Source: Pyrococcus horikoshii OT3 (lineage in GTDB: Archaea; Methanobacteriota_B; Thermococci; Thermococcales; Thermococcaceae). From it: DNA of 64,000 nt. The stretch covers positions 1,226,662 through 1,290,661 of the forward strand of contig NC_000961.1 of assembly GCF_000011105.1 (NCBI RefSeq), given 5' to 3'. Below the pieces are notes generated by a model. The model was not told where the DNA came from and did no database searches. It saw nothing but the letters and a program-made list of their open reading frames with translations. Shown one piece after another: positions 1 to 64,000 of the stretch. Position 1 is the stretch's first letter, and every line of letters starts with the position of its first letter. A program made the translations under genes and the position numbers.

Positions 1-25
1 TGATAACTCTCTCAAGCTTTTCCAT
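1..25 (-). CDS. 5' end of an unidentified gene running off the left edge
   Basis: Reading the minus strand, an ATG at 25-23 opens a frame beginning MEKLERVI that leaves the window. A strong GGAGGAGA ribosome binding site lies about 8 nt upstream, overlapping the stop of the neighbouring minus-strand gene, so the two look co-transcribed. Eight codons are too few to identify the product. Confidence 0.5.
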
Positions 26-27
26 TT

Positions 28-306
28 TTAATCTCCTCCTAAATAGTCAAGAGTCTCATCAACGAACTCCTCAAAAGCTTCCTCGCTAACTTCTTCGAGC
101 TTAAATGAGAAAGATTCTCCTAAGTACCACCTTATGGCTACTTTTCCTTTATTAGTTTCGGCCACAACTAAGCCGAAAGGCATATCTCCGACCCAGTAGT
201 GCCTATAAAAGTTTACTTTGAAGCCATTTTCTCGGAGCTTTTCAAGAATAAAGGCTAAGGCCTCTTCAGGCCCTCCCTTAACCTTTGCGAATCCTATAAC
301 ACTCAT
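28..306 (-). CDS. Hypothetical protein, about 92 aa
   Basis: A small soluble alpha/beta-looking protein beginning MSVIGFAKVKGG and ending in an acidic helix (EEAFEEFVDETLDYLGGD). I do not recognise a family. The ATG at 306 is preferred over the GTG at 315 because GGTGGGG sits 3-9 nt upstream of the ATG while it would overlap the GTG. It is followed within a few bases by another minus-strand gene with its own Shine-Dalgarno, suggesting an operon. No membrane span or catalytic motif is visible. Confidence 0.75.
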   Translation of the reverse strand: MSVIGFAKVKGGPEEALAFILEKLRENGFKVNFYRHYWVGDMPFGLVVAETNKGKVAIRWYLGESFSFKLEEVSEEAFEEFVDETLDYLGGD

Positions 307-337
307 TCTCCCCACCTTCGGTTTAATTAGTTATACA

Positions 338-802
338 TTATGATTTGATATTCGAACCTTTATAGATTTTTCTCAGCTCTTTGATTGCATATTTTTCACC
401 AGTTAGACTATCAACTATGAACTCATTCCCGATCCAAAACACCTTATATACCTTTTCTTTTCTTACTATTTCAACTCGAGGTAACCACCAGGATATTATC
501 CTAGAGTTACCCCAAATTATAGCGCTTTCAATAGCTTTTTTTCTGGCTTCCTCCTCATCAACTAAGAACTCCATAATGGTATTCTTAGGAACGTCCCATT
601 CCTCTATTTCGATGAGCCTATCTCCCCTTTCAACTCCCAGCCTATAAGCATCTACGTATGCAAAATAATCAATAACCCTATCTCTCATTCCTAGGCGTTT
701 ATAAAACAACCTAAGCTGGAATATCCAATATGGATAAAGTATAAACTTTGCAGAGCTTTCCTCACTTAGTTTAAATACTGGTTTCATAACTTTGACAATC
801 AT
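338..802 (-). CDS. Hypothetical protein, 154 aa
   Basis: A soluble protein rich in aromatic residues (ILYPYWIFQLRLFYK near residue 22, IIWGNSRIISWWLP near 95) with a charged middle (EEEARKKAIESA). No family is recognised. The start at 802 has GGGGGTG 8 nt upstream. It is read divergently from the symporter operon; a TATA-like element around 837-848 on its own strand lies back to back with the TATA of the plus-strand genes, so the two units share a short divergent control region. Confidence 0.75.
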   Translation of the reverse strand: MIVKVMKPVFKLSEESSAKFILYPYWIFQLRLFYKRLGMRDRVIDYFAYVDAYRLGVERGDRLIEIEEWDVPKNTIMEFLVDEEEARKKAIESAIIWGNSRIISWWLPRVEIVRKEKVYKVFWIGNEFIVDSLTGEKYAIKELRKIYKGSNIKS

Positions 803-835
803 ATAGTTTTCACCCCCTAATTTATGATATTTTTT

Positions 836-870
836 TCATATAAATACCCCCTAAATCTTTATATACTATA
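836..870. promoter_or_regulatory. Divergent pair of TATA boxes
   Basis: On the plus strand ctttatatac (857-866) lies about 45 nt upstream of the GGAGGTGA site of the gene at 913. On the minus strand the complement of 837-848 reads gtatttatatg and faces the hypothetical gene at 802. The boxes are about 10 nt apart, so polymerase binding on the two sides is probably mutually exclusive (inference). Confidence 0.5.
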
Positions 871-912
871 AGTCGAATATTTACATTTTGAAATTTATTG
901 GAGGTGACTTAG

Positions 913-1080
913 ATGGGTTTTAGTGGAGCAGCTTGGGCCACGCTGCTAGTTCCAACGATTCTTGCTTTTGTAGTAATGATAGTTTATGGGTTTTGGGACA
1001 AAATTACGGGGAAGGAGTACTATGTAGATGAGGATATTTTAGCATATGATGAAGAGCTTACCAAGGAGGGTAGAGCATGA
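913..1080 (+). CDS. Small membrane peptide (55 aa), putative symporter partner
   Basis: The frame opens MGFSGAAWATLLVPTILAF and has one hydrophobic span (about residues 8-27) followed by a charged, acidic tail (YYVDEDILAYDEEL). A textbook GGAGGTGA site at 900-907 lies 5 nt upstream of the ATG. Its TGA overlaps the ATG of the symporter gene as ATGA (1077-1080), a coupling that argues strongly for translation. Several Na+/solute symporter (SSS) families have a short membrane partner encoded immediately upstream; this is inferred to be such a subunit, but I cannot assign a named family. Confidence 0.8.
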   Translation: MGFSGAAWATLLVPTILAFVVMIVYGFWDKITGKEYYVDEDILAYDEELTKEGRA

Positions 1081-2690
1081 ATCTAGGGATTCTTCTTGGC
1101 TTTTTGATTTACCTAGTTCTATTAGCCTACATTGGTTGGTGGGCCAATAGATACACTAAAACAGAGGAGCAATACTTCATAGGCGGAAGGAAAGTTCACG
1201 TTCTAGCAGCAACCCTTTCAGATAAGGCCAGCGACTTCTCAGGATGGCTCATGTTAGGTTATCCTGGAACGGCATTTAAAACAGGATTAGGAGCTTTTTG
1301 GGCCGCCATAGGATGTCTCTTCGGAACTCTAGCAGATTATCTCCTCATAGGACCTAGACTAAGGATATATGCCGGAAAGTTTAGATCCATAACACTTCCA
1401 GACTATTTAGAGGCAAGATTAAAGGATAATACAAAGTTAATAAGGATTCTAAGCGCTGCTATAATTCTGATCTTCATGACGGCCTACGTAGCTGCTCAGT
1501 TTGCTGCTGGAGGAAAGACTTTCTCAGAGGCCTTTGGAGTTAGCGTGACAACCGGAATACTGATAACAGTGATAATCCTAACGGCATATGTTATTACTGG
1601 AGGTTTCTTTGCAGTCGTATGGACTGATGTAGTTCAGGCTATGTTCATGCTCTTAACCTTAATTATAATGCCAATTTTAGCCCTTGCGGAGATTGGAGGT
1701 CTAGATAAAGCAACTCAAATAATTGGCTCAGTTAATCCAGCTAAACTCCACCCCTTTGGAGGAGCGACGGGTCTAGCAGCTATAGTTTTTGCCATAGGTT
1801 ACGCTTCATGGATCGTTGGTTACCTTGGACAGCCTCATATAGTAACGAGATATATGAGCGTTGAGGATCCCAGGAAATTAAGGAGACCTGGAATATTCAT
1901 CAGCGGAATATGGACAACTATAGTTCTATGGGGAGCATTCTTCGCAGGATTCCTAGGATTTGCACTAGCTATAAATGGAAGTATAAAAATTGATGACCCA
2001 GAGAAGATAGTCCCAGCAATGGCCGTTCACTTCTTACCTAGCTGGATAGCGGGGTTTGTAATAGCGGGAATAATTTCGGCCGTCATGAGTACGGCAGATT
2101 CTCAACTTTTAGTAGCATCTTCAGCAATTGCAAGAGATATATACCACAAGGTTCTAGGACAAGAGCTTGGAAAGAAACAGATGGTTAATATTTCAAGAGT
2201 TGTCGTTGCAATAGTTTCATTAATTGCAATGTGGTTCGCAATAAGCGGTCCAAAGGTTATTTATCAAATGGTGGCAACAGCCTGGGGAGGATTGGCCGTA
2301 GGGTTTGGGCCCATATTGACACTAAGTCTATGGTGGAAGCGTGTTACCAAGGAGGCAGGGATAATAGGAATGGGATATGGGCTGATCAGCGAAGTTCTCC
2401 TGGAGGCAAAGATCTATGGATGGGCATTCAATCCAAACGCTCCAGGATTCTTTGGAACTTTAGGAAAATGGTTCAACGGAGTTCCAGTATTCTTCATAAA
2501 CTTCTTCATAACCTTGCTGGTGATAATAATAGTAAGCCTACTAACGAAGCCTCCTGAAGATGTTGTTAAACTGCATAAGGAGCTCTTTAAAAAAGTTCCG
2601 ATAGAAAAGAGTGAGAAAATAAAGGTTGCAAGGGCAAAGAGCCAAGCTGAAAACGTCTTTGATTTTGCAATTGCTTCCGGCCTTCTTTAA
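1077..2690 (+). CDS. Na+/proline-type symporter (SSS family, PutP-like)
   Basis: A 537-aa polytopic protein with about 12-13 hydrophobic spans and a cytoplasmic basic tail. The family signature DFSGWLMLGYPGTAF (about residues 50-64) resembles the PutP helix 2 region, and STADSQLLVASSAIARD (about 340) matches the PutP helix that contributes to Na+ and substrate sites. It would import an amino acid, most likely proline, with Na+. The next two genes encode a proline dehydrogenase complex, which supports the substrate. It is translationally coupled to the 55-aa membrane peptide. Family assignment is strong; proline specificity is inferred from context. Confidence 0.9.
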   Translation: MNLGILLGFLIYLVLLAYIGWWANRYTKTEEQYFIGGRKVHVLAATLSDKASDFSGWLMLGYPGTAFKTGLGAFWAAIGCLFGTLADYLLIGPRLRIYAGKFRSITLPDYLEARLKDNTKLIRILSAAIILIFMTAYVAAQFAAGGKTFSEAFGVSVTTGILITVIILTAYVITGGFFAVVWTDVVQAMFMLLTLIIMPILALAEIGGLDKATQIIGSVNPAKLHPFGGATGLAAIVFAIGYASWIVGYLGQPHIVTRYMSVEDPRKLRRPGIFISGIWTTIVLWGAFFAGFLGFALAINGSIKIDDPEKIVPAMAVHFLPSWIAGFVIAGIISAVMSTADSQLLVASSAIARDIYHKVLGQELGKKQMVNISRVVVAIVSLIAMWFAISGPKVIYQMVATAWGGLAVGFGPILTLSLWWKRVTKEAGIIGMGYGLISEVLLEAKIYGWAFNPNAPGFFGTLGKWFNGVPVFFINFFITLLVIIIVSLLTKPPEDVVKLHKELFKKVPIEKSEKIKVARAKSQAENVFDFAIASGLL

Positions 2691-2721
2691 CCTTTTTTTG
2701 CTAACCTAATGTTTTATAAAT
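2691..2721 (+). promoter_or_regulatory. T-run terminator followed by TATA promoter of the PDH1 genes
   Basis: Right after the symporter stop, cctttttttg is a typical Thermococcales oligo-T terminator. tgttttataaatt (2709-2721) is a TATA-like element placed about 55 nt upstream of the PDH1 alpha start, so the dehydrogenase probably has its own promoter. Confidence 0.45.
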
Positions 2722-2774
2722 TATGACTTTACATAGGTAATGTTGAATTTGTTTCAATTTTTGGAGGGATGCTC

Positions 2775-4250
2775 ATGAGACCTCTAGATCTAACTGAGAA
2801 AAGAGGTAAGAAGGTAACGATATACTTCGAAGGGAAAGAGCTCGAAGCGTATGAAGGAGAGAAGCTTCCAGTAGCTCTTCTAGCCAACGAGATTTACTGG
2901 CTAACAACTTCAAATGAAGGGAGAAAGAGGGGAGCGTTTACCTTTGGTCCGGTGCCAATGACAGTTAACGGAGTTAAGGGCCTTGAGGCCAGGAGAATTA
3001 AGGTCAAGGATGGAATGAAGATAGAGAGGCAGGGATATTATGACTTCCATGAAGAGCCAGTTGTAGAGCCAGGGGAGATTGAGAGGGTAGTTGTAGATGT
3101 AGCAATCATAGGTGGGGGCCCCGCCGGGATTGGAGCAGCCCTCGAGCTTCAGCAGTATTTAACCGTAGCCCTAATAGAGGAGAGGGGATGGTTAGGGGGA
3201 GACATGTGGCTAAAGGGAATCAAACAGGAAGGATTCAACAAAGATAGTAGGAAAGTGGTAGAAGAACTTGTCGGAAAACTTAACGAAAACACAAAAATTT
3301 ACCTCGAAACCTCGGCCCTAGGAGTCTTCGATAAGGGAGAATACTTCCTCGTTCCCGTAGTTAGAGGAGATAAATTAATTGAGATTTTGGCGAAGAGGGT
3401 AGTTCTAGCAACGGGGGCCATAGACAGCACAATGCTCTTCGAAAATAACGACATGCCTGGAGTCTTTAGAAGGGATTTTGCCCTTGAAGTTATGAACGTG
3501 TGGGAGGTAGCCCCAGGACGGAAAGTAGCAGTCACCGGAAGTAAGGCCGACGAGGTAATTCAAGAGCTTGAAAGATGGGGTATAGACTATGTACATATCC
3601 CGAACGTGAAGCGCGTTGAAGGAAATGAAAAAGTGGAGAGAGTTATAGACATGAACAACCATGAATACAAAGTTGATGCCTTAATATTTGCAGATGGAAG
3701 GAGGCCCGACATAAATCCAATCACTCAAGCGGGTGGAAAACTAAGATTTAGAAGAGGATACTATTCTCCAGTCCTCGATGAATATCACAGAATTAAAGAT
3801 GGAATTTACGTTGCTGGAAGTGCTGTCTCGATAAAACCTCATTACGCCAATTATCTGGAAGGTAAACTCGTCGGAGCTTACATTCTTAAAGAATTCGGAT
3901 ACGATGCTCAGCCATGCATATATGAGGAGAAGCTCAGGGAGTACGAACCAGAAAGTTTATCCATTCCTAGGATCCCCTTGGATAAGTTTAACCTCGAAGA
4001 TGTTCAAATATGTGGATGTGACGTCTCATTAAAGAAAGTTGATGAAGTCATAAGGAAAGGGATAACAGATCTGCAGATAATTAAGAGGTTAACTCACCTG
4101 GCCATGGGTTTCTGTCAGGGAAGGTACTGCCTGTTCAATGGGGCCGTGGTAGTTTCCCAAAGAACTGGAAAGAAGCTGAGCGAGATAGACTTGCCAGTAG
4201 CTAGGAGTCCTATAAAGAACGTCAAAATGGGAATTCTAGCTAGGAGGTGA
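2775..4250 (+). CDS. PDH1 proline dehydrogenase complex, alpha subunit (NAD(P)/FAD oxidoreductase)
   Basis: About 491 aa. An N-terminal 2Fe-2S-ferredoxin-like region (residues 1-95) precedes an FAD-binding Rossmann domain (VAIIGGGPAGIGAALEL, near 112). Near the C-terminus is a BFD-like four-cysteine set: CGC, then CQGRYC about 35 residues on. In Pyrococcus PDH1 the alpha subunit carries the NADH/dye oxidoreductase side and passes electrons with the beta subunit, which oxidises L-proline. The ATG at 2775 is preferred over 2769 because GGAGGG (2763-2768) abuts the earlier codon; a 493-aa form from 2769 is the alternative. The beta gene follows 4 nt later. Confidence 0.9.
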   Translation: MRPLDLTEKRGKKVTIYFEGKELEAYEGEKLPVALLANEIYWLTTSNEGRKRGAFTFGPVPMTVNGVKGLEARRIKVKDGMKIERQGYYDFHEEPVVEPGEIERVVVDVAIIGGGPAGIGAALELQQYLTVALIEERGWLGGDMWLKGIKQEGFNKDSRKVVEELVGKLNENTKIYLETSALGVFDKGEYFLVPVVRGDKLIEILAKRVVLATGAIDSTMLFENNDMPGVFRRDFALEVMNVWEVAPGRKVAVTGSKADEVIQELERWGIDYVHIPNVKRVEGNEKVERVIDMNNHEYKVDALIFADGRRPDINPITQAGGKLRFRRGYYSPVLDEYHRIKDGIYVAGSAVSIKPHYANYLEGKLVGAYILKEFGYDAQPCIYEEKLREYEPESLSIPRIPLDKFNLEDVQICGCDVSLKKVDEVIRKGITDLQIIKRLTHLAMGFCQGRYCLFNGAVVVSQRTGKKLSEIDLPVARSPIKNVKMGILARR

Positions 4251-4254
4251 TTTC

Positions 4255-5403
4255 ATGCTTCCAGAGAAGAGTGAAATAGTCGTGATTGGAGGGGGAATTG
4301 TTGGAGTCACAATAGCCCATGAACTTGCTAAGAGAGGAGAGGAAGTTACGGTTATAGAAAAGAGATTCATAGGTTCAGGCTCAACTTTCAGGTGCGGTAC
4401 TGGAATAAGGCAACAATTCAATGATGAAGCTAACGTCAGGGTTATGAAGAGATCGGTAGAGCTTTGGAAGAAGTATTCTGAAGAGTACGGGTTCTCCTTC
4501 AAACAAACAGGTTACCTATTCCTACTTTACGATGATGAAGAGGTTAAGACCTTTAAGAGGAATATAGAGATCCAGAACAAATTCGGCGTACCCACAAAGC
4601 TAATAACTCCTGAAGAAGCAAAGGAGATAGTTCCACTATTAGATATAAGTGAGGTTATAGCAGCTTCCTGGAATCCAACTGACGGAAAGGCCGATCCCTT
4701 CGAGGCAACTACAGCATTTGCAGTAAAAGCCAAAGAGTATGGAGCTAAACTTCTCGAATATACGGAAGTTAAGGGATTTTTAATTGAGAATAATGAAATT
4801 AAAGGTGTAAAGACTAATAAAGGAATTATAAAAACGGGAATCGTCGTAAACGCAACAAATGCATGGGCTAATCTGATAAATGCAATGGCCGGTATAAAGA
4901 CTAAGATACCAATAGAACCGTACAAGCATCAAGCCGTCATAACCCAACCAATAAAAAGAGGAACGATAAATCCAATGGTTATATCATTCAAGTATGGACA
5001 TGCCTACTTGACCCAAACATTCCACGGTGGTATAATCGGAGGAATAGGTTACGAGATTGGGCCAACCTATGACCTTACTCCAACCTATGAATTTTTGAGG
5101 GAGGTTAGCTATTACTTCACGAAGATAATTCCAGCATTAAAGAATTTACTGATCCTTAGAACCTGGGCTGGGTATTACGCAAAGACGCCTGACAGCAATC
5201 CAGCTATCGGAAGAATTGAAGAGTTGAATGACTATTACATTGCAGCTGGTTTTTCAGGTCATGGCTTTATGATGGCACCTGCTGTTGGTGAAATGGTTGC
5301 AGAGCTGATAACTAAAGGGAAAACCAAGCTACCAGTAGAATGGTACGATCCCTACAGATTTGAAAGAGGAGAGCTAAGAACGGCCGCCCTCCAAATGGGC
5401 TGA
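4255..5403 (+). CDS. PDH1 proline dehydrogenase complex, beta subunit (FAD-dependent)
   Basis: 382 aa of the D-amino-acid/sarcosine oxidase (DAO) fold. The dinucleotide motif VVIGGGIVGVTIAHELAKRG is at residues 9-28, RCGTGIRQQF near 42 matches the flavin loop, and the C-terminal GFSGHGFMMAPAVGEMVAE contacts the flavin in this family. It oxidises L-proline to pyrroline-5-carboxylate. GGAGGTGA immediately precedes the ATG, and the gene lies 4 nt downstream of alpha, so the two are co-translated. A pyrimidine-rich stretch after the stop is a likely terminator. Confidence 0.9.
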   Translation: MLPEKSEIVVIGGGIVGVTIAHELAKRGEEVTVIEKRFIGSGSTFRCGTGIRQQFNDEANVRVMKRSVELWKKYSEEYGFSFKQTGYLFLLYDDEEVKTFKRNIEIQNKFGVPTKLITPEEAKEIVPLLDISEVIAASWNPTDGKADPFEATTAFAVKAKEYGAKLLEYTEVKGFLIENNEIKGVKTNKGIIKTGIVVNATNAWANLINAMAGIKTKIPIEPYKHQAVITQPIKRGTINPMVISFKYGHAYLTQTFHGGIIGGIGYEIGPTYDLTPTYEFLREVSYYFTKIIPALKNLLILRTWAGYYAKTPDSNPAIGRIEELNDYYIAAGFSGHGFMMAPAVGEMVAELITKGKTKLPVEWYDPYRFERGELRTAALQMG

Positions 5404-5430
5404 TCATTTTCTCTTCTTCTCTCTTTTTCA
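5404..5430 (+). terminator. Pyrimidine-rich terminator after PDH1
   Basis: tcattttctcttcttctctc and a T5 run directly follow the PDH1 beta stop. T-rich tracts of this kind, without a hairpin, end transcripts in Thermococcales. Confidence 0.45.
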
Positions 5431-5463
5431 ATTATAATTTAGCATGATACAGAAAAATTTTTA

Positions 5464-5495
5464 ACTACTTAGGGTAGTCTCTACTAAGGTGTAGT
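5464..5495. promoter_or_regulatory. Tandem palindromes, candidate operator of the ABC-2 operon
   Basis: ACTACttaggGTAGT (5464-5478) is a perfect 5-bp inverted repeat; ACTAaggtgTAGT (5483-5495) is a second, 4-bp version. They sit between a TATA-like gaaaaatttttaac and the ATG at 5499, overlapping the expected transcription start and the AAGGTG ribosome binding site. A dimeric repressor bound here would block the operon (inference). Confidence 0.45.
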
Positions 5496-5498
5496 AAA

Positions 5499-6431
5499 AT
5501 GACTATACTTAACATAGCGATTAAGGAGCTAGAAAGTGGGATTAAAACTAAAAGATTCTATGGAATTTTAGTCCTGTTTGGTGCATTAACGGCATTGTAT
5601 ACAAGAGTAATGTATAACTTCGCATTGCTTTCACTTTCGAAGGCCTTTGTGACCCCATTTCAGCATTTATTTTTCTCGGCAGTCGAGCAACCATTTGTGT
5701 ATTCCTTAACATTGATAGCGCTCCTGCTTGGGGTTACCTCGATAAACTCTGAGATCGAAAAGGGTACAATAAAGATTCTATACTCAAAGCCAATATACAG
5801 GGATACCATCCTCTTAGGAAAGTTCGTCGGAGGGTTCTTAATACTGGCAATATCCGTGGGGATATTTTACCTAATCGCCATAGGCTTAGCATTAATAGTT
5901 GGGGTACCAATCACGGGATACGATGCAACGAGATTGTTGACAATTTACATACTTTCAATCCTCTATGGACTAGCTATCTATTCCCTGGGAATGCTCTTCT
6001 CGACGTTAATAAAAAGCCAGAGAAATGGGATAATTGCAGGGATAGTTCTGTTTTTAGTTTTCGTTATAGTTATTCCAATGATAATCGCCCCTATTGTAGC
6101 TTTCGTAATCGCGGGGCCTCCAAACTTTGCTTCTGACTCAACGGAATGGCTAGAAAAGTATTCTTCAACGATCCTTATGATAGACTCGTTGACCCCAGTT
6201 TATCATTATCAGGAAATTATGAATATGGTTTATGGACAAAAGCCCCAGGAGGAAATAATGGAGCAATTACCCCTCCTCATGGAGAACGAAACGGAATTCA
6301 AAGTTGTCGAGGAGAGGCCGATAATCGAGGGCTTTAAGATGTGCCTAAATAATATAGTTGCCGTTCTTGTGACACTGTTCGTTTCTTTGGGATTGAGCTA
6401 TTATAAGTTCGCGAATATGGATTTGAGGTGA
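5499..6431 (+). CDS. ABC-2 type permease (NosY-like), first of operon
   Basis: 310 aa with about six hydrophobic spans. The N-terminal amphipathic entry (NIAIKELESGIKTKRF) and the EIEKGTIKILYSKPIYRDTILLGK segment (about residues 85-108) are typical of ABC-2/NosY permeases. A large extracytoplasmic loop lies before the last span. It is paired with the ATPase 4 nt downstream and resembles the second permease at 9543, which shares the same N-terminal and RD-I/Q-G-K motifs. The cargo is unknown. Confidence 0.85.
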   Translation: MTILNIAIKELESGIKTKRFYGILVLFGALTALYTRVMYNFALLSLSKAFVTPFQHLFFSAVEQPFVYSLTLIALLLGVTSINSEIEKGTIKILYSKPIYRDTILLGKFVGGFLILAISVGIFYLIAIGLALIVGVPITGYDATRLLTIYILSILYGLAIYSLGMLFSTLIKSQRNGIIAGIVLFLVFVIVIPMIIAPIVAFVIAGPPNFASDSTEWLEKYSSTILMIDSLTPVYHYQEIMNMVYGQKPQEEIMEQLPLLMENETEFKVVEERPIIEGFKMCLNNIVAVLVTLFVSLGLSYYKFANMDLR

Positions 6432-6435
6432 TATT

Positions 6436-7362
6436 ATGTACGCAATTGAAGTTGAGAAGCTAACTAAAAGTTATGGAAAATTTAAGGCCATTGATAATCT
6501 ATCCTTTGTTGTAGATGAGGGGATAGTGTTCGGCTTCCTGGGACCTAACGGAGCTGGAAAGACAACGACGATCTTAAGCATGCTCGGCATTATAATCCCA
6601 GATAGTGGAGACGTAAGAATACTTGGCTATGATATATTTAAGGAACCTCTTAAGGCTAAGGAGAGACTTGGATTCCTACCAGAAAATGCCACGATATACG
6701 AAGAGTTAACGGCATGGAGAAACCTTGACTTTTTCGCAAGCTTCTACAGAATGTCAAAACAGGAAAAAGAAAAGAGGATCGAGGAGCTCCTAAAGTTAGT
6801 GGGACTATGGGATGTGAGGTACAGGAAGGCAAAGACGTTCTCTAAGGGTATGAGGCAGAGACTCCTCCTCGCTCAAGCCCTCATAAACGATCCTGAACTT
6901 TTAATCCTGGATGAACCAACCAGTGGCCTGGATCCCGAAGGAGCAAGACTAGTAAAAGATATAATTAGGGAGCAGAGAAAGCAGGGAAAGACTGTCTTCT
7001 TTTCATCCCACATACTTAGTGAAGTCGAAGAACTAGCAGATAAGGTTGGAATAATAGTTAAGGGAAAGCTTAGAACGGTAGGAACACTGGAGGAGATAAA
7101 GAAGCAGTACATGGAATTAGAGGGATACGAGATAAAGATAGAAACTAAGCAACCATTACCTGAGCTTGAAATTCCAGATATAATAAGGATCGAAAAGACA
7201 ACCGAGAATAAGGCAATAATCTTCGCAAAGTCTGATATAAGGGAAAGCATAAGTGAAGAGTTAGCCAAGAAGGGGATCACCATTATAAGCCTTGAAATTG
7301 AGGAGCCTAGCCTAGAGGATGTATTCTTAAAGACAATATATAGGAGGGAAGGAAATGAATAG
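6436..7362 (+). CDS. ABC transporter ATPase subunit
   Basis: 308 aa. Walker A GPNGAGKTT near residue 36, signature FSKGMRQRLLLAQAL near 135, Walker B ELLILDEPTSGLDPEG near 155 and switch His in FFSSHILSEVEE near 190. The remaining 100 residues form the C-terminal extension common in CcmA/NatA-type exporters. It energises the flanking permeases. Its last 8 nt overlap the start of the surface-protein gene, showing that this protein belongs to the same machine. Confidence 0.93.
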   Translation: MYAIEVEKLTKSYGKFKAIDNLSFVVDEGIVFGFLGPNGAGKTTTILSMLGIIIPDSGDVRILGYDIFKEPLKAKERLGFLPENATIYEELTAWRNLDFFASFYRMSKQEKEKRIEELLKLVGLWDVRYRKAKTFSKGMRQRLLLAQALINDPELLILDEPTSGLDPEGARLVKDIIREQRKQGKTVFFSSHILSEVEELADKVGIIVKGKLRTVGTLEEIKKQYMELEGYEIKIETKQPLPELEIPDIIRIEKTTENKAIIFAKSDIRESISEELAKKGITIISLEIEEPSLEDVFLKTIYRREGNE

Positions 7363-9541
7363 GTACCTTGCTTTACTTCTTGTTTTGCTATTGTTGACCC
7401 CATCAATTAAGTTAAGCACTGCTAAAGAGGTTAACATAGTGATATTTAAGGGAAGAATACTACCCCAGGAGAGGCTTATAATTGGGAACTACACAATAAC
7501 GGTAGAATTTGGAATAGATAACTTTCCTTACGTTATAGTTTCAAATGGAACATCAAAATTGGTTATAGAGAGAGCTGAGTTTGGAGCAAGCATCACCATT
7601 GAAAACTTAAGCATAACAATTGGAAGTTATAACGCCAGGAAGGGACTATTTATAGTGGCAAGCTGGAGCTCCGAGGGAGAAAAGCACGTCGCAAAGGTAG
7701 GAAGATATTTTGAAGGGTTCGAGGTTATAACTGTGACGAATTCTAGTGTAACCTTAAAGAGGGGAATTACCACAATTGAAGTACCAAAGGATAAGCTTAT
7801 ATTGTACGGGAGATACGGGATAAGATACTCCAATGGAACGATATTCCTTTATAAACTTCCTTCAGTTGAAGTCAAGAAAAAGGAAGAGAGAGAACTTGTA
7901 GTTTTCTATCCTTACAGCGAGGTAACAACCGAAGTAAACCGCAGTATTATGCTACCACTTACGATTTTCAACAATGGGACGGAAACAGTTAACGTCACGT
8001 TTTCAGTCGTTAACGCTCCAAAGGATTGGGATGTTAAGTTCTACTATCAGGGGATCGAAATTAAGAAGTTAAAACTCAGGGAAAAGGAGAGTATAACCCT
8101 TCAACTTAAGGTACTACCCTCCTCCGCTGGAAGTCATGTAGTAAAGTTTTCGATAAATGGAGATATATACTCCTTTTATGTTAACGTCGTTCAACCAAAG
8201 ATGGAAGCATTAAAGATCACAGCTCCTATACTAGTTCAAGAAGCAGAAGCTGGAAGTAAGGTCACGTTCTCGGTATTATTATCCGCGGGAGAGGATTCGG
8301 TAATATCAATGGACGTTAGGGAACCTAGGGATTGGAAAGCTTGCATCTTAGTCGATGGAGTAAGAGCCCAGGAAATCTACCTCAGGAGAGGAGAGACAAA
8401 AGTTGTTAACCTAATACTAGAGATCCCCAGAAATGCTAGTTTGGGATATTACGAAAGTAAGATAAGCTTTACAGTTAGAAAATCCAACGGAGAAGTTATT
8501 AAGAATGAAACGATAACATTAGGAGTTAACATTTACAAGACCTACAAAGGGCAGAAAGCAACCCTCAAGTTGATTTTAGTGGATGATACCGGGAGCCCGG
8601 TACCAAAGGCATTGGTCAAGGTTGGAAATGAGAGCTACGCAACAGATTCCACAGGAACTTTAGAAGTTGAAATGAATCCCGGCAAGTACGTAATCACGAT
8701 AGAAAAGGAGGGATATGAAACAAAGAAAGAAGAAGTCGAGTTAGGAGATGGGGAGAAGAAAGAGTTAAAGCTCCTGCTCGTTAGGGAACCATACTACTTT
8801 AACGTTGAAGCCCAATCAGATATTTATCCAATCGTGATGGAAGGGCTGAGTAGGCCTTTCACTATAGTAATAGAAAACCTAGGAAAGAGCGACGATGAAT
8901 ATAAGTTAGAGATCAGGGGCATTCCAGAAAATTGGAATGCATTCTTTACCGAAAGTGCTGAAGGAAATATAGAAGTTACAAAGGTTAAGGTGAAATCCGG
9001 GGAAACTAAAACAGTCTACCTTAAAGTTTATCCATCTCTAAATGCCATGCCAGGAACTTATAATGCCACTATAACGGTCATCAGTTCTTCCGGAATTAAA
9101 AAGGAAATCCCCGTAAAAATTAAGCTCATAGGCTCATATAACATGAATGTTAACCTCCTTAATTACAGGTTAACAATAACCGCTGGAGAGGAGAAAACCG
9201 CAATGATGGATATATTTAACTTTGGAAACGCACCTTTAACTAACTTAAAGATAACAGTGAAAGGTCCCCAGGGATGGGATGTAAAGGTTGACCCATCTCA
9301 GATACCATCCCTATCTCCAAAAGGTAGGGAGAGGGTAACGATCACGGTTAAAGTGCCAGAAGGAACCCCAGCAGGAGACTACAGAGTTCAAATTACCGTT
9401 AAGGCGGATCAGGCCGAATGGCAGGATACATTAAGGGTAGTTGTTAGACAGAGATCAACCTCAACTTACATCGGGGTTCTTATATTAATAATATCATTTG
9501 CCCTAGTGCTCTTCATGATGAGAAGAATCGGGAGGAGGTAA
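7355..9541 (+). CDS. Membrane-anchored surface protein with NEW3/PEGA-like domains
   Basis: 728 aa. It has a signal peptide (residues 1-23, MNRYLALLLVLLLLTPSIK), an extracellular region of repeated beta-sandwich modules rich in Asn-Ser/Thr, a carboxypeptidase-regulatory/PEGA-like module (VDDTGSPVPKALVKVG, KYVITIEKEGYETKK; about residues 408-460), then NEW3-like domains (GAPxGDYRVQIT type, about 620-690), and one C-terminal span followed by RRIGRR. Being translated inside an ABC-2 operon suggests a cargo-binding or envelope-assembly role outside the cell. The role is inference. Confidence 0.8.
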   Translation: MNRYLALLLVLLLLTPSIKLSTAKEVNIVIFKGRILPQERLIIGNYTITVEFGIDNFPYVIVSNGTSKLVIERAEFGASITIENLSITIGSYNARKGLFIVASWSSEGEKHVAKVGRYFEGFEVITVTNSSVTLKRGITTIEVPKDKLILYGRYGIRYSNGTIFLYKLPSVEVKKKEERELVVFYPYSEVTTEVNRSIMLPLTIFNNGTETVNVTFSVVNAPKDWDVKFYYQGIEIKKLKLREKESITLQLKVLPSSAGSHVVKFSINGDIYSFYVNVVQPKMEALKITAPILVQEAEAGSKVTFSVLLSAGEDSVISMDVREPRDWKACILVDGVRAQEIYLRRGETKVVNLILEIPRNASLGYYESKISFTVRKSNGEVIKNETITLGVNIYKTYKGQKATLKLILVDDTGSPVPKALVKVGNESYATDSTGTLEVEMNPGKYVITIEKEGYETKKEEVELGDGEKKELKLLLVREPYYFNVEAQSDIYPIVMEGLSRPFTIVIENLGKSDDEYKLEIRGIPENWNAFFTESAEGNIEVTKVKVKSGETKTVYLKVYPSLNAMPGTYNATITVISSSGIKKEIPVKIKLIGSYNMNVNLLNYRLTITAGEEKTAMMDIFNFGNAPLTNLKITVKGPQGWDVKVDPSQIPSLSPKGRERVTITVKVPEGTPAGDYRVQITVKADQAEWQDTLRVVVRQRSTSTYIGVLILIISFALVLFMMRRIGRR

Positions 9542-9542
9542 A

Positions 9543-10535
9543 ATGGGTGCTGAACTTAACATAGCAAGCAAAGAGCTGTATACAGCAGTAAAAACTAAGA
9601 GGTTCATAATCCTGCTCTCCACTTATTTAGTTTTTCTATTCCTAACTGTTTATTTCTCAAGGGAGTTCTCAAGTCAAGATGTTGGATACATTTCAAGTAT
9701 GTCAATCTTTGGGGCGAGTGGGACGGTATATAGAACTCCTATCTCCTCAATATTCATAAACAATGCAATGCTATGGGCATTTTTTGGTTCTTTATTGGGC
9801 GTTCTCCTAGGAGCAGACGCTATAAACAGGGAACTCTCAAAGGGGACTATAAAAGTCTTGCTTGGGCATCCAGTGTACAGGGATCAAGTAATCAACGGAA
9901 AATTCCTTGGAAATGCCTTGGCCTTAGGCATCGTAATCTTCGTGGGATTCATATTCACGATAGCCCTTGCCCTGATCTTTGGAATTCCTATGAAGGGTTT
10001 TTCCATGGTAAGACTATTAGTCCTATCTTTAGTTGTGCTCCTTTATACGCTGGTCTTCTTAAGCTTAGGGGTTATGATCTCTTCAATCATAAGGAGCCCA
10101 GAAACCGCTATGATAGTTGGAATAGGAATCTCCCTATTCTTCATTATGGTCTACCCAATGATAGCTTCTTACCTCGCCGGCCATATGGTTGGTCCAATGC
10201 CTGAGTGTAGAGCGACTGTAGTTCAGAGGACGATCACGGTCGGTACCGAAACGGTAATTGCACGAGAAACGACCACGGAGCATTGTGAAGAGATATACAT
10301 GGAATGGTATGAAGAAAAGCAAAAATGGGAAAAAAGGATAAACTTGCTAAATCCGACTATGCACTTTGCCCAACTTATGATCTACACCTTTGCGGGCGAT
10401 GAGGAAACTAGGGATTATTTACCACTCGGAGAAAGCCTAAGCTATGGAATCAACAACCTTGCAATCCTCATTGTTGAGCTACTGTTTCCGTTCTCAATAG
10501 CTTACGCTAGATTCATGACCAAGGATTTAAACTAG
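9543..10535 (+). CDS. ABC-2 type permease (NosY-like), last of operon
   Basis: 330 aa, about six spans. NIASKELYTAVKTKRF at the N-terminus and ELSKGTIKVLLGHPVYRDQVINGK (about residues 98-121) closely parallel the first permease, so the two probably form a heterodimer around the single ATPase. A loop before the last span contains two cysteines (PECRA, EHCEE), which may form an extracellular disulphide. GGGAGGAGG ends in the preceding stop region. The 3' end overlaps the convergent aminotransferase gene by 9 nt. Confidence 0.85.
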   Translation: MGAELNIASKELYTAVKTKRFIILLSTYLVFLFLTVYFSREFSSQDVGYISSMSIFGASGTVYRTPISSIFINNAMLWAFFGSLLGVLLGADAINRELSKGTIKVLLGHPVYRDQVINGKFLGNALALGIVIFVGFIFTIALALIFGIPMKGFSMVRLLVLSLVVLLYTLVFLSLGVMISSIIRSPETAMIVGIGISLFFIMVYPMIASYLAGHMVGPMPECRATVVQRTITVGTETVIARETTTEHCEEIYMEWYEEKQKWEKRINLLNPTMHFAQLMIYTFAGDEETRDYLPLGESLSYGINNLAILIVELLFPFSIAYARFMTKDLN

Positions 10536-11696
10536 CTTCCTCTCCTTTAACACCCTTTCCATTCTATCCATGGCCTCTTCAAGCTTCTCATAAGCTGTTG
10601 CATAGCTGATCCTTACGTATCCCTCACCGGCTTTTCCAAAGGCACTACCTGGAACTACTGCAACCCTAGCTTCTTTAAGCATGAGCTCGCTGAATTTCTT
10701 GCTCGTTAGCCCAGTATCCCTTATCCTCGGGAATATGTAAAATGCACCCTTCGGCTTTACCGTTGGGAGTCCCATCTCGTTAAGCCTCTTCCACACGAGC
10801 TTTCTTCTTCTGTCGTACTCCTTTCTCATCTCTTCAACAGCTTTCCAGCTTCTCTCATCCTTTAACGCTTTAGCAGCAGCGTATTGTATGAAAGTCACTG
10901 GACAAGTAGCGTTATACATCTGAAACTTCACCATCCTCTCTATTATCCAAGAAGGCGCTGCAACAAATCCCAACCTCCAGCCCGTCATTGCAAACGTCTT
11001 TGAGAATCCGTTAACGGTTATTGTCCTTTCAAACATTCCATCCAGGGAGGCTATACTGTAGTGCCTAGCATCATCGTAAATGAAGTGCTCATAAACTTCA
11101 TCGCTTATTACAATTAGATCATGTTCAACGACAAAATCCGCTATCTCTTCTAGATCTTTCTTAGTTAACACTGCTCCCGTTGGATTACACGGTGAGTTTA
11201 TTATTAAAGCTCTAGTCTTGTCGGTAACATACTTTTTAAGCTCATCAACGTTTAGCCTGAATTCATCCTCTTCGTACGTTGGGACTTCAACGGGCTTTCC
11301 TCCAGCCAATATAACGGCAGGTGCGTAGCTGACAAAGGCTGGAGTTGGTATTAATACCTCTTCACCATCCTTAAGAAAAGCCGAGAGGCCCATTAAGAAA
11401 GCTTGGTTCGCACCTAATAAGACCATTATCTCTGTCTTTGGATCAGCCTCTATGCCATTCTGCTTCTTTAACTTTTCAGCTATGGCTTCCCTAAGCTCTA
11501 AAAGCCCTATATTTGGACCATAATGAGTCAATCCCTTATCCAGGGCTTCCTTGGCATACTCCTTAATATGTTGAGGCGTATCAAAATCAGGTTCCCCTAT
11601 TCCCAGGGAGATAACATCCTTCATTCCTGCAGCAATATCAAAGAGCTTTCTAATTTCAGAAGCACTAACTAATTCTAATCTGTCACTTAGCGCCAT
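10527..11696 (-). CDS. PLP-dependent aromatic-type aminotransferase (class I, fold type I)
   Basis: 389 aa. GIGEPDFDTP (about residue 32), NSPCNPTG (about 165), DEVYEHFIYD (about 198) and the Schiff-base lysine in GFSKTFAMTGWRLGF (about 230) are the full class I set, with the C-terminal arginine region YVRISYA. It matches the archaeal aromatic/kynurenine aminotransferase group, transferring amino groups to 2-oxoglutarate in amino-acid fermentation. The ATG at 11696 gives the family's usual MALSDRLE start with GGTGATT upstream. It is divergent from the LeuT-like transporter. Confidence 0.92.
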   Translation of the reverse strand: MALSDRLELVSASEIRKLFDIAAGMKDVISLGIGEPDFDTPQHIKEYAKEALDKGLTHYGPNIGLLELREAIAEKLKKQNGIEADPKTEIMVLLGANQAFLMGLSAFLKDGEEVLIPTPAFVSYAPAVILAGGKPVEVPTYEEDEFRLNVDELKKYVTDKTRALIINSPCNPTGAVLTKKDLEEIADFVVEHDLIVISDEVYEHFIYDDARHYSIASLDGMFERTITVNGFSKTFAMTGWRLGFVAAPSWIIERMVKFQMYNATCPVTFIQYAAAKALKDERSWKAVEEMRKEYDRRRKLVWKRLNEMGLPTVKPKGAFYIFPRIRDTGLTSKKFSELMLKEARVAVVPGSAFGKAGEGYVRISYATAYEKLEEAMDRMERVLKERKLV

Positions 11697-11723
11697 CTTC
11701 AATCACCACTTGAGAATATGATA

Positions 11724-11840
11724 ATCGAGTTTAAAACCCAATCTGTCCTCGATACGAATATTTTACAAACAAGTAAAAGATATCACTCCAATTCAATCCT
11801 AATCTTTCGATAGTTCCCAGATAACCTTTATAAAGCTTGA
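11724..11840. promoter_or_regulatory. Divergent promoter region, aminotransferase and LeuT-like symporter
   Basis: On the plus strand aacctttataaagc (about 11824-11837) is a good TATA box for the symporter. On the minus strand gggttttaaactc (complement of 11728-11740) is the TATA for the aminotransferase. A 10-bp direct repeat TGTCCTCGAT occurs at 11744-11753 and again at 11866-11875, between the symporter TATA and its ribosome binding site. Confidence 0.5.
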
Positions 11841-11893
11841 CAAACTTATAGCCTATGTCCCACTTTGTCCTCGATTGAGGAGGTGACATGGAT

Positions 11894-13453
11894 ATGGAGC
11901 AAAGGGAAAGGTGGGCAACAAAGATTGGACTTATTTTAGCAATGGCAGGAAATGCCATCGGTCTAGGAAACTTCGTTAGATTCCCAACTCAGGTTGCTGG
12001 AAACGGTGGAGGAGCATTCATGGTTCCTTATTTCCTTGCACTGTTCCTCCTTGGAATTCCAGTGATGTGGGTTGAGTGGGTTCAAGGTAGGTACGGTGGA
12101 AAGTACGGACATGGTACCCTAGGTCCAACGTTCTACTTAATGGCTAGGGAAAGTTTAAAGCCTAGAAGTGCGTTGTGGTTTGGTTTAATCGGTGGAGCTT
12201 TAGCGTTTGCAACGACAACCTTGCTTAACAGCTACTACCTTCACTTAATCGGCTGGTCCGCGGCTTACTCGTGGTTCAGCATAACTGGAGCATACTACGG
12301 TAAGAATACAGCCCAGTTCTTCAGCCAATATCTGAGTAACCATGGTCTCGTGTTCCTATTCTGGGGAATAACGGTAGTTCTCCTGGGAATAGCAGTTGGA
12401 CAAGGCGTAAGTAAGGGAATTGAGAGATGGGTTAAGGTAATGATGCCCCTCTTGTATGTGTTTGCAATAATCCTAGTAATCTACGTGTTTGCTTTAGGTT
12501 CTCCACTAGGACAACCCCAGTGGTCAACAATTAAGGGATTCGAGTTCATCTGGTCACCAAACTGGGGCTATCTAAAGGATCACCTATGGAAAGTAATGCT
12601 TGCAGCGAGTGGTCAGATATTCTTCACGCTCTCTCTAGGAATGGGTATCATACAGAACTATGCTTCGTACCTAGGGCCAAAGGATGATGTTGCACTATCA
12701 GGATTAGCAACTGTTTCACTAAACGAGTTTGCCGAAGTAGTTCTTGGTGGTTCAATTGCAGTTCCATTGGCAGTTGCCTACGCTCCAAAGATCGTTCCTC
12801 CAGATGTCCTTGCAAAAGGAAGTGATGCTGCATTAGCCTGGATTTCGGAGAACTTTGGACTCGGATTCTCATACACGAGCCTTCCAAACATATTCGTGCA
12901 GATGGGAACAGCAGGAAGGTTCTTTGGAGCTCTATGGTTCCTCCTGCTCTGGTTTGCAGGATTTACCTCAGCAATAGCAATGTATAACTATTTAACCGCA
13001 CTACTTGAAGAAGATCTAGGAATAAAGAGGAGCGTTGGAACATGGGTAGTCTTCATAATCTACTTCCTCCTGGGAATTCCAGTAGTTTACATAAATGGTT
13101 ATCTTGACCAGGTAGATGCCTGGATAAGCTTCCAGCTTGCACTACTTGCATTGTTCGACATAATTGTCAGCGTATGGCTATTCAAGCCAGACAACTTCTG
13201 GAGAGAGCTACACGAGGGAGCACTAATTAACGTTCCAGAGTTCTACAAGTGGATAACGGTGATAATAGCACCAATATTCATAGCACTACCACTGTTTGGT
13301 ACGTTCACTGACCTAGTAAGTAAAACTCTCGGGTGGCCAGCTAAGATAGCAATACTCACAATGCTAACCATTGGTGCAATTGAAGCCTACTACGCTATCA
13401 AGAAGAAGTATGGCGAAGAACTAGAGAAGAACGAGGTAATAATAAAGGTCTGA
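11894..13453 (+). CDS. LeuT-like Na+-coupled amino-acid symporter (SNF/NSS family)
   Basis: About 519 aa, 12 spans. The start MEQRERWATKIGLILAMAGN and GLGNFVRFPTQVAGNGGGAF match bacterial LeuT closely. The Na+-site residues expected from LeuT are visible: Asn in AGNAIGLGN, Asn and Glu in SLNEFAEVVLGGS, and Thr-Ser in FAGFTSAIAM. It imports a neutral amino acid with Na+ and is probably chloride independent, because the LeuT glutamate is kept. The ATG at 11894 is chosen over 11888 since GAGGTGA ends 1 nt before the latter. A 31-aa peptide gene follows. Confidence 0.92.
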   Translation: MEQRERWATKIGLILAMAGNAIGLGNFVRFPTQVAGNGGGAFMVPYFLALFLLGIPVMWVEWVQGRYGGKYGHGTLGPTFYLMARESLKPRSALWFGLIGGALAFATTTLLNSYYLHLIGWSAAYSWFSITGAYYGKNTAQFFSQYLSNHGLVFLFWGITVVLLGIAVGQGVSKGIERWVKVMMPLLYVFAIILVIYVFALGSPLGQPQWSTIKGFEFIWSPNWGYLKDHLWKVMLAASGQIFFTLSLGMGIIQNYASYLGPKDDVALSGLATVSLNEFAEVVLGGSIAVPLAVAYAPKIVPPDVLAKGSDAALAWISENFGLGFSYTSLPNIFVQMGTAGRFFGALWFLLLWFAGFTSAIAMYNYLTALLEEDLGIKRSVGTWVVFIIYFLLGIPVVYINGYLDQVDAWISFQLALLALFDIIVSVWLFKPDNFWRELHEGALINVPEFYKWITVIIAPIFIALPLFGTFTDLVSKTLGWPAKIAILTMLTIGAIEAYYAIKKKYGEELEKNEVIIKV

Positions 13454-13463
13454 GGTGGTAAGA

Positions 13464-13559
13464 ATGTGGGCAGTCTACATGAGCATTGCATGGCTAATAA
13501 TCTTTATCATGATGGGATGGAGCATCAACAAGCTTATGAAAGCCCAGCCCAAGACCTGA
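13464..13559 (+). CDS. MetS-like small subunit of NSS symporter (31 aa)
   Basis: The frame reads MWAVYMSIAWLIIFIMMGWS then INKLMKAQPKT: one hydrophobic span and a short basic tail. GAGGTGG (13452-13458) overlaps the symporter stop and lies 5 nt upstream. Bacterial MetP-type NSS transporters have such a tiny essential partner, MetS, encoded directly downstream; length, topology and position all agree. Below normal ORF length cut-offs, so it is easily missed. A T-rich terminator follows. Confidence 0.8.
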   Translation: MWAVYMSIAWLIIFIMMGWSINKLMKAQPKT

Positions 13560-13592
13560 CTTTAATTCTTTTTAAGCTTTTATTTTTACCTT
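13560..13592 (+). terminator. T-rich terminator after symporter pair
   Basis: Two oligo-T stretches (tttaattctttttaag, then ttttatttttacc) follow the 31-aa gene and precede the next ribosome binding site. Confidence 0.4.
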
Positions 13593-13611
13593 AATTTTGG
13601 AGGTGTATCTT

Positions 13612-14346
13612 GTGAAAAGTCCAGAGATTCTTAGGGAGGTTTCTGAAAATCTAAAAAAAGCTTCAGAGAAATTAGAAAAAGTTGGGGTTCTTGAAGAAAA
13701 TAAAAAGAGAAAAGCAATTAAGCTGTTAACAGAGGCGTCTCAAAATTTTTTGAAACTTAGCTCTGAGGTCGAGGTGGATAACGTTCAGATGGCAGAATTT
13801 TTCAGGAAGAGATCTGTCGAGATAAAGAACAATTCCACAGATAGGGGCATAGAAAGGATTGGAGAGAAGGAGTATATGAAAAGCGTTGAAAAGATGAATC
13901 TTTACTCTAAGGCAGCATTTTATGACTTCAAAAGAAGTATGCTCCTAGAATTAAAGAAGTTTTATAGGTTATTCATCTTTGGAATGGCCCTATATTTCGT
14001 ACTTTCGGGGCTTTCAACGAGACCTGAGCTTGCAATAACTGCTCTAATATTAGCAATCCCAGCGATATTATCAATGTTAAGCTTGCAAAGAAGGGGATAC
14101 ACTGGGCTCATGCTAGCTTATGCAGTTTCCCCTATTCCGATAATTCAGAGTGCTATGCTTATTAGGATGTTCTATTCAGTCGTAACTAATCCAGAAGCCA
14201 TTAGGAAGGCCGCAGAAGCTTTGGGAAAAAGTCAAGAATTCGTAGTAGTGTACTCGTACCTAGTGATAATCCTCTCGCTAATAGACTTTGGATTGCTGAG
14301 CTATGGATTGTATGGGTTGGCAAAACATAGGTACGCGTTCCTCTAA
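13612..14346 (+). CDS. Hypothetical membrane protein with N-terminal helical domain
   Basis: About 244 aa. The first 120 residues are charged and helical (KSPEILREVSENLKKASEKL...), probably a coiled coil on the cytoplasmic side. The C-terminal half holds four or five hydrophobic spans (IFGMALYFVLSGL, ELAITALILAIPAIL, LMLAYAVSPIPII, VVVYSYLVIILSLI). GTG at 13612 is chosen because GGAGGTG lies 6 nt upstream; the TTG at 13597 would precede that site. No family recognised. Its end overlaps the convergent methyltransferase gene by 4 nt. Confidence 0.75.
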   Translation: MKSPEILREVSENLKKASEKLEKVGVLEENKKRKAIKLLTEASQNFLKLSSEVEVDNVQMAEFFRKRSVEIKNNSTDRGIERIGEKEYMKSVEKMNLYSKAAFYDFKRSMLLELKKFYRLFIFGMALYFVLSGLSTRPELAITALILAIPAILSMLSLQRRGYTGLMLAYAVSPIPIIQSAMLIRMFYSVVTNPEAIRKAAEALGKSQEFVVVYSYLVIILSLIDFGLLSYGLYGLAKHRYAFL

Positions 14347-15290
14347 AGCTTTCTAATTTTTGCAATGAAAAATCCACTTGTTTCGTGCACATCTGGATAA
14401 AGCCTTCTTGCATTTTTTATTTCTTCACTAAGTTCTATCCCAAAGGGGTTTGTTAAAGCAGGCTCCCCGTATTTTAAGGGAAGAAGCTCAACGTCAAAAT
14501 TATCTAGAGCCCATTGAATAACGAATTCGTTCTCTTCTGGTTCCAACGAGCAAGTTGAATAAACTAGTATTCCCCCCGGCTTCAAGACTTCGAGCCCCTT
14601 CTCTAATAATCTCATCTGAAGGCCTTGACAGAACTTAATGTCATCCATTGTCCTGTTCCACTTCCTTTCAGGATTTTTGTGTATCGTACCAGACCCAGTA
14701 CATGGGGCATCAAGTAGGATCTTATCAAATTCTACGTTCAGCTCACCAATATGCAGAGAGGATGAGTGAAATAGAATAACATTAAGAACCCCCAATCTTG
14801 AAAGGTTAAGTCTAGTTTCCCTTAGCCTATTTTCGTCCACATCAAAAGCATATATTACCCCATCATTTCTCATTAATTGCGCAAGGTAACTAGTTTTCCC
14901 TCCAGGAGCAGCGGCCATATCAGCTACAATCTCACCTGGTTTGGGATCGAGGGCTACTGGAGGGTACATTGAACTGGCCTCTTGGATGTAAATTAGTCCA
15001 GTAAGGAACTCTGGAGTCGACGTTATTGAGAAGGGTTCCCTTGTAAGACAGAAACCTTCCTTAGCCCAGGGAACCCTCTTAAATTGGAAACCCTTCTTGT
15101 TAAGCCTTTTAACAAGATCTTGAACTGAAATCTTTAAAGTATTGACCCTAAAACACCGAGGTAACGGTTTTTCCATGGCCTCAGCTATTCTTATAGCCCT
15201 CTCACCCCAAAGCTGAAAATACCTATCAGCAAATAACTTTGAATAACCAAGACGTAGGAGTTTATCGAGCATAGAGGGAGATAGTTTCAT
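14343..15290 (-). CDS. NOL1/NOP2/sun family tRNA/rRNA cytosine-C5 methyltransferase
   Basis: 315 aa. The SAM motif DMAAAPGGKTSYLAQ (about residue 120), DAPCTGSGTIHKNPERKW with the first catalytic-region cysteine (about 192) and YSTCSLEPEENE with the second cysteine (about 247) are complete. It methylates C5 of cytosine in RNA. It has no PUA domain, as in the minimal archaeal members. The gene runs in the same direction as rpiA, 13 nt downstream of it. Confidence 0.93.
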   Translation of the reverse strand: MKLSPSMLDKLLRLGYSKLFADRYFQLWGERAIRIAEAMEKPLPRCFRVNTLKISVQDLVKRLNKKGFQFKRVPWAKEGFCLTREPFSITSTPEFLTGLIYIQEASSMYPPVALDPKPGEIVADMAAAPGGKTSYLAQLMRNDGVIYAFDVDENRLRETRLNLSRLGVLNVILFHSSSLHIGELNVEFDKILLDAPCTGSGTIHKNPERKWNRTMDDIKFCQGLQMRLLEKGLEVLKPGGILVYSTCSLEPEENEFVIQWALDNFDVELLPLKYGEPALTNPFGIELSEEIKNARRLYPDVHETSGFFIAKIRKL

Positions 15291-15303
15291 CGTTTTAAAT
15301 TAC

Positions 15304-15993
15304 TTACCTTTCAAGTTTCTTGACGCCCTCTCTCGTTCCAACTATAACTATATCCGCTATGTCTGCAAATATCCCGTTTTCAATTACCCCCGGAATTGTG
15401 TTCAGTTCTATCTCCATGTCCAGGGGATCATCTATCCTAGGGAACTTCGCATCTATTATGAAGTTCCCATTATCCGTGATTACGGGTCCGTCTTTATTGA
15501 CCCCCATTCTTAGTTCAGCTTTTGCATTAAAGATAGAAAGCTCTTCTATTATTGCCTTCCACGCCTGCGGAATTACCTCAATTGGAACCGGCATCTTTTG
15601 ACAGAGGTAATCGACGAGCTTCCTTTCATCAACCAGGACAATAAATGTACCAGCCCTATATTCAATGATCTTTTCCATTGTTAACGCTGCTCCCCTACCT
15701 TTAATTAAGTTTAAATTAGGATCCACCTCATCAGCACCATCAACGGCAACATCTATGGCATCAACTTGATCTAAAGAAGCTATTGGAATATCATGCTCTA
15801 TCGCAAGTAGCTTTGCCTGGTAAGATGTAGGAACCCCTACTATATCCGATATTTCTCCCCTCTTTAATTTCTCTCCCAACAGTTTAATGAAGTATGCCGT
15901 TGTTGATCCTGTCCCTAACCCTATAACCATGTCATCTTCAATGAATTTCAAAGCCTCTTTAGCTGCAATCTTTTTCATCTCTTCAACGTTCAT
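15304..15993 (-). CDS. rpiA: Ribose-5-phosphate isomerase A
   Basis: 229 aa, full length. GLGTGSTTAYFIKLLGEKL (about residue 25), VAVDGADEVDP (about 85) and LIKGRGAALTMEKII (about 97) form the active site, including the Asp, Lys and Glu residues of the family. It interconverts ribose-5-phosphate and ribulose-5-phosphate; Thermococcales make pentoses through the RuMP route and need this step for nucleotides. It is followed by the methyltransferase gene on the same strand, with a small membrane protein gene 3 nt upstream. Confidence 0.95.
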   Translation of the reverse strand: MNVEEMKKIAAKEALKFIEDDMVIGLGTGSTTAYFIKLLGEKLKRGEISDIVGVPTSYQAKLLAIEHDIPIASLDQVDAIDVAVDGADEVDPNLNLIKGRGAALTMEKIIEYRAGTFIVLVDERKLVDYLCQKMPVPIEVIPQAWKAIIEELSIFNAKAELRMGVNKDGPVITDNGNFIIDAKFPRIDDPLDMEIELNTIPGVIENGIFADIADIVIVGTREGVKKLER

Positions 15994-15996
15994 ACA

Positions 15997-16320
15997 TCAT
16001 CCCTTCGATACATTGTAATACAGGGTCCCATTATAATAGGGAACGGCCTGGTAATTTATTATTACCGTATACGTCATGCCCGTAAAGTATAGCCAGAAAA
16101 AGAAGAAGCTCCAAAATGTCTTCTTTAAGATTACCTTCTCATTTTTAAGTTCCTCTGGCAACTCGGGCACAAGGGCTATTAGGAGTTTAGGGGAGATAAC
16201 ATATATTGCCCATCCTATTATCCAACCTAGGGGAGCATAAACTGAAAGTAAACCACTTATGATACCTGCAATCGTAAATATCCCATAAGCAATGAGCATC
16301 ATCTTGTTCTCGGGATTCAC
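15997..16320 (-). CDS. Small membrane protein, EMC6-like candidate
   Basis: 107 aa with three hydrophobic segments (LIAYGIFTIAGIISGLLSVY, IIGWAIYVISPKLLIALV, FWSFFFFWLYFTGMTYTVII). Size and three-span layout resemble archaeal EMC6-like insertase-related proteins, but I cannot confirm this without a profile search. It lies 3 nt upstream of rpiA on the same strand, hinting at one transcript. A short TATA-like ctatttaaaaagcc on the minus strand near 16353 could drive it. Confidence 0.7.
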   Translation of the reverse strand: MNPENKMMLIAYGIFTIAGIISGLLSVYAPLGWIIGWAIYVISPKLLIALVPELPEELKNEKVILKKTFWSFFFFWLYFTGMTYTVIINYQAVPYYNGTLYYNVSKG

Positions 16321-16358
16321 CTACATCCACCTCTCAACACTCCTCTCAAGTAGGCTTT

Positions 16359-17273
16359 TTAAATAGTTTTTGCCAACTTGTTTTCAATTTCCCTTAGCTC
16401 GTGAAGTGCTTCATCGCTCAACATCATCTCAAGCTCTTCCCTAGACTTGGAAGCTAGCTCAAATTTCGAGCTAAATTCACCGATCTCAAACCAATTTAAC
16501 TTTTTTCCCTGTAATTCAACATCTATATCGCAGAGTCGCTTATATCCGAGGTATTCAAGCCCCTTAAGCAAGAATTTTATTCTCTTAGGATCTTCCCAGG
16601 AGATCAACTTCATCCTGTATACGGGAACCTTAAGCATCGGCCTCGGGTAATCCCACCCCCATCCGCTACCGATTATGTATCCCAAGTCGAGATCCTCCAC
16701 AACTATTGCTATCCTTTCCACATTCTCCAAATAGTGGTCAGTTTGATCGTAAAGTTTTATAACTAGCTCGTTCCATTCTGGAAGCACGCTAAGTAAAATC
16801 GCCGGCCCTTCAAGTAGTAACCTCCTGTATATTGAATTTATATCAGCATTTATGACGAACGCTATAGATACGTCTTCTAATTGAAGAGGCCTAGTAAGAG
16901 GCTTTTCAGTTAGCAGAATTATTGTTTCTCTGGGGGTTGAATTCAATATAGCTTCCAAAGGATCTTTTTCCATTCCACGAATCTTTTCCTTTAGGATTTT
17001 TATTGTCTCTTCTGGATTAGGAGTTCTAAACAGAAGGATGGATCCGCAAACTCGAATCTTGATTCCCATATTAAGCATTTTTGAAAGAACAATCCAGGGT
17101 AAGTTCTTGAATAGTACTGCACTTCCGTTGGAAGTAATGAATATCGTTTCAAGTTCTCCAGATTCCTTAAAGGCTTCGTCTAAACTTACTATTTTTCCTA
17201 GCCCTAGATCGGAAATTACGTCATACCCTCCCTCGAGCATACATATCACGGGTCCAAATCTGAGTATTCTCAC
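16359..17273 (-). CDS. Hypothetical protein, 304 aa
   Basis: A soluble protein of unknown family. The N-terminal third alternates strands and helices (MRILRFGPVICMLEGGYDVI; ETIFITSNGSAVLF), the middle contains VSIAFVINADINSIYRRLL and a Trp-rich IIGSGWGWDYPRPM (about residue 208), and the C-terminus is a charged helix. The gene starts 2 nt after the stop of the phosphoesterase-like gene, so the two are probably translated together. No catalytic motif is recognised. Confidence 0.75.
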   Translation of the reverse strand: MRILRFGPVICMLEGGYDVISDLGLGKIVSLDEAFKESGELETIFITSNGSAVLFKNLPWIVLSKMLNMGIKIRVCGSILLFRTPNPEETIKILKEKIRGMEKDPLEAILNSTPRETIILLTEKPLTRPLQLEDVSIAFVINADINSIYRRLLLEGPAILLSVLPEWNELVIKLYDQTDHYLENVERIAIVVEDLDLGYIIGSGWGWDYPRPMLKVPVYRMKLISWEDPKRIKFLLKGLEYLGYKRLCDIDVELQGKKLNWFEIGEFSSKFELASKSREELEMMLSDEALHELREIENKLAKTI

Positions 17274-17275
17274 TT

Positions 17276-17839
17276 TTACAGCCCCCTAAAAATTCTATAG
17301 CCTCTGTCATAGTTTACCCATGAAGGATATCTAATTTTAACCACTTTCCACTCTGGAAACAGGATTATATGGATTGCATGTATTCCATTAAAGGGGAATA
17401 AGCTTTTGGGATCATGTCCATACAGCTTGAATTCAGCTTCCTTACCTTTCACATCCTCCGGCTTATGCCCGAGGGCAAACGTTCTTCCATAGATTTCAAT
17501 GATAGTTCCGGGATTTACGAGAATTACATCCCTCCCTAAGATCTCCCTTATTATCTCTTTGTCATCTTCATTTCCTGGGACAAGGTACACAATCCTTCCT
17601 CTTATTATATTCTTAAATTTTATAAGCGCATTCTCATATTCTTTTTTAAGCCAGGGTTTCCTTTCAAGCTTTATATCATCTGCTAAATCTCCAGTATGGA
17701 TTATAATATCCGGCTTAATTAAGTTTAAGATCTCGTCAAAGGTTCTATAAAAGCTCACCGGCGTATCGCTAACATGAAGTACTCTCTTCTCGGCCTTAAA
17801 AACACAATCAGGAACTTTTATCTTTCTATGAAACAACAC
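17276..17839 (-). CDS. Calcineurin-like metallophosphoesterase fold, degenerate motifs
   Basis: 187 aa. The family order can be followed: HVSDTP (about residue 22, normally D-x-H), HTGDLADD (about 46, intact GD-x2-D), PGNEDD (about 88, normally GNH), ALGHKPED (about 127) and LYGHDPKS (about 142, normally GHxH). Several metal ligands are replaced, so activity is doubtful. The GTG at 17839 has no ribosome binding site, and a TATA-like run about 25 nt upstream suggests a leaderless message. It is divergent from nep1. Confidence 0.75.
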   Translation of the reverse strand: MLFHRKIKVPDCVFKAEKRVLHVSDTPVSFYRTFDEILNLIKPDIIIHTGDLADDIKLERKPWLKKEYENALIKFKNIIRGRIVYLVPGNEDDKEIIREILGRDVILVNPGTIIEIYGRTFALGHKPEDVKGKEAEFKLYGHDPKSLFPFNGIHAIHIILFPEWKVVKIRYPSWVNYDRGYRIFRGL

Positions 17840-17887
17840 AAGTTTAAATAAATTTAATTAAATAAAAGGATTTCCATAGAGGGATGA

Positions 17888-18580
<693 letters not shown>

Positions 18581-18630
18581 CCCTGAAATTTTAAAATAAA
18601 TTTAAGACCAAGGAAAGGAGGTGGATTGAA

Positions 18631-20004
18631 TTGGCCCAAAGAACTCTATACTTCGCTTCGATATTTATAGCTTACATGATTGGGATTTGGACGTTTACGC
18701 TGGTTCCAAAGATATTGATAATGGGAGGACTAACAGGCCTCCTTTTAATCTTGACGTTCTCAGGAATAATAAGCGGTATAGTAGCACTAGAGATATACGA
18801 AATAAAGAATAGGCCATACAGAATTCACGAGTTCATGACAAAGTTTGTGAAAACACCTTCAATATCAATAATCTTACTTAGCTTCCTCTTTATTGTAACA
18901 AGTATAACAGCTCACTATACCGGAATGAGCATTGAGAGCATGGTAAATACTCCAATCCCAGGAGTTGGAATCTTAGTAATCTTTCTGGGAATGCTTCTAT
19001 TGGTGCTCACGAGGTCAAGATCCCTTGATATAATAGTTGTATCCTCTGTATTGACAGTAGTTTTGATAATAACTGGAATGCTTTTCCTCAGAAACCAGGC
19101 AGAGAGCATCGTAAATACTCAACTCTCCCGCTCGTTCATTTCAAATGTATTCACAGCTGTAAAGAGTTTTAATATTAACATAAGCCTACTAGAAGTTGAA
19201 TATGCATTCATAATTTCTGTACTTATATTTGGACTTGGTATGGGATTCTATTATATTATTGGAGGACCTTTAGCAACCCTTAAGGTGGATGTAAGGAAGG
19301 TTATAATTGTAACAATCCTAATTCAGGTTATAATATCCTTTGTTGCAGTAGCGACCCTTGCGTACTCGGTGGGAATAGCACATCAAGCGTTTCGAGATGC
19401 CTTTATGAAAGGTAAAGCAAAGGAGGCTTTAGAGGTTTATAGAGAATACTTCAATCCGTTATGGGAGGAATACAGAAGGTCTGAAGGATTTAACCCAAAG
19501 GTAGCCATAGAAAGCCTATACAATATACCAAACATGCTCAGAGACCTTAAAATGAAAGGATCGCTTGGGATCATAGTATCCCTAATGGGATCAATATTTC
19601 TCGCTGGATTTACGACTGTACTAGTCTTATTGGAAATTGGAGGACAGCTTATAATGGATATATTCCAAGTTAATAGGAGAACCGGGATAACAATAGTAGC
19701 ACTATTATCCTCACTATTCGCTGGATTTGCTTATCTGAACCCGCTCAGGGTTATATTATTAAGCACGGTAATCTCCATAATGCCCTTGATAGGTTTCATA
19801 GAGTTCTATCCAGTTATGAAGTTAAGGTCAAGCTTAATTAGCTATGTACTAGGTAGTATACTGTTAATATTTGGAATAGCAGATATAGTTGCAATATTGC
19901 AATTCAAAAACTATTACTACGAACTTGGGGTGATAGTTGGGTTAATGCTATTAATACCCCTAGCTTTCAATAAGCTATTAATCAAGCCAACAACAAAAAG
20001 CTAA
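18631..20004 (+). CDS. Polytopic membrane protein of unknown function
   Basis: 457 aa, about 11-12 hydrophobic spans with a 60-residue hydrophilic loop (HQAFRDAFMKGKAKEALEVY and following; about residues 250-310). The general layout recalls secondary transporters, but no substrate motif is recognised. The start is TTG, 7 nt after a perfect GGAGGTG. It lies between nep1 and the eIF5A gene on the same strand, with about 50 nt on each side. Confidence 0.75.
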   Translation: MAQRTLYFASIFIAYMIGIWTFTLVPKILIMGGLTGLLLILTFSGIISGIVALEIYEIKNRPYRIHEFMTKFVKTPSISIILLSFLFIVTSITAHYTGMSIESMVNTPIPGVGILVIFLGMLLLVLTRSRSLDIIVVSSVLTVVLIITGMLFLRNQAESIVNTQLSRSFISNVFTAVKSFNINISLLEVEYAFIISVLIFGLGMGFYYIIGGPLATLKVDVRKVIIVTILIQVIISFVAVATLAYSVGIAHQAFRDAFMKGKAKEALEVYREYFNPLWEEYRRSEGFNPKVAIESLYNIPNMLRDLKMKGSLGIIVSLMGSIFLAGFTTVLVLLEIGGQLIMDIFQVNRRTGITIVALLSSLFAGFAYLNPLRVILLSTVISIMPLIGFIEFYPVMKLRSSLISYVLGSILLIFGIADIVAILQFKNYYYELGVIVGLMLLIPLAFNKLLIKPTTKS

Positions 20005-20053
20005 TAAGTAATCTACCGCATCCTAACTCGAAATAAAAGAGGGAGGGATCAGA

Positions 20054-20470
20054 ATGGGTGACAAGACAAAGGTTCAGGTGAGCAAACTCAAGCCTGGAAG
20101 GTACATAATTATCGACGATGAGCCCTGCAGAATAGTTAACATAACAGTTTCTTCCCCAGGGAAGCACGGTTCAGCAAAAGCTAGAATTGAAGCGGTGGGG
20201 ATATTCGATGGAAAGGTTAGGAGTATAGTTAAGCCGACAAGCGCTGAGGTAGATGTCCCCATTATAGATAAAAAGACTGCCCAAGTTATAGCAATCACGC
20301 CGGATACAGTACAGATAATGGACATGGAGACCTATGAAACCTTTGAGGTCCCAATTGACACTGGAGTTGCTGACGAGATCAGGGATCAGCTAAAAGAAGG
20401 TATAAACGTTGAATATTGGGAAACACTCGGAAGAATAAAAATCATGAGAATTAAGGGAGAGGGAGAGTAG
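20054..20470 (+). CDS. eif5a: Translation factor aIF5A (eIF5A/EF-P homologue)
   Basis: 138 aa. The hypusination loop [12 protein letters not shown] places the modified lysine at Lys37, followed by the OB-fold C-terminal domain ([24 protein letters not shown]). It relieves ribosome stalling at difficult sequences. GAGGGAGGG lies upstream of the ATG. The enzyme that starts hypusine formation, deoxyhypusine synthase, is encoded about 12 kb away at 32749-33777. Confidence 0.96.
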
Positions 20471-20480
20471 CTTTAATTCC

Positions 20481-21284
20481 CTAAATTTTAATTTCTTTTC
20501 CGACATGAATTCCTTCAACATTCCCAAATTTGCTCCACAAGTATGCGAATTCTTCAATTCCAGTACAATGTCCTGGGTATAGCTTCTCAATTTCTAGTTC
20601 CCTAAGCTTCTTTACGGCCTCATCTAAAAGACTTCTTTCTATTCCCTTCAGATGAAATCCCCCAATTAGGGCAGCTATCCTGTTATTAGTTAATTTCTTT
20701 GAATGAATTGCTATATTTATTATCCCACTATGACCGCATCCCGTTATCACGACACTCTTACTTCCTTCTTCAACTATTAGGGCCATATCATCTCTTACTG
20801 GATCTTTGCTTCCATCCGGAAAATAACCAACGGCCCTATCCCATGTAATCCTCTCAATCTCTCCCGAACTTATGAATCCAGGTAATATTTCCTTGGATTT
20901 ATCACTTAGTATGAACTTACCCCCTAATTCTTCCAGTTCCTCCCTAGTGAAGGGGATTCCTATTTCCCTCTTTTTTGGCTTGAGAGCTAATCTCCTTTTG
21001 AATATTCCAGGGTGGGCATAGATATCAAGGGCCTCAGTCCTAGCGCTAAGAAGTTCCCTTAGGCCACCCGTATGGTCATAGTGGCCATGAGTTATAAATA
21101 GGGCATCTATATCATCGGGAGATATTCCAAGTTCACTCATATTGTTCAGGAGTACTTTTCCATCGGTTCCAGTGTCAACAAGAACCCTATAGCCGTTAGC
21201 TTCGACCAAAGCTGAAAACCCATGATATCCAATTAATCCCTTCCTATATCCGGCATGATTTTCAAACACTATGGTAATTTTCAT
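20481..21284 (-). CDS. Metallo-beta-lactamase-fold hydrolase (COG1237-type)
   Basis: About 267 aa. The metal motif FITHGHYDHTGGLREL (about residue 55), VITGCGHSGIINIA (about 190) and YPGHCTG near the end are intact. This subgroup includes the proteins annotated as ribofuranosylaminobenzene-phosphate synthases of methanopterin-type pathways; the true substrate here is unknown. The ATG at 21284 is used since GAGAGGTGG precedes it by 6 nt; it overlaps the upstream stop as TAATG, so the two genes are coupled. Confidence 0.85.
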   Translation of the reverse strand: MKITIVFENHAGYRKGLIGYHGFSALVEANGYRVLVDTGTDGKVLLNNMSELGISPDDIDALFITHGHYDHTGGLRELLSARTEALDIYAHPGIFKRRLALKPKKREIGIPFTREELEELGGKFILSDKSKEILPGFISSGEIERITWDRAVGYFPDGSKDPVRDDMALIVEEGSKSVVITGCGHSGIINIAIHSKKLTNNRIAALIGGFHLKGIERSLLDEAVKKLRELEIEKLYPGHCTGIEEFAYLWSKFGNVEGIHVGKEIKI

Positions 21285-21697
21285 TACCATCCACCTCTCA
21301 TCCATCTTCCCCTTCCTCTACCCCTCCCTCGTCCCATTCCTCCCTGTCCCATTATGGCTTGAGTTAATTCCCCTCTAAGATAGGCTTCCACCGCTTCCCT
21401 AACGGTCATAGTGGGAGGAGCTGAAACTAACCTTATTCCGGCCGCTTGTAGAACCCCTGAGGAATTAGGGCCAAATTGGCCTGAAATAACGACATCAGCT
21501 CCCTGATCTATGCAGAACTGAGCCGTTGTTACTCCTGCCCCTCTAGGTTGTGAATACCCGGGATTCTCAACAACTTGAACATTGACAATGTTCCCATTTT
21601 CATCAACGTCAACTATTGTGAACGTCGGAGTTCTCCCAAAAGACTGGTTTACATAATCATCCAATCCTCCCCTTACGGTTGCTACGATAAGCCTCAT
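21284..21697 (-). CDS. NifX/NifB-C family dinitrogenase cofactor-like protein
   Basis: About 137 aa. MRLIVATVRGGLDDYVNQSFGR opens the ribonuclease-H-like FeMo-cofactor-binding fold, with GADVVISGQFGPNSSGVLQAAGI in the middle. A Gly-Arg-rich tail (GMGRGRGRGRGRWMRGG) follows. Such proteins handle Fe-S or molybdenum/tungsten clusters; there is no nitrogenase here, so a general metal-cluster role is likelier. The ATG at 21697 is chosen over an earlier frame opening at 21826 because the family begins MRLIVAT. It is divergent from sufC. Confidence 0.85.
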   Translation of the reverse strand: MRLIVATVRGGLDDYVNQSFGRTPTFTIVDVDENGNIVNVQVVENPGYSQPRGAGVTTAQFCIDQGADVVISGQFGPNSSGVLQAAGIRLVSAPPTMTVREAVEAYLRGELTQAIMGQGGMGRGRGRGRGRWMRGGW

Positions 21698-21759
21698 TCC
21701 TGAACCCCTAATCTTTTTAGGTATGCCTAATTTAAACCTTGCGTAAAATGTATTACACA

Positions 21760-21785
21760 AAATTGTCCCAAAATGTTTAAAAAGT
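21760..21785 (+). promoter_or_regulatory. Promoter of the sufCB operon
   Basis: aaaatgtttaaaaagt (about 21769-21784) is a TATA-type element about 25-30 nt upstream of the ribosome binding site GGAGGTGA of sufC. Two TGTCC elements flank it. The divergent NifX-like gene has its own candidate, aaggtttaaattagg, on the minus strand near 21740. Confidence 0.5.
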
Positions 21786-21818
21786 GTCCAGTAAGATACT
21801 ACACACGGAGGTGACATA

Positions 21819-22562
21819 ATGCTCAAAATTGTGGATCTCCACGTGGAAGCTGGGGGAAGAGAGATCCTAAAAGGGGTAAACCTAACGGTGAACGAGGGGG
21901 AGTTCCACGTTATAATGGGCCCAAATGGTTCAGGGAAATCAACACTAGCTTTAACGTTGGCCGGACATCCTAATTACAAAGTCACGAAAGGTGGAATATT
22001 TTTTGAAGATAAGGAAATTACAAACCTAACCCCAGACGAAAGGGCCAAAATGGGAATTTTACTTGCATTTCAAGTCCCTCCGGAAATACAGGGCGTAAGG
22101 ATCATTGATTTTCTAACCCAAACCCTAAGTGAAATTAAAAATCTCGATGCCTCAGAGGCATATAACATAATAATCGAGAAGGCAAAGGAGCTATGGTTCA
22201 GAGAGGACGATCTTAGGAGGTATATAAATGTTGGTTTCTCTGGGGGTGAAAGGAAGAGGCTCGAGCTTCTTCAAGCTCTACTTCTGGAGCCAAAACTCCT
22301 GATCCTTGATGAACCAGACAGCGGAGTTGATGTTGACTCCCTAAGTGTAATAAGCAGAAAAATTGAAGAGCTACACAAGAAAGGAGTTTCTATAATACTG
22401 ATAACTCACTATGGTAGGATCTTTGGTCATATAGATAAGGAGAAACTCAAGGTCAACATAATGAGGGATGGAAAAATAGTGATGAGGGGAGGAAGCGAGC
22501 TAATTAGCATGATTGAAGAGAAAGGGTTTAAGGCGATTTTTGGAGGGGATAACGATGAGTGA
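21819..22562 (+). CDS. sufC: SufC, Fe-S cluster assembly ATPase
   Basis: 247 aa ABC-type ATPase: Walker A GPNGSGKSTLALTLAGHPNY (about residue 34), Q-loop LAFQVPPEI, signature FSGGERKRLELLQALLL (about 142), Walker B LLILDEPDSGVDVDSLS (about 162) and switch LITHYGRIF. The HP-N-Y after Walker A and SGVDVD are typical of SufC. It works with SufB to build Fe-S clusters. Only SufC and SufB are present, the minimal archaeal arrangement. Its end overlaps sufB by 8 nt. Confidence 0.95.
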   Translation: MLKIVDLHVEAGGREILKGVNLTVNEGEFHVIMGPNGSGKSTLALTLAGHPNYKVTKGGIFFEDKEITNLTPDERAKMGILLAFQVPPEIQGVRIIDFLTQTLSEIKNLDASEAYNIIIEKAKELWFREDDLRRYINVGFSGGERKRLELLQALLLEPKLLILDEPDSGVDVDSLSVISRKIEELHKKGVSIILITHYGRIFGHIDKEKLKVNIMRDGKIVMRGGSELISMIEEKGFKAIFGGDNDE

Positions 22563-23895
22563 AACGCTCACTCTTTCAGATGCAAAGTCAATTATAGAAA
22601 ATCAAATAGAAGAGTTAGCCAAGAGAAATAAGGAACCTGAATGGATGACGAAAATAAGATACAAAGCCCTTGAAGAGTTTATGAAAGCTCCACTTAACGA
22701 TCCAGTTATAGATGAAGAAACTTTATTGAATTTCATAGCAAAGCCGGAGATAGAGGGGATACCTGAAAAGGTAGAGAGTTTAGATGATCTACCCCCCGAA
22801 ATGAAGGATCTCTTAGATAGGTTAGGAATAAACGAAGTTGAACAGAAATACATTGCTGGGCTAGCAGTTCAGACGGATACGGGAGTTATTTACAATCAAT
22901 TCCTCCAAGAGTGGGCCAAGAAAGGTTTAATAGTTCTACCTACTGAAGAGGCCGTAAGGAGATATCCAGATATTATGAAGGAGCATTTCCTCAAATTATT
23001 TAAAGCTGGGGAGAGTAAGTTAACGGCCTACCACATAGCTATTTGGAACGGAGGGATCTTCTTATACGTCAAGGAGAACCTTAAGGTGCCATTTCCACTC
23101 CACCTATTCTTCTTGATCCAGGAAAGTTCTCTAGCTCAAGCTCCCCACATAACGATAATCGCAGAGAAAAACAGTGAAGTCCACTTAATAGAGGGTTGTA
23201 CAGCACCGATTTTAGTTAGACACTCACTCCACTTAGATATGACCGAGGCTTACCTTCACGAGAACGCGAAGGTTCGTCTAACGGTTCTTCAAAACTGGCC
23301 CGAATACGTTCATACAAGACCAATGACGAGGGCTAAAGTGGGAAGGAATGCTGAATTCATAAATACAACCGTGAGCCTTGGAGCTGGTAAGAGCAATATA
23401 GCGAATCCAAAGTACTGGGTTGGCGAAAATGGTTACGTCGAGTTAAATGGGGTTATTCTAGGTCAAAAGGACTGGTACATCGACTTAGGAGGAGAGATGC
23501 ATCTCCAAGGAGAAGGGGGAAGAGGAATAAACGCCAGTAAATCCGTTATAATGGATGAATCAACGGTTATAACCAGGGGGAAGATCGTAGCTGAGGCGAA
23601 AAAGACGAAGGGGCATATAAGTTGCGATGCGCTACTACTTAGTGATAAGGCAAGAATGGAGACATATCCTGGGTTAGTTAGCCTAGTTGATGAGGCCGAG
23701 TTAAGTCATGAAGCTGCAATAGGAAAGATAAAGGAGGAGGAACTGTTCTACCTCATGTCGAGGGGATTAAGTGAGGAGAAAGCTACTCAACTTATAGTGA
23801 AGGGATTCGTAGAGCCAATGCTCAAAGATATTCCAATTGAATTCGTCGTAGAGATCAAGAAGATCATTGAGCTAGCCGTTAGTGGGGGATTCTAG
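22555..23895 (+). CDS. sufB: SufB, Fe-S cluster scaffold protein
   Basis: About 446 aa, full length. The C-terminal right-handed beta-helix domain contains EGCTAPI (about residue 215), the conserved GHISCDALLLSDKA with the scaffold cysteine (about 353) and HEAAIGKIKEEELFYLMSRGLSEEKA (about 390), the SufC-contact region. The ATG at 22555 has GGAGGGG 6 nt upstream; an earlier in-frame ATG at 22513 lies inside sufC and lacks a site. It forms the SufBC complex for Fe-S assembly, needed for the ferredoxin- and hydrogenase-based metabolism here. Confidence 0.95.
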   Translation: MSETLTLSDAKSIIENQIEELAKRNKEPEWMTKIRYKALEEFMKAPLNDPVIDEETLLNFIAKPEIEGIPEKVESLDDLPPEMKDLLDRLGINEVEQKYIAGLAVQTDTGVIYNQFLQEWAKKGLIVLPTEEAVRRYPDIMKEHFLKLFKAGESKLTAYHIAIWNGGIFLYVKENLKVPFPLHLFFLIQESSLAQAPHITIIAEKNSEVHLIEGCTAPILVRHSLHLDMTEAYLHENAKVRLTVLQNWPEYVHTRPMTRAKVGRNAEFINTTVSLGAGKSNIANPKYWVGENGYVELNGVILGQKDWYIDLGGEMHLQGEGGRGINASKSVIMDESTVITRGKIVAEAKKTKGHISCDALLLSDKARMETYPGLVSLVDEAELSHEAAIGKIKEEELFYLMSRGLSEEKATQLIVKGFVEPMLKDIPIEFVVEIKKIIELAVSGGF

Positions 23896-23946
23896 AACCA
23901 AAACTCTTAAATCTCCTCTTTTTCTTTTAAATTCTGAGGAATTGAT

Positions 23947-25629
23947 ATGAAAGGATACCTAACGTTTGTTCTACATACTCACATTCCTTACGTAAGAAAA
24001 CATGGAAAATGGCCTTTTGGAGAGGAATGGTTATTTGAAGCTATGGCAGAAAGTTACATCCCTCTTCTCATGGAACTTGAGAAGCTGAAAGAAAGGGGTG
24101 TAAGATTTGAACTAGTCATCAGTTTTACCCCAGTACTCATGGAGCAACTCGCTGATGAATATATAAAGAGGGAATTCGAGAAGTACATGGAAAGGAAGCT
24201 TAAAAGTATGGAAGAGGACTTAGAGAGATTTAAGGATGAGAAACTTAGAGAAGCTATAAACTTTATGATAGGATACTTTAAAGACGTATATTCTTATTGG
24301 AAATCAATAGACGGGAATATTTTGGGAAAATTTAGAGAACTTCAAGATGAAGGGTACGTGGAGGTAATAACATCGGCAGCAACTCACGGATATTTACCCC
24401 TTCTCGGTAGAGATGAAGCCATCGAAGCTCAACTTCTCAATGGGATAAAAGTATATGAAAAGTACTTCGGAAGGAAGCCTAGGGGCATCTGGCTACCTGA
24501 GTGTGCCTACAGGCCAGATGGACTATGGAAGAGCCCTAGCACTGGAGAGGTGAAGTGGAGGAAAGGAATAGAGCACTTCCTGAAGAAATTTGGAATAGAA
24601 TATTTCTTCGTGGAAAGTCATTTGATTGACAAAGGTCCTGTAAGCTTAAGGTATGGAAACATACTACCGGCAAAGACTAAAAGATCCACTCTCAGACCTT
24701 ACTTCTTGAAAAATGGCATCGCGGTGTTTGCTAGGAACAGGGAAACAGGAATCCAAGTATGGAGTGCAAAGGTGGGATACCCAGGTGATCCTTGGTATAG
24801 GGAGTTCCATAAGAGGGCTGAAAAAAGCGGAGGACAATATTGGAGGGTTACCGGAACCAAAGACCTCGGAGCTAAAGAACCTTATGAACCTGAAAAAGCC
24901 ATGGAAAGAGTTAATGAACATGCAAAACACTTTATAGGATTGGTTTTATCTATATTGGAAAGCTTTGAGAGTACGGAAGGGGAAAAGGGAATAGTTGTGG
25001 CCCCTTACGACACGGAGCTATTCGGGCATTGGTGGTTTGAAGGTGCAAAATGGCTATCAAGGGTCTTAGAGCTTGCAGAAAGAAGTGGAATTAAAACAGT
25101 GACGATAAGTAACTTCCTAGACGAGTTTAAAGGGACAAGATATGGGGTAGAGCTTCCGGAAGGTTCATGGGGAATGTTCGGAACACATCACACATGGTGG
25201 AATCCGGAAGTTGAGTGGACATGGCCAATAATACACAAAGCGGAGGATAGGATGGTATCCTTAGCTACTAAATATTATGGAAAGGATAAATTCGGGGATA
25301 GGGTGTTAGCCCAACTTGCAAGGGAGCTATTACTTTTAGAAGCTAGCGACTGGCAATTCCTTATGACAACTGGACAGGCGAAAGAGTACGGAAAGATGAG
25401 AATTTTGGAGCATGCTCACTACTTCCACAGATTAGCTAACGCCCTTGAGAGGTACTTTGAACGGGGAACATTTGACGAGGTTGAACTACTGAACGAAGTT
25501 GAAGAGAGAGATAACATTTTTCACCCAATAATACTCACTCCATATATCTCCCAGGAGCCTCCAGAAGTTCCCAATTATATTGATCCACCTCCTTTGAACA
25601 AGAAAGAAAAGAAGAAATCAACCCTTTAA
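23947..25629 (+). CDS. GH57 alpha-glucan enzyme (branching-enzyme type)
   Basis: 560 aa. HTHIPYVRKHGKWPFGEEWL at the N-terminus, the nucleophile region GIWLPECAYRP (Glu, about residue 184) and acid/base region APYDTELFGHWWFEGAKWL (Asp, about 353) match GH57 branching enzymes, as does GSWGMFGTHHTWWNPE. It makes alpha-1,6 branches in glycogen-like polymer; hydrolytic activity is the alternative. It is shorter than members with a helix-hairpin-helix tail, ending in a Lys-rich tail. Its 3' end overlaps the convergent serA-like gene by 12 nt. Confidence 0.88.
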   Translation: MKGYLTFVLHTHIPYVRKHGKWPFGEEWLFEAMAESYIPLLMELEKLKERGVRFELVISFTPVLMEQLADEYIKREFEKYMERKLKSMEEDLERFKDEKLREAINFMIGYFKDVYSYWKSIDGNILGKFRELQDEGYVEVITSAATHGYLPLLGRDEAIEAQLLNGIKVYEKYFGRKPRGIWLPECAYRPDGLWKSPSTGEVKWRKGIEHFLKKFGIEYFFVESHLIDKGPVSLRYGNILPAKTKRSTLRPYFLKNGIAVFARNRETGIQVWSAKVGYPGDPWYREFHKRAEKSGGQYWRVTGTKDLGAKEPYEPEKAMERVNEHAKHFIGLVLSILESFESTEGEKGIVVAPYDTELFGHWWFEGAKWLSRVLELAERSGIKTVTISNFLDEFKGTRYGVELPEGSWGMFGTHHTWWNPEVEWTWPIIHKAEDRMVSLATKYYGKDKFGDRVLAQLARELLLLEASDWQFLMTTGQAKEYGKMRILEHAHYFHRLANALERYFERGTFDEVELLNEVEERDNIFHPIILTPYISQEPPEVPNYIDPPPLNKKEKKKSTL

Positions 25630-26532
25630 TATCTTCACAACTTTTTCCGCAACCTCAACACCGGCCCTTTCCTGGGCTTCAACAGTTGAAGCTCCTATGT
25701 GTGGAGTTAGAACAACGTTGTCGAATTTCGTCAATGGGTGATCCTTAGGTAAGGGTTCCTCCTCGAATACATCCAATCCGGCCCCAGCTATCCAGCCCTC
25801 CTTAAGGGCCTTAACTAAAGCGTTAGTATCAACTACGGGACCTCTAGAGGTATTAATTAGTATAGCCGTCTTCTTCATCAGCTTGAGCCTCTCCTCATTT
25901 ATTAAGTGATATGTAGACTCCACGAGGGGAACGTGGATCGTCACTACGTCGCTCTCCTTAAGTAGGGTCTCTAGGTCAACGAACTTTCCATTGACCTCTT
26001 TGGCCCTTTCTTCATTTGGATAAGGATCGTAAAGGAGGATATTCATGCCAAGGGCGTTAGCGATCTTGGCAACTTGGTAACCTATCCTTCCAAATCCGAT
26101 GATCCCTATGGTTTTACCTTCAAGCTCTATTCCCATTGCCTCTTTTTTCGCCCATACTCCTTCTCTCATCTTTCTGTCTGCAAAGGCTATCTTCCTGGCA
26201 ACGGAAAACATTAATCCTACAGCTAGCTCTGCAACGCTTCTTGAGCTAGCAGCAGGAGCATTGACTACCTCTATTCCCTTCTCTTTAGCGGCCTCGACAT
26301 CTATGTTATCTAAACCAACACCCGCCCTGGCTATAACCTTAAGCTTTGGGGCACTCTCTATAACCCTCCTGGTGACTTTGGGCTTACTCCTAACTATTAT
26401 CGCCTCAACATCCTTAACTAGCTCAACGAGCCTATCTTCATCTGGATATTCCTCGTAAATAACTTCCAACCCTGCATCCTTTAACACTTGGATAGCTTTT
26501 TCATGCAAGGGAGCAGCAACAAGAACCTTCAT
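25618..26532 (-). CDS. serA: D-3-phosphoglycerate dehydrogenase-type 2-hydroxyacid dehydrogenase
   Basis: About 304 aa. NAD site GKTIGIIGFGRIGYQVAKIA (about residue 143), catalytic Arg in INTSRGPVVDTNAL (about 230), and His in VLTPHIGASTVEAQ (about 280). It lacks the C-terminal ACT regulatory domain of long SerA proteins. It would oxidise 3-phosphoglycerate at the start of serine synthesis; a related 2-hydroxyacid substrate cannot be excluded. The ATG at 26532 has GAGGAGGTG upstream; a GTG at 26541 would overlap it. Confidence 0.88.
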   Translation of the reverse strand: MKVLVAAPLHEKAIQVLKDAGLEVIYEEYPDEDRLVELVKDVEAIIVRSKPKVTRRVIESAPKLKVIARAGVGLDNIDVEAAKEKGIEVVNAPAASSRSVAELAVGLMFSVARKIAFADRKMREGVWAKKEAMGIELEGKTIGIIGFGRIGYQVAKIANALGMNILLYDPYPNEERAKEVNGKFVDLETLLKESDVVTIHVPLVESTYHLINEERLKLMKKTAILINTSRGPVVDTNALVKALKEGWIAGAGLDVFEEEPLPKDHPLTKFDNVVLTPHIGASTVEAQERAGVEVAEKVVKILKG

Positions 26533-26537
26533 TCTCT

Positions 26538-27176
26538 TCACCTCCTCTTAATAGCTATGAGCATTATCTGGTCGGAGGCATCCTCGGCCCTGTCAGCAAC
26601 GTCCCCAATTTTCGTTATTACTTGATTCCAAATAAGCTTTGCGTATGTCGAAATGTCTTCCCTTGAAAAGATCTTCCTCAAAAGATCGTACTCTATTTTG
26701 TCGGCATCTTCCTCCTGAGTTTCGGTCTTCTTAGCTAACATTAAAGCGTCATCAACGCTATCCTCTAGGGCTAGCGTCGCCCCCTTAAGGTACTCGAAAG
26801 TTTTTAACGATTCGTCAACTAGTCTAATTATTTCATCCTCAAGACCCTTGGGTACAATAGGTTTCGCGAACATTAAAGAATGAGCTGCACTCTCAGCAGC
26901 GTCAGCAACGTTATCTATCAACTCGCTTAGCCTAACGTAATCCCCCCTACTAGCAGGTAGAAAAGCCCCACCGTACAGCATGAGTTCTATGTTCCTCCTA
27001 AGTTCATCGGCCCTGCTTTCTTCCCTCTCAACATCTTTTAGTAACTCTTCAGCCCTCTCAACATCCCCCCTAATGTATACCTCAAACAGCTTTCTAAATG
27101 CCATTAAAGTACTTTCAACGGCATTCAAATGCTCCCTAATCTTGGCAAAAACCTCCTTCTCTTTTCCCCCGATCAT
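26538..27176 (-). CDS. PhoU-like DUF47 family protein
   Basis: 212 aa, all helical, with the two-fold repeated E-x3-D-x3-type metal-binding helices of PhoU/DUF47 proteins ([20 protein letters not shown] near residue 38; [18 protein letters not shown] near 150). Such proteins usually modulate Pit-type phosphate transporters, but no transporter gene is adjacent here. Its ATG overlaps the stop of the panE-like gene (ATGA), and GGAGGAGG lies just upstream. The serA-like gene follows 5 nt later, so the three may form one transcript. Confidence 0.85.
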
Positions 27177-28078
27177 TTACTACCTCCTCCCAAAGATTCT
27201 TTCGCCTTTACAAGGGCCCATAAAAGGAAGTTCAATGGGGCCTCTAAATTGACGAGCTTTGCATATTCTATTATCTTTCCATTTATGAAGTCGATTTCAG
27301 TCCTCTTTCCCCTCCATATATCTTGGAGCATTGAGTTGTAATTCTCTCGAGTTTGCTCCAAGGTTTGGATCAGGAGTTCCATGGGGGATATGTCAAATTT
27401 AATACCATTCTGGAGAGCAATTTTGCATCCTTCCTTAACTACCTCAACGGCTATTGAAAGCAGGTAGTCATTATCTTTTATTGCACCGTTTTTAACTTCA
27501 AGGATGGCCCCTATTGGATTTATTGCTGAATTAACAATAGTCTTAGCCCACTTCCAACCTATTATATTCTCAGTAACCTCAGTTTCGAGCCCGGCCCTAT
27601 TAAATGTCTCTTTAACCTCCTCGACGAACTCATTCCTTCCCTTGGGGTATAATCCAATGAGGGTTATCCCCCTCCCCCTCCACTCAACAACCCCGGGTTC
27701 CTTGAGCACCGCACCATTCGTAGTTATCCCACCAATGGGCCTACCTCCAAGCTCCATTATTTTCTCCTCATTTCCTATCCCATTTTGAAGGCTTAAAACC
27801 CAGGTATCCCTAACTATATCCTTAGCAGAATTAAGAGCATCGTCGGTTGAATATGATTTTGTAGTGAGAATTATCAAGTCAGGCTTAGCTCCAGGAATCG
27901 AAGTTGTTGCTTTGGTATTGATCTTTAAGTTAGTTAAACCCTCAATCATGAGTCCCCTCTTATTTATTGCTTCAATATGCCTTCCTCTACCAATTAAGGT
28001 AACATCCTCCCCAACATTTGCAAGAAGCCCACCTACTAAAGATCCTATAGCTCCGGCCCCCAGGATATAGATCTTCAT
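27173..28078 (-). CDS. panE: 2-dehydropantoate 2-reductase (ketopantoate reductase)
   Basis: About 301 aa. The N-terminal NADP site [34 protein letters not shown] (about residue 96) and the catalytic lysine region [18 protein letters not shown] (about 170) are all present. It reduces ketopantoate to pantoate for coenzyme A. The ATG at 28078 follows GGGTGG; the GTG/ATG codons further upstream would overlap that site. Confidence 0.9.
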
Positions 28079-28134
28079 GCATCCACCCAAAATTATTTAC
28101 CTATCCATTGTATTTAAAGTGAGTGGGATAAAGC

Positions 28135-29181
28135 ATGAGGGAAGCAATGTATTGGAAGCCCCTCGGAGATGGGAGAGTCAGGTGTGAACTCTGCCCACTA
28201 AGGTGTATAATAGATGAAGGGAAGAGGGGATCATGTAAGATAAGGATAAATAAGGGAGGGAAGCTGTACACGCTTAATTATGGTAAAGTTTCCTCAATAG
28301 CCCTCGATCCAATAGAGAAAAAACCATTATTTCACTTCTGGCCAGGTTCATGTGCACTCTCCATAGGTACCGTAGGATGCAACATGCACTGTAAGCACTG
28401 CCAAAACTGGGAGATAAGCCAGGCCGACGAGAGCTTTCCCTATCTCCAGGATGCTACTCCAGAAGCAATCGTTAGCCTCGCAAAGCACTATGAATGCGAG
28501 AGCATAGCTTATACTTACAACGAGCCCACGATATGGTACGAGTTCGTCCTAGATACGGCAAAGTTAGCTAGAAAGGAAGGATTAAATAACATCCTGGTAA
28601 CAAATGGATACATAAATGAGGAACCCTTTAGGGAGCTGGCCCCATACATAGATGCTATGAACATAGACATAAAAGCGTTCGACGATAAGTTTTACATGAA
28701 GATAGCCAGCGTTCCAAGTGGAGAGCCCAGCAGGAGAATAGCTGAGATAGCAAAGAAAGAATTCAAAATTCATGTTGAGCTAACATATCTAATCATACCG
28801 ACTCTAAACGATAAGGAAGAGGAGATCAGAGAATTCGCAAGATGGGTTGTTGAGAACCTCGGCGACGATACACCAGTTCATTTTTCAAGGTTCTTCCCAC
28901 ACTACAAGCTTCTGAACTTACCACCAACTCCAATTGAGACATTGGAAAAAGCTTATAAGATAGCTAAAGAGGAAGGTTTGAAGTTCGTATACCTAGGTAA
29001 CGTCCCAGGGCATCCTGGGGAGAACACCTATTGCCCATCCTGTGGGAAGTTGCTGATAGAAAGGTGGGGATTCGACATAATTAGATATGATATAGTGGAT
29101 GGGAAGTGCAAGTATTGCGGAGAAAAAATCCCCATCGTCGGAAAATACCAGAAGAAGAAATATAGAGGAATGTGGTGGTAA
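28135..29181 (+). CDS. amrS: AmmeMemoRadiSam-type radical SAM enzyme (AmrS)
   Basis: 348 aa. An N-terminal zinc-ribbon-like CELCPLRC...CKI region is followed by the radical SAM cluster CNMHCKHC (CxxxCxxC, about residue 83) and TYNEPTIWYEF and LVTNGYINEEPF motifs. The C-terminus adds a second knuckle pair CPSCG and CKYCG (about 303 and 327). The name comes from its frequent association with AMMECR1 and Memo proteins; neither is encoded nearby here. Biological substrate unknown. Confidence 0.9.
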   Translation: MREAMYWKPLGDGRVRCELCPLRCIIDEGKRGSCKIRINKGGKLYTLNYGKVSSIALDPIEKKPLFHFWPGSCALSIGTVGCNMHCKHCQNWEISQADESFPYLQDATPEAIVSLAKHYECESIAYTYNEPTIWYEFVLDTAKLARKEGLNNILVTNGYINEEPFRELAPYIDAMNIDIKAFDDKFYMKIASVPSGEPSRRIAEIAKKEFKIHVELTYLIIPTLNDKEEEIREFARWVVENLGDDTPVHFSRFFPHYKLLNLPPTPIETLEKAYKIAKEEGLKFVYLGNVPGHPGENTYCPSCGKLLIERWGFDIIRYDIVDGKCKYCGEKIPIVGKYQKKKYRGMWW

Positions 29182-29182
29182 T

Positions 29183-29980
29183 ATGGTAAGCTTAACCGTT
29201 AATTTTTACATAGAAGCTGCAGGAAACGATAGGAAAGCCGTCGAAACCTCAATTTTAGAGATAGAGAAAAAGCTAAAAGAGGAGAATATTTCAATAGTCG
29301 AGATTAATAGGGAGGATCCTATCGAAACAGAAGACCCTAATGCTAAATATTCTGCTGTACTCGAAGTGAAGTTGAGAGGAGAGCTAGGAGAGATAGTAAC
29401 GCTCATTATGAGATATGGGCCCAGCATCGTAGAGGTTGAAGATGTAAAAGAGAGGGAAATAAGCGCGGAGGAACTCGTTAAGATCCTTGCGCTAATCTCA
29501 AAGTTCATGGGAGGACTAATGGAGAAATTCGGAGGTTTAGCGGCTTATCCTGATCTAAGTGCGTTCCCAGAGCCAAGAGTTGGATATTCCGAGGATGAAA
29601 TCGAGAGGATGATAATAAATGAAGGACTAATTAGGTATCAGTTCGTTATAGAGGCATACGGTAAGGATAGGGAGGAGATAGAGGTAAACATGAAAAAGGC
29701 CCTAACACTTGAAGGTTGCTATATCAACAAGTTTGCATCTCAGATTATTGAGGAGAAAGATGAAGGGGATTTAAAGAGAATAAAGATGTTAATAGCCTCT
29801 GAACTTCTATCTAGCGTAGAGACATTGTTTACATTGACAGCAAAGTACGCTCCAATTGGAATAATTATAATTGAACCAGATATAATCGATATTAAGCCAA
29901 ACGAATTACAAAATGCTTTATCGGAACTAGCTGCAATGATTAACGAACTAATCCATAGACCCCTTTTAATTAAGCGTTAA
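29183..29980 (+). CDS. Hypothetical protein with internal duplication
   Basis: About 265 aa. The two halves look like copies: FYIEAAGNDRKAVE (about residue 8) against FVIEAYGKDREEIE (about 158), and TLIMRYGPSIVEVEDVKERE (about 74) against TLTAKYAPIGIIIIEPDIID (about 218), each followed by a helix. This suggests a pseudo-dimeric alpha/beta sandwich. It begins 1 nt after the radical SAM stop with GGTGGT upstream, so it is co-transcribed; a link to that enzyme's function is possible but unproven. Confidence 0.8.
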   Translation: MVSLTVNFYIEAAGNDRKAVETSILEIEKKLKEENISIVEINREDPIETEDPNAKYSAVLEVKLRGELGEIVTLIMRYGPSIVEVEDVKEREISAEELVKILALISKFMGGLMEKFGGLAAYPDLSAFPEPRVGYSEDEIERMIINEGLIRYQFVIEAYGKDREEIEVNMKKALTLEGCYINKFASQIIEEKDEGDLKRIKMLIASELLSSVETLFTLTAKYAPIGIIIIEPDIIDIKPNELQNALSELAAMINELIHRPLLIKR

Positions 29981-30085
29981 TAGATATTATCGTCAAACAG
30001 CGAAATTGCTATAGACGTAGAGGGAAGTTGTTATTGTTTATTACGGCAATTACCGAGCTTATTTAATCATAAGAAAGGGTTTGAA

Positions 30086-30149
30086 CCGAAAAGTATTTAT
30101 ACCATACATGGGCATAACCTATGTGAGCCCACTTAGGGCCAAGGCCACA
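30086..30149 (+). promoter_or_regulatory. Strong promoter and leader hairpin of the S-layer gene
   Basis: ccgaaaagtatttata (30086-30101) is a near-consensus BRE/TATA. Transcription would start about 30122-30126. The leader can fold TGTG-a-GCC (30122-30129) with GGC-CACA (30143-30149), a 7-bp stem that would sit at the 5' end of the message, before GGAGGTG at 30157-30163. A stabilising role is inference. Confidence 0.6.
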
Positions 30150-30169
30150 ATCTAGTGGAGGTGTTTGAT

Positions 30170-31102
30170 ATGAAGGTTAAGAAGATCGCGGCACTCGCTG
30201 TTGGTGCCGCAGTAGCCGGTGCAACACTTGGCCTAGCTTCAGCTCAGCCAGAGGTTCCTTCAGTTCCGAAGGACTTCTTCGTCAAGGATGGAGAGCCAAA
30301 CGTTAAGATCGTTGTAGGTAGCGAAGGTGCTGCAATGGATGTTGTTAGCGCAGCTGACATCGCCGCTGCGATAGGAAGCTTACTCTACACTGAAAAAGAC
30401 GTTGAAGTTTCAGACGTTAGTGTTGTCGTTAAGAAGGACATAACTGACGATCCGGAAGACATACCCGTATTCAACAACTTCTACCCAGATTCTGATCAAG
30501 TATTTAAGGAGGGAACTGACGAGCTCGATAAGATTCCAGCATGGTGGAACGGAGGTTATGACGAAGATGGTAATCCAGTATTCAATGAAGATCTCTCGCA
30601 CTCAGCGTGGGCAGACGGGACATATAGTGGGCCTTATGAATTAGAATTAGATAACGTTGCTAGCTATGACGATTACGAACTGACTGGAATCCTAACACTT
30701 AAGAACATCACACTTAAAGAGATAGCTGAGAAGGAAGTTGACTGGAAAGACATAAACGACTTTAAAGACTTAACAGTAGTTATTGACAGCGTTGTGCTGA
30801 ACACTACACTTGAAGTTTATAACTGGACAAAGACCGAAACTGAAAAAGACCCCGTTACTGGAGAGGAAACCACTGTAACTAAGTGGGAAATTTCAAACGT
30901 CCAACCGGGTTCAGGCTATAGTATTAAAGAAACAGTGTCTGAAGGTGCAACTGCAGGAGAAACTCTTAAAGTCCTTGACAAGGAGTTCCCAATAGTCTTC
31001 GTTGGGAAGGCAATTAAGAGCGGACAAATCGTAGATCAAGAAGACAGCTCATCTATGGTACCGATCATGGAGCAAAATTCTATGACCAGGGACAGGAAGT
31101 AA
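30170..31102 (+). CDS. S-layer protein, 5' segment before frameshift
   Basis: MKVKKIAALAVGAAVAGATL begins a signal peptide ending near ASAQ, then the typical archaeal (Methanococcus/Thermococcales) S-layer N-terminus with DVVSAADIAAAIGSLLY. The ATG at 30170 follows GGAGGTG by 6 nt; the GTG at 30155 is upstream of that site. This frame stops at 31102 after a short alien tail (SMTRDRK), while S-layer sequence continues in the -1 frame. The remaining protein would be about 310 aa, half the expected length. Confidence 0.85.
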   Translation: MKVKKIAALAVGAAVAGATLGLASAQPEVPSVPKDFFVKDGEPNVKIVVGSEGAAMDVVSAADIAAAIGSLLYTEKDVEVSDVSVVVKKDITDDPEDIPVFNNFYPDSDQVFKEGTDELDKIPAWWNGGYDEDGNPVFNEDLSHSAWADGTYSGPYELELDNVASYDDYELTGILTLKNITLKEIAEKEVDWKDINDFKDLTVVIDSVVLNTTLEVYNWTKTETEKDPVTGEETTVTKWEISNVQPGSGYSIKETVSEGATAGETLKVLDKEFPIVFVGKAIKSGQIVDQEDSSSMVPIMEQNSMTRDRK

Positions 31103-31983
31103 CCTTCGATGGATATAAAGTAAAAGTTCTTGACATTGATGTAGAGAGGGACAAGGCATTACTCAAGATAACATCACCATCTGGAGATGAAGAGACAGTA
31201 ACTCTTGAAAAAGATGGAAAGCTACACCTGTACTTTGGAGGAGGAATAGCAATACAGCTATTAGACACATTCGTGGGTATTGCAGGAACTAACACCGTAA
31301 GGTTACAAGTTTATACAAACCTCAAGACATTCAAGAGCGGGGACGAAATAAGCGATGGGTGGGTCGCAAAGTTCCATACAGATGGAGACTACATTAAGTG
31401 GTTCGCAATTGAGAATGAAGATTCACTAGAGGGTAAGGAAATTAAGCTATTCGATACCTATAAGGTAGATTACACTGGAACCATAAAAGAGAAGGAGAAG
31501 GGCAAGGTCACCTATGCAGTCCTTAAAGCTTACGTCGCAATTGACCCACTAGAGCGCCAATACAAGGAGCTAACCCTCGGAATTGGAGACGAGATTGAAG
31601 ACACCGCTTACTCAATCAAAGACGTTGACGTTGAGTTTGAGCCCAAGGAGACTTACATACCCAAGAAGCTCACCGAGCCCATAACGGTGCTTGACACCGA
31701 GATCATGGAGCAAGGACTTGAGAACGTCGACAGCAACCTAATCCTCGTCGGTGGACCTGTCGTCAACAAGGTAACCGCGGCCCTCGCAGAGGATCTTGGA
31801 GTTCCAACCACATATGACGAGTGGAAGGAGAAGTTCGGTACAGGAGCTGACAGCGGCCAGATAATCTACAAGGAGAAGTGCAGCAAGATCGGAGGTTACG
31901 GAGTACTTCTAGTTGCAGGTACCGACAGGGAAGGAACAAGAGCAGCGGCAGAGGCATTACTCGAGTACATCTCAAAGCTCTGA
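31018..31983 (+). pseudogene. S-layer protein, 3' segment in the -1 frame
   Basis: The frame is open from just after a TAA at 31015-31017 and has no start codon with a ribosome binding site. From about 31045 it reads QLIYGTDHGAKFYDQGQEV and continues as a normal S-layer protein to the family's C-terminal module NLILVGGPVVNKVTAALAED...GVLLVAGTDREGTRAAAEALLEY. Joined to the upstream segment it gives a protein of about 600 aa. The switch must occur between 31018 and 31102. It could be a sequencing error, a genuine mutation or recoding. Confidence 0.8.
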
Positions 31984-32010
31984 TTTCCTAATTTTTCTTT
32001 TCTATTCCCT
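31984..32010 (+). terminator. T-rich terminator after S-layer gene
   Basis: tttcctaatttttcttttct directly follows the S-layer stop, a pyrimidine-rich tract with T5 and T4 runs typical of this order. Confidence 0.45.
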
Positions 32011-32027
32011 TCTTGGAGGTTTAAACT

Positions 32028-33789
<1,762 letters not shown>

Positions 33790-33803
33790 TCAAGAAAGCT
33801 TAA

Positions 33804-33818
33804 AAGTTAACTCCCCAA
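33804..33818. promoter_or_regulatory. Bidirectional TATA element between dys and FKBP
   Basis: gaaagcttaaaagtt contains the near-palindromic cttaaaag. It lies about 30 nt from each start codon, so it could serve either strand and would give short leaders. Confidence 0.4.
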
Positions 33819-33838
33819 ACGCCGATGGGGAGCGAACC

Positions 33839-34612
33839 ATGAAGGTGGAGAGGGGAGATGTTATCAGGCTCCACTATACCGGTAGGGTTAAAGAGACTGG
33901 ACAAATATTTGACACCACTTACGAAGAAGTGGCCAAAGAAGCGGGAATATATAATCCAAAGGGGATCTACGGTCCAGTTCCAATAATCGTCGGAGCTGGT
34001 CACGTCATTTCTGGATTAGACAAGAGGCTGGTAGGACTTGAAGTAGGAAAGAAGTACACCTTAGAGGTTCCACCAGAGGAAGGATTTGGACTAAGGGATC
34101 CCAAGCTGATTAAGGTATTCACGATGGGACAATTTAGAAAGCAGGGGATAGTTCCATTCCCAGGATTAGAAGTAGAAGTCACGACTGACAATGGAAGGAA
34201 GATGAAAGGTAGGGTAATTACAGTAAGCGGAGGTAGGGTTAGAGTTGATTTTAACCACCCCCTAGCCGGAAAAACCCTTATTTATGAGGTGGAGATTGTT
34301 GAGAAGATCGAAGATCCAATAGAGAAGATAAAAGCCCTAATAGAGCTGAGGTTACCAATGATCGATAGGGATAAGGTAATAATCGAAGTTGGAGAAAAGG
34401 ATGTTAAGGTAAACTTTGGTGAGCAAGATGTTGATCCCAAGACGCTGATCCTGGGAGAAATTCTTTTGGAGAGTGATATTAAATTCCTGGGATATGAGAA
34501 GGTTGAATTTAAACCTAGTGTTGAAGAGTTGTTGAGGCCCAAGCAGGAAGAACCCGTTGAAGAGGAGAAAAAGGAGGAGCAAGAAGAGAGTGAAGAGGCG
34601 CAATCCTCTTAA
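33839..34612 (+). CDS. FKBP-type peptidyl-prolyl isomerase, long archaeal type
   Basis: About 257 aa. GDVIRLHYTGRVKETGQIFDTT (first FKBP strand pair), VGAGHVISGLDKRLVGLEVGKK (about residue 50), then the insert-in-flap chaperone domain and NHPLAGKTLIYEVEIVEKI (about 141). An extra C-terminal domain and a Glu-rich tail (EEEKKEEQEESEEAQSS) distinguish the 26-29 kDa class. It assists protein folding in the cytoplasm. The ATG at 33839 is chosen because MKVERGDVI is the family start; upstream codons lie across the promoter. Confidence 0.92.
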   Translation: MKVERGDVIRLHYTGRVKETGQIFDTTYEEVAKEAGIYNPKGIYGPVPIIVGAGHVISGLDKRLVGLEVGKKYTLEVPPEEGFGLRDPKLIKVFTMGQFRKQGIVPFPGLEVEVTTDNGRKMKGRVITVSGGRVRVDFNHPLAGKTLIYEVEIVEKIEDPIEKIKALIELRLPMIDRDKVIIEVGEKDVKVNFGEQDVDPKTLILGEILLESDIKFLGYEKVEFKPSVEELLRPKQEEPVEEEKKEEQEESEEAQSS

Positions 34613-34635
34613 GTCTCTCCTTTTTAGTATTTAAC

Positions 34636-35532
34636 ATGAACAAGCTCGAAAGATTGCTCGAGGATCTAAAACTTAGGCTCCCAGAGAGGGAGATAAACAA
34701 GGCAAAAGAGGCTATTCTAGCATTTAGAGAGCTTTCCGCGATCCCAGTATCTCCTTTATATCCGAGGGGATTTCATCCCATCTTAAGGTTAAAGAAGAGG
34801 CTCGGGGGAATTTATAAAGAGGTTTTAATATCTCCGCTGGATCTTACAATTATAACTGGAGCTAACATGCCCCCATGGAAGAGGATATTCGAATTTACGA
34901 TAGATGAGGACGTTGTCGAGAGAGGCGAAATTCAGGGAATAAGGATTTTACTTGTCGGAAAGCCCCAGGAATTAAGAATGGTTCGTACACTCCTTTCTGA
35001 GATTATTCCACAGATGAACGTTAGACCCATAGCTATATATTCCCTTAAAAATGAGATATTCCTGAAATTTGAAGGGGAAAGATTCTTGAGGCTCAGAATA
35101 ATTGGGTCAACGCTCGAATTTACCAGCTTTAACTTTCAACTTTCTCATTTACCTAGAGTACTGGGGAGAGCAGTGTTCACGCTCGATTCACTCTTTAGAT
35201 CGAAAAATGCCGAATTCTATAGGTTATTCTTTGTAGCTTCGCTTGGAACTTTTAACGCATTTTACACCTTCTTTATGAGACATGTATATCCAAAGTTACC
35301 ACTAGAACACAAGGAATTCCTGGAAGAGATGCATGATTACAAGAATTTCCTCCAACTACTGTACTTTCACTTCTCAAGGATGAATCTAGACAGGATCAGG
35401 AATGAAGTTGGGATAATTATAAGGAGGAGATCCAGGCCAGATAGGCCGCTTGAACTTAGAATAATATTCAGGGATAATGGAGTTGAAGTCCGGGATAGAG
35501 TGGGGAGGGCCCAAGTAGAGGTTCTCGTGTAG
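34636..35532 (+). CDS. Hypothetical protein, 298 aa
   Basis: A soluble basic protein of unknown family, with an N-terminal helix pair (LERLLEDLKLRLPEREINKA), a central alpha/beta region (DVVERGEIQGIRILLVGKPQELRMV) and an Arg-rich C-terminal part (IIIRRRSRPDRPLELRIIFRD). It sits 9 nt upstream of trmY, so the two are likely co-transcribed. The basic surface would suit nucleic-acid binding, but this is only a guess. Confidence 0.78.
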   Translation: MNKLERLLEDLKLRLPEREINKAKEAILAFRELSAIPVSPLYPRGFHPILRLKKRLGGIYKEVLISPLDLTIITGANMPPWKRIFEFTIDEDVVERGEIQGIRILLVGKPQELRMVRTLLSEIIPQMNVRPIAIYSLKNEIFLKFEGERFLRLRIIGSTLEFTSFNFQLSHLPRVLGRAVFTLDSLFRSKNAEFYRLFFVASLGTFNAFYTFFMRHVYPKLPLEHKEFLEEMHDYKNFLQLLYFHFSRMNLDRIRNEVGIIIRRRSRPDRPLELRIIFRDNGVEVRDRVGRAQVEVLV

Positions 35533-35541
35533 TGATGAAGC

Positions 35542-36153
35542 ATGAGGGTATTCATAGTTAAGGCCAATGAAGCCCATACCGATTATGACTTTAGCCTAAA
35601 AGATCTTCCAGGAACCAGTGGGAGGATAGATCTCATATGTAGGGCATTAAACTCAGCGTTCCATCTTTCCCACTCATTTAGGAAGAACGTCAGAGTTTAT
35701 GTAACACTACTAGGACCTCCAAGCCCTCCAAAGACGATAAGATTTGAAGGGCCAAAGCTTAGGCCAAAAATATTGAATCCCGATGAGCTCTCAATAGCTA
35801 AGGTTATCATTAAAGCTCTCAATGCTGGAAAAAATCTAAAAGGAAGCTCAACAAAGGAGCTGGAGGTACTACCTGGAGTTTACGTGAGCAACATGACTTT
35901 TGAGGATGTAATAAGGAAGAACATAAGAATGAATTTATACGTTTTAGAGGAAGGTGGAGCCGATATAATGAAAGTTAAATTCCCGAGGAATAACGTAGCA
36001 TTCATTCTCGGTGATCATATAGGGTTAAGTGAGGAGGATCTAAAAACATTAGAGGGAATAGCCAAAAAAATAAGCATAGGGCCCAAAGCTTACCTTACAT
36101 CGCACGTGATCTCATACGTGAATATCCATCTCGACAGAATTGGAGTACCTTAA
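35542..36153 (+). CDS. trmY: TrmY, tRNA pseudouridine(54)-N1 methyltransferase
   Basis: 203 aa SPOUT methyltransferase. [22 protein letters not shown] (about residue 24), [19 protein letters not shown] (about 54), and knot motifs [13 protein letters not shown] (about 154) are diagnostic of TrmY. It makes 1-methylpseudouridine at tRNA position 54, the archaeal counterpart of ribothymidine. The related rRNA enzyme Nep1 is also in this window. A strong promoter for the next gene begins right after the stop. Confidence 0.93.
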
Positions 36154-36173
36154 AATCGAAAACTTTATATACT
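36154..36173 (+). promoter_or_regulatory. Promoter of the proteasome beta gene
   Basis: aatcgaaaactttatatact is a strong BRE/TATA match immediately after trmY. Transcription would begin about 36190-36195, leaving a leader of about 40-50 nt. Confidence 0.6.
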
Positions 36174-36234
36174 CCATTTCCTCCACTTCCCCTTGAGAAT
36201 TTTTCTTCTGTTCTGGGAAAACTAAACCATCGGG

Positions 36235-36858
36235 GTGTTGCAATTGACCGAGAAATTCAAAGGTACAACTACAGTAGGCATAGTTTGTAAAGATGGAGTA
36301 GTGCTAGCTGCAGATAGGAGGGCTAGCCTAGGGAACATAATATACGCAAGGAACGTGACTAAGATACACAAGATAGATGAGCATCTAGCCATAGCTGGGG
36401 CCGGTGACGTAGGCGACATACTGAACTTAGTTAGACTCCTTAGGGCAGAAGCAAAGCTTTACTATTCTCAATCAGGGAAAAGGATGAGTGTAAAAGCATT
36501 GGCCACACTGCTGGCTAATATTATGAATGGAGCTAAATACTTCCCATACCTCGCATGGTTTTTAGTTGGAGGGTACGATGAAAAGCCGAAATTATATTCC
36601 GTTGATATGGTGGGAGGGATAACTGAGGATAAGTACGCAACTGCCGGAAGTGGTATGGAGTTTGCATATTCGATTCTTGACTCTGAATATAAAGATAATT
36701 TAACCCTTGAAGAAGGTATAAAACTGGCCGTTAAGGCAATAAACACGGCAATTAAGAGGGATGTATTCTCAGGGGATGGTATTCTGGTCGTTACCATAAC
36801 AAAGGAGGGTTACAAAGAGCTTTCAGATTCAGAGCTTGAAGCAACTCTCAAGCAGTGA
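36235..36858 (+). CDS. psmB: 20S proteasome beta subunit
   Basis: 207 aa precursor. Cleavage at [11 protein letters not shown] would expose the catalytic Thr1 after a 10-residue propeptide; Asp17 (LAADRRAS) and Lys33 (NVTKIHK) of the mature chain complete the active site. The start is uncertain: GTG at 36235 is the longest, but CGGGGTG overlaps it, and TTG at 36244 sits 6 nt behind that site. The protein forms the inner beta rings that degrade unfolded proteins. Confidence 0.93.
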
Positions 36859-36874
36859 GAGGGAGGTGACTTTC

Positions 36875-38821
36875 TTGATAAAGAGAGAGACACAGGTCGA
36901 TCAGATACTAAGGGATATTAGGGCCGTAGTTAATCAAATGGTTCCAAAGGAAGCAAAAATAACGGAAATAGAGTTTGAGGGTCCCGAGTTGGTTATATAT
37001 GTAAAGAATCCAGAAGCTATAATGAAAGATGGGGAGCTAATAAAAGACCTGGCAAAGGTTTTGAAGAAAAGAATAAGCGTAAGGCCAGATCCGGAGGTTC
37101 TCCTACCTCCTGAAGAAGCTGAAAAGTTGATATTTGAGATAGTTCCAAAGGAAGCAGAGATTACCAACATAGCCTTTGATCCCTCAGTTGGGGAAGTCCT
37201 AATAGAGGCCAAAAAACCAGGCTTAGTTATAGGGAAAAATGGAGAAACACTTAGGCTTATCACTCAGAAAGTCAAATGGGCCCCTAAGGTTGTCAGAACG
37301 CCTCCTCTCCAAAGTCAGACCATCTACTCCATAAGGCAAATACTTCAAACGGAAAGTAAAGACAGGAGAAAATTCCTAAGACAAGTTGGGAGGAACATAT
37401 ATAGGAAGCCCGAATACAAGAGCAGATGGATTAGAATCACTGGACTTGGCGGATTTAGGGAGGTTGGTAGAAGTGCCCTTCTTGTGCAAACAGATGAGAG
37501 CTTCGTTCTCGTGGATTTTGGGGTAAATGTTGCTATGTTGAATGATCCATATAAAGCGTTTCCCCATTTCGACGCCCCAGAGTTTCAATACGTCCTGAGG
37601 GAAGGTTTGCTTGATGCGATAATAATCACTCATGCTCACCTTGATCACTGTGGAATGCTACCGTATCTGTTCAGGTATAACCTATTCGATGGCCCAATAT
37701 ATACAACCCCACCAACTAGGGATCTAATGGTTCTCCTACAAAAGGATTTCATAGAGATACAGCAGAGTAATGGGCAAGATCCACTTTACAGACCTAGAGA
37801 TATAAAGGAAGTTATAAAGCATACGATAACCTTAGACTATGGTGAAGTGAGGGATATCTCCCCAGATATTAGGTTAACCTTGCACAATGCTGGGCATATC
37901 CTGGGTTCCGCGATAGTACATCTACACATAGGGAACGGCCTTCACAATATAGCCATAACTGGGGACTTCAAGTTCATTCCAACTAGGCTTCTAGAGCCAG
38001 CGAATGCAAAGTTCCCAAGGCTGGAAACTCTCGTTATGGAATCAACCTATGGTGGAGCAAATGACATACAGATGCCGAGAGAAGAAGCCGAGAAAAGGTT
38101 AATTGAGGTAATCCATAATACGATAAAGAGGGGAGGAAAAGTCCTCATTCCAGCAATGGCCGTTGGAAGGGCCCAGGAGGTAATGATGGTTCTTGAAGAA
38201 TATGCAAGGATAGGGGGAATAGAGGTTCCAATATACCTAGATGGTATGATCTGGGAAGCTACGGCAATTCACACAGCGTATCCAGAGTACCTCAGTAGAA
38301 GACTAAGAGAGCAGATCTTCAAAGAAGGATATAACCCGTTCTTAAGTGAAATATTTCACCCCGTTGCGAACTCAAGGGAAAGGCAAGATATAATTGATAG
38401 CAATGAACCAGCGATAATAATAGCATCTTCTGGTATGTTAGTTGGTGGACCCAGCGTTGAGTACTTCAAACAGCTCGCTCCAGATCCAAAGAACAGCATA
38501 ATCTTCGTTAGCTACCAGGCGGAAGGAACCCTTGGAAGGCAAGTTCAGAGCGGAATTAGGGAAATTCCAATGGTTGGTGAGGAAGGGAGAACTGAAGTAA
38601 TAAAGGTTAATATGGAAGTTCACACAATCGACGGTTTCTCAGGTCATGCGGATAGGAGAGAGTTAATGAATTACGTAGCTAAGGTAAGACCGAGACCTGA
38701 AAGGATAATAACCGTTCACGGAGAACCACAAAAGTGCCTCGATTTAGCAACTAGCATACACAGAAAATTCGGAATATCAACGAGGGCCCCAAATAATTTA
38801 GACACCATAAGGTTGAGGTGA
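36875..38821 (+). CDS. aCPSF1/FttA, KH-domain beta-CASP ribonuclease
   Basis: About 648 aa. Two N-terminal KH domains (residues 1-145, including KPGLVIGKNGETLRLIT) precede a metallo-beta-lactamase core (IIITHAHLDHCGMLPYL, about 250; NAGHILGSAIVH, about 340; TGDFKF) and the beta-CASP insert (ESTYGGAND; IPAMAVGRAQEVMMVL), closing with DGFSGHADRREL. The family cleaves nascent RNA and terminates transcription in archaea. TTG at 36875 fits GGGAGGTGA 6 nt upstream; a GTG at 36866 (MTFLIKRE) overlaps that site. Confidence 0.94.
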   Translation: MIKRETQVDQILRDIRAVVNQMVPKEAKITEIEFEGPELVIYVKNPEAIMKDGELIKDLAKVLKKRISVRPDPEVLLPPEEAEKLIFEIVPKEAEITNIAFDPSVGEVLIEAKKPGLVIGKNGETLRLITQKVKWAPKVVRTPPLQSQTIYSIRQILQTESKDRRKFLRQVGRNIYRKPEYKSRWIRITGLGGFREVGRSALLVQTDESFVLVDFGVNVAMLNDPYKAFPHFDAPEFQYVLREGLLDAIIITHAHLDHCGMLPYLFRYNLFDGPIYTTPPTRDLMVLLQKDFIEIQQSNGQDPLYRPRDIKEVIKHTITLDYGEVRDISPDIRLTLHNAGHILGSAIVHLHIGNGLHNIAITGDFKFIPTRLLEPANAKFPRLETLVMESTYGGANDIQMPREEAEKRLIEVIHNTIKRGGKVLIPAMAVGRAQEVMMVLEEYARIGGIEVPIYLDGMIWEATAIHTAYPEYLSRRLREQIFKEGYNPFLSEIFHPVANSRERQDIIDSNEPAIIIASSGMLVGGPSVEYFKQLAPDPKNSIIFVSYQAEGTLGRQVQSGIREIPMVGEEGRTEVIKVNMEVHTIDGFSGHADRRELMNYVAKVRPRPERIITVHGEPQKCLDLATSIHRKFGISTRAPNNLDTIRLR

Positions 38822-38825
38822 CAGC

Positions 38826-40148
38826 ATGAAGTGCCCAAGATGTGGTAGGGAATACATATCTTCAATCCCACCTTTTTGTATCTGTGGGGAAGAGCTCGAG
38901 ATAACTTATGATTATTCCTCTGTAGACGTGAGAAAATGGAAAAGAAGAAATCCTGGGGTATGGAGATATAAAGAGCTTCTGCCAGAAGTTAAGAAGATCA
39001 TAACCCTACAAGAGGGAGGAACACCACTAATAAAGGCTAGGATAAGCGAGAAAATCAACGTTGATGTTTATATAAAAGATGAAACCAGAAATCCAACCGG
39101 CTCCTTTAGGGATAGGTTAGCCACAGTTGCAATCTCCTATGGTTTACCTTACGCATCAAATGGATTTATAGTTGCGAGTGATGGAAATGCAGCTGCTTCA
39201 GTCGCTGCTTACTCGGCAAGAGCTGAAAAGGAGTGCTTCGTAGTTGTTCCCAGGAAAGTTGATAAAGGAAAGCTAATTCAAATGATAGCCTTTGGAGCGA
39301 GGATAATACGCTATGGTGACAGCGTTGATGAAGCAATAGAATATGCAAGAGAGCTTTCAAAACTTAACGGCTTATACAATGTCACACCCGAGGATAATAT
39401 AATCGGACTTGAGGGTCAGAAGACGATAGCATTCGAACTTTGGGAGGAAATTAATCCAACGCATGTAATAGTCCCGACGGGAAGCGGGAGTTACATATAC
39501 TCGATATACAAGGGGTTCAAGGAACTCATCAAAATTGGAGTGCTAGAGAAGATGCCAAGATTAATTGCCGTTCAAACGGAGAGATGCAATCCTATAGCCG
39601 CTGAAATTTTGGGATTAAAAAAAGAATGTAAAGAAACTAAAGCTCTCGGATTATATGTGAAGAACCCGGTAATGAAGTCTAGAGTTATAAGGGCTATAAA
39701 GGAAAGTGGAGGAACAGCAGTTGTTGTAAATGAAAACGACATAATTACCGGGGAAAAGTTGCTAGCCAATGAAGGGATATTTGCGGAGCTTTCCTCGGCC
39801 GTTGTAATGCCCGCCCTATTAAGCCTAGTTGAAAAGGGAATAATTGAAAAAGGAGATAAAGTAGTTTTGGTTGTTACCGGTTCAGGACTCAAAATTGGTG
39901 AAGGGGGAAGAGAGAAATTCTCCATTGGTGGAACTAAGCTTGAGATTCTTAAAATCCTCGAGGAAAGAGAGATGTACGCCTATGAAATTTGGCAAGCACT
40001 AGGAAAACCCCTAAAGTATCAAGCCGTTCATCAGCATATAAAGGAATTACAAGAGTTAGGCCTCATAAAGGAGGCATATAGAAAGGGGAAGAGGATATAT
40101 TACAAGCTGACTGAGAGAGGTAGAAGGCTTATTGAAAATCTTGAGTAG
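38826..40148 (+). CDS. Threonine-synthase-like protein with Lys-to-Arg change and C-terminal winged helix
   Basis: 440 aa. An N-terminal zinc ribbon (CPRCGREY...CICGEEL) and a fold-type II PLP domain (residues 30-360; VASDGNAAASVAAYSA, VPTGSGSYIYSIYKG phosphate loop, LVVTGSGLKIGE) are followed by a winged-helix domain (EILKILEEREMYAYEIWQAL... KGKRIYYKLTERGRRLIE; about 368-440). The PLP Schiff-base motif, normally SFKDR, reads NPTGSFRDRLA: codon AGG in place of lysine. Synthase activity is therefore doubtful; a ligand-sensing regulator is a better guess. It follows aCPSF1 by 4 nt. Confidence 0.85.
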   Translation: MKCPRCGREYISSIPPFCICGEELEITYDYSSVDVRKWKRRNPGVWRYKELLPEVKKIITLQEGGTPLIKARISEKINVDVYIKDETRNPTGSFRDRLATVAISYGLPYASNGFIVASDGNAAASVAAYSARAEKECFVVVPRKVDKGKLIQMIAFGARIIRYGDSVDEAIEYARELSKLNGLYNVTPEDNIIGLEGQKTIAFELWEEINPTHVIVPTGSGSYIYSIYKGFKELIKIGVLEKMPRLIAVQTERCNPIAAEILGLKKECKETKALGLYVKNPVMKSRVIRAIKESGGTAVVVNENDIITGEKLLANEGIFAELSSAVVMPALLSLVEKGIIEKGDKVVLVVTGSGLKIGEGGREKFSIGGTKLEILKILEEREMYAYEIWQALGKPLKYQAVHQHIKELQELGLIKEAYRKGKRIYYKLTERGRRLIENLE

Positions 40149-40158
40149 AGGGTGGTGA

Positions 40159-40839
<681 letters not shown>

Positions 40840-40906
40840 GCTTATTGTTTCACCTTGAAGATGCTTAAAAATCAGTGGTGTATCATTTTGATCATAAAAC
40901 ATTCAA

Positions 40907-40943
40907 AAACATCTCTCTAATTCCCTTATTTTTTGAGATGTTT
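40907..40943. repeat. 9-bp perfect inverted repeat in the pyrH to ABC-importer gap
   Basis: AAACATCTC (40907-40915) and GAGATGTTT (40935-40943) are exact reverse complements around a 19-nt T-rich loop. The gap 40840-41089 otherwise holds no ORF with a ribosome binding site. It could be a terminator hairpin for pyrH or an operator for the importer. Confidence 0.45.
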
Positions 40944-41021
40944 AACCTAGTGTAAATGAACTTCATAATTTTATTACTAATTGTTATAATTTGGATCTTC
41001 TATTTTCCACAAAGTGAACCA

Positions 41022-41086
41022 AGATCGAAAAGCTTATTAGCGAGGTGCCTGGTTATATCTCTTTGGATAACCTTCCCTGGTGATGT
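41022..41086 (+). promoter_or_regulatory. Promoter and leader hairpin of the family-5 importer
   Basis: gatcgaaaagcttattag (about 41023-41040) is a BRE/TATA candidate. GGTTAT (41051-41056) and ATAACC (41067-41072) form a perfect 6-bp stem with a 10-nt loop, ending 6 nt before the GGTGAT ribosome binding site (41079-41084). Confidence 0.45.
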
Positions 41087-41089
41087 AAG

Positions 41090-43255
41090 ATGAATAGGGC
41101 CTTGCTAAGCCTTCTATTAGTTGGAGTACTAGTTTTAGGAACCATGGCAAGTGGTTGTATTGGAGGGGGTACACAGACTCAATCACCAACCCAAACTCAA
41201 TCACCAACTCAGACACAGTCTCCAACTCAAACCGGTTCTCCAACCCAGACACAGTCCCCCACTCAAACCCAGGCTCCCCAAGGTGTAACTAAGGCAATAC
41301 TCGAACTTGATAAGGTTACGGTAGTTGATACCGGAACTGCAATAGTTGTGGTCGGTCCAAAGGGAGCACAGCCAAAGGTTCAAATACCAAGTGGTAAGAA
41401 GGTTATTAAGATAACCTACGAAGTAGATGAAGCTAATACTCCATCTGTTAAGAAGTTAATGGAAGAGGGACAGGGATTTGGTGCAATAGACCCAGCATTC
41501 TTTAGGGATACTAATGTTGATGCTCTAGTCATTGCGGCTAGAAGGGAGACGAATCCTGAGATTAGAACTGAAATATTCAAGGCCCTTTACATCCTCGGAA
41601 ACTACTACATTCCTGAAGTTATCCTGGGCCAGAACAGACAGCTACGTGTTTACTGGGACTGGGTTAAGGGAAGATACTATCACCCAACCCTCGCAGAGAG
41701 ATATGACTTACTCTGGGAAGACAAGAATGCTCCCGTAGTGGATACGGGAATTGGAGATTACAAGAACGATCCTGAGACGTACGTTATAGCAACCTTCGGA
41801 TGGCCAGAGAGCTTTGACCCGGCATGGACGTACGAAACCTTCGGATGGGAGATATGGCACGAGATCGGTGATACGTTAGTTACCTACTGGAAAGAAGAAA
41901 CTAAAGAGGTAACTCCAGACCTTGCAGTAGCCTGGGCTCACAACAAGGAAGGTACCGAGTGGTACTTCGTCATTAGAGGAGGAGTAAAGGCTTACGATCC
42001 ATGGCACGGTAAGACATACCCAATTGATGCTACCGATGTACTCTTCAGCTTCTGGCGTGTCGCTAGGTTAGGTCACTCAGTTAGCTGGATGGTCACAACG
42101 TTCATGAACGTCTCAGCTTCCCAAGCCCTTACCGAGGATGAGTTCAACGAATACTTGAAGAGCCACCCACTAATAGCAGAATACCATGGTAAGACTGCTG
42201 AGGTTAAGTCCCTACAAGAGTTATTGAACTTCTTCGGATACAAAGGAAAGACAGCAGGAGTATTCAAACTAGTCCTACCACACCCATACGCAGCAATTCT
42301 AAATGTAGTAGCAGATCCATTCCTGAGCGTCGTTCCTATGGAGTATCTACTTGGTGACAAGTACGAGGAAGCATTGAAGGCTAGCGACTATGGTAAGAAG
42401 CCCGATGCCTGGAAAGCTTACGTACAGAAGGGTTCAACAGATGCAACACACCAATTAATGCACAAGTACCCTGTTGGTACCGGGCCATTCTACATTAAGG
42501 ACTACCAGGAGAACAGCTACATAGTCCTAGAATACAACCCATACTATTGGAACGCAACTAGCAACCCAGGACACAAGAGGGTTATCTACATAATCAACAG
42601 TGATGCAGTCTCAAGAGTTCAGCTATTCCTTACCGGAACGGCTGACGTAGCTGCAATACCAACGGACAAGATCGAGGATGTAAAGGGTAAGACCCTCAAT
42701 AACTACAAGGTTGTAGTTAAGACCGACATATTACTACCGGTACTAACCTTCATAGTCTTCAACACCCAGAAGGAGCCCTTCGACAACGTTAAAGTTAGAC
42801 AAGCCCTAGCTTACGCGATTCCATATGAACAGATCGCTAAGGTCGTGTATAATGGATTACTCGAGAGGAACTGGGGACCAATACCAAAGCCATGGCCTGG
42901 ATACACGGAGTACGGAATAATCAAGTATGATTACAACATAGCAAAAGCCAAACAAATGCTACAGGAGGCAGGAATAGATCCAAGCAAGTACTCGATTAAG
43001 CTAATCTACAACGCTGGTAACACCAACCGTGAGAAGATAATGACACTAATCCAGAACATATGGAGCCAGCTAGGATTCCAGGTTACCGTGGAGAGCTATG
43101 AGTGGCCAGTATATCTCTCAAAGACCGAACATGGAGACTACGATGTCTACGTCGTCGGTTGGGTCCCAGACTACCTCGATTCAGACAACTGGGTTGGTCC
43201 ATTCCTCTACGGTGCAACGAAGTTCAAAGAGTTGAATATTGAAGTATCCAGCTGA
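41090..43255 (+). CDS. Family-5 substrate-binding lipoprotein of ABC importer
   Basis: 721 aa. Signal peptide with lipobox MASG|C (Cys23), then a glycosylation-prone linker of repeated SPTQTQ units (about residues 29-66). The binding domain shows family-5 features: TFGWPESFDPAWTYETFGW (about 235), PVGTGPFYIKDYQENSYIVLEYNPYYW (about 462) and DNVKVRQALAYAIPYEQIAK (about 565). It binds peptides or oligosaccharides outside the cell; the ligand cannot be decided. The protein ends soon after DYLDSDNWVGPFLYG, so the usual closing segment of many homologues is missing. Confidence 0.88.
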   Translation: MNRALLSLLLVGVLVLGTMASGCIGGGTQTQSPTQTQSPTQTQSPTQTGSPTQTQSPTQTQAPQGVTKAILELDKVTVVDTGTAIVVVGPKGAQPKVQIPSGKKVIKITYEVDEANTPSVKKLMEEGQGFGAIDPAFFRDTNVDALVIAARRETNPEIRTEIFKALYILGNYYIPEVILGQNRQLRVYWDWVKGRYYHPTLAERYDLLWEDKNAPVVDTGIGDYKNDPETYVIATFGWPESFDPAWTYETFGWEIWHEIGDTLVTYWKEETKEVTPDLAVAWAHNKEGTEWYFVIRGGVKAYDPWHGKTYPIDATDVLFSFWRVARLGHSVSWMVTTFMNVSASQALTEDEFNEYLKSHPLIAEYHGKTAEVKSLQELLNFFGYKGKTAGVFKLVLPHPYAAILNVVADPFLSVVPMEYLLGDKYEEALKASDYGKKPDAWKAYVQKGSTDATHQLMHKYPVGTGPFYIKDYQENSYIVLEYNPYYWNATSNPGHKRVIYIINSDAVSRVQLFLTGTADVAAIPTDKIEDVKGKTLNNYKVVVKTDILLPVLTFIVFNTQKEPFDNVKVRQALAYAIPYEQIAKVVYNGLLERNWGPIPKPWPGYTEYGIIKYDYNIAKAKQMLQEAGIDPSKYSIKLIYNAGNTNREKIMTLIQNIWSQLGFQVTVESYEWPVYLSKTEHGDYDVYVVGWVPDYLDSDNWVGPFLYGATKFKELNIEVSS
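41166..41280 (+). repeat. Tandem 18-nt coding repeats for the SPTQTQ linker
   Basis: About six imperfect copies of an 18-nt unit (variants of tcaccaacccaaactcaa) encode the Ser-Pro-Thr-Gln-Thr-Gln linker between the lipid anchor and the binding domain. Copy number is likely to vary between strains. Confidence 0.75.
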
Positions 43256-43285
43256 TAATCTTTCTTCTCTCTTTTCTTTATTGCC
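43256..43285 (+). terminator. Pyrimidine-rich terminator or attenuator after the binding protein
   Basis: taatctttcttctctctttt follows the stop. A new TATA-like aaaatttttatttatg (about 43299-43314) precedes the permease genes, so binding protein and permeases may be transcribed at different levels. Confidence 0.45.
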
Positions 43286-43372
43286 CTTATTTAAACACCA
43301 AAATTTTTATTTATGCGATAATATAATTCTCAAACGATGTTATAGAACAAGAATGTACAAGGAGGGGCAAAT

Positions 43373-44371
43373 ATGGCTAATTTAAAGAAGTTCCTTATAA
43401 GGAGGTTACTAACTTTCATCCCTACAATTATTGGAGTTACCTTAATAGTATTCCTAATTGCTTATAAAATCCCAGCGGATCCCGCAAAGGCTTGGGCCGG
43501 GGGAGAAAAAGCTACTCAACAGGCTATAGAGCTCATAAAGAAAATGTATCATCTAGATAGACCTTGGTACGATCAATATGTATTTCTCATTAAAGGATTA
43601 ATTGCAAATACGATAATCGATCCTAGAACCTCGAATCCAATAATGTACGACGTAGGAAAAAGGTTTCCAGTGACGTTGCAACTTGCAATAATAGCATTCA
43701 TATTCATACTTATAATTGGAATACCCCTCGGAATAATCTCAGCACTGAAAAGGAATACATGGGTTGACACCGTGGTTAGGATATTCGCCCTGCTTGGAGT
43801 TTCAACGCCAGCCTTCTGGCTAGGTTACCTAATGATATACATATTCTTCGTCAAGTACAAGGTAACCACAATCGCGGGAGTTCCTCCAATGCCAAAGCCG
43901 ATAACTTACGTCCCGATGATAGATGCCCTACTAAGAGGAAACTTCGACCTATTCAAGCAACACTTAGCTAGATTCTGGTTACCAGGATTCACACTTGGAT
44001 TCCTGGGTATGGGCGTTACAGCAAGGTTCGTAAGGAACAGCTTCCTGGAAGCGTTAAGCTCCGACTACGTTCTATTCCTGAAGGCCAAGGGAGTTCCAAA
44101 AATGAGGGTCTACAGGCATGCACTAAAGAATGCCCTGGTTCCAATAGTCACGGTTCTTGGTTTACAATTTGGAGGTCTTTTAGGAGGTACACCAATTACT
44201 GAGACCGTCTTTGGACTTCCTGGAATGGGAAGCTATGCAGTTCAATCAATACAGAACTTAGATTTCCCCGTAGTCATTGCAATTACCTTCATCTACGCAA
44301 TAATCTACGTGACGATAAACCTGATTGTAGATGTGCTATACGCTATAATCGATCCTAGGGTGAGGTACTGA
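43373..44371 (+). CDS. ABC importer permease, DppB type
   Basis: 332 aa, six spans. FLIRRLLTFIPTIIGVTLIVFLI is the typical DppB first span; the EAA-loop region is LEALSSDYVLFLKAKGVPKMRVYRHALKNALVP (about residue 224). It pairs with the DppC-type permease 11 nt downstream. GGAGGGG lies upstream of the ATG. Together with the binding protein and two ATPases it completes a five-part importer. Confidence 0.93.
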   Translation: MANLKKFLIRRLLTFIPTIIGVTLIVFLIAYKIPADPAKAWAGGEKATQQAIELIKKMYHLDRPWYDQYVFLIKGLIANTIIDPRTSNPIMYDVGKRFPVTLQLAIIAFIFILIIGIPLGIISALKRNTWVDTVVRIFALLGVSTPAFWLGYLMIYIFFVKYKVTTIAGVPPMPKPITYVPMIDALLRGNFDLFKQHLARFWLPGFTLGFLGMGVTARFVRNSFLEALSSDYVLFLKAKGVPKMRVYRHALKNALVPIVTVLGLQFGGLLGGTPITETVFGLPGMGSYAVQSIQNLDFPVVIAITFIYAIIYVTINLIVDVLYAIIDPRVRY

Positions 44372-44382
44372 GGTGATTAATC

Positions 44383-45540
44383 ATGCAAGAGGAGTATAAA
44401 AAGACAATACTCGATAAAACCGCGGATAAGCTAGTTTACGGCCTTGGAAAATTCATCAGCCTATTTAAAAAGGATTGGATGGAAAAGAACAGATCAAGAT
44501 TAGAAGAATGGAGATTAATGCTCTACGCTTTAAATAGATCTCCTCCCGCGTTAATTGGTTTATTCTTGGTTATAATCTTCATATTCCTCGGAATATTCGG
44601 ACCTTATCTAGCCCCTTGGAAATACAACTTCTTCCCAACGCTTTACACATCACATTATGATCAGGTATATCTAGTGCCACCAGGGAGTAAAGCAGTCCTA
44701 GACTTTTACAATAACACCGTAATAACGTATCCCTTAGGGTCAGATCACTACGGAAGGGACCTTCTAAGTCTAATCCTTCAGGGAGCTAGGACAAGCTTTG
44801 TAATCTCAATAATAGTTATTTCACTTGGAGTTCCATTGGGAATAATCCTTGGATTAATAGCTGGATATTACGGTGGAAAAATAGACGAACTTATTATGCG
44901 TACTACGGATATGTTCCTAGCTTTTCCGGCATTAATCCTTGCAATAGCTTTCTCTGCGGTCTTACCAGACAGATTACAGGCCTTCATTTCGAGCCATGAA
45001 ATTATTGAGAAGATAGTGTTAGCAATATTTGCCCTCGACCAGAGAGAAGCCGGTAACCTGGGTAGACTTCTAGCTGTAATAGTGGCAATGATCATAGTAT
45101 GGTGGCCCGGGTACGCTAGAATAACGAGGGGATCAACCCTAACAGAAAGGGAAAAACTTTATGTTGAAGCTGCAAGAGCGGTGGGATTACCCACAAGGAC
45201 AATACTATTTAAGCATATCTTACCCAACATAATTGGACCAATACTAGTTTACATAACCTTAGACTTCGGTGGAGTCGTACTAATGGAAGCAGGCCTAAGT
45301 TTCCTGGGCTTAGGTGCCGTCCCACCCATAGCAGATTGGGGTAGAATAGTTTACGACGGAGCTCAGTACTTCCCAAGATGCTGGTGGCTCGTCTTCTATC
45401 CTGGACTGATAGTGTTGCTAACTGCGTTAGGCTGGAACCTTCTTGGTGATGGATTGAGAGACATCCTGGATCCAAGGACTAGGAGAAGCATAGAGTTCAA
45501 GGTTAAGAAGGGAAAGAAGGAGGGTGAGGAAAGTGCCTGA
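44383..45540 (+). CDS. ABC importer permease, DppC type
   Basis: 385 aa. A cytoplasmic N-terminus of about 55 residues precedes the first span (PALIGLFLVIIFIFLGIFGPYLAPW). YPLGSDHYGRDLLSLILQGARTS is the DppC signature, and the EAA loop is REKLYVEAARAVGLPTRTILFKHILPNI (about residue 255). It ends in a Lys-rich tail that overlaps the next gene by 8 nt, so translation is coupled to the first ATPase. Confidence 0.93.
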   Translation: MQEEYKKTILDKTADKLVYGLGKFISLFKKDWMEKNRSRLEEWRLMLYALNRSPPALIGLFLVIIFIFLGIFGPYLAPWKYNFFPTLYTSHYDQVYLVPPGSKAVLDFYNNTVITYPLGSDHYGRDLLSLILQGARTSFVISIIVISLGVPLGIILGLIAGYYGGKIDELIMRTTDMFLAFPALILAIAFSAVLPDRLQAFISSHEIIEKIVLAIFALDQREAGNLGRLLAVIVAMIIVWWPGYARITRGSTLTEREKLYVEAARAVGLPTRTILFKHILPNIIGPILVYITLDFGGVVLMEAGLSFLGLGAVPPIADWGRIVYDGAQYFPRCWWLVFYPGLIVLLTALGWNLLGDGLRDILDPRTRRSIEFKVKKGKKEGEESA

Positions 45541-46513
45541 GCCTATTTTACAGGTTAGGGATCTTACCGTTCACTTTTACACTTATGCTGGAATAGTTAA
45601 GGCCATTGAAAAAGTATCATTTGATGTATATAAGGGAGAAACGTTCGCGTTAGTGGGAGAAACCGGATGTGGGAAGAGCGTAACATCAAGGGCCATAACC
45701 CAACTCATTGAGAGCCCAGGAAGAATAGTTGGTGGCCAGGTGCTATATTATAGGGAAGATGGTAGCGTAGTTGATCTGCTAAAGCTGAGTGAGGAGGAGA
45801 TAAGGAAAATAAGGGGAAATGAAATAGCCTACATATTCCAGGATCCACACTCGTCTCTCGATCCACTCTACACAGTCGGATACCAGATAGCAGAGGCCAT
45901 GGAAGTCCATGGAAAGATAAAGAACATAAAGGAGGGAATTAAAAAAGCCGTTGATATCCTCAAGTCTGTTCTCATCCCGGATCCACAGAGGAGGGTTAAC
46001 AACTACCCACACGAGCTCTCAGGTGGAATGAAACAGAGGGTTGTTATTGGAATTGGACTCTCAAACAATCCGAGAATACTAATAGCCGATGAGCCAACAA
46101 CGGCTCTAGACGTTACAGTTCAAGCCCAGATACTCGATCTTATAAACCAGCTAAAGGAGAAGTACAAAGCAACTGTAATTTTAATCACCCACAACTTGGG
46201 AGTAGTTGCGGAGACGGCTGATAGAGTAGCGGTTATGTACGCCGGAAAGATCGTAGAAATCGGTACCGTTGACCAGATATTCAAGAATCCACTTCACCCA
46301 TACACCCAAGGACTTCTTAGGGCAGTTCCTAACCCACTAACTAAGATAGAGAAGCTAGAAGCAATTCCAGGAACTGTTCCAAACTTGATTAACCCACCGA
46401 GCGGCTGTAGATTCCATCCAAGGTGTCCAAAAGCCATGGATATTTGCAAGCAGAAGGTGCCTGAGCTAAAGGAAATTGAACCAGGTCACTTTGTAGCATG
46501 CCACCTTTACTGA
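45533..46513 (+). CDS. ABC importer ATPase, DppD type
   Basis: About 326 aa. Walker A GETGCGKSVTSRAI (about residue 39), signature LSGGMKQRVVIGIGLS (about 159), Walker B ILIADEPTTALDVTVQAQ (about 178) and switch LITHNLGVVAE. The C-terminal oligopeptide-transporter extension carries the iron-sulfur-type cysteines GCRFHPRCPKAMDICKQK and FVACH. GTG at 45533 is chosen because GGAGGGTG lies 6 nt upstream. Confidence 0.93.
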   Translation: MPEPILQVRDLTVHFYTYAGIVKAIEKVSFDVYKGETFALVGETGCGKSVTSRAITQLIESPGRIVGGQVLYYREDGSVVDLLKLSEEEIRKIRGNEIAYIFQDPHSSLDPLYTVGYQIAEAMEVHGKIKNIKEGIKKAVDILKSVLIPDPQRRVNNYPHELSGGMKQRVVIGIGLSNNPRILIADEPTTALDVTVQAQILDLINQLKEKYKATVILITHNLGVVAETADRVAVMYAGKIVEIGTVDQIFKNPLHPYTQGLLRAVPNPLTKIEKLEAIPGTVPNLINPPSGCRFHPRCPKAMDICKQKVPELKEIEPGHFVACHLY

Positions 46514-46523
46514 GGTGATGTTC

Positions 46524-47504
46524 ATGCCGGAACCCGTCCTTAAGGTTGAGAATTTGAAAAAATACTTTCCAGTAAGAGGATTGTTAAGAACCGTTGGGTG
46601 GGTAAAGGCCGTTGATGGAGTTAGCTTTGAGATCTATAAAGGAGAAACCTTCGGATTAGTCGGTGAGAGTGGGTGCGGTAAAACGACAACGGGGAGGACT
46701 ATCCTTAGACTTATAGAACCTACTGACGGAAGAATAATCTTCATGGGTAAAGATGTAACAAAGCTTAAGGGTAATGAGCTAAAATGGTTCAGGAGAAAAG
46801 CCCAGATAATGTTCCAGGATCCGTATTCCTCATTGGATCCTAGACAAACCGTCTTTCAAATAATAATGGAACCAGTTAGATTTCACGGTATTCAAGTTGA
46901 CGATCCAGAAGAGTTCGTGATAAAATTATTAGAGAGCGTTGGACTTAACGAGATGCACCTATACAGATATCCCCATGAGTTCTCTGGTGGGCAAAGGCAG
47001 AGAATAGCATTAGCAAGGTTGTTAGCCTTAAAACCAGAATTTATAGTGCTAGACGAGCCCACATCTGCTCTCGACGTTTCAGTTCAGGCAAACATACTTA
47101 ATACATTAAAGGAACTCCAAGAAAAGCACGGATTCACGTACCTGTTTATCAGTCACGATTTGGGAGTCGTCAAATACATGAGCGACAGAATAGGGGTCAT
47201 GTACCTAGGAAAGCTCGTTGAGGTTGGACCTGCAGATAAGGTATTTGAGAATCCACTCCACCCATACACCCAAATGCTGTTCTCAGCAATTCCAATTCCA
47301 GATCCAGATATAGCAAGGGAGATGAAAAAGAAGAGAATGAAAGTTACAGGAGAACCCCCAAGCCCCGTAAATCCACCAAAGGGTTGTAGGTTCCATCCAA
47401 GGTGTCCATACGCAAAGGCCGGTCTCTGCGATAAGAAGGAGCCGCCATTGGTTGAAGTTGAAAAGGATCACTACGTTGCCTGTTGGCTCTACGCTAAGGC
47501 TTAA
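46524..47504 (+). CDS. ABC importer ATPase, DppF type
   Basis: About 326 aa. Walker A GESGCGKTTTGRTILRL (about residue 45), signature FSGGQRQRIALARLLAL (about 155), Walker B FIVLDEPTSALDVSVQAN, switch FISHDLGVVKYMS. The extension again has four cysteines (GCRFHPRCPYAKAGLCDKK; YVACW), the cluster site of this subfamily. The ATG at 46524 follows GAGGTGATG. It ends the importer operon. Confidence 0.93.
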   Translation: MPEPVLKVENLKKYFPVRGLLRTVGWVKAVDGVSFEIYKGETFGLVGESGCGKTTTGRTILRLIEPTDGRIIFMGKDVTKLKGNELKWFRRKAQIMFQDPYSSLDPRQTVFQIIMEPVRFHGIQVDDPEEFVIKLLESVGLNEMHLYRYPHEFSGGQRQRIALARLLALKPEFIVLDEPTSALDVSVQANILNTLKELQEKHGFTYLFISHDLGVVKYMSDRIGVMYLGKLVEVGPADKVFENPLHPYTQMLFSAIPIPDPDIAREMKKKRMKVTGEPPSPVNPPKGCRFHPRCPYAKAGLCDKKEPPLVEVEKDHYVACWLYAKA

Positions 47505-47530
47505 ATATCCTCTTCTTTTTTCAATTTTTG
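47505..47530 (+). terminator. T-rich terminator after importer operon
   Basis: atatcctcttcttttttcaa and a T5 run follow the DppF-type stop and lead directly into the PsiE-like gene. Confidence 0.4.
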
Positions 47531-47920
47531 ATGCGAGGTAAAGAATTAACAAGAATTTTAGATACAATCTTTGACCTAGTGGGCTGGCTGCTTGAAATAA
47601 TAGTCATAGGAATAATGGGCATAGCCATATTCAAAACTTTTCAATATTTAATGCACTTAGATTTGGAGAATACCCTCGAGGAATTTCTGTTCCTTTTGAT
47701 CCTTCTTGAGATCTATGAGCTAATATCCTTATACTTAAAGTATCACCATGTAAGTATGCGAAGGGTTGTCGAACTTGGGGTGATTGCTATAGTTAGAAAG
47801 TTAATGATAGTCAAGGATTATAACTCTCTAAATCCCTTCACGCTTATTGGACTCGGACTTGTCATAGTAGCCCTTGGCTGGATTTATGTGAACTTAAGGG
47901 AAAGTGGACAACAGGAATAA
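47531..47920 (+). CDS. PsiE-like membrane protein
   Basis: 129 aa with four spans. The motif HHVSMRRVVELGVIAIVRKLM (about residues 77-97) and the acidic ENTLEEFLFLLILLEIYELI segment before it match the phosphate-starvation-inducible PsiE family. Molecular function is unknown. ATG 47531 is preferred over the TTG one codon earlier. No clear ribosome binding site is seen, so translation may depend on read-through from upstream or a leaderless start. Confidence 0.8.
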   Translation: MRGKELTRILDTIFDLVGWLLEIIVIGIMGIAIFKTFQYLMHLDLENTLEEFLFLLILLEIYELISLYLKYHHVSMRRVVELGVIAIVRKLMIVKDYNSLNPFTLIGLGLVIVALGWIYVNLRESGQQE

Positions 47921-47922
47921 AT

Positions 47923-47931
47923 TGTTATAAA
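47923..47931 (+). promoter_or_regulatory. TATA box of the C/D sRNA and FEN-1
   Basis: tgttataaa lies about 20-25 nt upstream of the sRNA 5' stem, the usual archaeal distance to the start site. A single transcript could contain both the sRNA and the fen gene. Confidence 0.5.
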
Positions 47932-47941
47932 CTTTCAGAGA

Positions 47942-48011
47942 TATCAAGTCTGATGATGAACCTTCCCCTCACCTGAAAGGTGATGAGCACACCGGTAGGC
48001 TGAGGGTGATA
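47942..48011 (+). ncRNA. C/D box sRNA (2'-O-methylation guide)
   Basis: All four boxes are present in order with standard spacing: C ATGATGA (47953-47959), 13-nt guide, D' CTGA (47973-47976), 3-nt spacer, C' GTGATGA (47980-47986), 13-nt guide, D CTGA (48000-48003). Flanking TATCA (47942-47946) and TGATA (48007-48011) close a terminal stem. By the D+5 rule the D' guide would direct methylation of the G in GUGAGGGGAAGGU (fifth base) and the D guide the C in CCUACCGGUGUGC (fifth base). Targets were not checked. L7Ae, Nop5 and fibrillarin would bind it. Confidence 0.88.
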
Positions 48012-48013
48012 AT

Positions 48014-49045
48014 ATGGGTGTTCCTATCGGTGACCTCGTTCCGAGGAAGGAGATAGATCTTGAAAATCTGTATGGAAAGAAGATAGCGATAGATGCCCTA
48101 AACGCCATCTATCAGTTTTTATCAACGATAAGACAGAGGGATGGAACACCACTTATGGACTCTAAGGGTAGGATAACCTCTCATTTAAGTGGGCTCTTTT
48201 ATAGAACGATAAATCTAATGGAAGCCGGTATTAAGCCGGCCTACGTCTTTGATGGAAAGCCTCCGGAATTCAAAAGGAAGGAGCTCGAAAAAAGGAGGGA
48301 AGCTAGAGAAGAGGCAGAACTAAAATGGAAAGAAGCTCTAGCCAAGGGAAACCTGGAGGAAGCTAGGAAATACGCTCAAAGGGCAACTAAGGTTAATGAA
48401 ATGCTAATCGAAGATGCAAAGAAGCTTTTGCAACTAATGGGAATACCAATAATTCAGGCTCCAAGTGAAGGAGAAGCCCAAGCGGCATACATGGCAAGTA
48501 AAGGGGATGTCTACGCGTCAGCGAGTCAAGATTATGATTCACTACTCTTTGGTGCTCCAAGGTTGATTAGGAATCTGACAATTACGGGAAAAAGAAAGAT
48601 GCCTGGGAAAGATGTTTACGTTGAAATAAAGCCAGAGTTAGTAGTTCTAGATGAGGTACTAAAAGAGCTTAAGATAACAAGAGAAAAGCTTATAGAACTT
48701 GCAATTCTGGTTGGGACTGACTATAATCCTGGGGGCGTAAAGGGGATAGGACCTAAGAAGGCCCTTGAGATTGTAAGATATTCAAGGGATCCCCTAGCAA
48801 AGTTCCAAAGACAGAGCGATGTGGATCTTTACGCTATTAAGGAATTCTTCCTTAACCCTCCTGTCACTAATGAATACTCGCTTAGTTGGAAGGAGCCTGA
48901 TGAGGAAGGAATATTAAAATTCCTCTGTGATGAGCATAATTTTAGCGAAGAAAGGGTAAAAAATGGGATAGAAAGACTAAAAAAGGCGATAAAAGCTGGA
49001 AGACAATCAACGCTTGAGAGTTGGTTCGTTAAAAAGAAACCCTAA
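48014..49045 (+). CDS. fen: Flap endonuclease FEN-1
   Basis: 343 aa. [20 protein letters not shown] start, metal-site acids in [31 protein letters not shown] and [11 protein letters not shown], and the helix-hairpin-helix [18 protein letters not shown] are complete. The C-terminal QSTLESWF is a PCNA-interacting box. It removes 5' flaps in Okazaki-fragment maturation and repair. The ribosome binding site GGGTGAT overlaps the 3' end of the C/D sRNA. The last 17 nt overlap the convergent trm5 gene. Confidence 0.97.
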
Positions 49046-50021
49046 AGTCTATAGCAATATTATACTGCCTTGGTGCATAATTCCTTATTATCCTTTTTCC
49101 AAGGATTTCAACTTTAACACCAAGCCTCCCAGCGACTTCATTTATCCTCTTTACATGCCACCCATAAGGGTCTTTCTCTGGGCCAAATCCATAGTAATGG
49201 ATAATCCCTCCATTGTTTACGCACCTCATGGCATGCTCAAGAAACCTTGAGGCATATTTTGGCAGGTTCATTATGATCCTGTCGGCCTTAACGCATACTT
49301 TAGTTACGTCACTCAAAATCGGGATAATGTTTTTTACCTTGTTCAACTTTATGTTTTCTTCCAAATATTTTATGGCCCAGGGATTTATATCACAGGCAAA
49401 GACCATCCTCGCTTTCTTTGCTAGGAGAATTGAAAATGGGCCAACACCAGCGAACATATCAAACACAATCTCTCCCTCTCTGGCCATCTTGAAAACTCTC
49501 ATTCTTTCAGTTGCCAACCTTGGAGAGAAATAAACTTTTGTGATGTCAAGTTTTAGTCTTACCCCATTTTCTCTATGGATAGTTTCAGTTATTTTTTCAC
49601 CGGCTATATGGATTAGATTTCTAACTCTATATTCTCCCTCAACGCTTCCACCCTTCATGTACACGGCCTTCACGCTTTTGTGAACCCTAATTATCGCCCC
49701 TCCAATTTCGTTGGAATAGTTTTGCAACTCACTAGGAATCTCTATGATCGCTATATTCCCTATTATATCAAATGAACTCGGTAAAAATTTCCTGAGCTCC
49801 CTAGGAATATTAACCACATCTTTGTAACTGTTTGGCCTGGTTTCGACTCTCTCGAGCTCAACTTCAACTACTTCAAACCCTTCAACTGGAAATTTCACTG
49901 GAATTAAAAGAAATCCCTCTTCCCTCTTTATTTTATACTCTCTGTTTAGAGCTCCAAGCTCGATCAACTTTCTCCTAACTTTCTCACCCTCTTTTATTTG
50001 GACTTTAACTGCTAGCACCAT
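49029..50021 (-). CDS. trm5: Trm5 tRNA (guanine37-N1)-methyltransferase
   Basis: 330 aa. A D1/D2 N-terminal region is followed by the class I methyltransferase core: [22 protein letters not shown] (about residue 162), [18 protein letters not shown] (about 187), [19 protein letters not shown] (about 208) and the catalytic [13 protein letters not shown] (about 250). It makes m1G37 next to the anticodon and thereby keeps the reading frame. Pyrococcus has more than one Trm5 paralogue; this one looks like the Trm5b type, with moderate certainty. Confidence 0.9.
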
Positions 50022-50027
50022 TGCATC

Positions 50028-50459
50028 TTAATCTAGGAACCTTACTTTTTGTTCTTTTCGAGAATCGATGTTTAGGTAGTACTTGATTATCTCTTCAACA
50101 TACTCAAAATTTCTCTCAGGTAGATTTAACATCCTTCTCAACCTTCTATTTTCAGCTATTAATCCCGAGATTTGGATTGCAAGGTTTCTATTATCAGATG
50201 AAATTTGAAAAAGCTTAAACCTTAAAGAAGACCATGAACCCTCAAGCTCATACAATCTTTTCTCCACTTCATTAATCTTCTTCTCAAGCTCTTTAATCTC
50301 ATCCTCTGAGTGTCCCTCAAATTCAGTATTTCCCTTTATGAAAATTTCCCTGAGGATTTCCTCTACAGAAAAGCCAAGCTCATGACAAAGTTTTAATGCA
50401 TAATCAGGAAGTTCAATTGTTACCTTTGTAAACCTGTTCTTTTTGAACGTTACCTTCAT
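50028..50459 (-). CDS. Coiled-coil protein, 143 aa
   Basis: An N-terminal basic beta/helix segment (KVTFKKNRFTKVTIELPDYALKLC, reminiscent of ribbon-helix-helix proteins) is followed by a long coiled coil (about residues 50-115, KELEKKINEVEKRLYELEGS). It overlaps the upstream coiled-coil gene by 47 nt in another frame, an unusually long same-strand overlap. Function unknown; a DNA-binding or scaffold role is possible. Confidence 0.72.
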   Translation of the reverse strand: MKVTFKKNRFTKVTIELPDYALKLCHELGFSVEEILREIFIKGNTEFEGHSEDEIKELEKKINEVEKRLYELEGSWSSLRFKLFQISSDNRNLAIQISGLIAENRRLRRMLNLPERNFEYVEEIIKYYLNIDSRKEQKVRFLD

Positions 50460-50748
50460 CTTTCAAAGTCCTCCTTAAATTTGAGTTCTCGAGTGAAAGC
50501 TCCTGTCTAATCTCCATTAGAAACTCCTTATCTTTAACCGCTCTCCTCTCAAAATTCTTTAGTTTCGCATAGCTCTCCGTGATATCGGCAAGTCTCTTTT
50601 CTAATTTGTTTAGCTTTTCTCTTAAAAATTTAAATTTCAAGGAGAGAAGGTAAAGCTTAAATTTCTCCTCGTCATTAAGTAGGGTTAATCCTTTTTCCCT
50701 GTTCCTTTTTATAGCTTTAAATTCTTCTTCATCTACCCAGATCTCCAT
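50413..50748 (-). CDS. Coiled-coil protein, about 111 aa
   Basis: Almost entirely helical and charged (EEKFKLYLLSLKFKFLREKL, then NKLEKRLADITESYAKLKNFE). It begins MEIWVDEEEFKAIKRNREKG. The ATG at 50748 overlaps the stop of the prenyltransferase-fold gene as TGATG, with AAGGTGG upstream. The similarity of organisation to the next coiled-coil gene suggests the two products interact. No family recognised. Confidence 0.7.
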   Translation of the reverse strand: MEIWVDEEEFKAIKRNREKGLTLLNDEEKFKLYLLSLKFKFLREKLNKLEKRLADITESYAKLKNFERRAVKDKEFLMEIRQELSLENSNLRRTLKDEGNVQKEQVYKGNN

Positions 50749-51602
50749 CATACCCACCTTAAAAGTACTTCAAGGCTTGCTAATGCTCTATATGTATTCT
50801 GAAAAGTTGATATCCCCAGCTCATAGCTCCTTCTGAATCCACCGTTTTGGTTCTGTAGGGATCTTATAAATCTTATATGAGCTTTGATGCACCTTGCTTT
50901 CCTTCCCAGTAGTTCTAGACCCCTTAGAGCGTAAAACGTTGGCTCTATATAGGGAGGCAAAGAATTGGGAACCTCAGTAAAACCACCCCAATCTCCGCAG
51001 ACCTCACAAAGTTCAAAGTGCCTCGTATCCTCTTTTCTTCCAAGGGAGCTCAAAGTGTAGAGGGCCTGATACGTCATTGTAGTCGTTGGATGGGTTACTC
51101 CGTAGCCATCTCCAATTCTAAATTTGTGAACGAACTCTATAATCTTGTTCTTCATTTCCTCACTCGGTTTATAGTTTACTGCATTCATAGCTTTCATTAC
51201 CCAGTATGTTGCCTCCAATGGAGTTGCCGTTCCAAATTCTTCACTTCCTCCAAGCCCTACTGCAAATTTATTTTCTAAGGGATTGTATTTTTCAAATAGT
51301 AAGTTCATCTTATCCCTTGCCAGATCTTTAGCGCCTAAAATTGAGAGTGCCTCAATTGCCATGGCAACTCCTACAGCGGCGGTCTGCATTTGGGCCGAGT
51401 TGTAGAGGAACTCTATAGTCTTCTCTTTCTCTGGAACCTCCATTCCCAGGAGTGAGTATATTTTAACCGCATAATAAGTGTCATTTATGTTTGTATCAGC
51501 AAGCTGAGATACAAAGCAGTAACCACCGTCCTCATGTCGTCTTTTCTCGATGTACTCCAATACTTTTTCTAAATTTATATACCTAGAGAGCTTCGAGCCC
51601 AT
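50748..51602 (-). CDS. Prenyltransferase/squalene-cyclase alpha-toroid fold protein
   Basis: 284 aa built of five toroid repeats, each with a Gly-rich turn and a following helix: EDGGYCFVSQLADTNINDTYYAV, GGSEEFGTATPLEATYWVMKA, GDGYGVTHPTTTMTYQALYTL, GDWGGFTEVPNS...EPTFYALRGL and NGGFRRSYELGISTFQNTYRA. This is the fold of protein prenyltransferase beta subunits and terpene cyclases. I cannot find the complete Asp-Cys-His zinc triad, though a CEVC pair is present at about residue 203. It heads an operon with two coiled-coil proteins. GGGAGGTGG precedes the ATG. Confidence 0.78.
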   Translation of the reverse strand: MGSKLSRYINLEKVLEYIEKRRHEDGGYCFVSQLADTNINDTYYAVKIYSLLGMEVPEKEKTIEFLYNSAQMQTAAVGVAMAIEALSILGAKDLARDKMNLLFEKYNPLENKFAVGLGGSEEFGTATPLEATYWVMKAMNAVNYKPSEEMKNKIIEFVHKFRIGDGYGVTHPTTTMTYQALYTLSSLGRKEDTRHFELCEVCGDWGGFTEVPNSLPPYIEPTFYALRGLELLGRKARCIKAHIRFIRSLQNQNGGFRRSYELGISTFQNTYRALASLEVLLRWV

Positions 51603-51621
51603 AATACCACCTCCCTAAGTT

Positions 51622-51755
51622 CCTACAGAATAGGCGCCATCAGCCTCCCAACGGGAGGCGGTTCGGGCTCGAAGCCCCGGGCGGGCGCCATCGCCCAAGG
51701 AACCGTGATCTAGCCTACTTCCGTTACCGGTTTCGGCTCATTGACCACGGTTCCA
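51622..51755 (-). ncRNA. GC-rich structured ncRNA or leader element
   Basis: This 134-nt island is far richer in GC than its surroundings and packed with perfect stems: GGAACCGTG with CACGGTTCC (51699-51707 and 51746-51754), GGGCG/CGCCC (51683-51696), GGGCT/AGCCC (51665-51677), GCCTCCC/GGGAGGC (51643-51659) and two GGCGCC copies (51633, 51684). On the minus strand a TATA element, tttttaaaag (51784-51775), lies about 25 nt before the first stem. The minus-strand GTCAATGAGCC segment recalls the K-loop of archaeal H/ACA RNAs. A Pyrococcus Hgc-type RNA is the best guess; no ACA box was found. Confidence 0.65.
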
Positions 51756-51774
51756 TTATAGCCCTCCTCCAACT

Positions 51775-51784
51775 CTTTTAAAAA
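51775..51784. promoter_or_regulatory. TATA element between the ncRNA and the HAD phosphatase
   Basis: cttttaaaaa reads as a TATA box on both strands. Minus-strand initiation would fall at about 51755, exactly at the ncRNA stem. Plus-strand initiation would fall at about 51806, just before the ribosome binding site of the phosphatase gene. Confidence 0.5.
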
Positions 51785-51815
51785 CTTTAAGTTATTAGAT
51801 TGAAGGGGTGGAAGG

Positions 51816-52511
51816 ATGAAGATTAAGGCGATCTCAATTGATATAGATGGAACGATAACCTATCCAAATAGGATGATACATGAAAAAGCTCTAGAAGCCA
51901 TTAGAAGAGCAGAAAGTCTTGGAATTCCAATAATGTTAGTAACGGGGAACACAGTCCAGTTCGCTGAAGCTGCAAGTATTCTAATCGGGACCTCTGGACC
52001 GGTAGTAGCTGAAGACGGAGGCGCTATCTCCTACAAGAAGAAGAGAATATTCCTCGCAAGTATGGATGAAGAGTGGATCCTTTGGAATGAAATAAGAAAA
52101 AGATTCCCAAATGCAAGGACTAGTTATACGATGCCGGATAGGAGAGCGGGATTGGTAATCATGAGGGAAACTATAAACGTTGAAACCGTAAGGGAGATAA
52201 TAAATGAGCTTAACCTAAATTTAGTAGCGGTAGATTCAGGATTTGCAATACACGTAAAGAAACCCTGGATAAATAAGGGAAGTGGAATAGAAAAGGCATC
52301 CGAATTCCTCGGTATAAAACCCAAGGAAGTTGCACACGTGGGAGATGGAGAAAATGATTTGGATGCCTTCAAAGTCGTCGGATACAAAGTTGCTGTAGCT
52401 CAAGCCCCTAAGATACTCAAGGAAAATGCCGACTATGTAACTAAGAAAGAATACGGTGAGGGAGGAGCTGAAGCAATATACCACATATTGGAAAAGTTTG
52501 GGTACCTATAA
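51816..52511 (+). CDS. Phosphoglycolate phosphatase-type HAD hydrolase
   Basis: 231 aa. Motif [16 protein letters not shown] (nucleophile Asp and general acid Asp, residues 8-10), motif II LVTGNTV (Thr, about 43), catalytic Lys near 160 (NKGSGIEKA) and motif [23 protein letters not shown] (about 173) are complete. The type II cap places it with archaeal phosphoglycolate phosphatases. It clears 2-phosphoglycolate; other small phosphates are possible substrates. Confidence 0.92.
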
Positions 52512-52524
52512 AGGGGGAGAATTC

Positions 52525-53104
52525 ATGGATATTAAATTTCTTCATGATGGAGTGATAATTCTTGAGAACAAAACTTTGAACAAATTAGACGAGTTCGTTA
52601 TTGACGCTATTTCAATCCTCGAAAGATACGTTGAATATGTCATCGTGAGTGGATATGTTGCAATTCTGTTTGGAAGGGCAAGAGGAACCGAGGATATTGA
52701 TACTATTATTAGCAGAATATCATTTGAAAGATTCAAGGAGATCTATGATGACTTTATTTCCTCTAACTTTGAATTCTTAAACGGAGATGATCCCCAAGAG
52801 CTTTATGAGATGCTTCAAGAGGGTTTACCCCTGAGGATATCAAAAAGTGGGAGAATATTCCCTAATCTTGAAATAAAATTTCCAAAAAATGAACTTCATT
52901 TAATAGCCCTAAAGGAAAGGATACTCGTTAAAGCTGGACAATTAAACGTTTACATTTCGCCAATAGAACTCCAGATAGCATATAAGCTTTATCTTGGAAG
53001 TGATAGAGATTATGAGGATGCATATTTTCTCTATGAGCTTTTCAAAGATGCAATAAATAAGGAGAAACTTGAAATGTTCTGTAGGAAATTAGGGGTGAAT
53101 CCAA

Positions 53105-53112
<8 letters not shown>
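52525..53112 (+). CDS. Nucleotidyltransferase-fold protein
   Basis: About 195 aa. VSGYVAILFGRARGTEDIDTII (about residues 43-63) is a minimal-nucleotidyltransferase motif: the G-x-R-A-R-G-T-E-D-I-D run supplies the catalytic Asp pair. The rest is helical with a C-terminal region resembling AbiEii/DUF6036-type proteins. The ATG at 52525 follows GGGGGAGA. Its end overlaps the next small gene by 8 nt, an arrangement shared with toxin-antitoxin pairs, though this is unproven. Confidence 0.8.
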
Positions 53113-54660
<1,548 letters not shown>

Positions 54661-54750
54661 TCACCAAAGAATGTGTCGGGGTACTACTATTTAACTTTAA
54701 GTTCGAAGATGAACATTCCTGTTCGAAAAATTTTCAAAGAAGGAGAAAGA

Positions 54751-55746
54751 TCACTCAATAGTCTTTCCATTCCAGCTTTCTATAAACTCCTTAGCAGAGT
54801 TTGCTGCAATTGCTCCCTGACCCACTGCGACGGCAATCTGCTTGAACACGTTAGTTATGTCTCCTGCAGCGAATATTCCTGGAACCTTAGTTCTCATGTA
54901 CATATCAACTGGAATGTAACCATATTCATCTGTTATCCCCAAATGCTTAACGAAGTCCGTCTTAGGCTCGTAACCTATGAATATGAAGACACCATCGACC
55001 TTCTTCTCAACCGTTTCTCCCGTCTTAACGTTCTTAAGAACAACACTCTCAACTTTGTTAGTCCCCTTAATTTCGGTAACGACTGTATTCAGGATAGCAG
55101 GGATTCCCGCCTGCTTAAACCTATCCTGAAGTATCTTGTCAGCTCTAAATTTATCCCTTCTGTGAACTAGGGTTACCTTGACACCTATGCTGTGAAGGTA
55201 TAAAGCTTCCTGTAACGCTGTATTTCCACCACCAACAACTATGACTTCCTTTCCTACGAATAATGGTCCATCACAAGTAGCACAGTAGCTAACACCTCTT
55301 CCAGTAAATTCCTTCTCCCCTGGAACATTGAGTTTTCTTGGTTCTGCACCAACGGCAATTATTATAGTTTTTGCTTTGTATTCTTTTCCATTAGCAGTTT
55401 TGACTACAAAATTACAGGGCCCTTCATAGTAAGCACACTCAGCTGGATCTATGCGGATGACTTCATCAATTATTACTTCGACACCATACTTCTTAACTTG
55501 ATCATACATCTTCTTCGATAGTTCGGAACCACTTATACCCTCGGGGAATCCAGGATAGTTTTCTATTAGATCCGTAATTGCCATGTTTCCTCCTAGATCC
55601 TTTGTAATAATTATAGTGTCTAATCCGAATCTCGCAGCGTAGATTGCTGCTGTGTATCCCGCGGGCCCTGCTCCTATGATTATAACATCCCAGACCTTGC
55701 TCTCATCAACCTTACTCCTACCTAAACCCCCACCTAGGCTGAACAT
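54751..55746 (-). CDS. trxB: Thioredoxin reductase
   Basis: About 331 aa. FAD site VIIGAGPAGYTAAIYAARFG (about residue 22), redox-active YCATCDGPLF (CxxC, about 148), NADPH site VVGGGNTALQEALYL (about 168) and FAAGDITNVFKQIAVAVGQG (about 295). It reduces the protein disulphide oxidoreductase, and in Pyrococcus this couple can reduce the redox regulator SurR. It is divergent from the mbh operon. ATG 55746 is chosen because GGAGGTGA lies 5 nt upstream. Confidence 0.94.
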   Translation of the reverse strand: MFSLGGGLGRSKVDESKVWDVIIIGAGPAGYTAAIYAARFGLDTIIITKDLGGNMAITDLIENYPGFPEGISGSELSKKMYDQVKKYGVEVIIDEVIRIDPAECAYYEGPCNFVVKTANGKEYKAKTIIIAVGAEPRKLNVPGEKEFTGRGVSYCATCDGPLFVGKEVIVVGGGNTALQEALYLHSIGVKVTLVHRRDKFRADKILQDRFKQAGIPAILNTVVTEIKGTNKVESVVLKNVKTGETVEKKVDGVFIFIGYEPKTDFVKHLGITDEYGYIPVDMYMRTKVPGIFAAGDITNVFKQIAVAVGQGAIAANSAKEFIESWNGKTIE

Positions 55747-55831
55747 TTCCTTCACCTCCACGTAGCTCTTTTAGTGAATATTTAAAAGCATTTTGGGGCA
55801 CAATTGTGTATCACCAAAACCAAAGATATTA

Positions 55832-55848
55832 AACCAAAGGTTGAACAC
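55832..55848. promoter_or_regulatory. Near-consensus SurR site (inverted) in the trxB-mbh gap
   Basis: AAC-caaag-GTT-gaa-CAC matches AACn5GTTn3AAC, the reverse complement of the SurR consensus GTTn3AACn5GTT, with one mismatch. It lies about 20 nt upstream of the mbh TATA candidate, where SurR would act as an activator. Confidence 0.6.
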
Positions 55849-55865
55849 TTTTATTTTCAATTCTA

Positions 55866-55890
55866 AGCTTTAAAAAACCCTTTTAAGATT
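55866..55890 (+). promoter_or_regulatory. TATA region of the mbh operon
   Basis: gctttaaaaaacccttttaa contains two overlapping TATA-like cores (ctttaaaaaa and cttttaag). Either gives a leader of about 60-75 nt before mbhA. On the minus strand, cttttaaatattc (55788-55776) is the trxB TATA. Confidence 0.45.
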
Positions 55891-55939
55891 TCTACGCTAT
55901 CTTCTCTCTGAAGAAGAAAAAATAAGGAAGTAAAATAGC

Positions 55940-55956
55940 GTTTTAAACCAATGGTT
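55940..55956 (+). promoter_or_regulatory. Perfect SurR consensus motif in the mbh leader
   Basis: GTT-tta-AAC-caatg-GTT is an exact GTTn3AACn5GTT match. It ends 1 nt before the GAGGAGG ribosome binding site and 15 nt before the mbhA ATG, so it lies downstream of the probable transcription start. Confidence 0.65.
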
Positions 55957-55970
55957 GAGGAGGTTTGGAG

Positions 55971-56474
55971 ATGTCATTTATCACGGCATTCATATGGTCT
56001 TATTTCATGTGGCTCATCCTCACCGCCGGAAGTAAGGGACTACTCTGGAACTCCCAAGAGTTGATAGCAGGCTTAATCTTTTCAGCGATAGTTGGATATG
56101 CTACCAGGAATATAATAGGTGAGAGAGCTAGCAGATTCCTAAATCCAGTAAAATGGATACTTTTCATAGCTTATGCTCCAGTGCTGTTCTGGGGAATGAT
56201 AAAGGCCAACTTAGATGTAGCATATAGAGTAATAACGGGGAAGATAAGGCCAGGTATAGTAAAAGTTCCCGTTAACCTGGAGAATGATGCTCAGTATACT
56301 ATTTTGAGTAACTCAATAACCCTAACTCCAGGAACACTAACTATAGAAGCTTCTCCAGAGGAAAAAGTGCTCTATGTTCACTGGATAAACATTCCTAAAG
56401 GATTAGAATGGCCAGAAAGCTCAGAACCCGTTTCTGGACCCTTTGAAAAGTGGGCCAGGAGGTTAGGAAAATGA
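55971..56474 (+). CDS. mbhA: MbhA, MrpE-like subunit of membrane-bound hydrogenase
   Basis: 167 aa. Two or three N-terminal spans followed by a cytoplasmic domain with VPVNLENDAQYTILSNSITLTPGTLTIE (about residues 100-130), the MrpE signature. It is part of the Na+/H+ antiporter-like module that couples hydrogen evolution to ion pumping. ATG 55971 has GAGGAGG 7 nt upstream; the TTG at 55965 is disfavoured. It is the first gene of the operon and overlaps mbhB by ATGA. Confidence 0.93.
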   Translation: MSFITAFIWSYFMWLILTAGSKGLLWNSQELIAGLIFSAIVGYATRNIIGERASRFLNPVKWILFIAYAPVLFWGMIKANLDVAYRVITGKIRPGIVKVPVNLENDAQYTILSNSITLTPGTLTIEASPEEKVLYVHWINIPKGLEWPESSEPVSGPFEKWARRLGK

Positions 56475-56737
56475 ATTTGATGTCGATGTTTCTCTATGCT
56501 GTATTCCTCATTGGAATAGCCGGATTGATAGTATTGCTCAGACTAATCCTGGGACCTACAACCTCTGATAGGGTAGTTGCCCTGGATACCCTCAACACAC
56601 TAGTCGTTGCCATTATGCTCTTGCTTGGGGCGTACTACGAGAGGGCAATTTACATTGACATAGCGATAGTTTATGCACTTCTCAGTTACATAGGGACACT
56701 GATCATAGCTAAGTATCTCCAGGGGGGATTGACATGA
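56471..56737 (+). CDS. mbhB: MbhB, MrpF-like subunit
   Basis: 88 aa, three spans. LRLILGPTTSDRVVALDTLNTLVVAIM is the MrpF signature. The ATG overlaps the mbhA stop (ATGA at 56471-56474), and its own stop overlaps mbhC in the same way. It belongs to the antiporter module. Confidence 0.93.
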   Translation: MNLMSMFLYAVFLIGIAGLIVLLRLILGPTTSDRVVALDTLNTLVVAIMLLLGAYYERAIYIDIAIVYALLSYIGTLIIAKYLQGGLT

Positions 56738-57099
56738 TAGAATACCTAATCCTAACGTGCTTAGCGATAAGCGTCACTTTCAACATGCTCGGTAGCATAG
56801 CCCTTCATAGATTTCCAGATGTCTACACGAGACTCCATGGAGCTACCAAGTGTACAACATTTGGAACGATCTTTGCAACCTTTGCAGTTGTGATTTTCGC
56901 TTTAGCAAGATTAAATGAAACTAGAAATCCTAAGTACCTTCAAATGGCCCTTCACAGCTTGATCGCCCTTCTAGCACTACTATTGACGAACCCTGTAGGA
57001 GCTCATGCTATAGCTAGGGCTTCCCACTTAAGCGGTTACCTTCCGAAGAGAGCAGTTGTTGACGCGTACTTAGAGAGAAGGAGGGAGAAAGATGAATGA
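56734..57099 (+). CDS. mbhC: MbhC, MrpG-like subunit
   Basis: 121 aa, three spans. GSIALHRFPDVYTRLHGATKCTTFGT (about residues 23-48) is the MrpG motif. ATGA overlap with mbhB and an 8-nt overlap with mbhD show tight translational coupling. Confidence 0.93.
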   Translation: MIEYLILTCLAISVTFNMLGSIALHRFPDVYTRLHGATKCTTFGTIFATFAVVIFALARLNETRNPKYLQMALHSLIALLALLLTNPVGAHAIARASHLSGYLPKRAVVDAYLERRREKDE

Positions 57100-57346
57100 C
57101 ATAATAATCCAATTCATAATCCTCCTAGGGATCATACTCACTTCAGCACTTATGATAACGCTTAGAGACTTGCTTGGAGCCGCAATAGCCTCAGCGGCCA
57201 TGAGCCTACTTCTAAGCTTAGAATTTTACATGCTTCACGCTCCAGATGTTGCCATAGCCGAAGCTGCTGTTGGGGCTGGCGTTGTTACGGCTATAGTAGT
57301 TTATGCGATTGCAAAGACCGAGAGGTATGAGAGGGAGGCGCCATGA
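57092..57346 (+). CDS. mbhD: MbhD, MrpA C-terminal-like subunit
   Basis: 84 aa, three spans. ALMITLRDLLGAAIASAAMSLLLSLEFYML and HAPDVAIAEAAVGAGVVTAI correspond to a helix set found near the C-terminus of MrpA (DUF4040). Coupled to both neighbours by overlaps of 8 and 4 nt. Confidence 0.92.
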   Translation: MNDIIIQFIILLGIILTSALMITLRDLLGAAIASAAMSLLLSLEFYMLHAPDVAIAEAAVGAGVVTAIVVYAIAKTERYEREAP

Positions 57347-57642
57347 AAAGAGCTTTGGCATTTCTCTCATTGATGATAATATTTGCTGCTCTTATGGTTG
57401 CTCTTAGTCCAGGGTACGGAATAAAATTTGGTCTAGGCGGTGAAGATTGGAAAAGATATCGCTATACCGATGATTACTACATAAAACACGGACTCGAAGA
57501 CGTGGGTGGAATGAACATAGTTACGGACATAGTGTTTGACTACAGAGGTTACGATACCATTGGAGAAGCAACGGTTTTATTCACGGCAATAGCCGGAGCT
57601 GTAGCTCTTCTAAGGCCCTGGAGGAGGGAGAGGAATGAGTGA
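57343..57642 (+). CDS. mbhE: MbhE, MrpA/B-like subunit
   Basis: 99 aa with an N-terminal and a C-terminal span. The DVGGMNIVTDIVFDYRGYDTIGEATVLFTAIAG segment (about residues 49-81) is the conserved MrpA/MrpB junction motif of this family. It overlaps mbhF by 8 nt. Confidence 0.92.
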   Translation: MKRALAFLSLMIIFAALMVALSPGYGIKFGLGGEDWKRYRYTDDYYIKHGLEDVGGMNIVTDIVFDYRGYDTIGEATVLFTAIAGAVALLRPWRRERNE

Positions 57643-58078
57643 CATGGGGGTTATTGTGAAGACGAATGCAAGAGCATTAATTCCCCTCATAGGCGTATTT
57701 GGGTCTTACATAATCCTCCATGGTCACCTAACACCTGGAGGAGGCTTCCAGGGTGGAGCAACGATAGTTGGTACTGCACTATTATTCCTGATAGCCTTTG
57801 GAGTTGACGAGGCAAAGAAGAGGATAAACAAAGACCTTTACTCAGCTCTGGAGGGGATCGGTGGCTTAGTATTCTTAGGGGCAGCGATGCTTGGGCTTAG
57901 CGTAGCATTCTTCTACAACATACTATGGCACAAAGGACCACTATTCAATGGAAGGCCAGGAACCTTACTTTCAGCCGGATTCCTTCCAATAATGAACCTC
58001 GGAGTTGGCCTAAAGGTGTTCACGGGTCTAGTCTCTGCAGTATTTGCTCTAGCCCTCTTTAGGAGGTGGAAAGAATGA
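57635..58078 (+). CDS. mbhF: MbhF, MrpB-like subunit
   Basis: 147 aa, four spans. FGSYIILHGHLTPGGGFQGGATIV (about residues 20-43) is the MrpB signature. It belongs to the Na+-translocating module next to MbhG and MbhH. ATGA overlap with mbhG. Confidence 0.93.
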   Translation: MSDMGVIVKTNARALIPLIGVFGSYIILHGHLTPGGGFQGGATIVGTALLFLIAFGVDEAKKRINKDLYSALEGIGGLVFLGAAMLGLSVAFFYNILWHKGPLFNGRPGTLLSAGFLPIMNLGVGLKVFTGLVSAVFALALFRRWKE

Positions 58079-58428
58079 TAGCATTCCAATATTTAACTGC
58101 GATAATAATGGTTACCCTTGGAATATATGCCCTCCTCTACAAGCGCAATCTCATCAAGCTAATACTAGCTTTAGACTTAATTGACTCTGGTATTCATCTT
58201 CTTCTCATAAGCGAGGGGTATAGGCTAGAGAACGGACTACCATCAACAGCTCCAATTTACACGGGCTATGAAGGAGGCGCAATGGTTGCTCCAATTCCGC
58301 AAGCTCTAGTTTTAACTAGCATCGTCATCGGAGTTTGCGTCCTTTCACTTGCCGTCGCTCTAACCGTTAATGCGTACAGACACTACGGAACCCTCGACTT
58401 AACAAAGCTTAGGAGGTTGAGGGGATGA
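58075..58428 (+). CDS. mbhG: MbhG, MrpC/NuoK-like subunit
   Basis: 117 aa, three spans. LALDLIDSGIHLLLISEGYR and APIPQALVLTSIVIGVCVLSLAVALTV match the MrpC/NuoK helices, including the conserved PQALVLT stretch. ATG 58075 overlaps the mbhF stop; an in-frame codon 9 nt upstream is not needed. Confidence 0.93.
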   Translation: MIAFQYLTAIIMVTLGIYALLYKRNLIKLILALDLIDSGIHLLLISEGYRLENGLPSTAPIYTGYEGGAMVAPIPQALVLTSIVIGVCVLSLAVALTVNAYRHYGTLDLTKLRRLRG

Positions 58429-59957
58429 CATGGTTACCGTTCATCATAATTATCCCACTATTTGGAGCGTTTTCAATGCCCATAGTCAGCCTTCTAAAAG
58501 GTAAAGCAAAGGAAATTTGGGCAACGATAATAAGCTTTACAACGCTGATGGTTGGAATCCAGGTCTTTAGAGAAGTGTGGAATAGGGGAACAATAGTTTA
58601 CGCCTTAGGTTCCGAGACACCATTTGGAAAGGCTAACTTCCCAATAAGGATAGTATGGGAAGTCGATAAATTCGGTGCCATAATGGTTCTGATAATAACG
58701 CTAGTAAGCTTCCTAGCGGTGCTATACTCAATTGAATACATGAAACATGACACGGGACTTGAGAAGTATTACACCTTGATCTTAATCCTGGAACTAGGAA
58801 TGCTTGGCATAGCAATAACCGGAGACATCTTCAACTTCTATGTTTTCCTTGAGATTATGAGCATAGCCAGCTATGCCCTCGTCGCCTTTAGGAATGATAC
58901 ATGGGAAGCCATAGAAGCCGGTATAAAGTACATGTTTGTAGGATCATTAGCTAGTAGCCTCGTCCTTTTGGGAATAGCACTGCTTTACGGCCAATATGGA
59001 ACCTTGACGATGGGGTACTTAGCAGTGAAAATGAGCGAGAACCCAACGATAGTAGCTAAGATAGCGTTATCGCTGTTCTTGGGAGGCTTGCTCTTCAAGA
59101 GTGGTGCCTCTCCAGTTCACATGTGGCTTGCAGATGCTCACCCAGCTGCGCCAAGTTCAATCTCAGCAATGCTTTCAGGGTTGGTCATAAAAGTCGGAGG
59201 GATATACGCGATAGCTAGGGTGGTTTTCAGCATATTCCTACCAGCTATAAATCTAGCAACCGTCGGATGGTTGGTCATAATATTCGCATGCATAACTCTC
59301 ATCGTTGGGAACGCAATGGCCGTAGTGCAAGAGGATATGAAAAGACTACTTGCCTATTCCTCAGTAGGGCAGATAGGATACATCCTCCTAGGGCTTGGAA
59401 TTGGGATGGTTGCCTACGGTTCAAAGATCGGTGAATTAGCTCTAGCAGGTGCAATATATCACATAGTTAACCATGCCATGATGAAGGCCCTTCTCTTCCT
59501 AGTGGCCGGTGCCGTATTGCATGAGCTTGGAACTAGGAACTTAAATGAGCTAAGTGGGCTTGCAAAGACCATGCCCAAGACAACCTTCGCTTTCTTAATA
59601 GGAGCAGCGGCAATAGTTGGAATGCCACCTTTAAATGGATTCGCAAGCAAGTGGCTGATATACGAGAGTTCTGCACTCTTCAACCCAATAATAGGTTCAA
59701 TAGCGATAATTGGAACCGCTTTCTGTACTGCTGCGTATGTAAGAGTTCTATTCACTTTCTTTGGCAGACCAAATGAGAAGGTGATGAGGGCCAAAGACCC
59801 AGGAGCACTAATGCTCATTCCAATGTTCATCTTAGTTATAGCGATAATTCTTATGGGAATATTTCCATGGCAGATAAGCGACAAAATCATGATACCAGCT
59901 GCAAGAAATCTCTGGGATATTACAAGTTACGTCATGACCCTTATGGGAGGTGGTTAA
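58425..59957 (+). CDS. mbhH: MbhH, MrpD/NuoN-like antiporter subunit
   Basis: 510 aa, about 14 spans. The conserved FNFYVFLEIMSIASYALVAF glutamate (about residue 141), LLFKSGASPVHMWLADAHPAAPSS lysine region (about 223) and the later QEDMKRLLAYSSVGQIGYILLGLG helix are the ion-channel residues of antiporter-like complex I subunits. It is the main ion-translocating subunit of the hydrogenase. Confidence 0.95.
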   Translation: MTWLPFIIIIPLFGAFSMPIVSLLKGKAKEIWATIISFTTLMVGIQVFREVWNRGTIVYALGSETPFGKANFPIRIVWEVDKFGAIMVLIITLVSFLAVLYSIEYMKHDTGLEKYYTLILILELGMLGIAITGDIFNFYVFLEIMSIASYALVAFRNDTWEAIEAGIKYMFVGSLASSLVLLGIALLYGQYGTLTMGYLAVKMSENPTIVAKIALSLFLGGLLFKSGASPVHMWLADAHPAAPSSISAMLSGLVIKVGGIYAIARVVFSIFLPAINLATVGWLVIIFACITLIVGNAMAVVQEDMKRLLAYSSVGQIGYILLGLGIGMVAYGSKIGELALAGAIYHIVNHAMMKALLFLVAGAVLHELGTRNLNELSGLAKTMPKTTFAFLIGAAAIVGMPPLNGFASKWLIYESSALFNPIIGSIAIIGTAFCTAAYVRVLFTFFGRPNEKVMRAKDPGALMLIPMFILVIAIILMGIFPWQISDKIMIPAARNLWDITSYVMTLMGGG

Positions 59958-59958
59958 A

Positions 59959-60306
59959 TTGTTTGGCTATTGGGATGCCCTTTATTTTATCTTAGTATTT
60001 ACAATCGGCCTTATACTAGCTTATTTGCTAAATGAGTGGGCTAAAAGATCTGGAATGGGAACTAGAGAAGTCGGAGATGGAACTAAGATATTCATTAGTG
60101 GTGAGGATCCAGATAAAGTTATTCCTGGGTTTGAGCATCTTGTAGGTCATTACACGGGAAGGAACACTATGTGGGGTCTGATAAACGGTGTAAGAAAGTT
60201 CTTCAGCGTGTTAAGAGAAGATCACACAGGATTACTCACTGATTATGTTAGTTACCTACTCATAACGACTGCATTTATACTCGTGGTACTTCTCGTGAGG
60301 GGGTGA
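59959..60306 (+). CDS. mbhI: MbhI subunit, links antiporter and hydrogenase modules
   Basis: About 115 aa with an N-terminal span (ALYFILVFTIGLILAYLLNEW), a hydrophilic middle and a C-terminal span (TDYVSYLLITTAFILVVLLV). In the known MBH structure MbhI bridges the two membrane modules. The TTG at 59959 follows GGGAGGTGG by 5 nt; the GTG at 59950 overlaps mbhH and that site. Confidence 0.88.
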   Translation: MFGYWDALYFILVFTIGLILAYLLNEWAKRSGMGTREVGDGTKIFISGEDPDKVIPGFEHLVGHYTGRNTMWGLINGVRKFFSVLREDHTGLLTDYVSYLLITTAFILVVLLVRG

Positions 60307-60310
60307 AGAG

Positions 60311-60832
60311 ATGACAATTAAGGTCCCTATTCAAGCTCAGCAAAATGAAGAGAGAAAGAGACTTGAGAAAAGAATAGCCCAGCTATGCAAGTTTATTGGA
60401 AAGTCACCTTGGGTATTCCATGTAAATTCAGGTTCATGCAATGGATGCGATATAGAGATAATAGCAGCCTTAACGCCCAGGTACGATGCTGAGAGATTTG
60501 GGGTTAAATTAGTAGGTTCACCTAGGCATGCGGATATTCTATTAGTTACAGGACCCGTTACGAATCAGAGCCTCGAGAGAGTTAAGCTAGTTTATGAGCA
60601 GACTCCAGATCCAAAGATAGTAATAGCCGTTGGTTCTTGTGCAACCGGAGGTAGCGTATTCTACGAGAGCCCATTTACAAATGCTCCGCTAGATAACGTA
60701 ATCCCCGTAGATGTCTTTGTCCCAGGGTGCCCGCCTAGACCAGAGGCAATTCTCTATGGAGTTGTTCTCGCATTGGAAAAGTTAGCTAAAATGCTCAAAG
60801 GAGAAATTCCGCCTGAGGAGGGAGATTTATGA
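60311..60832 (+). CDS. mbhJ: MbhJ, [NiFe]-hydrogenase small subunit (NuoB-like)
   Basis: 173 aa. Cluster ligands are visible in SGSCNGCDIEIIAAL (two Cys, about residues 38-41), GSCATGG (about 105) and PGCPPRPEAILYG (about 138), the set for the single proximal [4Fe-4S] cluster of group 4 hydrogenases. It passes electrons from MbhN to the Ni-Fe site. It overlaps mbhK by 4 nt. Confidence 0.96.
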   Translation: MTIKVPIQAQQNEERKRLEKRIAQLCKFIGKSPWVFHVNSGSCNGCDIEIIAALTPRYDAERFGVKLVGSPRHADILLVTGPVTNQSLERVKLVYEQTPDPKIVIAVGSCATGGSVFYESPFTNAPLDNVIPVDVFVPGCPPRPEAILYGVVLALEKLAKMLKGEIPPEEGDL

Positions 60833-61353
60833 AAGATAAGGAGGAGATCATAGTCAATGAAATCAGCAAAAGGTTCCCAGATGTTGAAATCCAAGTCAAA
60901 GAAAATAAGTGGGGAAGAAGAAGAATTTGGGCTAAAGTTCCCAGGGAAAAACTTAGAGATTTTATGAAATTCCTTAAGGAATTAGACCCCGACGCTCACT
61001 ATTCAATTGGGATTGAGGAAGATGCTGGAGAAACCCTCGACTTCAGCATACACTTCCTATTATTGTACGATGAAGCTCCAGGAGTTTCCATGATAGTCAA
61101 AACTAGCGCTCCAAAGGATGACCCAGTATTACCTGATATAAGCGATATATTTCCAATATCCCTGCAATTTGAGAGGGAAGCTATGGAAATGGTCGGGATA
61201 GACTTTGAAAATGCTCCAGATAAAAGAAGGCTATTTCTCCCAGATGACTTTCCAGAGGGAATATACCCACTTAGGCACGATGATAAGGGAATTCCGGAGG
61301 ACATGGTAAAGAATGCAGGTCATCCCTATCTCCTGAGGAGGGGAGGTAAATGA
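60829..61353 (+). CDS. mbhK: MbhK, NuoC-like subunit
   Basis: 174 aa. IHFLLLYDEAPGVSMIVKTSAPKDDPVLPDISDIFP and FEREAMEMVGIDFENAPDKRRLFLPDDFPEGIYPLR-type motifs (about residues 73-160) match the 30-kDa NuoC family. It packs against MbhL on the peripheral arm. ATGA overlaps on both sides. Confidence 0.94.
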   Translation: MKDKEEIIVNEISKRFPDVEIQVKENKWGRRRIWAKVPREKLRDFMKFLKELDPDAHYSIGIEEDAGETLDFSIHFLLLYDEAPGVSMIVKTSAPKDDPVLPDISDIFPISLQFEREAMEMVGIDFENAPDKRRLFLPDDFPEGIYPLRHDDKGIPEDMVKNAGHPYLLRRGGK

Positions 61354-62633
61354 GTAAGAAGGTAGAATATTGGGTTAAGATACCTTTCGGCCCAATCCAT
61401 CCTGGGTTAGAAGAGCCTGAAAAGTTCATCCTCACGCTAGATGGAGAGAGGATAGTAAACGTAGATATTAAGCTGGGGTATAACCTTAGGGGAATTCAAT
61501 GGATAGCTTTTAGGAGGAACTACGTTCAGCTTATGTATCTCGCGGAAAGGATATGCGGAATATGTAGCTTCTCCCACAATCATACATATGTTAGAGCAGT
61601 TGAAGAGATGGCTGGAATAGAAGTTCCCGAAAGGGCCGAATACATAAGAGCGATAATTGGGGAACTTGAGAGAATACACTCCCATCTCCTTAACCTCGGG
61701 GTCGTAGGTCACGACATAGGGTACGACACCGTGCTCCACTTAACATGGCTTGCAAGGGAGAAGGTAATGGATGCTCTAGAGGCCATAACCGGCAACAGGG
61801 TAAACTACAGTATGATGACTATTGGAGGGGTTAGGAGGGATATAGAGGAAAAGCACAAGAGATTGCTCCTCGATATGATAAAGTACTATAGAGAAATAAT
61901 GCCCCAGATAGAAGATGTATTCTTACATGATTCAACTATAGAAGCAAGACTTAGGAACTGTGCGGTAGTCCCAAGGAAACTAGCTATAGAAATGGGTGCG
62001 GTTGGGCCAACAGGTAGGGGATCCGGGATAAAGGATGATGCAAGATGGAGCGAAAAACTTGGAGTGTATCCAGATTTAGGGATCAAACCAGTAATGCCAG
62101 AAGACGTCACAGGAGAGAAGGCTAGGGGGGATGTCTATGATAGAACAGCAGTCAGAATCGGTGAAATATATCAAAGCCTTGAGCTGATTGAGCATGCGTT
62201 AGATCAGATGCCAGAAGGGAAGATAAAGGCATTTCCTAAAGATAACATTCTAGTTGCAAAGCTCAAGCTACTTGGAGATGGAGAAGGAATAGGTAGGTAC
62301 GAAGCTCCAAGGGGAGAACTCATACATTATGTAAAAGGGAAGAAGGGTAGGGATGGTCCCGTCAGATGGAAGATGAGGGAACCAACTTTTCCCAACTTGT
62401 TCACAATAGCGAAGGGATTGGAAGGAAATCAACTAGCCGATGTCGTCGTTGCAATAGCCTCTATAGATCCATGCCTAAGCTGTACCGATAGGGTAGCCGT
62501 AGTGAAAGAAGGCAAGAAGATTATCCTAACCGAAAAAGATCTGCTAAAACTTTCAATTCAGAAAACTCGGGAAATAAATCCAGAAGTAAAAGGGGATCCC
62601 ACTCCCGCGGGAGTAGGATGCATTAGGGGGTGA
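61350..62633 (+). CDS. mbhL: MbhL, [NiFe]-hydrogenase large subunit (NuoD-like)
   Basis: 427 aa. Both Ni-binding CxxC motifs are present: RICGICSFSH (about residue 68) and DPCLSCTDR (about 374), so this is the hydrogen-evolving MBH, not the sulfur-reducing MBX whose motifs are altered. About 45 residues follow the last CxxC, a tail removed by a maturation protease in this family. It reduces protons to hydrogen with electrons from ferredoxin. Confidence 0.96.
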   Translation: MSKKVEYWVKIPFGPIHPGLEEPEKFILTLDGERIVNVDIKLGYNLRGIQWIAFRRNYVQLMYLAERICGICSFSHNHTYVRAVEEMAGIEVPERAEYIRAIIGELERIHSHLLNLGVVGHDIGYDTVLHLTWLAREKVMDALEAITGNRVNYSMMTIGGVRRDIEEKHKRLLLDMIKYYREIMPQIEDVFLHDSTIEARLRNCAVVPRKLAIEMGAVGPTGRGSGIKDDARWSEKLGVYPDLGIKPVMPEDVTGEKARGDVYDRTAVRIGEIYQSLELIEHALDQMPEGKIKAFPKDNILVAKLKLLGDGEGIGRYEAPRGELIHYVKGKKGRDGPVRWKMREPTFPNLFTIAKGLEGNQLADVVVAIASIDPCLSCTDRVAVVKEGKKIILTEKDLLKLSIQKTREINPEVKGDPTPAGVGCIRG

Positions 62634-62637
62634 GGAT

Positions 62638-63603
62638 ATGAGCATTATCTACGAACTTATCGGCCTAATTCTCCTTTATATTTACGTCTCAATAACATCT
62701 CTATTATTCAGTGGTATAGATAGGAAACTTGTTGCTAGGATGCAGAGGAGAATTGGACCCCCAATATTGCAGCCATTTTACGACTTCCTAAAATTAATGA
62801 GCAAGGAAACAATAATTCCAAATACCGCAAACTTCATGTTCAGGGCGGCCCCAATTCTAATGCTTGCCACTGTAATAGCACTTCTAGCTTATACCCCACT
62901 TGGATTCCCACCACTCTTCGCAACTAAGGGAGATATAATAGTCTTTATATACCTTCTAACGCTAGCTGATTTCTTCTTAATCCTAGGTGTTATAAGTTCA
63001 GGGAGTCCATATGGAAAAATAGGAGCTGCTAGAGAAGTTGCAATGTTAATTTCCAGAGAACCTGCAATGATGCTCGGAGTATTCTCGGTAATGTGGGGGA
63101 TCTCAAAGCTTGGGGTTAAAAGGCCTTTCAGCTTAGGTAGCCTATATGAGCACAACATCTGGGAGCTTGGACCAATGGTGTGGGTAGCTGGGATAATATT
63201 AATCTACGTATTCATGGCATGGTTAGCCAGCGAAATTGAAGTAGGATTCTTCAATATACCGGAAGCTGAGGAGGAGATTGCAGAAGGTACTCTTGTGGAG
63301 TATAGCGGTAGGTACCTAGGAATAATAAAGCTCGCAGAGTCCATTAAGGAGTTCATAGCGACATCGCTTGTTGTCGCAGTTCTCTTTCCATGGCAGGTAA
63401 GGATCCCAGGAATTGAAGGTTACATCACCAACTTGATGATCCATACACTCAAGGTATTCATAGTGCTATTTATTGCAAAAACGGTGTTTAGAACGGTAAC
63501 TGGAAGACTAAGGATAACACAAGCAGTAAACCTGTTATGGACTAGGGTATTTGCCGCAAGTGTTGTAGGGGCCCTCTTATTGGTCCTGGGGGTGAGGATA
63601 TGA
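62638..63603 (+). CDS. mbhM: MbhM, NuoH-like membrane subunit
   Basis: 321 aa, eight spans. KLVARMQRRIGPPILQPFYDFLKLMSKE (about residues 29-56), GAAREVAMLISREPAMMLGV (about 128) and AEAEEEIAEGTLVEYSGRYLGIIKLAES-type loop (about 208) are the quinone-site region motifs of complex I subunit H, here adapted to a complex without quinone. It anchors the peripheral arm. It overlaps mbhN by 4 nt. Confidence 0.95.
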   Translation: MSIIYELIGLILLYIYVSITSLLFSGIDRKLVARMQRRIGPPILQPFYDFLKLMSKETIIPNTANFMFRAAPILMLATVIALLAYTPLGFPPLFATKGDIIVFIYLLTLADFFLILGVISSGSPYGKIGAAREVAMLISREPAMMLGVFSVMWGISKLGVKRPFSLGSLYEHNIWELGPMVWVAGIILIYVFMAWLASEIEVGFFNIPEAEEEIAEGTLVEYSGRYLGIIKLAESIKEFIATSLVVAVLFPWQVRIPGIEGYITNLMIHTLKVFIVLFIAKTVFRTVTGRLRITQAVNLLWTRVFAASVVGALLLVLGVRI

Positions 63604-64000
63604 TAAGGCTACCCTTATTGCCGACCGTGATTAAGAACCTATTCAAATCACCGGCAACGAACCCATTTCCTAAAACCGAACCAATTCCAGTTCCAGATAA
63701 CTTCAGAGGAAGAATAGTATATAACGTTGATAAATGCGTTGGTTGCAGAATGTGCGTAACCGTGTGCCCAGCTGGGGTCTTCGTATACATCCCAGAGATA
63801 AGAAAAGTTGCCCTATGGACTGGAAGATGCGTATTCTGCAAGCAATGTGTTGATGTTTGTCCAACGGGTGCATTGCAGATGAGCGATGAGTTCCTACTTG
63901 CAAGCTACGATAAATACGATGAGAAGTTCATTTATGTAACCCCACAAGATGTGGAAGAGATAAAGAAGAAGCAGGAGGAAATTAAGAAAGCTAAGCAGAA
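63600..64000 (+). CDS. mbhN: MbhN, NuoI-like 2x[4Fe-4S] ferredoxin subunit (partial)
   Basis: The frame opens MIRLPLLPTVIKNLFKSPAT and runs to the window edge without a stop, giving at least 133 residues. Two cluster motifs are seen: CVGCRMCVTVCP (about residue 46) and CVFCKQCVDVCP (about 76). It accepts electrons from ferredoxin and passes them to MbhJ. The C-terminal run EEIKKKQEEIKKAKQ is nearly complete by comparison with known family length. It is missed by stop-to-stop ORF searches because the stop lies outside. Confidence 0.94.
   Translation, partial: MIRLPLLPTVIKNLFKSPATNPFPKTEPIPVPDNFRGRIVYNVDKCVGCRMCVTVCPAGVFVYIPEIRKVALWTGRCVFCKQCVDVCPTGALQMSDEFLLASYDKYDEKFIYVTPQDVEEIKKKQEEIKKAKQ

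What the first reader, a model, noticed from the sequence alone, without database searches (positions are those of the whole stretch)
38826..40148. Threonine synthase homologue without its PLP lysine, fused to a winged helix
The family motif SFKDR, whose lysine forms the Schiff base with PLP, reads SFRDR here (codon AGG). The rest of the fold-type II core, including the phosphate-binding VPTGSGSYIYS loop, looks well kept, and about 70 C-terminal residues form a PadR/ArsR-like winged helix. A catalytic fold that keeps its ligand pocket but loses the essential base and gains a DNA-binding-type domain suggests a metabolite-sensing transcription regulator. An alternative is a catalytically inactive partner of a true synthase encoded elsewhere.
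Basis: partly seen in the sequence, partly recalled or inferred. Interest (0 to 1): 0.8.

Follow-up and report, generated by a model that had tools for sequence, protein, structure and literature searches.

The report
Archaeal vitamin B6 gene regulator
A gene annotated as the amino-acid enzyme threonine synthase is, across many archaea, most likely a dead enzyme fused to a DNA-binding domain that switches the cell's vitamin B6 synthesis and uptake genes, probably by sensing B6 itself.

Summary
Confirmed: window 38826-40148 (+) encodes a 440-aa threonine-synthase-like protein. Its Schiff-base lysine is arginine (R95, AGG at 39108-39110), and a winged helix is fused at the C-terminus. Two lysine-bearing ThrC homologues sit elsewhere in the genome.

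The fused protein is not a local oddity. It forms one clade found in Thermococcaceae, Bathyarchaeia, Asgard and other archaea. Position 95 is R in most members, but also I, L, V, M, S, N or T, and K in three sub-groups. Even K forms have lost the substrate-side residues conserved in true ThrC, while PLP-cradle residues are kept.

Its neighbours point to vitamin B6. Outside Thermococcaceae, 95 of 129 loci adjoin an ECF S-component of PF07155, the PdxU/HmpT B6-transporter family; several Asgard loci without it adjoin pdxS-pdxT. A palindrome, TTCAAGTTnnAACTTGAA, lies in pdxS and ECF-S promoters of Thermococcaceae and between pdxS and the fused gene in Asgard. In the genus with gains and losses, pdxS promoters carry it in 15/15 genomes with the fused gene and 0/11 without.

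Best reading: a PLP/B6-sensing repressor built on a fold-type II pseudoenzyme, working like PdxR/MocR but unrelated. Ligand and DNA binding are untested; in this species the pdxS site is degenerate.

The parts
38826..40148 (+). Fused ThrC-like (fold-type II PLP) + winged-helix protein, 440 aa, proposed B6 regulator
38832..38885 (+). N-terminal zinc-ribbon cysteines C3, C6, C18, C20, as in archaeal ThrC
   Evidence: three of the four Cys invariant in 95 homologues and C3 at least 90%; also in A2 with true ThrCs
39000..39881 (+). PALP domain (residues 59-352)
   Evidence: Pfam PF00291, 249 bits; Foldseek best matches are threonine synthases
39108..39110 (+). AGG codon, R95, at the Schiff-base lysine position
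39471..39503 (+). VPTGSGSYIYS, glycine-rich loop equivalent to the PLP-phosphate loop of ThrC
   Evidence: alignment
39891..39926 (+). Flexible linker (residues 356-367)
   Evidence: pLDDT below 50
39930..40142 (+). Winged helix-turn-helix (residues 369-439); putative recognition helix 398-410 (40017-40055), wing 414-428
   Evidence: Pfam HTH_45/PadR/HTH_5, AlphaFold2
36836..38821 (+). aCPSF1 (KH-CPSF73 nuclease) gene directly upstream, 4 bp gap, likely co-transcribed
   Evidence: same neighbour in 62 sampled loci
40159..40839 (+). UMP kinase pyrH (amino acid kinase family) directly downstream; no operator, not a supported target

Best explanation
The protein is a transcription regulator of vitamin B6 supply in archaea. 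The threonine-synthase-like domain no longer catalyses. It keeps a PLP cradle and probably binds PLP (or PMP or another B6 vitamer) non-covalently as an effector. The C-terminal winged helix, as a dimer, binds a palindrome, TTCAAGTTnnAACTTGAA, that overlaps the start of transcription just downstream of the TATA box of pdxS (PLP synthase) and of a PdxU/HmpT-type ECF S-component gene. High B6 would then shut off synthesis and uptake. Shown here by computation: architecture, loss of the lysine and of substrate-side residues, single clade, neighbour association with B6 genes, the palindrome in their promoters, and its co-presence with the fused gene. Inferred: that this protein binds the palindrome, that it represses, and that the ligand is PLP.
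For: (1) The fused proteins form one clade on the catalytic-core alignment alone, with the winged helix and column 95 left out (SH-aLRT 90 and 88). (2) Column 95 is R, I, L, V, M, S, N or T, and K in three sub-groups. Residues constant in true ThrC, K61/T85/R160 in Thermus numbering, are replaced, the last two even in K forms; N87, K116, Q119, T317 and the glycine loop are kept. (3) 95 of 129 non-Thermococcaceae loci adjoin a PF07155 ECF S-component; its best PDB match is 4hzu_S, HmpT, which binds pyridoxamine (PMC4860826), and PF07155 holds the B6 transporters PdxU and PdxU2/HmpT (PMC9997740). (4) Asgard loci without it adjoin pdxS-pdxT (PF01680/PF01174). In a further sample of 20 Asgard loci, 19 have one or the other next door, 15 divergently. 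(5) The palindrome lies between pdxS and the fused gene in Asgard and before ECF-S and pdxS in Thermococcaceae. Exact TCAAGTTNNAACTTGA occurs only 1-3 times per genome in 23 genomes, nearly always at these two genes, and the reversed control pattern hits almost nothing. (6) In genus g3, with versus without the fused gene, the pdxS site scores at least 13/16 in 15/15 versus 0/11, and the ECF-S site in 15/18 versus 0/11. All 67 fused-positive Thermococcaceae have the ECF-S gene, against 12 of 27 fused-negative.
Against: No binding or expression data exist. In the window's own species the pdxS site keeps only one good half (11/16, not beyond shuffles), and the ECF-S gene lies next to thiL without a site. 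Sister species have 12-14/16 at pdxS. The fused gene is not adjacent to B6 genes in Thermococcaceae. No shared operator was found in Bathyarchaeia, Loki or Thor loci. K forms could in principle be enzymes. Presence/absence counts are not corrected for phylogeny.
Confidence: 0.8

Rival explanations
1. A regulator of threonine synthesis: the domain senses threonine-pathway metabolites (or PLP) and controls a true thrC.
For: 14 Bathyarchaeia loci (about 11-12 genomes, all R) carry a genuine ThrC, 57-62% identical to the Pyrococcus enzyme, divergently upstream, gaps 114-900 bp.
Against: Most of the same Bathyarchaeia loci also carry the ECF-S gene directly downstream. Elsewhere the link is to B6 genes. 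The phosphohomoserine-side residues are lost. The exact palindrome in Thermococcaceae was found at pdxS and ECF-S, not at a thrC (two sites at one moeA/serS junction apart).
Confidence: 0.1
2. The ECF transporter carries a thiamin precursor (HMP) and the regulator senses that, not B6.
For: In the own genome the PF07155 gene is divergent from thiL; HmpT was first named for HMP (PMC4860826).
Against: The same palindrome sits before pdxS, and fused genes adjoin pdxST in Asgard. All 11 high-quality genomes without pdxS have the ECF-S gene (not significant alone). The sensor is a PLP-enzyme fold.
Confidence: 0.08
3. A catalytically inactive partner (pseudoenzyme) that modulates a true threonine synthase by protein contact.
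For: Most genomes with it that were examined also hold a lysine-bearing ThrC homologue.
Against: Does not explain the winged helix, the B6 neighbours or the operator.
Confidence: 0.03
4. A working PLP enzyme of a different reaction, with another base replacing the lysine.
For: The core is well conserved; K forms exist in Palaeococcus-like, Lokiarchaeal and some Bathyarchaeal genomes.
Against: Position 95 tolerates R, I, L, V, M, S, N and T, unlike a catalytic residue; the winged helix and operator remain unexplained.
Confidence: 0.05

Closest known systems
PdxR / MocR-family regulators (GntR winged helix + fold-type I aminotransferase domain)
   Same: Enzyme-derived PLP-binding domain fused to a winged helix; controls PLP supply genes, including pdxST in bacteria.
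   Different: Fold-type II threonine-synthase core instead of fold-type I; PadR/HTH_45-like winged helix at the C-terminus instead of GntR at the N-terminus; lysine mostly lost; archaeal, whereas MocR-TFs are reported as not present in Archaea (PMC5320631).
NCBIfam NF004170 (PRK05638) 'threonine synthase'
   Same: Full-length match at 831 bits against a cut-off of 421; this is the family.
   Different: The name implies an enzyme; the evidence here says most members are not.
Threonine synthase ThrC (TIGR00260; PDB 1uim, 2d1f, 6cgq)
   Same: Fold, zinc ribbon, PLP-cradle residues.
   Different: Schiff-base lysine and residues equivalent to Thermus T85 and R160 replaced; extra winged helix.
PadR-family winged helix
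   Same: Pfam PadR (30.8 bits) and HTH_45 (31.6 bits), over cut-off.
   Different: Usually stand-alone; here the effector domain is a PLP-enzyme fold.

Membership tests
Threonine synthase (ThrC) | Fold-type II PALP core | tested here: met
   Pfam PF00291; Foldseek TM-score about 0.84 to ThrC structures
Threonine synthase (ThrC) | Schiff-base lysine in SFKDR | tested here: not met
   R95 here; R/I/L/V/M/S/N/T in most of the clade
Threonine synthase (ThrC) | Residues constant in true ThrCs on the substrate side (Thermus T85, R160) | tested here: not met
   N/D and G/V/S/T/A in fused members; their substrate role is from memory of the Thermus structure
Threonine synthase (ThrC) | Threonine synthase activity | not testable with these tools
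   needs enzyme assay
NCBIfam NF004170 / PRK05638 | Whole-protein score over curated cut-off | tested here: met
   831 against 421 bits
MocR / PdxR regulators | N-terminal GntR winged helix | tested here: not met
   C-terminal PadR/HTH_45-like winged helix; no GntR match
MocR / PdxR regulators | Fold-type I aminotransferase domain | tested here: not met
   Fold-type II PALP
MocR / PdxR regulators | Operators at PLP synthesis or B6 uptake genes | tested here: met
   Palindrome at pdxS and PF07155 ECF-S promoters, tracking the gene in genus g3
MocR / PdxR regulators | Binds PLP | not testable with these tools
   PLP-cradle residues kept, binding not measured
PadR-like winged helix | Profile match and winged-helix fold | tested here: met
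ECF S-component PdxU/HmpT (PF07155), neighbour gene | PF07155 match | tested here: met
   E 1e-22 to 1e-35; PDB 4hzu_S E 6.5e-24

The most novel reading that the evidence does not exclude
A widespread, probably ancient archaeal family of vitamin B6 sensors in which a fold-type II PLP enzyme (threonine synthase) lost its Schiff-base lysine and became a transcription repressor of pdxST and of B6 uptake. It would be an independent archaeal counterpart of the bacterial fold-type I PdxR/MocR regulators, shared by Thermococcota, Bathyarchaeia and Asgard archaea and currently annotated as threonine synthase.
Probability: 0.65. Interest if true: 0.87.

Novelty: new variant of a known kind. Interest (0 to 1): 0.82.

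Why it matters
I found no regulator of vitamin B6 described in archaea, and MocR-type regulators are reported as absent there (PMC5320631). If right, this names one with its operator and regulon. It shows that PLP-sensing regulators arose at least twice from unrelated PLP-enzyme folds. It supports the PF07155 S-components as archaeal B6 importers, a poorly resolved step (PMC9997740). It also corrects 'threonine synthase' annotations that would mislead metabolic models. Every part can be tested in genetically tractable hyperthermophiles.

Tried and rejected
pyrH and the downstream ABC importer as targets: no operator-like site in the window above chance. R95 as sequencing error or decay: rejected by six-codon conservation. 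A conserved palindrome between thrC and the fused gene in Bathyarchaeia: none common to the set. The palindrome upstream of fused genes in Bathyarchaeia, Loki and Thor: no enrichment beyond the pdxS-linked Asgard loci. Literature for a ThrC-winged helix fusion, an archaeal B6 regulator or the motif: nothing found; Kaur and Subramanian 2017 on the ThrC zinc ribbon is not held. The second structure prediction was not used, because the tool gives no ligand or dimer modelling.

Full report
Observation. The ORF at 38826-40148 (+) is real. It follows the aCPSF1 gene by 4 bp and precedes pyrH. The motif is NPTGSFRDR with AGG at 39108-39110 (R95). Pfam finds PALP (residues 59-352) and C-terminal winged-helix families over cut-off. 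AlphaFold2 on a 95-sequence alignment gives pLDDT 90.4 and pTM 0.81, with a flexible linker and a canonical winged helix at 369-439. Foldseek's closest solved structures are all threonine synthases. NCBIfam calls the whole protein 'threonine synthase' NF004170, 831 bits, so the fused architecture is a recognised family, but under an enzyme's name. The genome has two other ThrC homologues that keep SFKDR.

Breadth. Of 94 Thermococcaceae genomes, 67 carry the fused gene. R is written with all six Arg codons across orthologues; only two Palaeococcus-like genomes have K. A sister family in the class has it with R. A scan of GTDB genomes and targeted searches recovered the fused form in Bathyarchaeia, Desulfurococcales, Thaumarchaeota, Lokiarchaeota, Thorarchaeota, Njordarchaeota and other Asgards. 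The first scan was seeded with KDETRNPT and is biased to this motif. Column 95 holds R in most, K in three sub-groups, and I, L, V, M, S, N and T elsewhere. On trees of the catalytic core, without the winged helix and column 95, all fused proteins fall in one clade (SH-aLRT 90 and 88). K versus non-K needs four changes, and a non-lysine ancestor of the fused clade with later K is the simplest reading. The trees are quick-mode, with some long branches.

Pocket. Residues constant in true ThrCs but replaced in fused proteins include Thermus K61, T85 and R160, and the last two are replaced even in K-bearing fused proteins. Residues kept in both include N87, K116, Q119, T317 and the glycine of the phosphate loop. 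That N87, T317 and the loop hold PLP, and that R160 and T85 serve the substrate, is established knowledge of the Thermus structure recalled from memory, not tested here. The pattern is what a PLP-binding non-enzyme would show.

Neighbours. Outside Thermococcaceae, 95 of 129 fused loci lie next to one gene family; some genomes are counted twice because two searches found them. It is PF07155, an ECF-transporter S-component, over cut-off. Its profile's best PDB match is HmpT (4hzu_S, E 6.5e-24), from which pyridoxamine was recovered by mass spectrometry (PMC4860826). PF07155/COG4720 contains PdxU and PdxU2/HmpT (PMC9997740). Asgard loci without this gene instead adjoin pdxS and pdxT. In 20 further Asgard loci, 14 have ECF-S and 5 have pdxS-pdxT next door, 15 of the 19 divergently upstream, the usual regulator-target layout. 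About a dozen Bathyarchaeia also have a true thrC divergently upstream, so thrC may be an additional target there.

Operator. The Asgard pdxS/fused intergenic regions share a palindrome, TATACAAGTTATAACTTGTATA or ATACAAGTTACAACTTGTAT. Independently, the promoters of the ECF-S gene in Thermococcaceae carry TTTCAAGTTTTAACTTGAAA directly after the TATA box. The 14-bp core CAAGTTnnAACTTG is the same. An exact search for TCAAGTTNNAACTTGA in 94 genomes finds 1-3 sites per genome in 23 genomes and almost none for the reversed control. The sites fall before ECF-S or before pdxS (coordinates); the only others are one homologous pair at the moeA/serS junction. Scoring the 16-position consensus: pdxS promoters of most Pyrococcus-group relatives score 13-14, at the same place after the TATA box. 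The window's own genome and one relative keep only the AACTTGA half (11/16, p about 0.06-0.1). In genus g3, which has both states, pdxS promoters score at least 13 in 15/15 genomes with the fused gene and 0/11 without; ECF-S promoters 15/18 versus 0/11. One of the three ECF-S exceptions, G048, has a frameshifted fused gene. The fused-negative g3 ECF-S genes examined lie after the same preceding gene, so the operator appears lost from the same locus. These counts are not corrected for shared ancestry.

Co-occurrence. All 67 fused-positive Thermococcaceae have the ECF-S gene; of 27 fused-negative, 15 lack it (Fisher p 2e-10, uncorrected; 74 high-quality genomes p 9e-7). All 11 high-quality genomes without pdxS have the ECF-S gene, as expected if it imports B6, though this alone is not significant.

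Mechanism. The operator lies just downstream of the TATA box and so should overlap the transcription start, which fits a repressor. A PLP- or PMP-bound dimer would block pdxS and ECF-S; falling B6 would release it. Replacement of the lysine means the effector is not held as an internal aldimine, which suits a reversible sensor. Direction of control and ligand are inferences.

Limits. There is no experiment. In the window's own species the regulon is weaker than in its relatives: the pdxS site is degenerate and the ECF-S gene lies next to thiL without a site. Operators in Bathyarchaeia, Loki and Thor lineages were not found. The literature search covers open-licence papers only.

Noticed in passing
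L096, L111, L117, L127, L129, L134, L158, L254, L260, L262, L264: In about a dozen Bathyarchaeia genomes a genuine threonine synthase gene lies divergently upstream of the fused gene (gap 114-900 bp), suggesting thrC as an additional target there.
   Followed up: partly
L267:8804-9415 (-) and 9465-10394 (+): In the window's own genome the PF07155 ECF S-component gene is divergent from thiL and has no B6 palindrome, so its substrate could differ from that of its relatives.
   Followed up: partly
L346:2071 and L348:361: One conserved exact palindrome at the moeA/serS junction in two g4 genomes, the only exact site not at pdxS or ECF-S.
   Followed up: partly
L066 (G077) and L080 (G048): Fused gene split by a frameshift; in G048 the ECF-S operator is also degraded (L301, 11/16).
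   Followed up: partly
L071, L072, L185-L188, L196, L197, L199: In a sister family and some Asgards the fused gene is divergent from GINS and MCM replication genes instead of B6 genes.
   Followed up: no
L036:4441-4794, cluster of 48 loci: A conserved 107-117 aa membrane protein of unknown family lies between the fused gene and pyrH in Thermococcaceae outside Pyrococcus.
   Followed up: partly
L004 (G000:C1:823277-823510): A stand-alone winged-helix protein 40% identical to the fused winged helix is encoded elsewhere in the genome.
   Followed up: no
L064, L068, L150, L108, L139: Three fused sub-groups carry lysine at position 95 yet lack the ThrC substrate-side residues; whether the lysine was regained and does anything is unexplained. 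The Bathyarchaeal K group mostly lacks the ECF-S neighbour.
   Followed up: partly
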